Below are positions 1-35,500 of a stretch of 35,500 bases of DNA, piece after piece. Under the pieces are notes generated by a model. That model did not search any database and was not told the DNA's origin. It saw only the letters and a list, made by a program, of their open reading frames with translations. How positions within the stretch are numbered: the first letter of the stretch is position 1; each line of letters starts with the position of its first letter. Source of the DNA: a virus; IMG/VR virus record IMGVR_UViG_3300049727_000156, positions 1 through 35,500 of that record. One strand, written 5' to 3'. The position numbers and the translations under genes were made by a program.

Positions 1-2
1 CT

Positions 3-1232
3 GGGTTCCTGCGTGGCCTTGCCAAGCCCGGGATGCTCGCGACCAGCGTCCTCCAGGCAGTTACTGGGAGCCTTACCCTTACGGTTGCCGGCCTGCCGTT
101 CACGGCAGCGGCTGTGGCGGCTGCCTTCTCGGGTGCCCCGTCTCCCTCTGCGGCGGCCACCGCGCTCACCGCGCTGTTCACCTTCACCGGCAACGCAGTC
201 GGAACCACGATCACCTGGAACAGCAACTTCAACGCCTTCGTCGTCAACGCGCCGCTTATCGCCGGCACGTCCGCAATCGGGTACGCCACCGGCACCGCAG
301 CTTCGCTGCTTGGTCTCGACGCTCCTTCGGCAGGTGTGCTGAGCCAGGGCACCGCTGCTGCCATGTCCCCCGCTACCGCGATGGCCAACATCATCCTGGC
401 GTTCCAGAACTGGGCCACCTTCGGCACCTGTTTCGAACCGGTCGCTTCAGACAAGGCCGCGTTCGCCACGTGGACCTCCGGGACGGGCGGCCAGTTCGCG
501 TACGTCTGCTACGACACCGACGCCACGATTGTCACCAGCTCGCCCTCGGCCACCTGCATCGGGCAGTACACGAAGACCAACAGCCTCGGCGGCACCATCT
601 CGGTCTACCAGGACCCGCTCGCGGCCGCGTTCGCCATGGGCGCGTTCGCCAGCGCGAACTTCGGCCAGACCAACGGCCGCATCAGCCTGGCCTTCAAGTC
701 CGGCAGCGGCATCACCCCGGCAGTCACCGACCCCACCTCTGCAGCCAACGCGCTGGCCAATGGCTACAACTTCTATGGTGCCTACGCCACGGCGAACCAG
801 GGGTTCAACGTCTTCTACAACGGTCAGATCAGCGGGACCTTCAGCTGGGCCGACAGCTACGTGAACGCCATCTGGCTCAACAGCGCTCTGCAGCTGGCCC
901 TGATGACCATGTTCACCAGCACGCCCGCCGTCCCGTACAACAACGCTGGCTATGCGATGATCGAGGCCGCTTGTAGCGGCGTCATCGCGCAGGCGCTCAA
1001 CGCGGGCGTTATCAATATCGGCGTGCCGCTCACTTCCACGCAGATCGCCCAGGTGAACTCGGCCGCTGGCGTCGCCATCGACCAGGTTCTCGCGACGCGC
1101 GGGTACTACCTTCAGGTTCTACCAGCATCCGGCACCTCTCGCAACAACCGTACCACCCCGCCGTGCTCGTTGTGGTATATGGACGGCGGCTCCGTCAACC
1201 AGCTGAACCTCGCGTCCATCGACATCCAGTAA
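3..1232 (+). CDS. Contractile tail sheath protein (DUF3383 family), 5' end outside window
   Basis: The reading frame is open from the window edge, so the true start lies upstream; 409 residues are visible. It forms the contractile sheath around the tail tube. The assignment rests on an overall resemblance to DUF3383 sheath proteins: an Ala/Gly/Ser/Thr-rich body, a segment with paired Trp/Tyr residues near GTFSWADSYVNAIWL, and the typical C-terminal end with YYLQVLPASGTSRNNRTTPP and a final LNLASIDIQ. Position supports it, because a tube gene, tail chaperone and tape measure follow in the standard myovirus order. DUF3383 proteins are usually somewhat longer than what is seen here, consistent with a missing N-terminus. 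The GGGATG at 30-35 gives an internal Met that is unlikely to be the real start. Confidence 0.8.
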   Translation, partial: GFLRGLAKPGMLATSVLQAVTGSLTLTVAGLPFTAAAVAAAFSGAPSPSAAATALTALFTFTGNAVGTTITWNSNFNAFVVNAPLIAGTSAIGYATGTAASLLGLDAPSAGVLSQGTAAAMSPATAMANIILAFQNWATFGTCFEPVASDKAAFATWTSGTGGQFAYVCYDTDATIVTSSPSATCIGQYTKTNSLGGTISVYQDPLAAAFAMGAFASANFGQTNGRISLAFKSGSGITPAVTDPTSAANALANGYNFYGAYATANQGFNVFYNGQISGTFSWADSYVNAIWLNSALQLALMTMFTSTPAVPYNNAGYAMIEAACSGVIAQALNAGVINIGVPLTSTQIAQVNSAAGVAIDQVLATRGYYLQVLPASGTSRNNRTTPPCSLWYMDGGSVNQLNLASIDIQ

Positions 1233-1242
1233 AGGAGAAGAA

Positions 1243-1461
1243 ATGAACATCCTAATCGTATTCGTCGCATTCATAGTCGGAGCCGTGGTTGACCGCGTCT
1301 ACGGCAACCGGGCCATCGCCGAGGCGACTTCCATCGCGGCGTCGGCCAAGGCGGAAGAGCTGAAAGCAAAGGATCGTCTGGACAGCCTGCTCGGGCGTGT
1401 TTCGGCGGCCAAAGACACCGCACAGGCCGTCGTCAAGGCCGCCGAAACCGAACTGAAGTAA
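1243..1461 (+). CDS. Small membrane-anchored coiled-coil protein between sheath and tube genes
   Basis: I do not recognise the family. The 72-residue product begins with a hydrophobic helix (residues 2-17, ILIVFVAFIVGAVV) followed by a charged, Ala/Lys/Glu-rich stretch (about 25-72) likely to form one continuous helix or coiled coil. AAAGGAG lies just upstream of the ATG. It sits 10 bases after the sheath stop and 10 bases before the tube gene, so it is translated in the tail operon. A membrane protein between sheath and tube is unusual; it could be a virion component, an assembly factor or a host-membrane protein. No function is assigned. Confidence 0.7.
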   Translation: MNILIVFVAFIVGAVVDRVYGNRAIAEATSIAASAKAEELKAKDRLDSLLGRVSAAKDTAQAVVKAAETELK

Positions 1462-1471
1462 GGAGACAGAC

Positions 1472-1906
1472 ATGGCAAAGACGATCACCTCAGCCAACGC
1501 GAGCTTCATCCTCACGATTACGGCACTCTTTCCCGCACCCATCGTGCTTCAGGGTTTCGCCGCCGACGACATGTTCACCGCCGACGCACAGAGCGCCACC
1601 GAAGTCTCCATGGGCGTGGATGGAAAGCTCTCCATCGGCTTCGCGTTCCACCCCATCAAGATGAAGATCAAGCTCAGCCCTGACAGCCCGAGCGTCGCCT
1701 ACTTCGACGCCTGGTACGCGGCACAGGTCGTGGCGCACGACGCCTTCTTCTGCTCTGCCATTATCACCATGCCCGGCAACGGCAGCAAGTACGTGTGCGT
1801 CAACGGCGCGCTCACCAGCTACAAGATGATGCCTGACGCCAAGAAGCTGCTCCAGGCACAGGAGTACGACATCACCTTCGAGTCCGTCACGAAAGCGAGC
1901 ATGTAA
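1472..1906 (+). CDS. Tail tube protein (DUF3277-like)
   Basis: This 144-residue protein is the probable inner tail tube subunit, which stacks in hexameric rings around the tape measure. It has the size and composition of tube proteins: alternating hydrophobic/polar beta segments, few charges, a central region rich in F, K and I (GFAFHPIKMKIKLSPDSPS) and a conserved-looking C-terminal beta segment ending in ITFESVTKASM. In DUF3383-sheath phages the gene after the sheath is normally a DUF3277 tube protein, so position and size agree. AGGAGACAGAC precedes the ATG. The family assignment is by pattern and context, without a search. Confidence 0.75.
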   Translation: MAKTITSANASFILTITALFPAPIVLQGFAADDMFTADAQSATEVSMGVDGKLSIGFAFHPIKMKIKLSPDSPSVAYFDAWYAAQVVAHDAFFCSAIITMPGNGSKYVCVNGALTSYKMMPDAKKLLQAQEYDITFESVTKASM

Positions 1907-1908
1907 CC

Positions 1909-2370
1909 ATGCGAAGAACGAAGATCTTCACCGTCGTATCAGAGGACCCGGAAAACCGGGACAAGGGCAAGCGTTTTCTTCTGACCGAGATGTCTGCCGT
2001 GCAGGCCGAGAAGTGGGCCGCGCGTGCTTTGCTGGCCCTGCTGAAGAGCGGGATCGAGCTACCGGAAAATGCCGCCAGCGCGGGTCTTGCCGGAGTCGCT
2101 GCGGTGGGTATCAAAGCGTTCGGGGCAATCCCCTGGGATCTGGCCGAGCCACTTCTGGACGAGATGATGTCCTGCGTGCGGTTCATCCCGCCCGCGAAGA
2201 ACGTCGAGCCCATGCTGCTCCTTCCCAACATGATCGAGGAGGTCACCACCCTTCTCAATATCCGGAAGGAGCTGCTCGAGCTGCACCTCGGTTTTTCGCT
2301 CGCCGCCAAGCTCTCGAACTTGCGGACCTTGGTGGCGACGAAAACCGGCACCGACTCGAGCGATACGTAA
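1909..2370 (+). CDS. Tail assembly chaperone, short form (gpG-like)
   Basis: This 153-residue, mainly alpha-helical protein starts two bases after the tube stop and precedes the tape measure gene, the fixed location of tail assembly chaperones. Visible features are an N-terminal basic segment with GKRFLLTEMSAVQAEKWAAR, typical of chaperone proteins that begin with a small beta unit and continue as a helical bundle, and a DEMMSCVRFIP stretch. The frame ends at TAA 2368-2370, but a second frame (-1) stays open to 2522 and encodes a plausible chaperone tail, so a frameshifted long form is likely (see the next entry). The chaperone would coat the tape measure during tail assembly; it is not expected in the virion. 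Confidence 0.75.
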   Translation: MRRTKIFTVVSEDPENRDKGKRFLLTEMSAVQAEKWAARALLALLKSGIELPENAASAGLAGVAAVGIKAFGAIPWDLAEPLLDEMMSCVRFIPPAKNVEPMLLLPNMIEEVTTLLNIRKELLELHLGFSLAAKLSNLRTLVATKTGTDSSDT

Positions 2371-2522
2371 ACGTCCCTCACCTCATCGGAGTGCTGGTCG
2401 GCGCACGCTACGCCACGCTCCATGAGCTTGGTTCGGTCTACAGTACCGAGGACGCGTGGGACATGCTCGAAGTTCTACTGGTAGACAACCACAACGCACA
2501 ACTTCTCAATCAACCCGACTAG
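2295..2522 (+). CDS. Tail assembly chaperone, frameshift extension (gpT-like)
   Basis: This segment has no convincing start of its own but continues in the -1 frame relative to the short chaperone and ends right before the tape measure gene. Its C-terminal part (YATLHELGSVYSTEDAWDML, then EVLLVDNHNAQLLN) looks like a genuine chaperone tail. A run of five T at 2292-2296 read as GGT TTT TCG would allow tRNA-Phe to slip back one base onto TTT, giving a fusion of about 204 residues. A second possible site is the AAAA at 2341-2344. Coordinates assume the first site. A GTG at 2391 is the only in-frame alternative start after the short form's stop. Frameshifting between tube and tape measure is established for tailed phages; the exact site here is inferred. 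Confidence 0.55.
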   Translation, partial: FARRQALELADLGGDENRHRLERYVNVPHLIGVLVGARYATLHELGSVYSTEDAWDMLEVLLVDNHNAQLLNQPD

Positions 2523-2529
2523 GTGAACA

Positions 2530-4299
2530 ATGCCGACAATTGTTGATGCTCTTCTGGTAACGCTTGGTCTTGACTCTCGCGAGTTCAAGGCCGGGGCCGA
2601 ACAGACGAAGCACGATCTGGAGGAGACCAAAGAGAAGGCAAAGGAGACAGCCGAGGAGCTCAAGAAGCAGGGCGAGCGCGGCGCAGAATTCTTTGACAAG
2701 CTCAAAGAGCATGCGATTGAGTTTTTCGGAATCATGGCCTCAGTGGGGGCGCTCGTCGCCTTCACCGAGTCCACCATCAAGTCTCGAACCGAGATGTTCC
2801 ATCTGAAAGAACAGACGGGGATGGCCACGGAAGAGATCAGCAAGTGGCAGAGCGCTGTTAAGATAGCGGGTGGCTCGGCCGAGGAGTTCAACGCCAGCCT
2901 CAAGGGACTGGGCGGAAACCTGGTCGACATCGGGAAGGGACTGCCGCGTGCCAGGCGCGCACTGGTAGCATTCCAGGCTGCTGGCATCCAGGGCCTCGGT
3001 AAGGGGATGCATGTCGAGACCACCGACGTCCTGGATCAGATACACGAAAAGTTCTCCAGTGGCAAGCTCTCCCTCCAGGAGGCTATGACGCTGGGCAGAA
3101 AGATGGGGCTACAGGGCGAGGCCATGATCCGCATCTTGCATAAGCAGGGCGCGGAGTACGAGGAGCTGATGGCCAAGTCCAAGGCGCTCGGCGTCGTCCG
3201 CGAAGAGGACGCGGCTGCCGCTGAGAAGGTCGAAGAGTCCATGAACACCATGAAGATCGCGGTCTCGAAGCTCTTCGAGGCGTTCGCCAACATGCTGATT
3301 CCGGTCATGGGCTGGGCCGCCGACAAGATGACGTCATTGGCCATGACGATGAATGCCCACAAGCCGCTTATCCTTGGGATTCTCAGCGCTATCGCCCTCG
3401 CGTTTATCCCCATCGGCGTGCATGCTGCGGTGGCTGCGGAATTGACCGTGGCGGGCTGGGTCGCCTCTGGCGTGGCCTCGCTGCTGGCGGGTGCGCAGTT
3501 TCTCATCATGGGTGCCTCCGCCGCGCTGGCCTGGGTGGCTGCCACGGGCGGACTCATCCTTCTCATCCCACTCATCGCGCTGCTCATCGGCGGAATCGTC
3601 AAGCTCTACAATCATTTCGAAGGTTTCCGGAATGTCGTTGGTAGCGTCTTCGGGTGGATCAGGAACTACGTGCTGACGGTCTTCCTGGCCATCTGGGACG
3701 TGATCAAGGATGTCTTTTCCGCAGCTACTGATGCGGTCAATGTTTTCGTGGGGATCTTCACGTGGAACGGCGACAAGATCAAGGAGTCCTGGCACTCGCT
3801 GTGGGAGCACTGCAAGGCGGCGCTGCACATGGCATGGATGATCATACTGTTCATCATTCTTTCCCAGGTCACGCTCATCATCGGGCTCTTTGGTAAGCTG
3901 CTGACAGCCGGCAAGGCAATGTGGGCTGGGCTCAAGGAAGCGGCGACGGAGCCACTTCGCTGGATCGAGGAAAAGATCTCGAAGATCGTCGGCATGGTCA
4001 CCAAGGTCGCGAGCATGTTCGGGAAGGCCATCGTGACCGCAGCTGTGGCGGTATCGGGTGGCGCCGGGGCACCTGCGTCGGCCTCCACGCCCTCCATTCA
4101 TACTGTGCTGGCGCAGCAGGGGCAGGCCCAACAGGCCGCGATCAGTCGCAACACCACGAACCAGTCCAACCGCGAGACTCACATCGGACAGATCAACGTG
4201 CAGACCCAGGCCACGGACGCCCAAGGCATCGCGAAGGACATCGGCGGCGCGGTCAGATCGCGCAGCTTGGTCGATCACGCTGACGGAGGGATGGTCTGA
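2530..4299 (+). CDS. Tail tape measure protein
   Basis: This 589-residue protein sets tail length and is ejected through the tube during infection. It has the classic layout: an N-terminal acidic/basic coiled-coil region (about 1-75, rich in E, K and A), a helical middle, then a long hydrophobic region with several potential transmembrane helices (about 275-430) including an AATGGLILLIPLIALLIGG segment, and an Ala/Gln-rich low-complexity C-terminal tail. At roughly 1.5 angstrom per residue, the usual rule, 589 residues predict a tail near 88 nm. The ATG follows AGGTGAACA, and the AGG overlaps the frameshift product's stop. The gene lies between the chaperone and the baseplate genes, as expected. 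Confidence 0.9.
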   Translation: MPTIVDALLVTLGLDSREFKAGAEQTKHDLEETKEKAKETAEELKKQGERGAEFFDKLKEHAIEFFGIMASVGALVAFTESTIKSRTEMFHLKEQTGMATEEISKWQSAVKIAGGSAEEFNASLKGLGGNLVDIGKGLPRARRALVAFQAAGIQGLGKGMHVETTDVLDQIHEKFSSGKLSLQEAMTLGRKMGLQGEAMIRILHKQGAEYEELMAKSKALGVVREEDAAAAEKVEESMNTMKIAVSKLFEAFANMLIPVMGWAADKMTSLAMTMNAHKPLILGILSAIALAFIPIGVHAAVAAELTVAGWVASGVASLLAGAQFLIMGASAALAWVAATGGLILLIPLIALLIGGIVKLYNHFEGFRNVVGSVFGWIRNYVLTVFLAIWDVIKDVFSAATDAVNVFVGIFTWNGDKIKESWHSLWEHCKAALHMAWMIILFIILSQVTLIIGLFGKLLTAGKAMWAGLKEAATEPLRWIEEKISKIVGMVTKVASMFGKAIVTAAVAVSGGAGAPASASTPSIHTVLAQQGQAQQAAISRNTTNQSNRETHIGQINVQTQATDAQGIAKDIGGAVRSRSLVDHADGGMV

Positions 4300-4994
4300 T
4301 GCCGCTCTACCTTCCATTCAACACACCACAGCTTCCGTTCGGGCTGAGTGACCCACCGATGCAGCAGGAAAACCCTCAGCCGTGGAAGAACCCTGGCACG
4401 GACCCCGCCGTGCAGCAGATGAACTCAGTGACCCCTGCGTTCGATGACATGTGGGGTGTCTACGGCATTGGCGGCAACCCGGTTTTTGATGTTGACACCT
4501 GCGTCGATTTTAAATTCGGCGACTCCGCCAAGGTCAGCGACTTTCCCGTCGAGCAGGGTGCGTTCGCGTCCTTCAACAAAGTCACCCACCCCTACCAGCC
4601 GAAGGTGAAGCTGTCTGTAGGTGGGCAGACAAGAGTGGCAGCACTGCTGGGCGCCCTGTACGCTGCGGTGCGATCTACGGATATCTACAACGTCTACACT
4701 CCGGAAATCAACTACCTCGGCGTGACGCTGGAAAAATACGACTACACGCGCTCCGGCCCCAAGGGTCGCGGGATGGTTACGGTGGAGCTGACGCTGATGC
4801 AGGTCATCCAGGTCAGCGCACAGTACACCACCGTCAAGCTCCCCAGCCCCAAGAAAAAGTCCGCCGCAGACGCCAAGAACAACGGAAAGGCGCAGACGAG
4901 CCAGCCGCCCGACCCGCTCCCCATCGAGCAGCAGAACGCGGCGATGGCCAAGAACATGGGGATTGACCCGGCGAAATTGGGGGCGCACGCGTGA
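4299..4994 (+). CDS. Dit-like distal tail / baseplate protein
   Basis: This 231-residue protein probably links the tail tube to the baseplate. The core (about 65-170) resembles Dit-like baseplate proteins of Mu/Pam3-type phages: a VDVDTCVDFKFGDSAKVSDF-like opening, FPVEQGAFASFNKV, a middle helix (RVAALLGALYAAV), then TPEINYLGVTLEKYDYTR and a beta strand with ELTLMQVI. These are recalled family features rather than a search result. The N-terminal 45 residues are Pro/Gln-rich and the last 45 are Lys/Gln/Pro-rich and probably flexible. The ATG overlaps the tape measure TGA by one base (TGATG), so translation is coupled. The hub, plug and spike follow. Confidence 0.75.
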   Translation: MPLYLPFNTPQLPFGLSDPPMQQENPQPWKNPGTDPAVQQMNSVTPAFDDMWGVYGIGGNPVFDVDTCVDFKFGDSAKVSDFPVEQGAFASFNKVTHPYQPKVKLSVGGQTRVAALLGALYAAVRSTDIYNVYTPEINYLGVTLEKYDYTRSGPKGRGMVTVELTLMQVIQVSAQYTTVKLPSPKKKSAADAKNNGKAQTSQPPDPLPIEQQNAAMAKNMGIDPAKLGAHA

Positions 4995-5287
4995 GCCTCT
5001 ACTGCGATCTCGTCGTCAACGGCGTTACGGTGTACACCGGGCAGGTTTGTCTGGATGTGACACCAATCTGTAACTATCCCTACTTGGGTTTCCAGGGCTG
5101 GCTCTGCTTCTACGACTCACAGGGTTCCGGTGACCCAGTCTCCCCTGGGCTGGGAACGCGCTTCATTCTTCTCTACACCTCGCCGACCGGTGGGCAGTTT
5201 CAAGTTCCGCTGCAGGACGTCTACTCGCAGCAGCTCACGGTCATCCTCAACAACCAGAACTGCACTCTCAGCCTGCACCAGAAATGA
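4991..5287 (+). CDS. Baseplate plug protein (Pam3 gp18-like)
   Basis: This small 98-residue all-beta protein starts at GTG 4991, overlapping the previous TGA in GTGA. It shows the pattern of the baseplate plug family first described in cyanophage Pam3: an N-terminal YCDLVVNGVTVYTGQVCLDV strand pair, a YLGFQGWLCFYDSQGSGDP segment and GLGTRFILLYT. The plug is thought to close the tube at the hub. Position between the Dit-like protein and the hub supports this. It overlaps the next gene by four bases (ATGA), so these baseplate genes are translationally coupled. Confidence 0.75.
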   Translation: MSLYCDLVVNGVTVYTGQVCLDVTPICNYPYLGFQGWLCFYDSQGSGDPVSPGLGTRFILLYTSPTGGQFQVPLQDVYSQQLTVILNNQNCTLSLHQK

Positions 5288-6147
5288 CCAACACCTCGTT
5301 CACCCAGAAGATTCTGACCGTCAACATCACGCTGGCGTCTGGCACCTTTGCCAACGGCGCGAACAGCGTCAGCCTCACCGGATTGCGCACGGAATGTACG
5401 ATCGACAAGTCTGGCCACCCATCGAAGAATACCGCCAAGATCAAGATCTTCGGCATGCTTGAAACCGACATGAACAAACTCACCACCGTGAGCTTCAAGG
5501 CCCTGGCGGTGAAGAAGAACTACGTGCAGGTGCTGGCTGGTGACGAGAACGGTATGGCCACGGCTTTCCAGGGCGAGATCGTTGGCGCTTTCGCCAACTA
5601 CAAGACGCCACCGAATCTCGTCTTCTCCATCGAGGCCACCGAAGGCTACTACCCGGCCATCGCGCCTTGCGCTCCGAAGAGCTACAAGGGTGGCGTCTCT
5701 GTCGCGACGGTGATGAGCGCACTCGCAAAGCAGATGGGATACGCTTTCGAGAATACCGGCGTCACGGCGCAGATCCACAGCCCTTACCTGAACGGCACCG
5801 CTATGCAGCAGGCCGCCGCACTTGCGGCAGCTGCTAACATTGAGTTCGGCGTCGACAACGGCGTACTCTTCATCGCGCCACGCGGCACAGTTCGTGGCGG
5901 CTCGGTCGTTCCCCTTCTTTCGGCACAGAGTGGCATGAAGGAGTGCCCAGCCTTCGACAAGGAGGGTATCAAGGTCGAGTGCCTCTATAATCCTGGCATC
6001 ACGCTCGGCGGGAGCATCAAGGTCCAGTCGGTCGTGCAGGTGGCCTGCGGTGTCTGGCGGGTCAACGGCCTCAAGCACCACCTCTCCGCGCTGCATGCCG
6101 GCGGTCCATGGCTTACAGAGATTAATGCTTCCTGGGTAGGTGAGTGA
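5284..6147 (+). CDS. Baseplate hub protein
   Basis: This 287-residue protein most likely forms the central trimeric hub that connects tube and spike (T4 gp27 / Mu gp44 role). It starts with beta-rich sequence containing CTIDKSGHPSKNTAKIKIFG, a segment typical of hub proteins in simple contractile tails, followed by an EGYYPAIAP region, a helix with SALAKQMGY, and a C-terminal HHLSALHAGGPWLTEINAS. It overlaps the plug gene at ATGA and is directly followed by the spike gene. Assignment is by context and overall pattern. Confidence 0.75.
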   Translation: MTNTSFTQKILTVNITLASGTFANGANSVSLTGLRTECTIDKSGHPSKNTAKIKIFGMLETDMNKLTTVSFKALAVKKNYVQVLAGDENGMATAFQGEIVGAFANYKTPPNLVFSIEATEGYYPAIAPCAPKSYKGGVSVATVMSALAKQMGYAFENTGVTAQIHSPYLNGTAMQQAAALAAAANIEFGVDNGVLFIAPRGTVRGGSVVPLLSAQSGMKECPAFDKEGIKVECLYNPGITLGGSIKVQSVVQVACGVWRVNGLKHHLSALHAGGPWLTEINASWVGE

Positions 6148-6148
6148 C

Positions 6149-6955
6149 ATGGGTGGAACTAACGACGGATTTTTTGGGCAAAAAGAACTCGCGACTGGAA
6201 ACAGTGAGTTCAACCAGCTGGAGTTTGTGGTCCGCATGCTGACCGGTAAGTTCAATATCGCCACCTTGGCGCAGGTTGTTGCGGTGAACCCGGCTCCGAA
6301 CAATACCTCTCAGGCCGTCGGCACCGTGGACGTCCTTCCGCTGGTGGGGCAGGTTGATGGGAGCGGCGCCATCTGGCCCGCGACCACAATCTTTGATCTT
6401 CCCTACTTCCGCCTTCAGGCGGGGACCGCAGCCATCCTGGTGGACCCCGTTGTTGGTGACGTCGGTCTCGTCGTCTTCTGTGACAAAGATATATCGTCGG
6501 TCAAGGCTTCGCAGGGGCAGCCGGCAGGCCCGGCCTCGGCACGGCGCTTTGATATGGCGGACGGGGTCTACTTCGGTGGGTGGATGTCTGCTGTCGTCCC
6601 GACGAACTATATCCAGGTCAATGAGTCACAGATTGAGGTCGCGGTCGGCGGTATCACGGCTGTGCTGACTAGCTCAGGCATTGTTCTAACTGGTCCCACC
6701 AAGATCGTTGGCACTCTTGAAGTAACTGGCAACGCCACGTTCGATGCGCAGGCCGAGGTTAAAGGTCTGCTCTTGGCTGACGCAAGTATGCAGCTCAGCG
6801 GAACCATGTCCGGTGCGGGTGGCAGCGGCCAGCTCAACGTGAATGTCCCAATCGTCTCCACGAAGGAGATCTCTTCCGGTGGGCATACGCTTACCGCGCA
6901 CACCCACGCGGGCGTTCAAAGCGGCGGAGCCATCACCGCGCCGCCGAGCAACTAG
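6149..6955 (+). CDS. Baseplate spike protein (gpV/gp45/Gp138-like)
   Basis: This protein is the probable membrane-piercing tip. The N-terminal half forms an OB-like domain (about 25-110: VVAVNPAP..., PVVGDVGLVVFCDKDIS, a common spike signature), followed by a Gly/Val/Thr-rich beta-helix region. The C-terminus carries GGHTLTAHTHAGVQSGG; the HxH motif is the iron-binding tip of P2 gpV and Mu gp45 spikes. I chose ATG 6149 (268 residues) because AGGTGAG sits at the right distance. GTG 6140, overlapping the hub stop, would add three residues. The gene lies between hub and wedge genes, matching the expected order. Confidence 0.85.
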   Translation: MGGTNDGFFGQKELATGNSEFNQLEFVVRMLTGKFNIATLAQVVAVNPAPNNTSQAVGTVDVLPLVGQVDGSGAIWPATTIFDLPYFRLQAGTAAILVDPVVGDVGLVVFCDKDISSVKASQGQPAGPASARRFDMADGVYFGGWMSAVVPTNYIQVNESQIEVAVGGITAVLTSSGIVLTGPTKIVGTLEVTGNATFDAQAEVKGLLLADASMQLSGTMSGAGGSGQLNVNVPIVSTKEISSGGHTLTAHTHAGVQSGGAITAPPSN

Positions 6956-6963
6956 GAGACGAA

Positions 6964-7326
6964 ATGAACACACTTGCCCTTGGCTCGCCTAGCTCCGCTT
7001 ATCCCTGGGATCTTACTCTTGATAGCAGTGGAAATTTGTCGGTTGCGACAGGTGCCGCCGCCATTGCCCAAGACGTCGCCTCAGCCATCGAAACCTTCCT
7101 TGGGGAGGTCTACTACGACACGACTATCGGCGTTCCGTACTTCTCGCAGATATTTGGCCAACCTTTCTCCGCCTCGATCGCAAGCACTCTTTTGCAGAAC
7201 GCGGCTCTTCAAGTTCCAGGTGTCGTTTCCGCAAAAGTGATGATAGACAGCTTCGTCAATCGTGTGTTGAGCGGCAGGGTCGAGGTGATTGATACAACTG
7301 GTCAAGCCATCGGCGTGACTTTCTAG
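6964..7326 (+). CDS. Baseplate wedge protein, gpW/gp25-like
   Basis: This 120-residue protein is the probable W/gp25-type wedge subunit, which bridges sheath and baseplate and starts sheath assembly. Family-like features are the opening WDLTLDSSGNLSVATGAAAI followed by AQDVASAIETFLGEVYYDT and GVPYFSQIFGQP, then a helix and a GRVEVIDTTGQ beta segment near the end. GGAGACGAA precedes ATG 6964, eight bases after the spike stop. The size fits, and the next gene is a gpJ-like wedge protein, its usual partner. Confidence 0.85.
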   Translation: MNTLALGSPSSAYPWDLTLDSSGNLSVATGAAAIAQDVASAIETFLGEVYYDTTIGVPYFSQIFGQPFSASIASTLLQNAALQVPGVVSAKVMIDSFVNRVLSGRVEVIDTTGQAIGVTF

Positions 7327-7332
7327 GAGAAG

Positions 7333-8802
7333 ATGATGGCAAACCCCACGACAAATGTTCCAATTCCGTATCTTTCTGCGAATGGCTTTGTTATGCCCAC
7401 CGAGTCAGAAATTCTTGCCGGCGTCATTGCCGACATGCAGGCAGCTTTCGGGGGTGGCCTTAACCTGAATATCGCGGACACGGCCAGCCTTACCACACCG
7501 CAGGGGCAGCTGGCTACCAGCCTAACCGCCATCATCGCTGACTGCTATTCCCAGTTCCTCGCGCTCTCGGCGCAGGTAGATCCGCAGTACGCGCAGGGGC
7601 TCTACCAGGACGCGCTAGGAAATATCTATTTCATGAATCGGTTCCCCGCGCTGGGCACTACTGTGCAGGCCACGTGTGCGGGGCTGCCCGGCACGGTGAT
7701 CCCCGCGAGCGTGCCCGTGGCGCAGGACGCAGCCGGAAACCAGTACGCGTGCGCGGGCGGCACGATCGGAGCCTCAGGGTCTCTTCCGATGACGTTCGTT
7801 AACATTGCCACCGGCCCGATCGCACTCGCCGGCCAGTTGGCCATCTTCCAAACCATTCCAGGGTGGGACGGTATCACTGGAGCCACGCAGACTACGCTGG
7901 GACAGTCCGTCGAGAGCAGTCAGGAGTTCGAGGCCCGCCGTTCCGCCTCGGTTGCGGCAAATGCCAGCCAGAGTAGTGCCGCAGTCCGTGGCGCCGTGCT
8001 GGCCTCTGGTTCCTCCCTGGTACCTCCGCAGGTTCCTGCCTCCGCCTACGTCTCTGAGAACCCGACCAACGCCACAGTGACCTCTGGTGGGGTCACCCTA
8101 CCGCCAAACAGCCTCTACGTGGCAGTCTCCGGTGGCAATCCAGCCGCGATCGCCAGCGCCATCTGGACGAAGAAAAGCCAAGGATGCAGTTACGCTCCCA
8201 GCGCAATCTTCAATGCCAGTGTCACCGGCACTGCCCTTACGGTGAACTCCGTAAGTTCTGGAGTGGTGGCTGTCGGACAGACCTTGCTGACCAGCGCGGG
8301 CGTCCCTTACGTCACTGCTGCCGGGGCTGCCGTCACCATCGTCAGCGGCAGCGGCACCGCCTGGACCCTTAGCGGGGCACCCTTGGCCACGATTACTGGG
8401 ATCGCCGCCTGGTCCGCCTCCGTTGTGGTCGTCGCGGATGCCGCTTACGCGGCACCGCAGCCTACGTATAACGTCGTCTACACGGTGGCCGTCGCTGTGC
8501 CGGTGAATATCCAGGTCACCCTGGCCCAGGTGAGCAATCCGCCCAGCAACGCGCTGGCCCTGCTCCAGGCCAGCACCGGGCTGGCCACCGCGTTCTCCGG
8601 TGCCGACGGCGGAGCCCCGGTGGCGCAGGTCGGCGCGACGGTCTATGGCTCGCGGTTCTACCAGACAATACTCGGAATCCTGCCGGCAGGGGTGACGGTC
8701 CTCAACGTGCTGGTGGGCTCCGGGTCTCCGACAGCCTACTCGCAGGCGATGCAGGTAAACCAGATTCCCAGTCTCGGGAATATCTCGCTGGTGCTCGCGT
8801 GA
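7333..8802 (+). CDS. Baseplate wedge protein gpJ/gp47-like, with an inserted beta module
   Basis: This 489-residue protein is a baseplate J (Mu gp47-like) wedge protein. Signatures are the N-terminal MPTESEILAGVIADMQAAFG, QLATSLTAIIADCYSQFLAL with DPQYAQGLYQDALGNIYFM, the VSENPTNATVTSGGVTLPPN and LYVAVSGGNPAAIASAIWTK motifs, and AAPQPTYNVVYTVAVAVPV. Residues about 292-362 look like an extra module (ALTV..., VGQTLL, TAWTLSG) between the KKSQGCSY and ADAAYAAPQ motifs, which are normally close together. A similar module occurs in the protein at 13449-14546. Two ATGs lie at 7333 and 7336; either could be used. It overlaps the next gene by four bases. Confidence 0.88.
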   Translation: MMANPTTNVPIPYLSANGFVMPTESEILAGVIADMQAAFGGGLNLNIADTASLTTPQGQLATSLTAIIADCYSQFLALSAQVDPQYAQGLYQDALGNIYFMNRFPALGTTVQATCAGLPGTVIPASVPVAQDAAGNQYACAGGTIGASGSLPMTFVNIATGPIALAGQLAIFQTIPGWDGITGATQTTLGQSVESSQEFEARRSASVAANASQSSAAVRGAVLASGSSLVPPQVPASAYVSENPTNATVTSGGVTLPPNSLYVAVSGGNPAAIASAIWTKKSQGCSYAPSAIFNASVTGTALTVNSVSSGVVAVGQTLLTSAGVPYVTAAGAAVTIVSGSGTAWTLSGAPLATITGIAAWSASVVVVADAAYAAPQPTYNVVYTVAVAVPVNIQVTLAQVSNPPSNALALLQASTGLATAFSGADGGAPVAQVGATVYGSRFYQTILGILPAGVTVLNVLVGSGSPTAYSQAMQVNQIPSLGNISLVLA

Positions 8803-9467
8803 TCGACCTTGAGAGTACCATCCTCGCGCAGTATGCTAACAGCCCAGTTCTGCTGGCGCTGGTGACCAACATGAACACCTGCATCGATCCCACGGCGAAC
8901 CTAAACAATTTTTACAACCAAGTCCGCAACGTAGTTACCGCGCAAGGCTACGGCCTGGACGTCTGGGGCCGGATCGTCGGCGTGCAACGGACCATCACCC
9001 TCCCCAGCAGTATGTCCGCGATGTACCTGCGGGAGTCTGCGGCAGGCTCGCCGCTTGGCCCTGGCGGCTCCGCCCCGCTGTGGGACGGCTCCCTCAGCGG
9101 TACGAACTTCCGGCTGTCGGACGACGCTTTTCGCTCCCTCATACTCACCAAGGCGCTGTCCAACATAAGCCTGTGTTCGGCGCAGGCCATCAACCAGCAG
9201 TTGCGTAATTTGTTCGGTCCGCGTTGCTACGCCGTGGACATGGGCGGGATGCGGCTGCAGATAGTCTTCGAGAACACGCTCTCGCTGGTCAACCTCTACA
9301 TACTGACCCAGTCCAGTGCCCTGGCGCGCCCTTGCGGCGTGCGGGCGTGGATTCTGACTGGGTGGTCGCCGAACACATTTCTGGGATTCCGGGAGGCCGG
9401 AAGCACCAGCCAGCCGCTCAGCTACGGACCTTTCTTTTCCGGCAACTACCTGCCCATCGCTTACTAG
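8799..9467 (+). CDS. DUF2612 baseplate/tail protein (gpI-like position)
   Basis: This 222-residue protein begins at GTG 8799 in the GTGA overlap with the gpJ-like gene. The N-terminal ILAQYANSPVLLALVTNMN and NLNNFYNQVRNVVTAQGYGL followed by DVWGRIVGVQR are the recognisable DUF2612 pattern; SALARPCGVR and the C-terminal FREAGSTSQPLSYGPF region complete it. DUF2612 proteins occupy the place of gpI/gp48-like baseplate proteins and probably connect wedges to fibres. The position, between gpJ and the tail fibre, agrees. Confidence 0.85.
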   Translation: MIDLESTILAQYANSPVLLALVTNMNTCIDPTANLNNFYNQVRNVVTAQGYGLDVWGRIVGVQRTITLPSSMSAMYLRESAAGSPLGPGGSAPLWDGSLSGTNFRLSDDAFRSLILTKALSNISLCSAQAINQQLRNLFGPRCYAVDMGGMRLQIVFENTLSLVNLYILTQSSALARPCGVRAWILTGWSPNTFLGFREAGSTSQPLSYGPFFSGNYLPIAY

Positions 9468-9476
9468 GAGCCAGAC

Positions 9477-10967
9477 ATGACCCTCACTTTCCCAACTCTA
9501 ATCCCGGCGGCCTGGGGCTCCGGCTCAGGACCTAACAAGGGGCTGTTTAACACCCTTGGAACGGTCACGTCCGGTGTGCTGGCGGCAGGAGCGACGCTCT
9601 CCCCCAACGCCTCACTCTACGATGGGTTCCCGATCATTGACATGACCAGTCCACTGGCTGGCGGTGTACCGCCGGCAGGCGCCGACTTCAACGGTGCACT
9701 TGCCCTGATCACTTCTTTCCAGGCGTGGGTCAACGCCGGTGGTCAGTTCCCATTCAACGCCACTCTGGCAGCATCCATCGGTGGGTATCAGCCCGGCATG
9801 GAGGTACAGCTGAACACCGGCCTCGCTTCGGTGGTCTGCCTCACCGCCAACAACAGCACCGACCCCAACACTCTCACCACCACCCAGCTTGCCAACGGAT
9901 CGGCCGGGTGGGTCTATTCCGGCGGCAACGGGGCCATCCCCGGGACCGCGAACACCTTCGCCATGCGCGATGCCAACGGGGCACTCACCGGGCAGGCCCT
10001 CCAGGTCGGGACTGCGGTCGCCGGGTTCGCAGCAGGCTCGGTCTACCTCCATGCAGCAGATGGCCTCACTGCCTGGGCCAAGGCGGGCGGCACCTACGAT
10101 TTCTCGGTCTTGACCCCTGGCGGCGCGGTCGCGGTGGGCCTGCTCACCGGCACGAACAACTGGTCTTTCGCGGGCCAGGTGACGGCCAGCCAGTTTAATG
10201 GCTCAGGGGCGGGGCTCACTGGCATCGGTGGCCAGATCCAGAGCGTCACCGGAACGGTCGGTTCCAATACCCTGACCGTCGGGCTAAGCCCAACCACCCT
10301 GACCTTCCGGTCCGCGACGCTCGGTCTCGGCTCCGTCACCAACCTTTCCAACGGCTCCGCACTCTCCCTGGTCGTGCCCTCCGGTGCGACGCTCGGCACC
10401 GTCAGCGGGCAGCAGAGCTCCATCGCAGTCCTCGCTCTCAACAACGCGGGCGTGGTCGCTCTGGCCGTGGTGAATCTCGCCGGCGGCGTGAACCTGGACG
10501 AGACCACCCTCATCAGCAGCACGGCCATTTCCGCCGGCGCCACCTCTGCCACCACGGTCTATTCGGCAGCGAGTCTCACGTCTGTGCCCTTCCGGGTCGT
10601 CGGGTACATCACCTCCACCCAGGCCACCGCGGGCACCTGGGCCACCGCGCCTTCCCTGGTCCAGGGAGAGGGCGGTCAGGCGATGGTTGCCATGCAGTCG
10701 CTCGGTATGGGCCAAACTTGGCAAAACGTCACCGGTAGCCGTGCATTTAGCACTACATATTACAACACTACCTCACGCCCGATTTTCGTCTACCCGAGCT
10801 GGAGCAACAGTGTCAACACCACTGTGACATTCACCATAAACGGTGTCACGGCAGGCAATATAAACGGTTACGGGACAGCCTCAGGTGGGGGGTTCATCGT
10901 GCCACCGGGAACGTCCTATTCGGTCATCGCTGGCCAGACGCTGACCACTTGGTTTGAACTGCGATAA
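9477..10967 (+). CDS. Tail fibre / receptor-binding protein
   Basis: This 496-residue Gly/Ser/Thr/Ala-rich beta protein is the likely tail fibre. The N-terminal 140 residues resemble baseplate-attachment regions of other fibres, with FNATLAASIGGYQPGMEVQL and a CLTANNSTDPNTL segment. The middle is repetitive low-complexity beta sequence (about 150-340). The C-terminal 100 residues, with aromatic and polar residues (PIFVYPSWSNSVNTTVTFTI), are the probable receptor-binding tip. The C-terminal region uses slightly more AT-rich codons than the middle, as often seen in exchanged tips; I did not measure this. AGGAGCCAGAC precedes the ATG. A fibre chaperone gene follows directly. Confidence 0.75.
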   Translation: MTLTFPTLIPAAWGSGSGPNKGLFNTLGTVTSGVLAAGATLSPNASLYDGFPIIDMTSPLAGGVPPAGADFNGALALITSFQAWVNAGGQFPFNATLAASIGGYQPGMEVQLNTGLASVVCLTANNSTDPNTLTTTQLANGSAGWVYSGGNGAIPGTANTFAMRDANGALTGQALQVGTAVAGFAAGSVYLHAADGLTAWAKAGGTYDFSVLTPGGAVAVGLLTGTNNWSFAGQVTASQFNGSGAGLTGIGGQIQSVTGTVGSNTLTVGLSPTTLTFRSATLGLGSVTNLSNGSALSLVVPSGATLGTVSGQQSSIAVLALNNAGVVALAVVNLAGGVNLDETTLISSTAISAGATSATTVYSAASLTSVPFRVVGYITSTQATAGTWATAPSLVQGEGGQAMVAMQSLGMGQTWQNVTGSRAFSTTYYNTTSRPIFVYPSWSNSVNTTVTFTINGVTAGNINGYGTASGGGFIVPPGTSYSVIAGQTLTTWFELR

Positions 10968-10979
10968 GGAGAAAATCAC

Positions 10980-11306
10980 ATGAGCTTTTTCAAGGATCCC
11001 CAGAATAATCTGCATTTTCTCGATGATGACGCCTTCGAATACCTCCTCCCGGAGGGGAGCGTCCTGATCACCGATGCGGAGGCAGAAGAGATTCGGGCAA
11101 CAGCTACTGCACGCGCCTCAGCCTCCCCGGCGGCGATCATCGCCGCAGCCCAAGCGGCGCTGGATAAGAGCGACATCCAGGTGCTGCGCTGCTATGAGAC
11201 GAGCGCGCCGCTCCCCGCCGCGTGGGTGACCTACCGGCAGCAGCTGCGCGATGTGATCTCGGGCCGGGCCGCAGGGTCCGTTCCGGAGCACCCGGCATGG
11301 CCATGA
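10980..11306 (+). CDS. Tail fibre assembly chaperone
   Basis: This 108-residue protein resembles tail fibre assembly chaperones (Tfa / Phage_tail_APC type). The N-terminal part has the pattern FFKDPQNNLHFLDDDAFEYL followed by LLPEGSVLITDAEAEEI, as in domains that pair a fibre-like element with a helical part. The C-terminal AALDKSDIQVLRCYE, AWVTYRQQLRDVISG and PEHPAWP is the conserved assembly-chaperone motif set. It would help fold or trimerise the fibre encoded just upstream. AAGGAGAAAATCAC precedes the ATG. It is the last gene of the tail operon; an oppositely oriented gene follows. Confidence 0.8.
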   Translation: MSFFKDPQNNLHFLDDDAFEYLLPEGSVLITDAEAEEIRATATARASASPAAIIAAAQAALDKSDIQVLRCYETSAPLPAAWVTYRQQLRDVISGRAAGSVPEHPAWP

Positions 11307-11323
11307 GGAAGAGACTCAAATAC

Positions 11324-12169
11324 CTACGGGACCGGATTGGTAAGTGACTGCATCGCTGCTGCGAATCGGCATCCGATTTCGTACTCAGCCTGTCCTCCCT
11401 CGTCTGGCCCCTGCCCAAGGGTGAGATCATCGGTCGAGAAAATAACGACGTGTGGGACCTCGGTCGCAACGGCAGTCTCAGCATCTTGGACCTGCTGTCC
11501 ACATCCCTCGCCGACGTAACGGTGGATTTGGGCAATAACCACTGGAAGGGCGGGTACTCCCACGTCATGTCGAAGGTCTTCGATGAAGGCCGCCAACCTC
11601 TGATGATACTGCGCAGCGGCCGCACCCCCCGCAATTGCATCTGACTCACCCTGGAGCCACAGAAGGCCCGCGAGGTGAAAACCTCCGGAGATCTGGGCGT
11701 CAGAAAGCCCGGCTTTGATAGTCTTGAGAAGCGCGACATAGCCGGGAAATGCCCCGCCGGCAGACGGGGACCGCCAGAAAGTGTCCATGCTAGTGCTTGG
11801 CACGGCGCACTTGATAAGATACACCGGTCCTGGCGTAGACTTCGCGAAACCAAGTTCAGGTCCGATGTAGGAGTGGTTGCACCCGAGACCGGTTGTGATA
11901 GGTGTCCAGTGCCCAAGAACATCAGGCGCGCAGGTTCCACCGTCGTAGAGGTAACTGTCCAACGGCGGGTTAGCTTGCTCGGTGTCCAACTCACAAACTT
12001 GGCCCGCTCCCGCTGCGTTGGACTGCCCTGCCAAGATGTACACCGGCGTCGGTCCAGTGCCGGTCACGCCGATGACAGGGGCTTTCTGTGGGCTTGGCAT
12101 CTCTGTGCCGTGCTGCCCGACACAGCCGGTGGATAGCAGCAGTAATGACAACAGGAATTGGGTGCGCAT
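11324..12169 (-). CDS. Exported SASA-family acetylesterase (sialate O-acetylesterase-like), probable lipoprotein
   Basis: This 281-residue protein belongs to the SASA / carbohydrate esterase 6 group, which removes O-acetyl groups from sugars. The N-terminus is a signal peptide (MRTQFLLSLLLLSTGC) ending in a relaxed lipobox at Cys16, so it is probably anchored in an envelope membrane. Block I is VYILAGQSNAAG, with the nucleophile Ser in GQSN; a second family block is LLWLQGESDA. The C-terminal block, where the family usually has Asp-x-x-His, reads LGQGPDEGGQAEYEIG and lacks the His, so activity may be altered. It is the only minus-strand gene in the left arm and has GAGGAG and a TATAAT box upstream. 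It may modify host surface sugars (superinfection exclusion) or be tail-associated; this is inference. Confidence 0.8.
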   Translation of the reverse strand: MRTQFLLSLLLLSTGCVGQHGTEMPSPQKAPVIGVTGTGPTPVYILAGQSNAAGAGQVCELDTEQANPPLDSYLYDGGTCAPDVLGHWTPITTGLGCNHSYIGPELGFAKSTPGPVYLIKCAVPSTSMDTFWRSPSAGGAFPGYVALLKTIKAGLSDAQISGGFHLAGLLWLQGESDAIAGGAAAAQYHQRLAAFIEDLRHDVGVPALPVVIAQIHRYVGEGCGQQVQDAETAVATEVPHVVIFSTDDLTLGQGPDEGGQAEYEIGCRFAAAMQSLTNPVP

Positions 12170-12219
12170 GGTTTAGCTCCTCGTTCGGGCGCACGCAGAC
12201 AGCTGTGGCGCCTCTATTA

Positions 12220-12225
12220 ATTATA
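12220..12225 (-). promoter_or_regulatory. Putative -10 box of the esterase gene
   Basis: On the minus strand this reads TATAAT, an exact match to the sigma-70 -10 consensus, about 50 bases upstream of the esterase ATG. No good -35 hexamer is seen 16-18 bases further upstream. An own promoter would fit a moron gene lying against its neighbours. The gap 12170-12333 contains nothing else I can name. Confidence 0.35.
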
Positions 12226-12333
12226 GGTGCATTACGACGCCGCACACAGGAAATATTGTTAGCGTCTGGATAAAGACCACCTACTCCCGATATCGAACCA
12301 CCACAGCTGATAACACTAGCACAGGTAACAAAT

Positions 12334-12504
12334 ATGTCCAAGGCCCGAGAGCACTCGATCAAATCACCAGAAACAAGGGAAGAGAAAATACAGAAGAGGA
12401 TGCTCGACAGATTACGCGCGTCGCGCGCCTTGGAAGAACAGTTCGCAGCCACGCTTGATCCACGACAATTTCAAACAAAGGAGCACGAAGATGGAAGGAA
12501 TTAG
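12334..12504 (+). CDS. Small hypothetical protein at the head of the lysis region
   Basis: This 56-codon frame starts at ATG 12334 after CAGGTAACAAAT and ends at TAG 12502-12504, overlapping the next gene's start by 14 bases. The product is highly charged and basic (many R, K, E; for example EEKIQKRMLDRLRASRALEE) and probably helical. I do not recognise it. It could be a real small gene coupled to the next one or a leader peptide. Confidence 0.4.
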   Translation: MSKAREHSIKSPETREEKIQKRMLDRLRASRALEEQFAATLDPRQFQTKEHEDGRN

Positions 12505-12898
12505 TTTTGAGGTCTGGGTGTACCGTGGCGTGCTCGCTGTACTCCTGAGCGCGCTCTGGTGGTTCATACGGCGCGAGGTCAGCAAGAAGGACGACATCTG
12601 GAAGGTCGTCAAGGAAAACCAGAGCACGAACCAGAAGGCACTCGAGGACACGCGCAAGAGCTTCAACGGTGCGCTCACGGACACCGTAGAAAGGTTCCAG
12701 CTTTCTATGGATCGCATGGATGAGACCGTGAAGAGCATTGGTACGGCGATCAGTGATCTTAATGTCACCGTCGGACGTTCCTACGCCACCCGCGACGAAC
12801 TCAATGACGTGAAGAAGGAGCTCAAGGACGACCTTAGGCGCGACCTCGCGAACTGCGCGGGCCGCCGTAAACCAAATTTCTGTGATGAGGGGTGTTGA
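12491..12898 (+). CDS. Membrane protein with cytoplasmic coiled coil, holin-region
   Basis: This 135-residue protein has one N-terminal membrane helix (about residues 9-24, VYRGVLAVLLSALWWF) followed by RRE and a long charged helical region with coiled-coil character (about 30-120), ending in a Cys-containing tail (CAGRRKPNFCDEGC). Positive charges after the helix suggest a cytoplasmic C-terminus. I chose ATG 12491 because AAAGGAG lies at the right distance; an upstream ATG at 12455 has no ribosome site. It ends one base before the endolysin start. Its place suggests a lysis-related membrane protein (holin or XhlA-like helper), but the sequence alone does not prove this. Confidence 0.65.
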   Translation: MEGISFEVWVYRGVLAVLLSALWWFIRREVSKKDDIWKVVKENQSTNQKALEDTRKSFNGALTDTVERFQLSMDRMDETVKSIGTAISDLNVTVGRSYATRDELNDVKKELKDDLRRDLANCAGRRKPNFCDEGC

Positions 12899-12899
12899 T

Positions 12900-13436
12900 A
12901 TGGCAGATTTCATGATGGCGCTGCCCTTCGTGCTCAACAACGAGGGCGCCAACCTTCCCCATGGTGGTAAGTGCGACATCCCCGGGGACAGCGGGGGACG
13001 CACCAACAACGGCATCTCCACTCCGGCACTGGCCGACTTCAACTCTCGCCATCCGGAGCTCGGGTTCCCCAGCGACACGTGGGCGCTCTCCAACGACCAG
13101 ATCGCCACGGTCTACCGGATAGGGTTCTGGAAATTTGACGGGATCAACGACCAGCCCTGCGCCACGAAGATCTTCGATATGGACGTCAATATGGGACTGC
13201 CCAGCGGTGTCTTGCTTGCGCAGAAAGCCGCCAACCACCTTGGTGCCGGCATCGTCGAGGATGGCCACTATGGTCCCGGGACGGAAGCCGCACTGAACGC
13301 CTGCGACCCTACCAAGCTGATGGACGCGCTGGTCTCCGTCAGTAATGACCACTATCAGAACATCGCCTCGGCGCATCCGAACGACCTCAAATTTCTCAAT
13401 ACCTGGCTCCGCCGAGCCTCACTCATTCCTGCTTGA
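12900..13436 (+). CDS. Endolysin, glycoside hydrolase family 108 muramidase
   Basis: This 178-residue enzyme degrades the peptidoglycan glycan strand at the end of infection. The catalytic region starts with FVLNNEGAN, where Glu15 matches the catalytic Glu of the GH108 EGG motif, followed by DIPGDSGGRTNNGIST, the conserved D-x-GG-x-T-x-x-GI block. The C-terminal half (FDMDVNMG, AANHLGAGIVEDGHYGPGTE, then DHYQNIA) matches the peptidoglycan-binding domain that accompanies GH108. There is no signal peptide, so a holin is needed for export. I preferred ATG 12900 with AGGGG upstream to GTG 12882, which would overlap the previous gene. Confidence 0.9.
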   Translation: MADFMMALPFVLNNEGANLPHGGKCDIPGDSGGRTNNGISTPALADFNSRHPELGFPSDTWALSNDQIATVYRIGFWKFDGINDQPCATKIFDMDVNMGLPSGVLLAQKAANHLGAGIVEDGHYGPGTEAALNACDPTKLMDALVSVSNDHYQNIASAHPNDLKFLNTWLRRASLIPA

Positions 13437-13448
13437 AGGAGCTGAACC

Positions 13449-14546
13449 ATGCCCATTTCTCTCGCCATCTCCGGCCTAGCCAATGCGGCGCTGGCCAATG
13501 CGCCGAACTACCAGCACGCACTTGCCTACAACGCGGTGCAGAGCGTCCTTCTCACCGGCCGCAACGCAGCCATGCCCGCTGCGAACCTCGCCGATATCTG
13601 GGGATATCCTGCCATCGCTGCTGGCCAGCCGGTACGTGTGCTTCCAACAGCGGCCTACGCCATGGCGGTCGTGTCTGACAGTGCGGCCGACAGTGGTATT
13701 TCCACTGGCTCGGCTACGGGCGGCTCTGCGTCGTTCGCCACCAACGTGATGACTCTCACCGTCGCGCCCACCGTCGGCGCTATCCAGATCGGGCAGGCCG
13801 TCACCGCTGCCGGTGTCGCAGCCGGAACCTACATCGCCGCGCTGGCAACGGGCACCATCAACCAGGTGGGCTCAACCTACACCCTCAGCACCTCGCCCGG
13901 CACCATCGTGGCAGAGTCCATCGCGACGTCCGCAGCACCGGGTGCTGCCACGCTGCTCATCAGTTACCTCGACGCGCTCTACGCGTCGCACTACGCGATC
14001 TTCGTTCTCAATGGCACGACTCCCGTCACCGTTGCTGCCAGCATCGATGGCGGCGCGGGTGGAGCGGTCAGCAACGTGCTGCGGCAGAATGGCATGGAAG
14101 TACTCACCGCAGGCGCCAACCTCGTCAACATTGGCAACCTATACGCCTGCGACAGTACGAACACCTACGCTGCCGGCGTCCCTGTCACGACCACGAAGGT
14201 GTTCGACTTCACGGTCGCGGGCGACAACGTCGACTCCAACTGCGCCTACACCATTCCGGCTGGCTACCAGGGCATGTTGCTTCAGATGATACCCGCCATC
14301 AACGACGTCACGGCCACCCCCAAGTTCGGCAAGTGCCGCGTGGGAATGACCACCGGAAGCAATGGTATCTTCCGTGGCTTCGATCTCGGTGGTCTTTCGA
14401 GCAACAACAATCCCGTTCCGATCACGCCTGCGCTCTTCCCGCTGATTCCTCCCATGAGCGACATTCGCATGCAGGGGCAGGTCAGCGCGGCCACCGAAAT
14501 GGCGTGTATCAATCAGCTCGTCATCTGGCCGGTCGTCGGTCCCTGA
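13449..14546 (+). CDS. Virion-like beta protein with an inserted module, unknown role
   Basis: This 365-residue Ala/Gly/Thr-rich protein starts after AAGGAGCTGAACC. The parts about 50-85 and 165-365 resemble beta-sandwich virion proteins found in several phage groups (DIWGYPAI, VVSDSAADSG, LISYLDALY, FVLNGTTPVTV, RQNGMEVLTAG, YTIPAGYQGML). Between VVSDSAADSGISTGSA and PGAATLLISYLDA, residues about 90-155 carry an extra module (MTLTV..., IGQAVTAAGV, TYTLSTSP) like the one in the gpJ-like protein at 7333-8802. A role as capsid decoration, head fibre or extra tail protein is possible. Its place inside the lysis region, far from the tail operon, is odd. Family resemblance is from memory. Confidence 0.6.
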   Translation: MPISLAISGLANAALANAPNYQHALAYNAVQSVLLTGRNAAMPAANLADIWGYPAIAAGQPVRVLPTAAYAMAVVSDSAADSGISTGSATGGSASFATNVMTLTVAPTVGAIQIGQAVTAAGVAAGTYIAALATGTINQVGSTYTLSTSPGTIVAESIATSAAPGAATLLISYLDALYASHYAIFVLNGTTPVTVAASIDGGAGGAVSNVLRQNGMEVLTAGANLVNIGNLYACDSTNTYAAGVPVTTTKVFDFTVAGDNVDSNCAYTIPAGYQGMLLQMIPAINDVTATPKFGKCRVGMTTGSNGIFRGFDLGGLSSNNNPVPITPALFPLIPPMSDIRMQGQVSAATEMACINQLVIWPVVGP

Positions 14547-14630
14547 CCGTGGCCGCGCCTGATCCTTATCTGCCCGACCCATATCTGGGCGAGCTTGACT
14601 ACTACGATCTTCAACCAACAGGAGGTACAG

Positions 14631-14948
14631 ATGCCCGAATGGATCAAGAAATTATTCCTCTGGCTTCGCAAGACCATCGGTGGGATGGTGACGGAGCACG
14701 ACAACAAGACGCATGATCTGGTGAAGCACGGAGGGTGGATCGGTCTGCTCTCCGTGGTCTCCAGTCACTTCTACCAGCTCTACCAGTCCGTCCACGGTGT
14801 CGCGAACGGGGCCGCTGCGGTTCCCGTCCCGACGCCCAAGGAGCTCGCCGTCGCCGTCGCCGTCGTTCTTGGCGCCACCGGCGCGGGCGTGGCCTTAAAG
14901 CGGACCTCTGAACACGACGATCCCAAGGACGAAGGAGGTGCACAGTGA
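14631..14948 (+). CDS. Small membrane protein, holin candidate
   Basis: This 105-residue protein has an amphipathic/basic N-terminus (MPEWIKKLFLWLRKTIG), a moderately hydrophobic stretch (about 38-58, GWIGLLSVVSSHFYQLYQSV) and a second clear hydrophobic helix (about 73-92, ELAVAVAVVLGATGAGVALK), with a charged C-terminal tail. This is the shape of a class II holin or holin-like protein. AGGAGGTACAG gives a strong ribosome site for ATG 14631, preferred to ATG 14595. It overlaps the next small membrane gene by four bases. The assignment rests on topology and place. Confidence 0.6.
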   Translation: MPEWIKKLFLWLRKTIGGMVTEHDNKTHDLVKHGGWIGLLSVVSSHFYQLYQSVHGVANGAAAVPVPTPKELAVAVAVVLGATGAGVALKRTSEHDDPKDEGGAQ

Positions 14949-15136
14949 ATATCGCCATCAGTATTCTCTCATTCCTGCTGTTTCTTCTGCTGGTGTGCGT
15001 CTACCGGATCGCCCACAACTCACATGTCAGTGAGGACTGGGACAGCTTCGGCAAGATGGTCCCCACCTTCGGTGCCCTTGTTCTCTGCACCGTGGCGTGG
15101 GCCATCCTGATCGTCATCAAGCTGGTGCGGCATTGA
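14945..15136 (+). CDS. Small two-helix membrane protein, holin or antiholin candidate
   Basis: This 63-residue protein starts at GTG 14945 inside the previous gene's stop (GTGA) behind GGAGGTGCACA. It has two hydrophobic helices (about 3-22, IAISILSFLLFLLLVCVYRI, and 40-60, VPTFGALVLCTVAWAILIVI) with a short charged loop between and a basic C-terminus, typical of class II holins. Together with the gene before it, this could be a holin/antiholin pair. No family is recognised. Confidence 0.6.
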   Translation: MNIAISILSFLLFLLLVCVYRIAHNSHVSEDWDSFGKMVPTFGALVLCTVAWAILIVIKLVRH

Positions 15137-15756
15137 GCGCCCTCCTCGCGAAGTTCTGGGCCTGGGTCGTCGCGCTCGTGCTGGTCTTCGGGATGGGCCT
15201 CGGAGCGGGGTACAGGCTGTTCCGCTCCCGACCCATGCCCCCGGAAAAGCCTGCAGCAGCGATCGTGCAGCCCGATGGCAGCCTCGTGGTGGCGCGGACG
15301 GTAGACCCGTCGGCTAAACCGCCCATGGAAGTTCCGGCGGGATACAGGGTCCTCCACCAGGGCTCTGTGGTCGTCGCCCCGAAGCCGGTAGCCACCCCTA
15401 CCGACCTCAAGCCAGGGGTGGCCGACCCACTGCCCGCCATTCAGTCGCCCACCACGCTGGACTGGGAGCTCGTACAGGGGAAGGCTGGAGACGACCGCTT
15501 CGTGGTCAAGTCTCCGGACGGCACGGTAGTCTCCGCGACCGACGTCGCCGTGGGTTCTGAACGTCCCGCACCGAAGGAGCTGAAATGGGCAGCTGGAGGT
15601 ATCTATGGTTTGAACACGAGTGGCGGAAAGAGCGTCGGCGCTTTCGTCGATCACGACTGGAAGTTCTTAAGGACAGGCGTGGAGGTTACGAAAGAGACCT
15701 ACACTACCGCTAAGACCGAGTGGGCCATAAGAGGCAAGTTCGGCATTCGCTGGTAG
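15133..15756 (+). CDS. Membrane-anchored periplasmic protein, spanin-like candidate
   Basis: The product (207 residues from TTG 15133, which overlaps the preceding TGA) has one N-terminal membrane helix (about 8-26, WAWVVALVLVFGMGLGAGY) followed by RLFRSR and a long Pro/Val-rich region, then a C-terminal beta-rich segment with GGIYGLNTSGGKSVGAFVDH and AIRGKFGIRW. The anchor plus extended region and its place as last gene of the lysis operon suggest a spanin-like role in disrupting the outer membrane, but no coiled coil typical of Rz is evident. ATG 15097 is an alternative start that would overlap the previous gene by 40 bases. A terminator follows. Confidence 0.55.
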   Translation: MSALLAKFWAWVVALVLVFGMGLGAGYRLFRSRPMPPEKPAAAIVQPDGSLVVARTVDPSAKPPMEVPAGYRVLHQGSVVVAPKPVATPTDLKPGVADPLPAIQSPTTLDWELVQGKAGDDRFVVKSPDGTVVSATDVAVGSERPAPKELKWAAGGIYGLNTSGGKSVGAFVDHDWKFLRTGVEVTKETYTTAKTEWAIRGKFGIRW

Positions 15757-15772
15757 TACTTTCCGAATAGAT

Positions 15773-15805
15773 CAAGGGCCTCCGAACTTAGCTCGGAGGC
15801 CCTTG
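15773..15805. terminator. Bidirectional terminator between converging operons
   Basis: A perfect 13-bp stem (CAAGGGCCTCCGA with TCGGAGGCCCTTG) surrounds a 7-base loop. The lysis operon ends 17 bases before it on the plus strand and the replication-arm operon ends 19 bases after it on the minus strand. The flanking T tracts are short (GTGTTTC on the plus strand), so efficiency by the Rho-independent route is inferred from the stem. Confidence 0.8.
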
Positions 15806-15823
15806 GTGTTTCTACTGACTGTT

Positions 15824-16288
15824 TCAGAAGTTACCGGGCGCCACCTGGAAACAGGTCACTCCATTCTCGCGCCACATGGCGACGACCTTGTCACGATCGT
15901 CGAACACGGCTACCAGGCGTGCCCGATCTCGGTCATCCAGCGCATCGAGCCACTGCTTCTTGAGCTCTTCGTCGGGAGTGCAGTCGCCTACCGGGCGCAT
16001 CTTGAGGTCGCGATGAACCTGGATACTGTCGAGTGGGGTGTTGCCATAGAGCCAGGTTTCCGTGTCCTTTCGAACTTCCTCGCTGCGGCCGCTCCAGACA
16101 CGAATGTCCGCACCGCCCAGCCGCAGGTATTCCATCGTGTCAATCACGTCGACGTTGGGCGTGCCGGCCACACAGGCCGCATAGAATGCCGCCCAATCGT
16201 GCTTCCCATCGGAGACGAAATGCTTGCGGTGCTTGCAGCCTGCTAGCGTTCCGTCCAGGTCGAAGATATAGAGCGCGCTGTTGTTCAT
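15824..16288 (-). CDS. HAD phosphatase, polynucleotide kinase 3'-phosphatase-like
   Basis: This 154-residue enzyme resembles the phosphatase half of T4 polynucleotide kinase (PseT), which removes 3'-phosphates from nucleic acid ends. Motif I is IFDLDGTLAG (Asp10 nucleophile, Asp12). Then come IRVWSGRSEEVRKDTETWL, the Ser-containing second motif and helix, and VAVFDDRDKVVAMWRENGVT with the acidic motif IV; the ending CFQVAPGNF is typical of this group. No kinase P-loop domain is attached. AGGAG precedes ATG 16288, and the start overlaps the preceding gene's stop by four bases. A DNA ligase at 31685-32584 could act with it in end repair. Confidence 0.85.
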   Translation of the reverse strand: MNNSALYIFDLDGTLAGCKHRKHFVSDGKHDWAAFYAACVAGTPNVDVIDTMEYLRLGGADIRVWSGRSEEVRKDTETWLYGNTPLDSIQVHRDLKMRPVGDCTPDEELKKQWLDALDDRDRARLVAVFDDRDKVVAMWRENGVTCFQVAPGNF

Positions 16289-16908
16289 CGCAGCCGCTCC
16301 TGGCACAACGCACAAGGGCACCCGAAGGGATGCTCATTGCTCAGCGGAAGCGCCATGATCTCGGTATCGCACTCGTCGGTGGGAGGATTCAGCATGGCGC
16401 ACAGGTGCTTCGCTTGCGAGATGGCGTCGTCGAGTGCGTTGTGATGCGTCCCGGCCCGCTCCATCTTGACGTGCGGGAACATGGCCTTGACCGTGCGGTA
16501 GCAGCGGTCATTCCAGAACTTCCAGGGTTGCGGCATGTGCAGGCGCGCATACGCAGTGCTTAGAATCACGTTGTCGAACGACGCGCCGTTGCCCCAGATC
16601 CGGGCCTTGTCGGTGCCGCCCGCGAAGGCTTGGATGTAGTCGTCGAAGTCCAGGAGCACATCCTCGATGGGAAGCGTATCGGCATCGGTCAGCGCCTTGC
16701 GCGCCTCGTCCGACTGCCCGAGCCACCACAGGATGGTGGCAGCGCCGGCGACACCACCCTCGCCCATGCTGGAGGCGAGGTCCACCACGTGGTAGAACGT
16801 CTCGCCCAGTTCTCCGGTCTCTGGAGCGAAGACGACTGCGCCCACCGCGATGATGGCGGCAGACGGGCCAGTTCCAAGAGTTTGCAAATCGATCATGACA
16901 TCTTTCAT
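16285..16908 (-). CDS. 3'-5' exonuclease, DexA / Rv2179c-like, with altered ExoI motif
   Basis: This 207-residue protein is a DEDDh-type nuclease of the DexA/Rv2179c-like group. It opens with VMIDLQTLGTGPSAAIIAVG, followed by FDNVILSTAYAR within the GNGASFDN ExoII block and HHNALDDAISQAKH as ExoIII (His and Asp present). The family ExoI motif is Asp-x-Glu; here codon CAA gives Asp-Leu-Gln, so one metal-binding acid is replaced. The C-terminal 30 residues hold a Cys/His segment (HPFGCPCALC) that could bind a metal. AAGGAG precedes ATG 16908. The role may be degradation of host or phage nucleic acid, or binding without cleavage. Confidence 0.8.
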   Translation of the reverse strand: MKDVMIDLQTLGTGPSAAIIAVGAVVFAPETGELGETFYHVVDLASSMGEGGVAGAATILWWLGQSDEARKALTDADTLPIEDVLLDFDDYIQAFAGGTDKARIWGNGASFDNVILSTAYARLHMPQPWKFWNDRCYRTVKAMFPHVKMERAGTHHNALDDAISQAKHLCAMLNPPTDECDTEIMALPLSNEHPFGCPCALCQERLR

Positions 16909-16921
16909 CGTTGCTCCTTGT

Positions 16922-17134
16922 CTACGGTTCTTTGGCGTAAGTGATTGCGGCTTCAGCAGCCACGCTGACGGAAAACACGAATGCGAAACAGGCGACCCAA
17001 GGCTTGTGTTCCTGAAATAAGACAAGGGCGCAATGCAGGATATAGGCTGCGGTGCTGAGTTTCCCAAGCCAGGCTAGTCCCCTGCAAAGAGAGCGGCCCA
17101 GGGAAGAATCGACGAACCTCCAGAACCTATTCAT
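16922..17134 (-). CDS. Small two-helix membrane protein, hypothetical
   Basis: From ATG 17134 the product has 70 residues with a basic N-terminus and two hydrophobic stretches (about 25-40, STAAYILHCALVLF, and 46-64, WVACFAFVFSVSVAAEAAI). It overlaps the preceding gene's end by eight bases. No clear ribosome site is seen; a TTG at 17182 would lengthen it by 16 residues. I do not recognise it. Small early membrane proteins of phages often act on host functions, but nothing here shows that. Confidence 0.45.
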   Translation of the reverse strand: MNRFWRFVDSSLGRSLCRGLAWLGKLSTAAYILHCALVLFQEHKPWVACFAFVFSVSVAAEAAITYAKEP

Positions 17135-17375
17135 AGTGAAACCGCACGCCACCAGGGGAGACTTCGTGTTGTTGCTGCACAAGATGTCGTCCGCAATGGG
17201 CGCACGTCACCTCCACCAAGCCGTCGGCGCCGACAACGCGAGACCATGGAGACGGCCACGAATTACCTGACGGCCATCGGTGCCCGCTGACAAGGCAGTT
17301 AAGCAACTCAGGAAGGCTACCCCTATTGGCGATGACAATCATCGGATCGGGAATGTTGATGCCGTGAATCTTCAT
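17127..17375 (-). CDS. Small hypothetical protein with CxxC motif
   Basis: This 82-residue product from ATG 17375 (GTG 17387 is possible) contains VTCAHCGRHLVQQQHE, a CxxC with nearby His residues that may bind zinc, and a central region with several Trp and Ser. It lies between the 537-residue unknown gene and a small membrane gene, overlapping the latter slightly. I do not recognise a family. It reads as a real gene from its spacing and its intact frame. Confidence 0.5.
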   Translation of the reverse strand: MKIHGINIPDPMIVIANRGSLPELLNCLVSGHRWPSGNSWPSPWSRVVGADGLVEVTCAHCGRHLVQQQHEVSPGGVRFHYE

Positions 17376-17377
17376 AG

Positions 17378-18991
17378 CTAGTCCCACCTGTCAAGATCGT
17401 AGACCTGCCAGGCACCACCAGAAAGAACACGGAAGCGGGCGTGACGTCCGAAGTTCTCACCCTTCGACAGTCGGATGCCAGCGACAGAGAACTCCGTGTC
17501 CTGAATCTTCCCGTCGCGGCTGAAGGCCTCGATCACGGAACGAACACCGTGGAGCTCCGAACGCAGGATGGACGGGAAGAGACCCAGCCCTGCGGACATG
17601 TAGTCCTTGTCGCGGCAGCCGCGCAGGGCGAAGATCACGGCCTCGCCGGTGTGGCCGAAGTTCCCAGCCCACGTGTTCGGCTGAAGCGTGACAGCTTCCA
17701 CAACCGTCCAGGCGTTGACAGTGAGCCCAAACTGCGTCGGACGCGAGCCGTTGTCGTAGACGTACCAGCTCACTGGGTTGCGGTGGGCCATCGCGTCCCA
17801 ATAAACGATGGGCGGAGCGCTGGGGTCCACAGCCGTGACCAGCTGGCAGAAGCCTGCGTTCGTGGGAGGAACATGGAACTCGATCTTCTCCGCCAGCGGG
17901 AGAACCTTGCGTTGGAACTTTTCCCAGGTCATGGTGATCACGGGCGTGTCGACGACCGGAGCACTGGAGGACGCACCCTTGGTCTTGAGGTGCCCAAAGA
18001 GGCCGGTACCGGCGGGCTGTTCTTCGGTGCTCTTCCACAGGCACTCCAGGTCTTCCATGGTGGCCAGTCGACGCTTGAGCGCCGGAGCCAGCCCCATCTG
18101 TTCGAAGAGCTTCTCGGCCTGCTGAACCGTCCCGACGCTGGGAGGCGCTTGTGGCCGCTGGTAGCGAAGCGGATGCATCTTGGCGTCGAATCGGCGCTTG
18201 ACGTCGTCGAACGGAAGACCTTCCTGCAGATCTTCGAGCAGGGTTCCCAGCATGCCGGCGCGCGGGTGACAGAACCCTGCGGGAGCCAGTGTGATGGCGC
18301 GCCACAGAAGGTTGGTCTTGTAGATGCTACGACCACGGTGGGTCTGCGCCTGTGCCTGGACCTGTGCCTGTGCGAGCAACCACTTTGCGCCACCAAGAAG
18401 GGCCTCGGCACGGTAGAGCTGGTCGGCGTCCAGGAGACGGACGGCCTGTTCCAGGTTCGGGATGCTGAATTCGTTGAGCGCCCGGAGCACGTTCTTGTGG
18501 TCCTCGAGCTTCTCGGCCATGTGATGACCCACCGTCTTGGTGATCTCCAGATGCGGCCGAACCTGGGTGACGAAGAAGTGGCGCCACCCGCCAGCTTGCG
18601 GAGTACCAAGGATCGCCTCCTTCGCGTAGAAGACGCCCGTGACGCGGGCCTCGGTGACGGCGCGTATCACTTCCCGCACGGCGCGAAGGTACTCGGGCGG
18701 CGCGTCGGGCGAGCTGAAGATCGCGGAGTGGGTGACTCCGTTGTCATCGATGACCACCAGGCCCGCGTACCGCTCGAAGAACTGGCGACAGGCGTGGCAG
18801 TTATGATACTGCCGCTCCTCGCCGTCGAAGCCCGAGAGGTAGGCGTCGAAGAGGTCAGCGGCATCGGTGGTGAACAGCTGCCCACCGCCTAGCGCAAGCC
18901 GGTCCATGAACCAGACCTGTATCCGCTGAAGGAAATTGTCGTAGTCAGGTTCGTCCTTGGGCGAGCTGCCCGGAACCGGCTTGCTTTGCAT
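17378..18991 (-). CDS. Large conserved phage protein of unknown function
   Basis: This 537-residue protein starts at ATG 18991 behind GGGAGGTCTT. I recall similar unnamed proteins in other phages, but no function. Visible parts are an N-terminal domain with RQYHNCHACRQFFERYAGL (a His/Cys cluster) and VVIDDNGVTHSAIF; a helical middle with a Gln/Ala-rich run (LLAQAQVQAQAQT); and a C-terminal domain with ITMTWEKFQRKVLPLAEKIE, WAGNFGHTGEAVIFALRGCR, RSVIEAFSRDG and a final VYDLDRWD. The C-terminal pattern is the most family-like. It lies among nucleic-acid genes. The Cys/His cluster could bind metal. Confidence 0.75.
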   Translation of the reverse strand: MQSKPVPGSSPKDEPDYDNFLQRIQVWFMDRLALGGGQLFTTDAADLFDAYLSGFDGEERQYHNCHACRQFFERYAGLVVIDDNGVTHSAIFSSPDAPPEYLRAVREVIRAVTEARVTGVFYAKEAILGTPQAGGWRHFFVTQVRPHLEITKTVGHHMAEKLEDHKNVLRALNEFSIPNLEQAVRLLDADQLYRAEALLGGAKWLLAQAQVQAQAQTHRGRSIYKTNLLWRAITLAPAGFCHPRAGMLGTLLEDLQEGLPFDDVKRRFDAKMHPLRYQRPQAPPSVGTVQQAEKLFEQMGLAPALKRRLATMEDLECLWKSTEEQPAGTGLFGHLKTKGASSSAPVVDTPVITMTWEKFQRKVLPLAEKIEFHVPPTNAGFCQLVTAVDPSAPPIVYWDAMAHRNPVSWYVYDNGSRPTQFGLTVNAWTVVEAVTLQPNTWAGNFGHTGEAVIFALRGCRDKDYMSAGLGLFPSILRSELHGVRSVIEAFSRDGKIQDTEFSVAGIRLSKGENFGRHARFRVLSGGAWQVYDLDRWD

Positions 18992-19057
18992 AAGACCTCC
19001 CAATGGGTGAGTGTTACGGTTGAACTTTAGTTTACTTGTTTGCACTGCACGAGAAAA

Positions 19058-19306
19058 CTATATTTTCTCAGAGACAATATTGAACAGCATAATTCGCTGC
19101 TCGTCGAAGACTTCTTGTCCGTTCTCGCGACACACCCAGTAGCACTGGCCGCAGTCGCTGAACCGTTCAAAAGTGCTAATTCTTCTCCGCCAGAGTAAGC
19201 CTTCTTCGACCGTTACGATAACGTCCGGAAGCAACTTCCCCACTACCATCGCTGCGACCTCCGTGGCTCGAGCGTGCTGGCAGAAATTGACGTAGAGTAT
19301 TTTCAT
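19058..19306 (-). CDS. Small hypothetical protein
   Basis: This 82-residue product starts at ATG 19306 behind AAAAGGAGTAACC, a strong ribosome site. It mixes beta-like and charged segments, opening with MKILYVNFCQHARATEVAAM, and holds a FSDCGQCYWVCREN stretch whose three Cys could bind a metal. It lies two bases downstream of the DUF3310 gene and is probably translated with it. I do not recognise it. Confidence 0.6.
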   Translation of the reverse strand: MKILYVNFCQHARATEVAAMVVGKLLPDVIVTVEEGLLWRRRISTFERFSDCGQCYWVCRENGQEVFDEQRIMLFNIVSEKI

Positions 19307-19308
19307 GG

Positions 19309-20292
19309 TTACTCCTTTTCGCCTCGAACTCGGTTAAGTTCGGTGGCGAGGCGGGTCACCTCGGCTTCCAGGCGTTCGGCCTCGGCGTTCTTGGGCGGTT
19401 GCTTCTCCCGTGCTTCCATCGCGGCGCGCAGCATGTCGTGTTCTCCCACGAGATCACGCTGAGTTTTCAGCAGCAGACGGATGGTGTCGCGCTCGCTGTT
19501 GAGCAGACCACCCAGCTTTGCGCTCTCACCCGACAGCTTCTGAAGCTGCTTGTTGAGCGAGTGGTTCATATTTCCCAGTGCAGCAGCCTTTTCGGTGAAG
19601 TAGCGGTCCGAGCGCATGAGAAGCTCAGCGAACTCAGCCAGCGAGGCTCCGTCGTCAGGGCGGAGCCCGAAGGCCTCGCGGATACGACTGAGGACCATCT
19701 TGGCTTCATGGCACTCAGCGGCAGCGATACCAAAGTTCTTGTCGGCGACGTCAGCTTTCATGTTGGCGACGGCAAGACGCTCGCTGATCTTGATTGCTTC
19801 GGCAGCTTCCGAACGAACTTTCTGTACTCCAGGAATGTCTTCGATGTTTATTGCGACCTTCAGTGCGCCGGCACCCAGCTTCTTCGGTGCTGGGCACTCC
19901 TTGTGCAGATCAGCATCTTCGGTGAGTTCCTTGAGCGCGGTCTGCGCATTCAGGAGTGTTCGTACGTCCGACCAGGTGGCGATGCACGTGATGATGGTGC
20001 TTTCGTAGGTCCCCAGCTTGTTCACTGCATTGAACAGACGGGCGTCCTCGAACGCCAGCGCGTTGAGACCGAGCGGTGCCACCCGGCGCGCACCGAACTC
20101 CTCGATGAGCTTGGTGAGGTAGTGGGAAGCCTTCTGCAGGTCCTGCAAGCCGTTCTTCTTCCGCCACCGGCTGACGTACTTGGCGATGCAGCCTTCCAGA
20201 TACCGGCCCTGCAGGGTGCGCTGAACGAAGTCCCAGTGCTGATACCCGGACTGGTAGTGATCACCGCCGATTTGTGTGTTGTTGGCGCTCAT
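19309..20292 (-). CDS. DUF3310 domain protein with long coiled-coil extension
   Basis: The first 65 of 327 residues match the DUF3310 pattern common in phages: IGGDHYQSGYQHWDFVQ, LEGCIAKYVSRWRKKNGLQD and LQKASHYLTKLIEEFG. DUF3310 proteins are usually short; here about 260 residues follow, mostly helical and charged, ending in a coiled coil (AEAERLEAEVTRLATELNRV). Its biochemical role is not known. ATG 20292 was chosen because GGGAGGAGG precedes it, and it overlaps the HD nucleotidase stop by four bases, so it belongs to the nucleotide metabolism operon. Confidence 0.8.
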   Translation of the reverse strand: MSANNTQIGGDHYQSGYQHWDFVQRTLQGRYLEGCIAKYVSRWRKKNGLQDLQKASHYLTKLIEEFGARRVAPLGLNALAFEDARLFNAVNKLGTYESTIITCIATWSDVRTLLNAQTALKELTEDADLHKECPAPKKLGAGALKVAINIEDIPGVQKVRSEAAEAIKISERLAVANMKADVADKNFGIAAAECHEAKMVLSRIREAFGLRPDDGASLAEFAELLMRSDRYFTEKAAALGNMNHSLNKQLQKLSGESAKLGGLLNSERDTIRLLLKTQRDLVGEHDMLRAAMEAREKQPPKNAEAERLEAEVTRLATELNRVRGEKE

Positions 20293-20789
20293 TTGGATGC
20301 CTCCTCCCAAAGGGACTTCAGTTCTTCGTAGACGGCCAGCTCGTCCTTGTTGGGGTTGAGCTCAGCAACGTAGTCGCGGAAATTGACGTAGACGTATTCG
20401 ATGCCGGCGTTGCCGAGACGACGCTCGATGATGCAGCGCAGCATACCGGACATGCGGTCCGCCATCACCAGGATGCGCTGCTCGGATTCGTTCAGAAGGA
20501 ACTTGAAGCCATGCTCCTTCAGAAGCTTCGCTTCCATCTCCTCCACAGCGTCGCCCATCGCGCAGGCCCGCTTGGTGGGGGAGGGAATGTCACCGGTCTT
20601 GTACTCGGCCAGGTCATGGGAAAGCGCCGCGAGAAGCAGCGAAGCGCCGGGGAACGCGATCAGCTGGCAAAACATGGCGACGTAGAAGCTGTGTTCGGCG
20701 ATGGTTTCCTGCGTCAGCGTCTGAACGGTGTGGTACCGTTTGGTTGCTCCCCCACGAATGAGGAAGTTGAGCCGCTCTTGTATATTCAT
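20289..20789 (-). CDS. HD-domain nucleotidase, YfbR-like
   Basis: This 166-residue enzyme has the HD hydrolase residues His33 (in AEHSFYVAMFC), His58-Asp59 (in AALSHDLAEYKTGDIPSP) and Asp111 (in VMADRMSGML). The N-terminal RYHTVQTLTQETIAEHS and the SPTKR segment match the YfbR 5'-deoxynucleotidase family, which removes phosphate from dNMPs; related phage enzymes act on dNTPs. Its ATG overlaps the TS stop by four bases (ATGA), so it is coupled to it. It could adjust the nucleotide pool for base modification, for example by removing a normal nucleotide. That role is inferred. Confidence 0.85.
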   Translation of the reverse strand: MNIQERLNFLIRGGATKRYHTVQTLTQETIAEHSFYVAMFCQLIAFPGASLLLAALSHDLAEYKTGDIPSPTKRACAMGDAVEEMEAKLLKEHGFKFLLNESEQRILVMADRMSGMLRCIIERRLGNAGIEYVYVNFRDYVAELNPNKDELAVYEELKSLWEEASK

Positions 20790-21772
20790 TTCTCTCTCCT
20801 GAGAATCCAGTCAACGCAAGCGATGCGCCAGTCCGGCGCAACAATGCTCTCCGCGATGGAAAGTCCGTTGCTCTGCTTCTGCTTGCGGGCGACCCAGGCA
20901 GTATACATCGGAATAGCGGTACCAATAAAAAATTCCTCCGTGCACTGTCTGAGGTTGCCGTTGAGGAAGTTCAGCAGGTCTGCATTCCAGCGGTCGAAGC
21001 GGGCCGCGTTGGTGAAGTTGCCGTGCGGTTCCTCGAAGATGCCGTCACGATCGAAGAAGTATTCGTCGTTGGCTAGGGCGTCGTTGGCCAGTTCCTGGAA
21101 CTTCGTCACCGGATAGACATCGGTATAGGCGTGGTAGTTGTTGCTTACCTGTCGATAGACGCCCATGGGGCAGTCCAGCGCGGATGCGATGTATTCCTGC
21201 ATCATCGACATGTGAACGACGTTCGCGCCATAGGCTCCCCAGATGATGTCGTTGCTCCGGTTGCACACGGTCATGTTCAATTTCCCATGCCGGCGATCGA
21301 AGTAGACGTTCGTATTGCAGGGAATGTCCCGGCTGCTGCTGCCCAGATCCGCGTAGGGATCCCACATCCCCAGCACGCAGCGCCGACTCTCCGGACTACG
21401 ACGAAGCTCTCCGATGATGTCCGCCAGCTGATCGCGGTCGAAGTAGCTCCGCCAACGGTACCCGTAGGCTGCGTTGAAGAGCACACCGTCATCGCTGTAG
21501 TCGACGAACCGCTTGTTGAACTGCGCTGGGAAGGCGACGTCTCTCCGACCTCCCAGCATCCACAGCGCTTCCATGAGATGGAACACTGGATTTGCATCGC
21601 GGAGAGGTGAGAAAAGAACGCGCTCCCACGGGCGCTCGTAGACAGTGGTGACGGCGGATGGGGCGACCAGCACCTTTCCGTTGCGGGAGGCCTCCACCTC
21701 GCCAAAATGCAGCAGGTATTCAAGACCCTGCGCAAATGCGCCATTTACATTGCGAGCTGAAATTACGTGCAT
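20786..21772 (-). CDS. Thymidylate synthase homologue, possible dUMP hydroxymethylase
   Basis: This 328-residue protein is in the thymidylate synthase fold family. The catalytic Cys is Cys152 in DIPCNTNVYFD; the following residue is Asn where TS usually has His. CNRSNDIIWGAYGANVVHMS contains the RS-x-D substrate motif and Asn184, which favours uracil over cytosine, and SNNYHAYTDVYP matches the later substrate motif. Phage homologues include true TS and dUMP hydroxymethylases that make 5-hydroxymethyl-dUMP. The hypermodification gene two genes upstream supports the second. AGGAGAG precedes the ATG. The start overlaps the HNH gene by ten bases. Confidence 0.85.
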   Translation of the reverse strand: MHVISARNVNGAFAQGLEYLLHFGEVEASRNGKVLVAPSAVTTVYERPWERVLFSPLRDANPVFHLMEALWMLGGRRDVAFPAQFNKRFVDYSDDGVLFNAAYGYRWRSYFDRDQLADIIGELRRSPESRRCVLGMWDPYADLGSSSRDIPCNTNVYFDRRHGKLNMTVCNRSNDIIWGAYGANVVHMSMMQEYIASALDCPMGVYRQVSNNYHAYTDVYPVTKFQELANDALANDEYFFDRDGIFEEPHGNFTNAARFDRWNADLLNFLNGNLRQCTEEFFIGTAIPMYTAWVARKQKQSNGLSIAESIVAPDWRIACVDWILRREK

Positions 21773-22260
21773 TGTGCTCTCCTCTTTGCTGCGCGTTTAA
21801 GTGCGGCCTGACGGCAGCGTTCACAGGTCTCCGGACTTCTCTTCTTTCCTCGTACTGCGTTACCTATTTTCGCGCGGTGCTCGGCGATAAGTTTCTTACG
21901 CTTTCCAGATTCTGACATCTTTGCGCGTGTTTCTGCGCTCAACTTCTTACCAAGTTTCGCGGTAGACATCTTAGCGCGAGTTTCGTCGCTTATGCTGCCA
22001 GCCGCTGCGGATATTCGTGCGCGCATAGATGCGGTAACCTCGTGTCCTGTTTTATGTAGTGTTGTGTGCGCACCAGCAGTCATTACCCGCAAATTTCCTA
22101 CTTTGTTATTGAGCTTATTACCATCTTTATGGTGGAGGATGTGGCCCGGCGGTACGCGAAGTTTCCGGTATTTCCACCAGACGTAGTAATGCTCACTTAT
22201 CCACCGAGTTCCAAATTCTTCATGCGCGACAACCTTTCGCTGCAAATACCCTCCACGCAT
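21763..22260 (-). CDS. HNH homing endonuclease with NUMOD3 repeats
   Basis: This 165-residue protein has an HNH domain (GHILHHKDGNKLNNKVGNLR, then AHTTLH) followed by repeated basic segments (SDETRAKMSTAKLGKKLSAE, TRAKMSESGK) typical of NUMOD3 DNA-binding motifs, and a Cys pair near the C-terminus (CERCRQ). I chose ATG 22260, with GGAG eight bases upstream; ATG 22266 is nearly equal, and the open frame extends to 22371 inside the neighbouring gene. Base composition is clearly poorer in GC than its neighbours: lines 21901-21960 and 22081-22140 have 28 and 23 G+C of 60. It is a likely mobile intruder in the modification operon, with its end overlapping the TS start. Confidence 0.85.
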   Translation of the reverse strand: MRGGYLQRKVVAHEEFGTRWISEHYYVWWKYRKLRVPPGHILHHKDGNKLNNKVGNLRVMTAGAHTTLHKTGHEVTASMRARISAAAGSISDETRAKMSTAKLGKKLSAETRAKMSESGKRKKLIAEHRAKIGNAVRGKKRSPETCERCRQAALKRAAKRRAQCT

Positions 22261-22276
22261 TCGCATTTCTCCGTCT

Positions 22277-23137
22277 TTAGCGTCTCGCTGGCCCATACTC
22301 CGCACCTCCAGGATATCGAGATTTTGGCCGTCCTTCACCATTCTTTGCACGTAAATATTTATCGATTTCACAATTGCACGACTGAAGGTCTTGAGCGTGA
22401 AGACGGGGATAGCCGAGTTTCTCGATGACCTTGTTGACAGTGGCGTGAAGCTTCTGCAGTTCGAAGAGCCACTCCTCTTCCGACCAGGGCGCGTTCAGGG
22501 GACGACCCAGGACACGGTTGAGTCCGCGCCTGCTACCAGGGCCGCTCGCCGCCCATGTCCACCAGTCCGTGGCGTCGGCCAGGCAGGTCGTATACTTCAC
22601 GTCAGCCGTAACCTGGGCGGCCATGAACGTGCCGAAGTGGTGGACCGACGCGAGCCGCTCGGTGAAGCTTTTCAGAGTGTCCCCAGTGCGAGGACGCAGT
22701 TCTGCACGCCGACTCCACAGAACGGTGAACAGGCCGGTCAGAAACTCCGGCAGCGGCTGCTTGTCGCCGTGGGTGGTGATCATATACGCACCGTTGATCA
22801 GCTTCTGATGGTTGCGCTTCCGCCGTTCCATGGTGGCGCGGAACTTCTCCGGGTTCCAGGTCTTCGGGTATCCCAGATCCTCCAAGGTCTCCGGCAGGTT
22901 GATCCAGCGGGCGACGCACATGGCGAACCACACATCCTTGTCGTCCTTGTGCTTGTCCCGCCAGTTATTGGCGATCCACACGGTGACCGCGTCAAGTTCT
23001 CGGTAGATGTTGCAGAAGCGATACATCTGCAAGAGCGGGTCCTTGGTCCAGGGCCGGGGTTGCTCAAGAAACCTGCGCATGTAGACCGCATGCCGCTCCT
23101 TGATGAAATAGATCAACTCCTTTTCGAGGTTGATCAT
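22277..23137 (-). CDS. 5-hmdU DNA kinase helical domain / aGPT-Pplase family hypermodification enzyme
   Basis: This 286-residue protein matches, from memory, the family of 5-hmdU DNA kinase helical domains and alpha-glutamyl/putrescinyl thymine pyrophosphorylases (HMUDK_hel, PF18723), which act on 5-hydroxymethyluracil in phage DNA. Key parts are KERHAVYMRRFLEQPRPWTK (about 13-32), DPLLQMYRFCNIYRELDAVT (33-52) and the ending LHAQDLQSCNCEIDKYLR with GEGRPKSRY. No P-loop is present in the protein. The ATG overlaps the glycosyltransferase stop (ATGA), so the two are coupled. It may replace the activated 5-hydroxymethyl group with an amine or amino acid. An alternative is a structural helper without catalysis. 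Confidence 0.8.
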   Translation of the reverse strand: MINLEKELIYFIKERHAVYMRRFLEQPRPWTKDPLLQMYRFCNIYRELDAVTVWIANNWRDKHKDDKDVWFAMCVARWINLPETLEDLGYPKTWNPEKFRATMERRKRNHQKLINGAYMITTHGDKQPLPEFLTGLFTVLWSRRAELRPRTGDTLKSFTERLASVHHFGTFMAAQVTADVKYTTCLADATDWWTWAASGPGSRRGLNRVLGRPLNAPWSEEEWLFELQKLHATVNKVIEKLGYPRLHAQDLQSCNCEIDKYLRAKNGEGRPKSRYPGGAEYGPARR

Positions 23138-23937
23138 TTCGCACCGCGCTGGGAAGAATCGTATGCCTTCTTCCAATACACAGTGCAGTCGGTCCGGGTC
23201 TGCCCATTCCACGCGCCCTTGGTGGTTTTCTCCACGACGCGGACGAAGGGCTCGTGCAACTTGGCGAGGCCAAGGGCACCTTCCCGCTGCTTCTCCATGG
23301 TCCGGTAGGTGGAGCATCCACCCGGCGCGTTGCTACTGCCCTGGCCCTGACACCAGCCGGTGAGCAGTGCGTTCTTGTAACCTTTCCGGAGAAGTTGGAG
23401 CGCGACGTCGAAGTCCTCCATGATGATGATGCGGTCGAACCGGATCTTCTCGCGGCGGAAGACCTCGACGTCGTAAGCCAGCAGCCGGAGCAGCCGGGTG
23501 CACTCCACGATGGGACCGCTCTCGGCGAAGCGGTTTCCGCCCTCCCGCGCGCACACGCCCGCGTGGGCATACTTCCCCAGCGTCTTTTCGAGTGTGGCGA
23601 AGAGAGCCGCGATGTCCTTTTGCGTCGACGCCAAGAACTTGCCGGGGTCATCCGTCCGCCGGGTGCAGAACCCCAGGTCGTCGTCGAGCATGACTATCTT
23701 CGGGCCGTGTACCTCCACCGCATGGCGTTCCATCACGTACTGGCGCACCTTCCCGATGGTGTTGACGGAGGGCGGGCAGACAAGCACGCCCGCGCCTTCC
23801 TCCAGATATTTGGCGTACAGCTTCTTCTCCCGGCTGTCAACGACCAACGTGGTATTGGCGTGTAGCTTGGGAGGCAGTTCATGGAACGTCTTCTGGTCCT
23901 CGGACCGCCCGAAAGTCGGGATATAGATTCGTAACAT
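23134..23937 (-). CDS. GT-A glycosyltransferase, TET-associated (TAGT) type
   Basis: This 267-residue protein has the TAGT-like layout: N-terminal YIPTFGRSEDQKTFHELPPK, a Rossmann-like TLVVDSREKKLY, PPSVNTIGKVRQYVMERHA, and a triple Asp (VMLDDDLGF, 85-87) that would bind metal and the nucleotide sugar. IIIMEDFDVALQLLRKGY has an acidic pair for the later catalytic part. TAGT proteins were described with base-modification systems in phages. Placed directly upstream of the hypermodification gene, it may add a sugar to modified thymidine. AGGAGAATTCTC precedes ATG 23937. Sugar and target are unknown. Confidence 0.8.
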   Translation of the reverse strand: MLRIYIPTFGRSEDQKTFHELPPKLHANTTLVVDSREKKLYAKYLEEGAGVLVCPPSVNTIGKVRQYVMERHAVEVHGPKIVMLDDDLGFCTRRTDDPGKFLASTQKDIAALFATLEKTLGKYAHAGVCAREGGNRFAESGPIVECTRLLRLLAYDVEVFRREKIRFDRIIIMEDFDVALQLLRKGYKNALLTGWCQGQGSSNAPGGCSTYRTMEKQREGALGLAKLHEPFVRVVEKTTKGAWNGQTRTDCTVYWKKAYDSSQRGAK

Positions 23938-23953
23938 GAGAATTCTCCTACAT

Positions 23954-23981
23954 CAAAGAGAGCGGCACGAATGCCGCTCTC
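23954..23981 (-). terminator. Rho-independent terminator before the modification operon
   Basis: On the minus strand a perfect 10-bp stem (GAGAGCGGCA / TGCCGCTCTC) encloses the tetraloop TTCG and is followed by TTTGATG. It lies downstream of the 24014-24646 gene and just upstream of the glycosyltransferase, so it may limit read-through into the modification operon. Confidence 0.75.
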
Positions 23982-24013
23982 AGCGTTGGATCCTGGTTGG
24001 TTGTTGCCGGCGA

Positions 24014-24646
24014 CTAGTTCAGTTCGATGAACCCTGCCGCTTCGTCGTAGCGCAGATCGCCGGTCCGGCCACCCTTGGCCAGGAAGTCGTCGGTGGTCTT
24101 GCAGGTCTTGTAGAGCTCGAAGCGGTCGAAGCTGGCCGATCCGGTGCGCTTGGGGTTGGTGGCGGACAGCAGCTTGATCTTCTGGTTGTCACGCTTCCGG
24201 CCGATGGTCTTCTCGGCGGCCTCTTCCTTCTTGGGGGCGGCCTTCGCCTTGGGTTCGGCCTTGGGGGCGGGAGCGGACTTCGGAGCCACCTGACCCTTGA
24301 CAGGGGCCACAGGGGTCTTCTTGGGCGCTTCCTTCTTGGGAGCGGTCTTCTCGGTCTTGGGCGCAGTCTTCTTTTCGGCCATGGAATCCTCCTTGAGGAT
24401 GGTTGTGAGGCGCGCGAAGGCGCGTCCGGTTATGCGAAAGCAACCAATGTTGTCCAGATACCGCTTGGTTGCGCGCCCTACATCGTAGAGCATCGGGGAG
24501 AAGAGCCGATCGAACGTCTCGTTCGGCATCTTGTGAACGTCGACATCGTGCCCATCATTCTCGATGAACTCCGTATGTCGCTTACCAACTGAAAGACGAA
24601 TGCAGACATGGCTGTGCGCGTCTTTGAAAACAACCTCATCGCTCAT
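24014..24646 (-). CDS. Lys/Ala/Pro-rich protein with C-terminal NPKR domain (paralogue 1), two possible starts
   Basis: The frame gives 210 residues. From 24382 an in-frame ATG follows a strong ribosome site (AAGGAGGATTCC), so a 122-residue short form (MAEKKTAPKTEKTAPKKEAP... onward) is likely made on its own. That form has a Lys/Ala/Pro-rich tail like histone H1 tails, then a C-terminal domain with TNPKRTGSASFDRFELYKTC, KTTDDFLAKGG and a final FIEL. Two paralogues occur at 32663-33232 and 35219-35500. The N-terminal 88 residues of the long form (MSDEVVFKDAHSHVCIRLS...) look like a small separate domain. Possibly DNA-binding; not proven. Confidence 0.7.
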   Translation of the reverse strand: MSDEVVFKDAHSHVCIRLSVGKRHTEFIENDGHDVDVHKMPNETFDRLFSPMLYDVGRATKRYLDNIGCFRITGRAFARLTTILKEDSMAEKKTAPKTEKTAPKKEAPKKTPVAPVKGQVAPKSAPAPKAEPKAKAAPKKEEAAEKTIGRKRDNQKIKLLSATNPKRTGSASFDRFELYKTCKTTDDFLAKGGRTGDLRYDEAAGFIELN

Positions 24647-24697
24647 GTCGTGCCACCAGTAAATGATAACCGCGATATGTTCGCAGTAAGGTGAAAT

Positions 24698-26134
24698 TTA
24701 TCGCCGCCGAGACTTTGTTTTTGCGTATTCTTTCAAGGCGTCGAGGAAGTTGTTCTGGTTCTTTTTCTTGAATCCCATGGCGCGGAGCAAGACTTCGTCC
24801 ACCGTGTCCCTGGCGATGATATGGTGGTTGAATACTGTCTTACTTCGCTGACCCTGCCTTAGGATACGCTTGATTGACTGATCATAGTCCTCATAATTCC
24901 AGGTCATGCTGTGCCAGATGAAATGATACCCGGATTCCTGAAGATTCAGACCGTGGGCGATTGACTGCGGCTGCCCGAGGAGGACGGGTAGGTTGCCGGC
25001 GTTCCACTCTGCCTCGATCTCTCTGGATCGCTTGGGAGCGACCCCACCGCCGATGAAGGGAGTGTTCTTTCCCAGGGCCTTGAGGAGGCGCTCGCGATCA
25101 TGGTGAAACTCGTAGGTGACGATGACAGGGCTGCCACCGATCTCCTCGAGAAGCTCCAGGACGGCCTCTGTCTTCTGATCGTGGATTGTTACCCACTTAT
25201 CCGAGTCCAGGACCGGGGCGTCCTCCAGCTGCCGATACAACCCACCGTTCGCGACTTGTCGGCACTTCATGCTGGCGGCCGCAGCGCTCATGGCGGTGAC
25301 AACCTCATCGCCGGTGATCGTGGCGATGAGCAGGTCTTCCAGGTCGTCGTAGATCTTCCTCGCGCTCTCCGGAAGGTCGATCCGCACCGTGCTGTTTACC
25401 AGCTCCGGCAGCTCCAGATAGTCGCCAGCCTCCAGACGCAGAGTCAGCGGCCGCACCAGTTCGTAGATCTGCTCCTCGGCACCCGGCTTCAGTGACCACG
25501 AATAGCCGCCAAACCCGTAAGGGTCAAAGAACTTGTTCTTGTAGTGCGTGATGAACGGGCTGAGCGCGTTGCCTTGGTCCAAGATATAGATCTGGCCGAA
25601 GAGGTCGAGCATGCCGTTGGGGACGGGCGTGCCGGTGAGAATCCAGCGGCGCTTGAACTTCCCCAGATTGGGCTTGAGATCCTTGAACCGGCGCGTCTGG
25701 GTGTTCTTGAACCGGCTGCTCTCGTCGATGACCAGCGTGTCCGGATTGAGGATCTTGAACCTTCCCTCACGGGAAAGCCAGTCGAGGCCCTCAGGATTGA
25801 TCAGGTAGACGTCGGCGTCCCGCTTGAGTGCCTTCTCCTTCCCACTCCCGTGGAGAACTTCGACACGCAGATGATCGAAGTCGGCCCATTTCTCCACCTC
25901 GCGCGGCCACACGGAGTAGCACACGCGGAGGGGAGCGACGATGAGGACACGGTTGAGGATTCCCTCGCGCTTCAGCAGCTTGATGGCGGCGAGCGTTATT
26001 GACGTTTTGCCCAGCCCTGGGTCAAGGAAGAGTCCAGCAGACCCATGCTCAAGAAGGAACTTTACGGCCTTCTTTTGGTAGTCATGGGGTCGCCAGTTTT
26101 GAGCCTCGGGCTTTACGATCATAGCCGACGGCAT
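24698..26134 (-). CDS. SNF2-family DEAD/DEAH-type helicase
   Basis: This ATP-dependent helicase or translocase (about 478 residues) has motif Q-like WRPHDYQKKAVKFLLEHGSA, Walker A FLDPGLGKTS, motif Ia LIVAPLRVCYSVWP, motif II VIDESSRFKN, motif III ILTGTPVPNGMLDLFGQIY, and the second domain with LLGQPQSIAHGLNLQ, HSMTWNYEDYDQSIKRILRQ and GQ. These are SF2 SNF2-like phage helicase motifs. The start is uncertain: ATGs at 26134, 26122 and 26194 lack a good ribosome site, and the gene overlaps VRR-NUC. It lies in a cluster of DNA processing genes and probably remodels DNA in replication or recombination. Confidence 0.88.
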   Translation of the reverse strand: MPSAMIVKPEAQNWRPHDYQKKAVKFLLEHGSAGLFLDPGLGKTSITLAAIKLLKREGILNRVLIVAPLRVCYSVWPREVEKWADFDHLRVEVLHGSGKEKALKRDADVYLINPEGLDWLSREGRFKILNPDTLVIDESSRFKNTQTRRFKDLKPNLGKFKRRWILTGTPVPNGMLDLFGQIYILDQGNALSPFITHYKNKFFDPYGFGGYSWSLKPGAEEQIYELVRPLTLRLEAGDYLELPELVNSTVRIDLPESARKIYDDLEDLLIATITGDEVVTAMSAAAASMKCRQVANGGLYRQLEDAPVLDSDKWVTIHDQKTEAVLELLEEIGGSPVIVTYEFHHDRERLLKALGKNTPFIGGGVAPKRSREIEAEWNAGNLPVLLGQPQSIAHGLNLQESGYHFIWHSMTWNYEDYDQSIKRILRQGQRSKTVFNHHIIARDTVDEVLLRAMGFKKKNQNNFLDALKEYAKTKSRRR

Positions 26135-26423
26135 CGAGGCGCTTCTGAATTGCGGCGATGGCTTCCTTTTTATCACTGTGTACCTCGATGTCATAGCCTT
26201 GCTCGCGCATCAGCTTGTGGAAGTTTTCCTGCAGAGGTGTCGGCTCTGCGCCCGGTTTCTTGAATTCGATCCAGAAAGGCCTCCCGCCGGGGATGGGGAA
26301 GATTCTGTCCGGCCACGCGCGGTAGCCAAGTCCGTTCATCTTGCGAGACGGCAGTAGTCCGAGGCTCTTCCACCACCGGACTACCGGATTCTCGACGTCG
26401 CGTACTTCAAGAATCTTTGCCAT
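26082..26423 (-). CDS. VRR-NUC domain nuclease
   Basis: This 113-residue PD-(D/E)XK nuclease has the VRR-NUC core: GYRAWPDRIFPIPGGRPFWI with Asp39 and EFKKPGAEPTPLQ with Glu53-x-Lys55, followed by a helix (ENFHKLMREQGYDIEV). VRR-NUC proteins cleave branched DNA and occur widely in phages next to helicases. It overlaps the SNF2 helicase by 53 bases with the chosen start, which suggests they act together. GAGGAGGCAAG precedes the ATG. Confidence 0.88.
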   Translation of the reverse strand: MAKILEVRDVENPVVRWWKSLGLLPSRKMNGLGYRAWPDRIFPIPGGRPFWIEFKKPGAEPTPLQENFHKLMREQGYDIEVHSDKKEAIAAIQKRLDAVGYDRKARGSKLATP

Positions 26424-26432
26424 CTTGCCTCC

Positions 26433-27275
26433 TCAAAACTGACAGGGTCCATGTCCACCGGGGTACTCGGTGTTGCCTTTTCGGAACCAGCACCAGCGGC
26501 ACTTGTCGTTCGGACGAGGCGCGAACCGGCGGTCCATGAACATGGCCTTCGTGCGCTTTTCCCACAGAGCTTCGAGCGCCGATTCTTCGGTGCGGGGGAA
26601 TGTCTTGACGACAGGGTTGACGCCGATCTGGATGGGTTGGTCGACGTACCACAGCTCGACGTCCACCGCTTCGATCTCGTTCAGCGCCGGGTTCTTGAAG
26701 GCTCCCAGTGCGTAGAGCTCGGTCTGCTCGATATTGTCATCATAGATGCGGCCGGTCTTGTAGTCCACCACACGGAACCGTTTCCTGTCCTTGCTTAGCG
26801 CGGAGACGTCGATCTTGATGCGGCACCAGGCCATGCCGGAGAACCAGCTGACCATGGACCGCCACCCCGCCGAGAAGGCCCACTCGCCCTCTGCCTCGGC
26901 GTTGTCCTTCTTCAGCTTGCGGATGTGCGTGGCGAAGTTCTTCAGCTCAGCACAGAGCGTCTTGGCGACACCACGGACGAAGTTCTCGGCGGACTTGTGG
27001 ATGTCACTGCCGCGATCCATCGCCTTGGAGCCGGGCTCCTTGATGCGGTCGATGTGCTTGTACTTGGCCTTGGCCGGGCACTGCTCGTAATCCCGCCACC
27101 GGGAGTAGCTCCACGCGGTGATCTGTGGCAGCGGTGCCTTGGGTGCGGCCACCTTCTTGGTGGCGACCTTCGTGGCCGTCTTGGGCGCGGGCTTCGTCGC
27201 GACTTTGGTGGCCGTCTTCGGAGCGACCTTCGTCGTGGGGACGACGGTGGCAGGCGTGGCTTTCTTGGGAGGCAT
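26433..27275 (-). CDS. Cas4/RecB-like PD-(D/E)XK nuclease with basic N-terminal tail
   Basis: From ATG 27275 the product has 280 residues. Residues 1-50 are a Lys/Ala/Thr/Pro tail with two copies of PKTATKVATK. The nuclease domain follows: AWSYSRWRDYEQCPAKAKY (Cys66), GSDIHKSAENF (His93), Asp156 in IKID and VVDYKTG (Asp171, Lys173), then QTELYALGAF. The C-terminus has CRWCWFRKG and GPCQF; with Cys66 these Cys could bind an Fe-S cluster as in Cas4 and AddB. The start overlaps the preceding gene's stop (TGATG). It is likely a 5' end-processing exonuclease in recombination or replication. Confidence 0.85.
   Translation of the reverse strand: MPPKKATPATVVPTTKVAPKTATKVATKPAPKTATKVATKKVAAPKAPLPQITAWSYSRWRDYEQCPAKAKYKHIDRIKEPGSKAMDRGSDIHKSAENFVRGVAKTLCAELKNFATHIRKLKKDNAEAEGEWAFSAGWRSMVSWFSGMAWCRIKIDVSALSKDRKRFRVVDYKTGRIYDDNIEQTELYALGAFKNPALNEIEAVDVELWYVDQPIQIGVNPVVKTFPRTEESALEALWEKRTKAMFMDRRFAPRPNDKCRWCWFRKGNTEYPGGHGPCQF
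27157..27225. repeat. Short tandem repeat coding for PKTATKVATK
   Basis: Two near-identical units with a period of about 36 bases encode the two PKTATKVATK copies in the tail of the nuclease. The segments around 27159-27187 and 27194-27223 share most positions (for example GGCCGTCTT). The unit borders are approximate. Confidence 0.55.
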
Positions 27276-27523
27276 CAGGCACCCACCTTTGCGCGGGGGA
27301 ACTTCGTGCGCGCGGCCTCGAGATGCGCCTGGAAGACTTCCTTCTTCTCGTGCGGCTTCTTCGTGACACGCAGCCACGATCCGTTCGGCATCACCACGTA
27401 ATGGGTGCCGGACAATTCGTGGTGCGTGCCGGGCCGGTGGTTGCGCATCGACTGCTCGATACGGAACTGCTTGAGACGCTCAGCGTCTTCCTTCGCGAAC
27501 TGCGCAGCGGTCTTCTTTTTCAC
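27275..27523 (-). CDS. Small basic hypothetical protein
   Basis: This product has 82 residues from GTG 27523 (AGGTG lies just upstream, at the polymerase gene's end) or 86 from ATG 27535, which has no good ribosome site. It begins with a Lys-rich stretch (KKKTAAQFAKEDAERLKQF), has HHELSGTHYVVMPNGSWLRV in the middle and a basic end (TKFPRAKVG). I do not recognise it. It sits between the polymerase and the Cas4-like nuclease with touching ends, so it is co-translated with both. Confidence 0.6.
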   Translation of the reverse strand: MKKKTAAQFAKEDAERLKQFRIEQSMRNHRPGTHHELSGTHYVVMPNGSWLRVTKKPHEKKEVFQAHLEAARTKFPRAKVGA

Positions 27524-27524
27524 G

Positions 27525-29384
27525 TTACACCTCATCCTTGAATTTGGTAAGGCAACCCCAGTTGAGCCCGGTCTTGCCGTCGCTGATCATGGGAACGTCA
27601 AAGGCCACGTCGGCCATTGCCTCCCGCAGAATTTTCATCTCACCCTTTACTGCGCTCTTCGGCACGGAGAGGTTGATTTCGTCGTGCACCGTTGAGAGAA
27701 GGCGTCCGTCCTTCTTGGCCGCGTCGTAATTTATCAACGCCTGCTTTGTGCAATCTGCCGCCGAACTCTGCACAAGGTAGTTGAGTAGCTTGTATTCGAA
27801 AGTCTGCTTCCGCCCGTCGATGATGCGCGGAGGCTCGGTGTAATACTGTCGACCACCCCACGTGACGATGGGCTGCCCACTCTTCCCGATTTCCTTGATC
27901 TGTCGGTTGAGGTTGGCGAGACCAGGGATGGCCTTCATCTGCGCATCCTTGATCCGGCGCGCTTCCTCCACTGACGTGTGAACGCCGATGGCAAGCTTCG
28001 CCAACCCAAGTCCGTAGATCATTCCGAAGTTAAGAACCTTTACCGCACGGCGCTCAAGGTGGAGACCGAACAGCGTGCTGATCTGATTCTGGACGAAGGT
28101 ATGCACATCCAGTAGAGGATCTTCGCGGTAGGCCTGGCACAGGGAAGCGTCCTCGAAGTGCGCTAGGATTCGCAGCTCCTGCTGGTTGTAGTCCCGGTGG
28201 CAGAACAGACCACCCTTATCGGGGAGGAAGTACTTCCGCATGGCCGGCAGCTCTAGAACGTCGAGATGCTTGGGATGAACGTAGCCATCGTCTTTGTCAT
28301 CCCAGATCTTTGGGATGTTCTGAAAGTTCGGGTTGCTGCTCAGTCGTCCGGTGCGTGCGCCCCGGAAGCCGGAGCCGTCTCCGGCCTGCCGAACCTGGTT
28401 CCAGTTCGTGTAGATCATGCCGCCAGAGGCCTCCGCCGTGGCTATCCAGGACTCCAGGAACGTCCCCAGGCAGGTCGAGAGCCGGTTACGGTAGCCAAGC
28501 GCTGAGGCGACCTTCTGGTCCTCGAACATATCGGGCGTGAGGTTCTTCTTTGCCACGCTCCGCTGCCCAGTGGCCGTGAGGACCCACTGGGTGACCACAC
28601 CGGCCCGCTCCAGGGCATCGGCGAGGTCGTTGTCGCTGTCGACGTTCAGGTCCTTCGTCTTCAGTCGCTTCCGCAGCCATGCGTCCGTCTTGGCGACGGC
28701 TTCGGTGTAGGTCTTGAAGTCAGACCGCATCGTCTTCAGATCGACGCGAATACCCTGTCGCTCATTCTCCAGCAAGATCGGCATCAGCTGCCGTTCCCGG
28801 TCGTAGGCCGAGACCATGCCGCGTTCTTGGATCTGCGGATAGAGCAGCTTGAACAACTTCTCGGTGCGCAGCACGTCGCCGTCAGCGTAGGCACCGACGA
28901 TGTCGCCCGGAGCGTCGCAGATGTGCGCGCCCCAATCCTTTCCCACCTTCTTGACGATCTTGTGATCGACAAGCCAGTCGCGCACGACGTCGCGTTCTTC
29001 GGGAGGCATGTTCAGCAGGCGCGTTGATGCCGGCTTCAAGGCCAGCGTCATGGCGTGGGGATCGCTGAGGAAAAGGAGGTAGAGGGTGTCGTGCAGCAGT
29101 CGCCAGTCGAGCGCCGGCATCTTCATATGGATGGTCGCAACGTCATAGTCGAACTTGGCGTTGTGCATGAGGATGGGAAGGCCACTGGTCCATGCGCCCT
29201 TGAGGGCAGCCTGTGCCTCCTGGAAGGTGCAGTTGTTCGCAATCGGATGTCCCCAGGCGTAGTAGCGGCTCTTCCGGTCGCCAGGACTCTTCAGGGAGAA
29301 GCCCACCGGCACAGGTGGGTAGACCGGGCGGTTCTGAATACCGGCGGTCTCAAAGTCAAGGATGTGTACTTTCGGAATTGCCAT
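27525..29384 (-). CDS. Family A DNA polymerase with 3'-5' exonuclease domain
   Basis: This 619-residue enzyme is the probable replicative polymerase. The exonuclease domain has Asp10-x-Glu12 (HILDFETAG), HNAKFDYDV (Asp79) and YADGD (Tyr166, Asp170). Polymerase motif A is HRDYNQQELRILAHF (Asp398), motif B RRAVKVLNFGMIYGLG (Arg445, Lys449, Phe453, Tyr457) and motif C STVHDEINLS (His567-Asp568-Glu569). All catalytic residues are present, and the size fits phage pol I-like enzymes. GGTGAGGCACT precedes the ATG. Phe at the Tyr/Phe position of motif B predicts strong discrimination against dideoxynucleotides. It would copy templates that may contain modified thymidine. Confidence 0.95.
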   Translation of the reverse strand: MAIPKVHILDFETAGIQNRPVYPPVPVGFSLKSPGDRKSRYYAWGHPIANNCTFQEAQAALKGAWTSGLPILMHNAKFDYDVATIHMKMPALDWRLLHDTLYLLFLSDPHAMTLALKPASTRLLNMPPEERDVVRDWLVDHKIVKKVGKDWGAHICDAPGDIVGAYADGDVLRTEKLFKLLYPQIQERGMVSAYDRERQLMPILLENERQGIRVDLKTMRSDFKTYTEAVAKTDAWLRKRLKTKDLNVDSDNDLADALERAGVVTQWVLTATGQRSVAKKNLTPDMFEDQKVASALGYRNRLSTCLGTFLESWIATAEASGGMIYTNWNQVRQAGDGSGFRGARTGRLSSNPNFQNIPKIWDDKDDGYVHPKHLDVLELPAMRKYFLPDKGGLFCHRDYNQQELRILAHFEDASLCQAYREDPLLDVHTFVQNQISTLFGLHLERRAVKVLNFGMIYGLGLAKLAIGVHTSVEEARRIKDAQMKAIPGLANLNRQIKEIGKSGQPIVTWGGRQYYTEPPRIIDGRKQTFEYKLLNYLVQSSAADCTKQALINYDAAKKDGRLLSTVHDEINLSVPKSAVKGEMKILREAMADVAFDVPMISDGKTGLNWGCLTKFKDEV

Positions 29385-29410
29385 CAGTGCCTCACCAAAG
29401 AATGTTACAA

Positions 29411-29449
29411 GAAAAAGTGGGACAACGTAGCCTCACCGCGTTGCCCCAC
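29411..29449 (-). terminator. Rho-independent terminator upstream of the polymerase gene
   Basis: On the minus strand, GTGGGGCAACG pairs with CGTTGTCCCAC (one G-U pair) and is followed by TTTTTC. It lies 18 bases downstream of the 29467 gene's stop and 27 bases upstream of the polymerase start. It likely separates two transcription units or attenuates read-through. Confidence 0.8.
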
Positions 29450-29466
29450 GGTATTCGTATGACCGC

Positions 29467-29697
29467 TTAGAAGGGCATGACCTTCGCGATCTGCTTGTCC
29501 AGCGCGACCTTCTGTTTGTCCAGGTCGGCGAGGCCCTTGGCGCGAACCTTGGCGCGGGCGGCCATTTCCTTGGTGTCGACGGCAGCTGCCTTCTCGTCGT
29601 TCTTCTGGGCGAGGGCGATGTCCTTGTTGAGCTTCTTGAGGTCGAGGTTCAGCCGCTTGAATTCGGCAGCGGCTTCGGCGGGAGTGAGTTTGGCCAT
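29467..29697 (-). CDS. Small coiled-coil protein
   Basis: This 76-residue product from ATG 29697, with AAGGAGGCCATC upstream, is almost entirely charged helix (AEFKRLNLDLKKLNKDIALA, then DEKAAAVDTKEMAARAKVRA) and likely forms a coiled coil. The frame continues upstream to 29856 without a ribosome site. I do not recognise it. It may be a partner of replication proteins. Confidence 0.6.
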   Translation of the reverse strand: MAKLTPAEAAAEFKRLNLDLKKLNKDIALAQKNDEKAAAVDTKEMAARAKVRAKGLADLDKQKVALDKQIAKVMPF

Positions 29698-29871
29698 GAT
29701 GGCCTCCTTGTGTTGGTGGGAAGCAGAACACTGCTTCAGGTTGAGAAAAGAAATAGCTGGCCCCAGGATGACGTTCTTCTCCGCTTCTCGCAGGTCGTCA
29801 GTACTGATGTCGCCTGGGTTCCCTGACGCAGAGTTATCCACGCCGAACGCAGACACTCGCCAGCGATGGTG

Positions 29872-30069
29872 CTACGGCATCTTGACGGGCTTGCCGACGA
29901 CGTTCAGGTTGAGGAATTCCATGAAGTCCTCCTTCGGGGAGGTGGGGACCTCGCACAGCTGCCAGGACTTGGCGCCGAGCTCCTTCTTCTTGGCGACCGC
30001 ATCACCCTGGGTCGCTGCCCAGGCCAGAACGGTTCCATCCTTCTCAGTGACGGTGTATGCGCGTGCCAT
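29872..30069 (-). CDS. Small hypothetical protein
   Basis: This 65-residue protein starts at ATG 30069 after GGAGGTAAGTC, three bases after the stop of the candidate ssDNA-binding protein. It opens with YTVTEKDGTVLAWAATQGDA, a likely beta hairpin, followed by a helix with AVAKKKELGA and a WQLCEVP segment. I do not recognise it. Its spacing suggests co-translation with the gene before it. The 174-base gap that follows (29698-29871) holds only a GAAGCAG hairpin (29720-29737) without a T tract. Confidence 0.6.
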   Translation of the reverse strand: MARAYTVTEKDGTVLAWAATQGDAVAKKKELGAKSWQLCEVPTSPKEDFMEFLNLNVVGKPVKMP

Positions 30070-30072
30070 GAC

Positions 30073-30867
30073 TTACCTCCGGCCCTTGGGGGCGACTTTG
30101 GGAACAGCAGCTTTCCCGGCGAACTTGGCGTTCTTCTTGGGCGGTTCCTCTTCCTTCTCCGCCGGAGGAGCGTAGGGGAACTCGATGATCTCCTTGACTT
30201 CCTTGTTCTTCTGCATGAGCGCGGCGAGGGAGTCGCCGTCGTCGATCGGGCTGACGAGCTTGAACTGCATCTTGAACTGGGTCTTCGCGTCCGGGACCAC
30301 ACTGATCTCGGTGACGACGGCGAAGGGAGGCCGCTTGAGGACCTGGCTCAGCTGCTGGACGTAGCCCGCCCACGCCTTCACGCTGGTGACGGACACCTTG
30401 AGGAACGCCACCTGGGCGCTCTCCATGTCCTCCAACATGTCCTCGGTGATCAGGGCGAGACGCCGGGTATTGGCGCAGGCCTTGCCCTTCCCACGGTCGG
30501 CGCTGCCGAACTCGTTCATGGGGCAGCCCTTGCAGCTGTGGTGCTGCGGGATGGCGGACTTCTCGTGCGGCGCCATCTGCTTGTCGTCGCGACCGAACGC
30601 GAAGCAGACGGGGCTGCTCGGGTTGTCGACGTCGAAGGGCTCGTCGTAGTAGGCATTGCCGAGAACGTAGTCGATGATGATAACGTTCATCTTGTTGCCG
30701 GGGACCTCGCCACCGTTGTAGCTGAGGCGTCCGCCCTTGACGGAGACCATGTTGCCGCCGATGCCGACGGACTCTTCCGTGGCGACGGATTCCTGGGCGA
30801 ACCTCGCGAGGTCTTCGTCCCACTTGTTGACGCTCATCTTGGGAGCGGCCTTCTTCGGACCAGCCAT
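30073..30867 (-). CDS. Candidate single-stranded DNA-binding protein with Cys cluster
   Basis: This 264-residue protein resembles unnamed phage proteins placed with replication genes; some such proteins are annotated as ssDNA-binding. It opens with a WDEDLARFAQESVATEES helix, a beta-rich VSVKGGRLSYNGGEVPGNKM region and FAFGRDDKQMAPHEK, then a Cys cluster HHSCKGCPMNEFGSADRGKG with KACANTRRLAL. The C-terminal 40 residues are acidic then basic (EKEEEPPKKNAKF, PKGRR). An ssDNA-binding role is inferred from context, not from a known fold. The ATG follows AAAGGAGGACAGC. Confidence 0.6.
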   Translation of the reverse strand: MAGPKKAAPKMSVNKWDEDLARFAQESVATEESVGIGGNMVSVKGGRLSYNGGEVPGNKMNVIIIDYVLGNAYYDEPFDVDNPSSPVCFAFGRDDKQMAPHEKSAIPQHHSCKGCPMNEFGSADRGKGKACANTRRLALITEDMLEDMESAQVAFLKVSVTSVKAWAGYVQQLSQVLKRPPFAVVTEISVVPDAKTQFKMQFKLVSPIDDGDSLAALMQKNKEVKEIIEFPYAPPAEKEEEPPKKNAKFAGKAAVPKVAPKGRR

Positions 30868-30881
30868 GCTGTCCTCCTTTC

Positions 30882-31094
30882 TTAGGCTTCGCTGATCGCG
30901 AAGCGGATGTCGTTGGGGCCGAGGAGCTCAAAGAGCTCGTCGACGGTCATGGTGCAGATCTGCTCGGCGGTGAGGGGCGCGCCGCCCGTTCCTTCCATCG
31001 CAGCGTCCAGCGAGCGAAGCACGCTGAGGTAGGGTTCCCGGCTCTTCGGCTCGGGGATGGGCTCCGGTGCGGGAGCCGTCTTCTTGGGTGCCAT
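30882..31094 (-). CDS. Small hypothetical protein with Pro-rich tail
   Basis: This 70-residue product starts at ATG 31094 after AAGGAGACAAC. The N-terminus is Pro/Lys-rich (PKKTAPAPEPIPEPKSREPY), the rest a short helical domain (LSVLRSLDAAMEG, TVDELFELLGPND). It precedes the ssDNA-binding candidate by 15 bases. I do not recognise it. Confidence 0.6.
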   Translation of the reverse strand: MAPKKTAPAPEPIPEPKSREPYLSVLRSLDAAMEGTGGAPLTAEQICTMTVDELFELLGPNDIRFAISEA

Positions 31095-31120
31095 GTTGTC
31101 TCCTTGATGGCAGAGTGACA

Positions 31121-31150
31121 GAAAGGCGGCGAGAGCACGATGCCCTCGCC
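31121..31150 (-). terminator. Possible Rho-independent terminator
   Basis: On the minus strand GGCGAG pairs with CTCGCC (6 bp, with a further partial pairing inside) and GCCTTTC follows. It lies between the 31173 gene's stop and the 30882 gene. The T tract is short, so this is weaker than the other hairpins. Confidence 0.4.
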
Positions 31151-31172
31151 ACGTTGGTATGCTTCTTGCGCG

Positions 31173-31574
31173 CTACACCTTCGTGCAGCTCACGGTGACA
31201 GCGTTGAAGGTCCCGACGCCGGGGACCACCTTCTTCGCTTCCCACCTTTCCTTCACGGCCGTCGCGCTGATCGTGCGCCCCAGCAGCTCCCACGCACCCG
31301 TCTTCTTGATGAAGGTGTGCAGCTTGTCCCAGTCCTCGACCTTGGGGATGACTTTCGTCTCCACGCTGACCCGTGCCACCTTGCCGGCAATACCGCTCGC
31401 GTCGCCCTTGGGGAGGTTGTCGATCAGGTGGTCCTTGAGGAGCGTCTCGCGCTTGGCGAGGTCGTCAACCTGCTTCGCCAGCAGGAGGCGCGCGGCCTTG
31501 GTTTGGTAGAGAAGATCCGCGCATGCGGCGAGGGTCTTCGGGAGTTTGAACTCGTCCTTCGGTTTTCCGGGCAT
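31173..31574 (-). CDS. Conserved phage protein of unknown function
   Basis: This 133-residue protein starts at ATG 31574 behind GAGGAGCAGAG. It has an N-terminal helical part (LPKTLAACADLLYQTKAARL, VDDLAKRETLLKDHLIDNLP) and a C-terminal part with GIAGKVARVSVETKVIPKVE, DWDKLHTFIKKT and AVKERWEAKK. I have seen similar unnamed proteins in phage replication regions but know no function. The pattern of a helical stalk plus a small mixed alpha/beta domain fits a nucleic-acid or protein accessory factor. Confidence 0.7.
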   Translation of the reverse strand: MPGKPKDEFKLPKTLAACADLLYQTKAARLLLAKQVDDLAKRETLLKDHLIDNLPKGDASGIAGKVARVSVETKVIPKVEDWDKLHTFIKKTGAWELLGRTISATAVKERWEAKKVVPGVGTFNAVTVSCTKV

Positions 31575-31684
31575 CTCTGCTCCTCAGCACTTAGTTGTAG
31601 GAACCATCAGCAGTAGGTTCGCTGATGAAGTAACGTTTGAAATTTAATATTACCGGGAATTTTATAGGAGAAATAATCTTTATT

Positions 31685-32584
31685 TTAAGAAATATCGCGA
31701 GGATCGCGGAAACCGCACCAAACTGGAAAACGCGGCTTGTCTTTATTCCCGGTGGGGAAGAACTTGTACTTGCCGATCTTCTTAACCAGCTTCCCTTCGA
31801 GGTGCATCGCCCACAGGGCCTCGCGCTCCTTGGCGTCAAAACCAGCGCCGATGTTGAACTGGACATGGGTTTTGGTGTCCTCAACGAGGATGGCGCCCAG
31901 CACTCCACCGCCAACCTTGCCGGCCTTGTGGCTGCTGCGCTCCGTGTGGCCCAGCGCGTTCATCCGCGCCTCATTGGTGTTGTGTTGCAGCTGATCCGCG
32001 CCGAGGATGACGGCCTCGCTGTCGCAGAACCGTTTGAGCTTGAGCAACCAACCCTCCTTCACCGTGCTGCGCCCCAACTTGTAGGGACCGTTAGGATCGC
32101 GCACCATCGCGCCCTCAAAGCCCTTGCCGAGGCAGACCTCTTCGTAGCGAAGAAGTTCCTCCTCAGTCTTGACCTGGTAGTGCTGAACAAGCTTGATGCT
32201 GGCAGCACCCTTGATCTTCATCTTCGCGAGCAGCAACCGTGCGCTGAACGGTGCGTCGCGGTCAATTACGCAGTCGAAGACATGGTATGTGACAGGTGGT
32301 TCACCATCCGCCGACATGACGCCACTGACCGTCTTGCGGTAGGCATCCGGAGCGGTGGGCTCGCCGACGATGAGCTCCCCATCCAGACCGACGAACTCCG
32401 GCCGAGCGAAGAGTTTCTGAACGTGCTGATTGGGTATCGCCTTCCCGTTGCGACTCATGACGACCGGTCCGTTGCCTTCATCGATGATGAGCGCGCGGAC
32501 TCCATCGAGCTTCGCACTGGCGAGGATAGGGTAGCGGAGGGTGGCGGTGCTTTCAAGCTGCGTGGCGAGCATGGGGCGGAACAT
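31685..32584 (-). CDS. ATP-dependent DNA ligase
   Basis: This 299-residue enzyme seals nicks. Motif I is ASAKLDGVRAL with Lys25 as the adenylated residue. Further motifs are VGLDGELIVGEPTAPDAY (motif III region), YHVFDCVID, GFEGAMVRDPNGPYKLGRS (motif IV) and WLLKLKRF (motif V); the C-terminal OB region includes FNIGAGFDAKER. The size fits small phage ligases. It could finish Okazaki fragments or act with the PNKP-like phosphatase at 15824-16288. The AT-rich gap downstream (31575-31684) holds a CATCAGC hairpin without a clear T tract. Confidence 0.93.
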   Translation of the reverse strand: MFRPMLATQLESTATLRYPILASAKLDGVRALIIDEGNGPVVMSRNGKAIPNQHVQKLFARPEFVGLDGELIVGEPTAPDAYRKTVSGVMSADGEPPVTYHVFDCVIDRDAPFSARLLLAKMKIKGAASIKLVQHYQVKTEEELLRYEEVCLGKGFEGAMVRDPNGPYKLGRSTVKEGWLLKLKRFCDSEAVILGADQLQHNTNEARMNALGHTERSSHKAGKVGGGVLGAILVEDTKTHVQFNIGAGFDAKEREALWAMHLEGKLVKKIGKYKFFPTGNKDKPRFPVWCGFRDPRDIS

Positions 32585-32610
32585 TTCGTGACTCCTGCGA
32601 GAAGTTGCGG

Positions 32611-32637
32611 ATAAAAGAAAACCGGCCGAAGCCGGTT
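32611..32637 (-). terminator. Rho-independent terminator
   Basis: On the minus strand AACCGGC-TTCG-GCCGGTT forms a perfect 7-bp stem with a stable UUCG loop, followed by TTCTTTTA. It lies downstream of the 32663 gene and upstream of the ligase. Confidence 0.85.
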
Positions 32638-32662
32638 CTCAGGTTCGGGTTGGTGGGAGAGG

Positions 32663-33232
32663 CTAGTCGACCTTGATGTAGTCGTGCGCGGCATCCCAGG
32701 CAATATCGGCTTTGCGTCCGCCAGCCGCGACGTAGTCGGCCACGGTCTTGGCCTTCTTGTAGAGCTCGAACCGCTCCGCGCTCTCACCGCGCTTGGGGTT
32801 CTCGGTGACGAGCAGGGTGATCTTGCGGGTGTCGGCGGCCTTCTCCTTGGGCGCAGCGGCCTCCTTCTTCGCCTTGGGCTCCTTCACGGCCTTCTCGCCC
32901 TTGCCGGCGATCTTTTTGGCACGTTCGATGCGCTCCTTCGGATCCGCCTTGGCGGCCCGTTCCTGCGCTGCCTTGAGGAGGTCCTTGACGGGCTTCTTGC
33001 CGGGGATGCTGCTGGCCAGGATCTTTCCGGCAGGAGTCTTGCGATCAGCGGACTCGACGAGGTCAGCAGCAACCTCCAACTTCGCCAGTTCAACCTCCGC
33101 GACATCGCGCATGCTGAAGGGAAGCGGCTTAACCTTCTTGTCCTCGAAGACGATGAAGTAGCGCGGGGCCTTCACCAGTTCCTTGAGTTCGGCGGCGGTG
33201 GCGGTGCGGACGGCGACGGTGGCTTCGGACAT
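32663..33232 (-). CDS. Lys/Ala-rich protein with C-terminal NPKR domain (paralogue 2)
   Basis: This 189-residue protein has an N-terminal part (about 1-70, with APRYFIVFEDKKVKPLPFSM) unlike its relatives, a long Lys/Ala/Glu-rich middle (AKKIAGKGEKAVKEPKAKKE) and the shared C-terminal domain: TENPKRGESAERFELYKKAK, TVADYVAAGG and DAAHDYIKVD. Paralogues are at 24014-24646 and 35219-35500. The basic middle suggests DNA binding, and the conserved C-terminal domain may be the functional unit. GGAGCAAC precedes the ATG. Confidence 0.7.
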   Translation of the reverse strand: MSEATVAVRTATAAELKELVKAPRYFIVFEDKKVKPLPFSMRDVAEVELAKLEVAADLVESADRKTPAGKILASSIPGKKPVKDLLKAAQERAAKADPKERIERAKKIAGKGEKAVKEPKAKKEAAAPKEKAADTRKITLLVTENPKRGESAERFELYKKAKTVADYVAAGGRKADIAWDAAHDYIKVD

Positions 33233-33352
33233 TGTTGCTCCTTGTGGTGGTGGAGTGCGCTCATGGCGCAGGTGATGTTGTGCGCTTTGGTTAGCGCGGA
33301 GAGGGGTCGCGCTCAGTGGCGCGGTGTTGGGCTTTCAACTTGGTGCAAAACC

Positions 33353-33381
33353 AGAATACTCTTGAAGTTATGATTCACCAA
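33353..33381 (-). promoter_or_regulatory. Possible promoter upstream of paralogue 2
   Basis: In the 230-base gap 33233-33462, on the minus strand, TTGGTG and TATTCT are 17 bases apart, a weak sigma-70 match, within a locally AT-rich stretch. A transcript would start about 110 bases before the paralogue 2 gene. Apart from this and the terminator, the gap shows nothing else. Confidence 0.25.
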
Positions 33382-33410
33382 GAACTATTTTAATTTTTAA
33401 AGCATTTCTA

Positions 33411-33454
33411 CAAAGAAGCGGCCTGCCTCCAAAACTAGCGAAGAGGCAGGCCGC
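33411..33454 (-). terminator. Rho-independent terminator after UvrD-like helicase
   Basis: On the minus strand a 12-bp stem (GCGGCCTGCCTC / GAGGCAGGCCGC) with a 13-base loop lies nine bases after the helicase stop and is followed by TTCTTTG. Confidence 0.85.
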
Positions 33455-33462
33455 GAAGCGGT

Positions 33463-35073
33463 CTACTTGACGACAGTGACTTCGGTCAGCCGGCACATCG
33501 CGCGGGTCACGGCAACGTACATCAGGTTCTTCTCCTGGTCCGCCTGCCAGTCCTTCCGAGCGTACTTGCTGGGCATGAAGGCGTTGCGGCCCCACAGGAC
33601 GACGTGCGACCATTCGCGACCCTTGCTCTTGTGCACGGTGCTCAGCGTCAGAACCTGCTGCGGTCCGGTGGTGTCCTCGAACAGGCCGCGTATGAAGTCC
33701 ACCAGATCGGTGAGCTGGCGCTTGCCCTCGCCCGTCAAGCGCTCAATGAGGAGCAGCAGGGTCTCTACCTGATCCTCCACACCCTGGCACTTCTGTTCCA
33801 TACCTTTGGCCAGCCACTTCTGGCACTCGCGCTCCTTGTAGGTCTCCAGCCGAGACACGACCTGATTCAGTGTGCTGACCTTCCAGCGTGTGGCCAGCTT
33901 GATGAGGCCGTTACCGATCTCTCGGCCCTCAACGCGACAGGCGACACCCTTGCGCAGGAAGTTGTAGGCTAGCGCGACCAACGGCTTGGTGTTGCGGCAG
34001 AGGACGGCATCCTGCTTGGTGAGCGAAGAGAAGGTCGTCTTCCAGAACTGGTCTTCGTCAACCGTCTCCACCACGCCATCCCCGTTGTCACTGTGCGCCG
34101 TGATGTCGGGAACCCAGTTCTGCGCCAGCGCCACGACCTTCTTGGGGCAGCGGTAGGTGACGTTCAGCGAAAGTTCGCTACTGTTGAGCTGCCTCTTGAT
34201 GAGGTCCATGCTGTCGGCATCCGCGCCGGTGAAGCCGTAGATGGCCTGCGCAGGGTCGCCCACCGCGACCAGGACACCATTCGGAGCCAGAACCTTGAGC
34301 GCTAGGGCGCGACGAGCTGGGTTCGTGTCCTGGGCCTCGTCGAGGAGCACCACGCGCTTCGGCCAAACCTTGGCGTTGTGAACCATCGGCGCGAGAATCA
34401 TGTCGTCGAAGTCGATGATGTCCTTGTCCTGGGAGAGCGACACGCGGTAGACGTGGATGCACAGCCGCATGAGCTCGTCCATATCCACGACCGCGTCCTC
34501 TTCCAACTCTTCCTCAAGACCGAAGTGGTCGGAAAGTTCATACCACTTGCTGAGGTCCTCATAGGAGCAAAGGAACCCGAAAGCGCGCTGTTTGGCGAGG
34601 GACACGGCCTTGATCACGAATCCGCCGTAGGTGGCACACGCAGTGGTCTTCTTCTGAAGCTTCTCGCGGAGTGCGGTGCACTGCTCGGTGAGCGCGCGGT
34701 TCGCAAGTTCCACCTTCAGCGCTTCGACGATATAGTTGACCTTCTTCTCGTCGACCCTGACGTCCCGCGCTACCCGGCGCCATGCGGAGAACCCGAGGCT
34801 GTGGATCGTGCCGGCAGCGATCTGGCGGGAATCCAGCCCGGCCTTCGCCAGCTTCAGCTTGATCTCGTCGGCGATCTTCTTGTTGTAGGCTCCGAACTGA
34901 ACCTCGTCGCGCGTCCCGGCGAGATCGCTACCCAGCGTCTTCGCCACTTCTACCAGCGTGAAGGTCTTGCCGCAGCCCGCCCGCGCCACGACATTGATCC
35001 CCGTCCGGATGCCGGCGCGCAAAGCCTGCGTGACTGCCGCGACGATCGCTTCTTGCTGAGTGCTGAGTGCCAT
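33463..35073 (-). CDS. UvrD/Rep-like superfamily 1 helicase
   Basis: This 536-residue ATP-dependent DNA helicase carries the SF1A motifs in order: Walker A VVARAGCGKTFTL (about 28-40), Ia-like region, motif II VVLLDEAQDTNPARR, motif III VGDPAQAIYGFTGADADSM, motif IV SLNVTYRCPKKVVALA, motif V LTLSTVHKSKGREWSHV and motif VI NLMYVAVTRAMCRL. The IDFDDMI segment before motif II is also typical. It is smaller than bacterial UvrD and probably works in phage replication or recombination. AAAAGGAGAGAACC precedes the ATG. A terminator follows its stop. Confidence 0.93.
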   Translation of the reverse strand: MALSTQQEAIVAAVTQALRAGIRTGINVVARAGCGKTFTLVEVAKTLGSDLAGTRDEVQFGAYNKKIADEIKLKLAKAGLDSRQIAAGTIHSLGFSAWRRVARDVRVDEKKVNYIVEALKVELANRALTEQCTALREKLQKKTTACATYGGFVIKAVSLAKQRAFGFLCSYEDLSKWYELSDHFGLEEELEEDAVVDMDELMRLCIHVYRVSLSQDKDIIDFDDMILAPMVHNAKVWPKRVVLLDEAQDTNPARRALALKVLAPNGVLVAVGDPAQAIYGFTGADADSMDLIKRQLNSSELSLNVTYRCPKKVVALAQNWVPDITAHSDNGDGVVETVDEDQFWKTTFSSLTKQDAVLCRNTKPLVALAYNFLRKGVACRVEGREIGNGLIKLATRWKVSTLNQVVSRLETYKERECQKWLAKGMEQKCQGVEDQVETLLLLIERLTGEGKRQLTDLVDFIRGLFEDTTGPQQVLTLSTVHKSKGREWSHVVLWGRNAFMPSKYARKDWQADQEKNLMYVAVTRAMCRLTEVTVVK

Positions 35074-35160
35074 GGTTCTCTCCTTTTGTTGTCGGTTGCG
35101 AATCTACATGCAACTTCGAGTATGGCGGAGAGCATCGTGGCAGACTAGAATTAGTTTAAA

Positions 35161-35200
35161 AGTTAAAGAAAGGCACCGAGAACCTAAGTCCCCGGTGCCT
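35161..35200 (-). terminator. Rho-independent terminator after paralogue 3
   Basis: On the minus strand AGGCACCG pairs with CGGTGCCT (8 bp) around a 14-base loop and is followed by TTCTTTAACTTTTAAAC. It lies 18 bases after the stop of the partial gene at 35219-35500 and before the UvrD-like helicase start. Confidence 0.8.
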
Positions 35201-35218
35201 CATTTTGACTTAACTGTT

Positions 35219-35500
35219 CTACTTGGTCAGTTTGATGTGCTTTCGTTGCTGGTCCCACTTCAGGTCGGTCCGGTTCCCACCGAGCTCCAGGTATTCTCCG
35301 ACAGTGGCGGCCTTCTTGTAGAGCGCGAACCTCTTGTAGGAAGCGGTGCCGGGCCGCTTGGGGTTCTTCTCGGCCAGCACGACGATCTTACGGTCGTCCC
35401 CAGGCTTCGAACGGTGGGTAGCGGGCTCGGTCGCGGGCTTCGACGCTGCCTGGGTCGTCCCAGCGTCTTTGCCCGTCAGTTTTTTGGTCTTGGCTGCCCT
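35219..35500 (-). CDS. NPKR-domain protein (paralogue 3), 5' end outside window
   Basis: The frame ends at TAG 35219-35221 and runs open through the window end; 93 residues are visible and no start codon is in sight. The visible N-terminal part is Lys/Ala/Thr/Pro-rich (AAKTKKLTGKDAG, ASKPATEPATHRSKP). The C-terminal domain reads KNPKRPGTASYKRFALYKKA, TVGEYLELGGNRTDLKWD and a final IKLTK. It is the third copy of the domain seen at 24014-24646 and 32663-33232. A terminator follows. Confidence 0.7.
   Translation of the reverse strand, partial: RAAKTKKLTGKDAGTTQAASKPATEPATHRSKPGDDRKIVVLAEKNPKRPGTASYKRFALYKKAATVGEYLELGGNRTDLKWDQQRKHIKLTK

Follow-up and report, generated by a model that had tools for sequence, protein, structure and literature searches.

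In Pseudomonas phage M6, Salmonella phage ViI and Delftia phage phiW-14, a thymidylate synthase (TS)-superfamily enzyme is accompanied by a kinase (PF18748), an HMUDK_hel/aGPT-Pplase1 protein (PF18723) and an amino acid:DNA transferase (ADDT; PF18724), and the DNA of M6 contains a base derived from 5-hydroxymethyldeoxyuridine (hmdU) (PMC6449724). A cluster in HTVC023P-type pelagiphages, comprising TS, aG/PT-PPlase1, a 5'-deoxynucleotidase and a putative beta-glucosyl-HMC-alpha-glucosyltransferase, was recognised in 2022 as a possible extension of the M6-type system (PMC9599517); the accessible part of that account does not mention kinase absence, exclusivity or cassette exchange. The TAGT glycosyltransferases of T-even phages put a second sugar on a base that already carries glucose, so that direct transfer to hmdU would involve a different acceptor. 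Of the 753 phage genomes in a 2026 survey, 288 had solitary TAGTs, unaccompanied by any known partner transferase, and the survey called these potentially novel transferases (PMC13216743).

The window analysed here, a stretch of 35,500 nucleotides from IMG/VR virus record IMGVR_UViG_3300049727_000156, carries the same gene combination as the pelagiphage cluster. The operon lies on the minus strand throughout and is transcribed from high to low coordinates. It begins with a TAGT-family GT-A glycosyltransferase (23134..23937; 267 aa; PF20691, E 1.2e-21; phrog_842, E 1.1e-47), followed by an HMUDK_hel/aGPT-Pplase1 protein (22277..23137; 286 aa; PF18723, E 5.8e-43), a TS-superfamily enzyme (20786..21772; 328 aa; PF00303, E 2.7e-17; phrog_5131, E 1.5e-110) and a YfbR-like HD 5'-deoxynucleotidase (20289..20789; 166 aa; PF12917, E 1.9e-15). 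Profile searches thus bear out the families that the initial annotation had named for these four proteins. Chance would not give E-values of this order, and dozens of other phages carry the gene set as well; we regard the observation as real. The two four-base overlaps reported among the genes are also present (TAGT/HMUDK_hel at 23134-23137, TS/HD at 20786-20789), but the genes are not strictly consecutive: a free-standing HNH/NUMOD3 (HNH_3/NUMOD3) endonuclease gene, missed at first reading, intervenes between HMUDK_hel and TS (most likely 21763..22266; 167 aa; PF13392, E 1.3e-8; PF07460, E 9e-6), overlapping the TS start by 10 bases. Its start codon is our choice, the longest open reading frame beginning at 22371. 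In the nearest relative, L037, this gene is missing, and HMUDK_hel and TS directly adjoin with no space left; the endonuclease gene is evidently an insertion into the operon. Downstream, a DUF3310 protein with a long C-terminal extension (19309..20310, minus strand; PF11753, E 6e-9) holds the same position in L037, L224, L226 and L042; upstream, an SNF2-type helicase (24698..26194, minus strand; PF00176, E 8.5e-26), kept in those four loci and in L038, serves as an upstream landmark of what we describe below as an exchangeable cassette. At the DNA level the stretch has zero matches to GenBank phages, and a search of 84,980 bacterial genomes for the host gave only 3 matches, all to MAG contigs.

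We suggest, from sequence comparisons, that this operon represents a kinase-free, sugar-transferring branch of thymidine hypermodification, in which part of the thymine would be replaced by 5-hydroxymethyluracil (hmU) and a sugar attached to it directly; we put the probability of this reading at roughly 0.6. The TS-superfamily enzyme would make 5-hydroxymethyl-dUMP, while the HD nucleotidase, whose gene recurs 3' of TS in many relatives, is proposed to lower the level of competing dNMP by removing it. The hmdU would be polymerised into phage DNA and there recognised or presented by HMUDK_hel, and TAGT, with a nucleotide-sugar as donor, would glycosylate the hydroxymethyl group directly. At the counterpart of this last step in M6/ViI/phiW-14-type phages, a P-loop kinase phosphorylates the group before an amino acid is attached. 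A glycosylated hmdU-derived base had already been put forward for this DNA, and the idea gains support from the comparisons that follow.

The match of the glycosyltransferase to PF20691 scores 78 bits against a gathering score of 27.5 and covers profile positions 2-205 of 205, and an aspartate triplet (D85, D86, D87) is invariant across 49 homologues. The AF2 model (mean pLDDT 95.7) finds its best Foldseek match in the UDP-GlcNAc GT-A enzyme TarP (E 2.7e-7); the protein thus combines a model matching GT-A enzymes with an Asp-rich metal/nucleotide-sugar motif, DDD at residues 85-87. We propose that it transfers a sugar onto 5-hydroxymethyl-dU in DNA. It had been described as unusual, a view that does not hold, the protein being a member of a large phage clade with 436 relatives in IMG/VR. 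Two TAGT+TS records, the circular ctUhy936 and the 50.7-kb L059, have no detectable HMUDK_hel, and TAGT is therefore apparently able to work without that protein, which counts against the proposed scheme.

The TS-superfamily enzyme of the window is 45% identical to that of M6, and its closest TS relatives are of the M6 type. From this identity and the HMUDK_hel context we propose that it is a dUMP 5-hydroxymethylase, with hydroxymethyl-dUMP as the probable product. The closest solved protein is the CMP 5-hydroxymethylase MilA (E 1.9e-14, versus 2e-10 for a true TS), which could be taken to mean that the modified base is cytosine, or the enzyme an ordinary thymidylate synthase, and that TAGT acts on hydroxymethylcytosine (hmC), as it does in T-even phages, or on an acceptor other than DNA. 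The T2/T6 TAGT does act on glucosylated hmC (PMC13216743), and Brevibacterium phage LuckyBarnes was announced with a predicted dCMP hydroxymethylase (PMC6588365). The specificity residue makes such an explanation very improbable. Asp179 is the determinant in dCMP hydroxymethylase (PMC6400193); the window enzyme has Asn184 in place of the Asp179-type residue of T-even-type enzymes, whereas MilA keeps Asp at the aligned position. The uracil-type Asn is found in 153 of 153 TAGT-type, 57 of 57 aligned kinase-type and 9 of 9 GT-B-type loci, and the set C152, R172, S173, D175, N184, H214 and Y216 is kept in all 153 TAGT-type loci. The M6 affinity of the enzyme also argues against cytosine, as does the distribution of HMUDK_hel, which tracks hmdU-decorating phages (it is found in ViI and phiW-14) and was not found in T2, T4 or T6.

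No kinase was detected with PF18748 or a wider profile, A6, in the approximately 46 kb known for this virus (G000/G001, the window together with an identical contig that overlaps it, with the head/packaging region missing). The wider profile was used because PF18748, as sole detector, misses the phiW-14 kinase; A6 finds the kinase in ViI, phiW-14 (E 2.7e-16) and 6 of 6 control contigs, and detected none in 42 TAGT-type records (13 + 29; 40 besides this virus), several of them longer than 60 kb and including the complete LuckyBarnes and circular ctUhy936, or in seven whole records of the other-transferase type. ADDT (PF18724) was not found in G000/G001, G003, G004 or LuckyBarnes, and was recovered from M6, G002, G005 and TM26. 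Conversely, TAGT was not found in 23 kinase-type whole records, and was found in 3 of 3 controls. A kinase/amino-acid pathway might still be used, its genes lying elsewhere or being of an unrecognised type, with TAGT acting later or on something else: only about 46 kb of the genome has been seen, about 49 kb separate the kinase gene of ViI from its HMUDK_hel gene, and PF18748 has its blind spot. Given the performance of A6 on its controls and the absence of ADDT from the TAGT-type records tested, we think this has little chance of being correct. The initial annotation had expected a kinase to lie elsewhere or to be replaced; as far as sequence can tell it is replaced, and the first of these options found no support in the 46 kb.

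The same separation of enzymes is seen in some 250 related loci, collected as best matches to chosen queries and hence a non-random sample. TAGT, HMUDK_hel and TS occur together in 77 of 80 TAGT-anchored viral loci, and a kinase or ADDT in 0 of the 80. Among 153 non-redundant HMUDK_hel proteins, 68 have TAGT as partner, 52 kinase/ADDT, 13 other-transferase candidates (partly GT-B) and 20 none; no protein has both. The HMUDK_hel tree requires 26 partner changes, 10-11 per class being forced by supported branches. Of 11 independent supported pairs whose members differ in TAGT, about 6 show the kinase changing in the opposite direction and 0 in the same direction. In otherwise co-linear loci the cassette is exchanged in place. 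A GT-B label for the cassette proteins of L224, L254, L265 and L256 has no Pfam support, and we retain them as transferase candidates; only the L167/L178 proteins pass the Glycos_transf_1 cut-off. These patterns suggest that a conserved HMUDK_hel-TS-HD core lies beside an exchangeable cassette encoding the decorating enzyme, and that phages repeatedly swap the sugar enzyme with the kinase and the amino-acid enzymes of the known pathway. Within the literature searched, we found no earlier description of exclusivity or recurrent exchange.

The constant member of these loci is HMUDK_hel. The window protein matches PF18723 over nearly its full length (residues 7-267; 147.7 bits against a cut-off of 25) and is 34% identical to M6 gp055. 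Twelve polar residues (R15, N43, R46, D49, R77, Y118, D179, D191, R204, C256, E257 and K260) are near-invariant with every partner; they are kept in genomes with no detected kinase, which calls into question the label "5-hmdU DNA kinase, helical domain". We propose that HMUDK_hel is a shared module recognising or presenting hmdU in DNA; base presentation is something we infer, because its AF2 model (pLDDT 94.4) matches no PDB fold at E<1 and there is no solved homologue. For the same reason an HhH-GPD glycosylase fold, an idea prompted by a GxG...GPGxxRG motif, is unsupported; a viral 3-methyladenine glycosylase appears among the structural matches only at E 1.7. In the first two locus sets, no open frame fuses HMUDK_hel to TAGT or to a kinase.

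It is conceivable, though we consider it unlikely, that the sugar pathway operates as proposed and HMUDK_hel is itself an enzyme performing one chemical step common to all branches, such as activation of the hydroxymethyl group through the invariant Cys or conversion of undecorated hmdU to thymine. The twelve residues resemble an active site, SPO1 and CampHawk lack the protein, and some hmU residues of phiW-14 are replaced by thymine by mechanisms that are unknown (PMC5977210). The model also resembles those of amino acid:DNA transferases in BFVD, a weak similarity (E 2.4e-3 to 0.14) that is only suggestive; the solved ADDT 8z2m is not among the best 50 PDB fold matches listed, and hhalign aligned 29 columns with 1.6% probability, giving no overall homology. 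A recognisable cofactor site is absent as well, and in Bacillus phage SP10 the HMUDK_hel fold is part of a 637-aa protein that bears the name 5-hmdU DNA kinase, which suggests cooperation with a kinase. Somewhat more credible, at a little short of even odds, is the broader view that HMUDK_hel, rather than being a kinase domain, is the catalytic or base-presenting core shared by every form of post-replicative hmdU decoration, the adjoining enzymes being interchangeable modules, so that cassette exchange might have produced many undiscovered glycosylated, perhaps sulfated or deacetylated, thymidines. The modules named under that view are the P-loop kinase with ADDT, the GT-A TAGT, GT-B-like transferases and possibly sulfotransferase/APS-kinase and PIG-L sets.

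Compared with known systems, the proposed sugar-transferring operon shares its TS group and HMUDK_hel family with M6, ViI and phiW-14, and M6 also has an HD gene 3' of TS; it differs in having neither kinase nor ADDT, a GT-A glycosyltransferase filling the cassette. With the T2/T6 beta-glucosyl-HMC-alpha-glucosyltransferase it shares PF20691 and the GT-A fold, but the T-even protein is a second sugar transferase on hmC DNA and is accompanied by an alpha-GT and dCMP hydroxymethylase, without HMUDK_hel. LuckyBarnes gp38-gp41 likewise place TS, two TAGTs and HMUDK_hel side by side in a complete record without kinase or ADDT, differing from the window in the tandem TAGTs, a long TS and the lack of an adjoining HD gene; as a cultured phage of Brevibacterium iodinum, it makes the sugar prediction testable at once. 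That prediction, a sugar on 5-hydroxymethyl-dU, would extend to a large TAGT clade linked to a dUMP-hydroxymethylase-like TS and HMUDK_hel. The expected product belongs to the class of base J, the glucosylated 5-hmU of kinetoplastid DNA, in which the hydroxymethyl group bears a sugar. For base J, TET/JBP dioxygenases generate the hmU within DNA, whereas here it would come from a TS-type enzyme before polymerisation. The TAGT family takes its name from an association with a TET/JBP dioxygenase; general profile scans gave no TET/JBP match among the scanned window proteins of this fragmentary record. Glycosylated hmU across many phage lineages, if confirmed, would mean a DNA glycosylation chemistry wider than that of kinetoplastid base J.

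The four minus-strand genes at window positions 20289-23937 lie where the initial annotation placed them, with the overlaps it described, and its family calls hold: the products match Pfam TAGT (PF20691), HMUDK_hel (PF18723), Thymidylat_synt (PF00303; TS) and YfbR-like HD (PF12917), all far over cut-off. They are not strictly consecutive, as had been claimed, for an HNH_3/NUMOD3 gene (Pfam; window 21763-22266, minus strand) between HMUDK_hel and TS had been overlooked. Since the same operon in the nearest relative, locus L037, lacks this gene, it appears to be an inserted gene for a free-standing homing endonuclease. In phiW-14, an annotated homing endonuclease likewise adjoins the HMUDK_hel gene.

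The 35.5-kb record is probably a myovirus fragment: its plus strand carries genes for the tail sheath, tape measure and baseplate, its minus strand those for replication. Contig G001 (IMGVR_UViG_3300049728_000207), 100% identical to the window across 24.6 kb, adds 10.7 kb at the right end. The P-loop 5-hmdU kinase that had been expected to lie outside the window or to be replaced goes undetected in the window and in this extension as well: neither record matches PF18748 (kinase), PF18724 (the amino acid:DNA transferase, ADDT) or a wider kinase profile, A6. A tRNA-Ala (tgc) gene lies past the window's right end, at 9633-9708 of L010, a contig of the same virus; there is none within the window. 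In the proteins encoded at window 24014-24646 (minus) and L010:10547-10957 (plus), Ala/Lys-rich linkers precede a short C-terminal motif common to both, NPKR[TP]G[ST]AS....

Among annotated phages (tblastn), TS is closest to M6-type phages (45%), HMUDK_hel lies near M6, Rhizobium and Stenotrophomonas phages, and TAGT lies near LuckyBarnes and ctUhy936. HMUDK_hel occurs with kinase and ADDT, without TAGT, in M6, TM26 and records G002 and G005; it occurs with TAGT, without kinase or ADDT, in the window, G001, G003, G004 and LuckyBarnes. A TAGT alignment run against IMG/VR gave 436 relatives, and the best 80 comprise 77 loci with TAGT, HMUDK_hel and TS, two with TAGT and TS, and one with TAGT and HMUDK_hel; kinase or ADDT is present in 0 of these 80. 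Three more sets came from scans with HMUDK_hel queries. The first holds 28 TAGT loci, 38 with kinase and/or ADDT, 14 with neither and none with both; the other two, pooled, hold 46 TAGT, 30 kinase, 7 GT-B, 18 neither and none with both. At 80% non-redundancy of HMUDK_hel, 68 are with TAGT, 52 with kinase, 13 with GT-B or a transferase candidate, 20 with none of these and 0 with both TAGT and kinase. All these sets are made up of best matches to chosen queries rather than a random sample. Because the kinase and HMUDK_hel genes of ViI are ~49 kb apart, the search was extended to whole records. Profile A6, which matches ViI, phiW-14 and 6/6 kinase-type control records, found nothing at E<=1 in 13 whole TAGT-type records, among which G001 and the window's record represent the same virus. 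Another 29 TAGT-type records and 7 of the GT-B or other-transferase kind also gave no match at E<=1e-3. Conversely, TAGT profile A5 (3/3 controls positive) had no match in any of 23 whole kinase-type records, or in 5 with GT-B or another transferase.

On a tree of 133 HMUDK_hel proteins, the partner must switch between the three classes 26 times, or 15 times when TAGT and kinase alone are counted. Supported branches force a minimum of 11 changes in TAGT and of 10 each in kinase and GT-B, the GT-B figure being the least certain since that label includes several proteins that no Pfam match supports. In 11 independent supported pairs differing in TAGT, the kinase differs in the opposite direction in about 6 and in the same direction in 0 (median p 0.03). 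Close pairs with unlike partners include L224/L226 (73% identical), L167/L171 (64%), L265/L272 (63%) and L136/L140 (63%). The decorating genes form a cassette within a co-linear order, pol-exo-helicase-[cassette]-HMUDK_hel-TS-HD-DUF3310, filled by TAGT in the window, L037 and L042, by a GT-B-like candidate in L224, and by ADDT and kinase in L226.

Other loci carry other contents. A Glycos_transf_1 gene, over the Pfam cut-off, lies directly upstream of HMUDK_hel-TS at L167:4764-6011 and L178:4731-5990, with no TAGT or kinase; by its profile match it is a predicted non-homologous glycosyltransferase occupying the cassette place. The HMUDK_hel-TS-HD operon at L160:596-4796 (IMGVR_UViG_3300033143_001775) has PIG-L deacetylase-, APS kinase- and sulfotransferase-like neighbours, and its product is possibly a sulfated amino-sugar on hmdU. 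Radical SAM genes lie in two HMUDK_hel loci that lack TAGT and kinase, at L213:8202-9200 (SPASM) and L265:5575-6573 (by sequence likeness only); both adjoin a 354-379 aa protein, a possible transferase. In L276 the cassette place holds a protein similar to the motif-bearing pair of the window virus. A subgroup of six HMUDK_hel genes (L162, L166, L168, L173, L180, L187) lacks any TS, kinase, TAGT or GT-B neighbour over 3-6 kb. LuckyBarnes has tandem TAGT genes (L022:7989-9600; mutual identity ~34%), which suggests that two sugars may be added in sequence. The P-loop kinases M6 gp054 (L021:3686-4249) and ViI orf00067 (L202:704-1366) are labelled 'terminase small subunit' in GenBank, a misannotation.

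SPO1 and CampHawk belong to the hmU-DNA phages, and T2, T4 and T6 have hmC DNA. HMUDK_hel is absent from all five records and present in ViI, phiW-14, LuckyBarnes and two further phages, a distribution that tracks post-replicative hmdU decoration, not hmdU itself or TAGT itself. Two counter-examples are ctUhy936 and L059, where TAGT and TS occur with HMUDK_hel undetectable. The AF2 model of TAGT (pLDDT 95.7) has a GT-A fold, with TarP (UDP-GlcNAc) the nearest solved structure. That of HMUDK_hel (pLDDT 94.4) is helical throughout, and a structure search found no solved protein of similar fold at E<1. Its BFVD matches are other HMUDK_hel models, a 637-aa SP10 '5-hmdU DNA kinase' and, weakly, ADDT models. 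Because twelve polar residues (R15, N43, R46, D49, R77, Y118, D179, D191, R204, C256, E257 and K260) are at least 91% kept in each partner class, most of them nearly always, HMUDK_hel appears to keep one function whichever partner it has, and to be more than a part of the kinase. Asp179 of T4 dCMP hydroxymethylase determines the choice between dCMP and dUMP (PMC6400193); the aligned TS residue is Asn in 153/153 TAGT-type sequences, which argues for dUMP as the substrate.

The best-supported reading, to which we give a probability of roughly 0.6, is a kinase-free sugar branch of thymidine hypermodification in which HMUDK_hel serves as a shared hmdU-DNA module. Within it, the sugar on hmdU is more secure than the role proposed for HMUDK_hel; the strongest competing view of the mechanism has HMUDK_hel itself catalysing a shared step. 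In the literature searched, which did not extend to key primary pathway papers, we found no earlier report of kinase-free exclusivity or recurrent exchange. Solitary TAGTs are recognised as a question still to be answered (PMC13216743), and cassettes of the M6 type, in which aGPT-Pplase1 is accompanied by a separate nucleotide kinase, are described for SN1 (PMC9476957). The kinase-free sugar branch would run parallel to the kinase-dependent pathway of M6 and ViI; the window system is not classed with that pathway, since the pathway's two defining enzymes, kinase and ADDT, were searched for in the window and its extension and not found.
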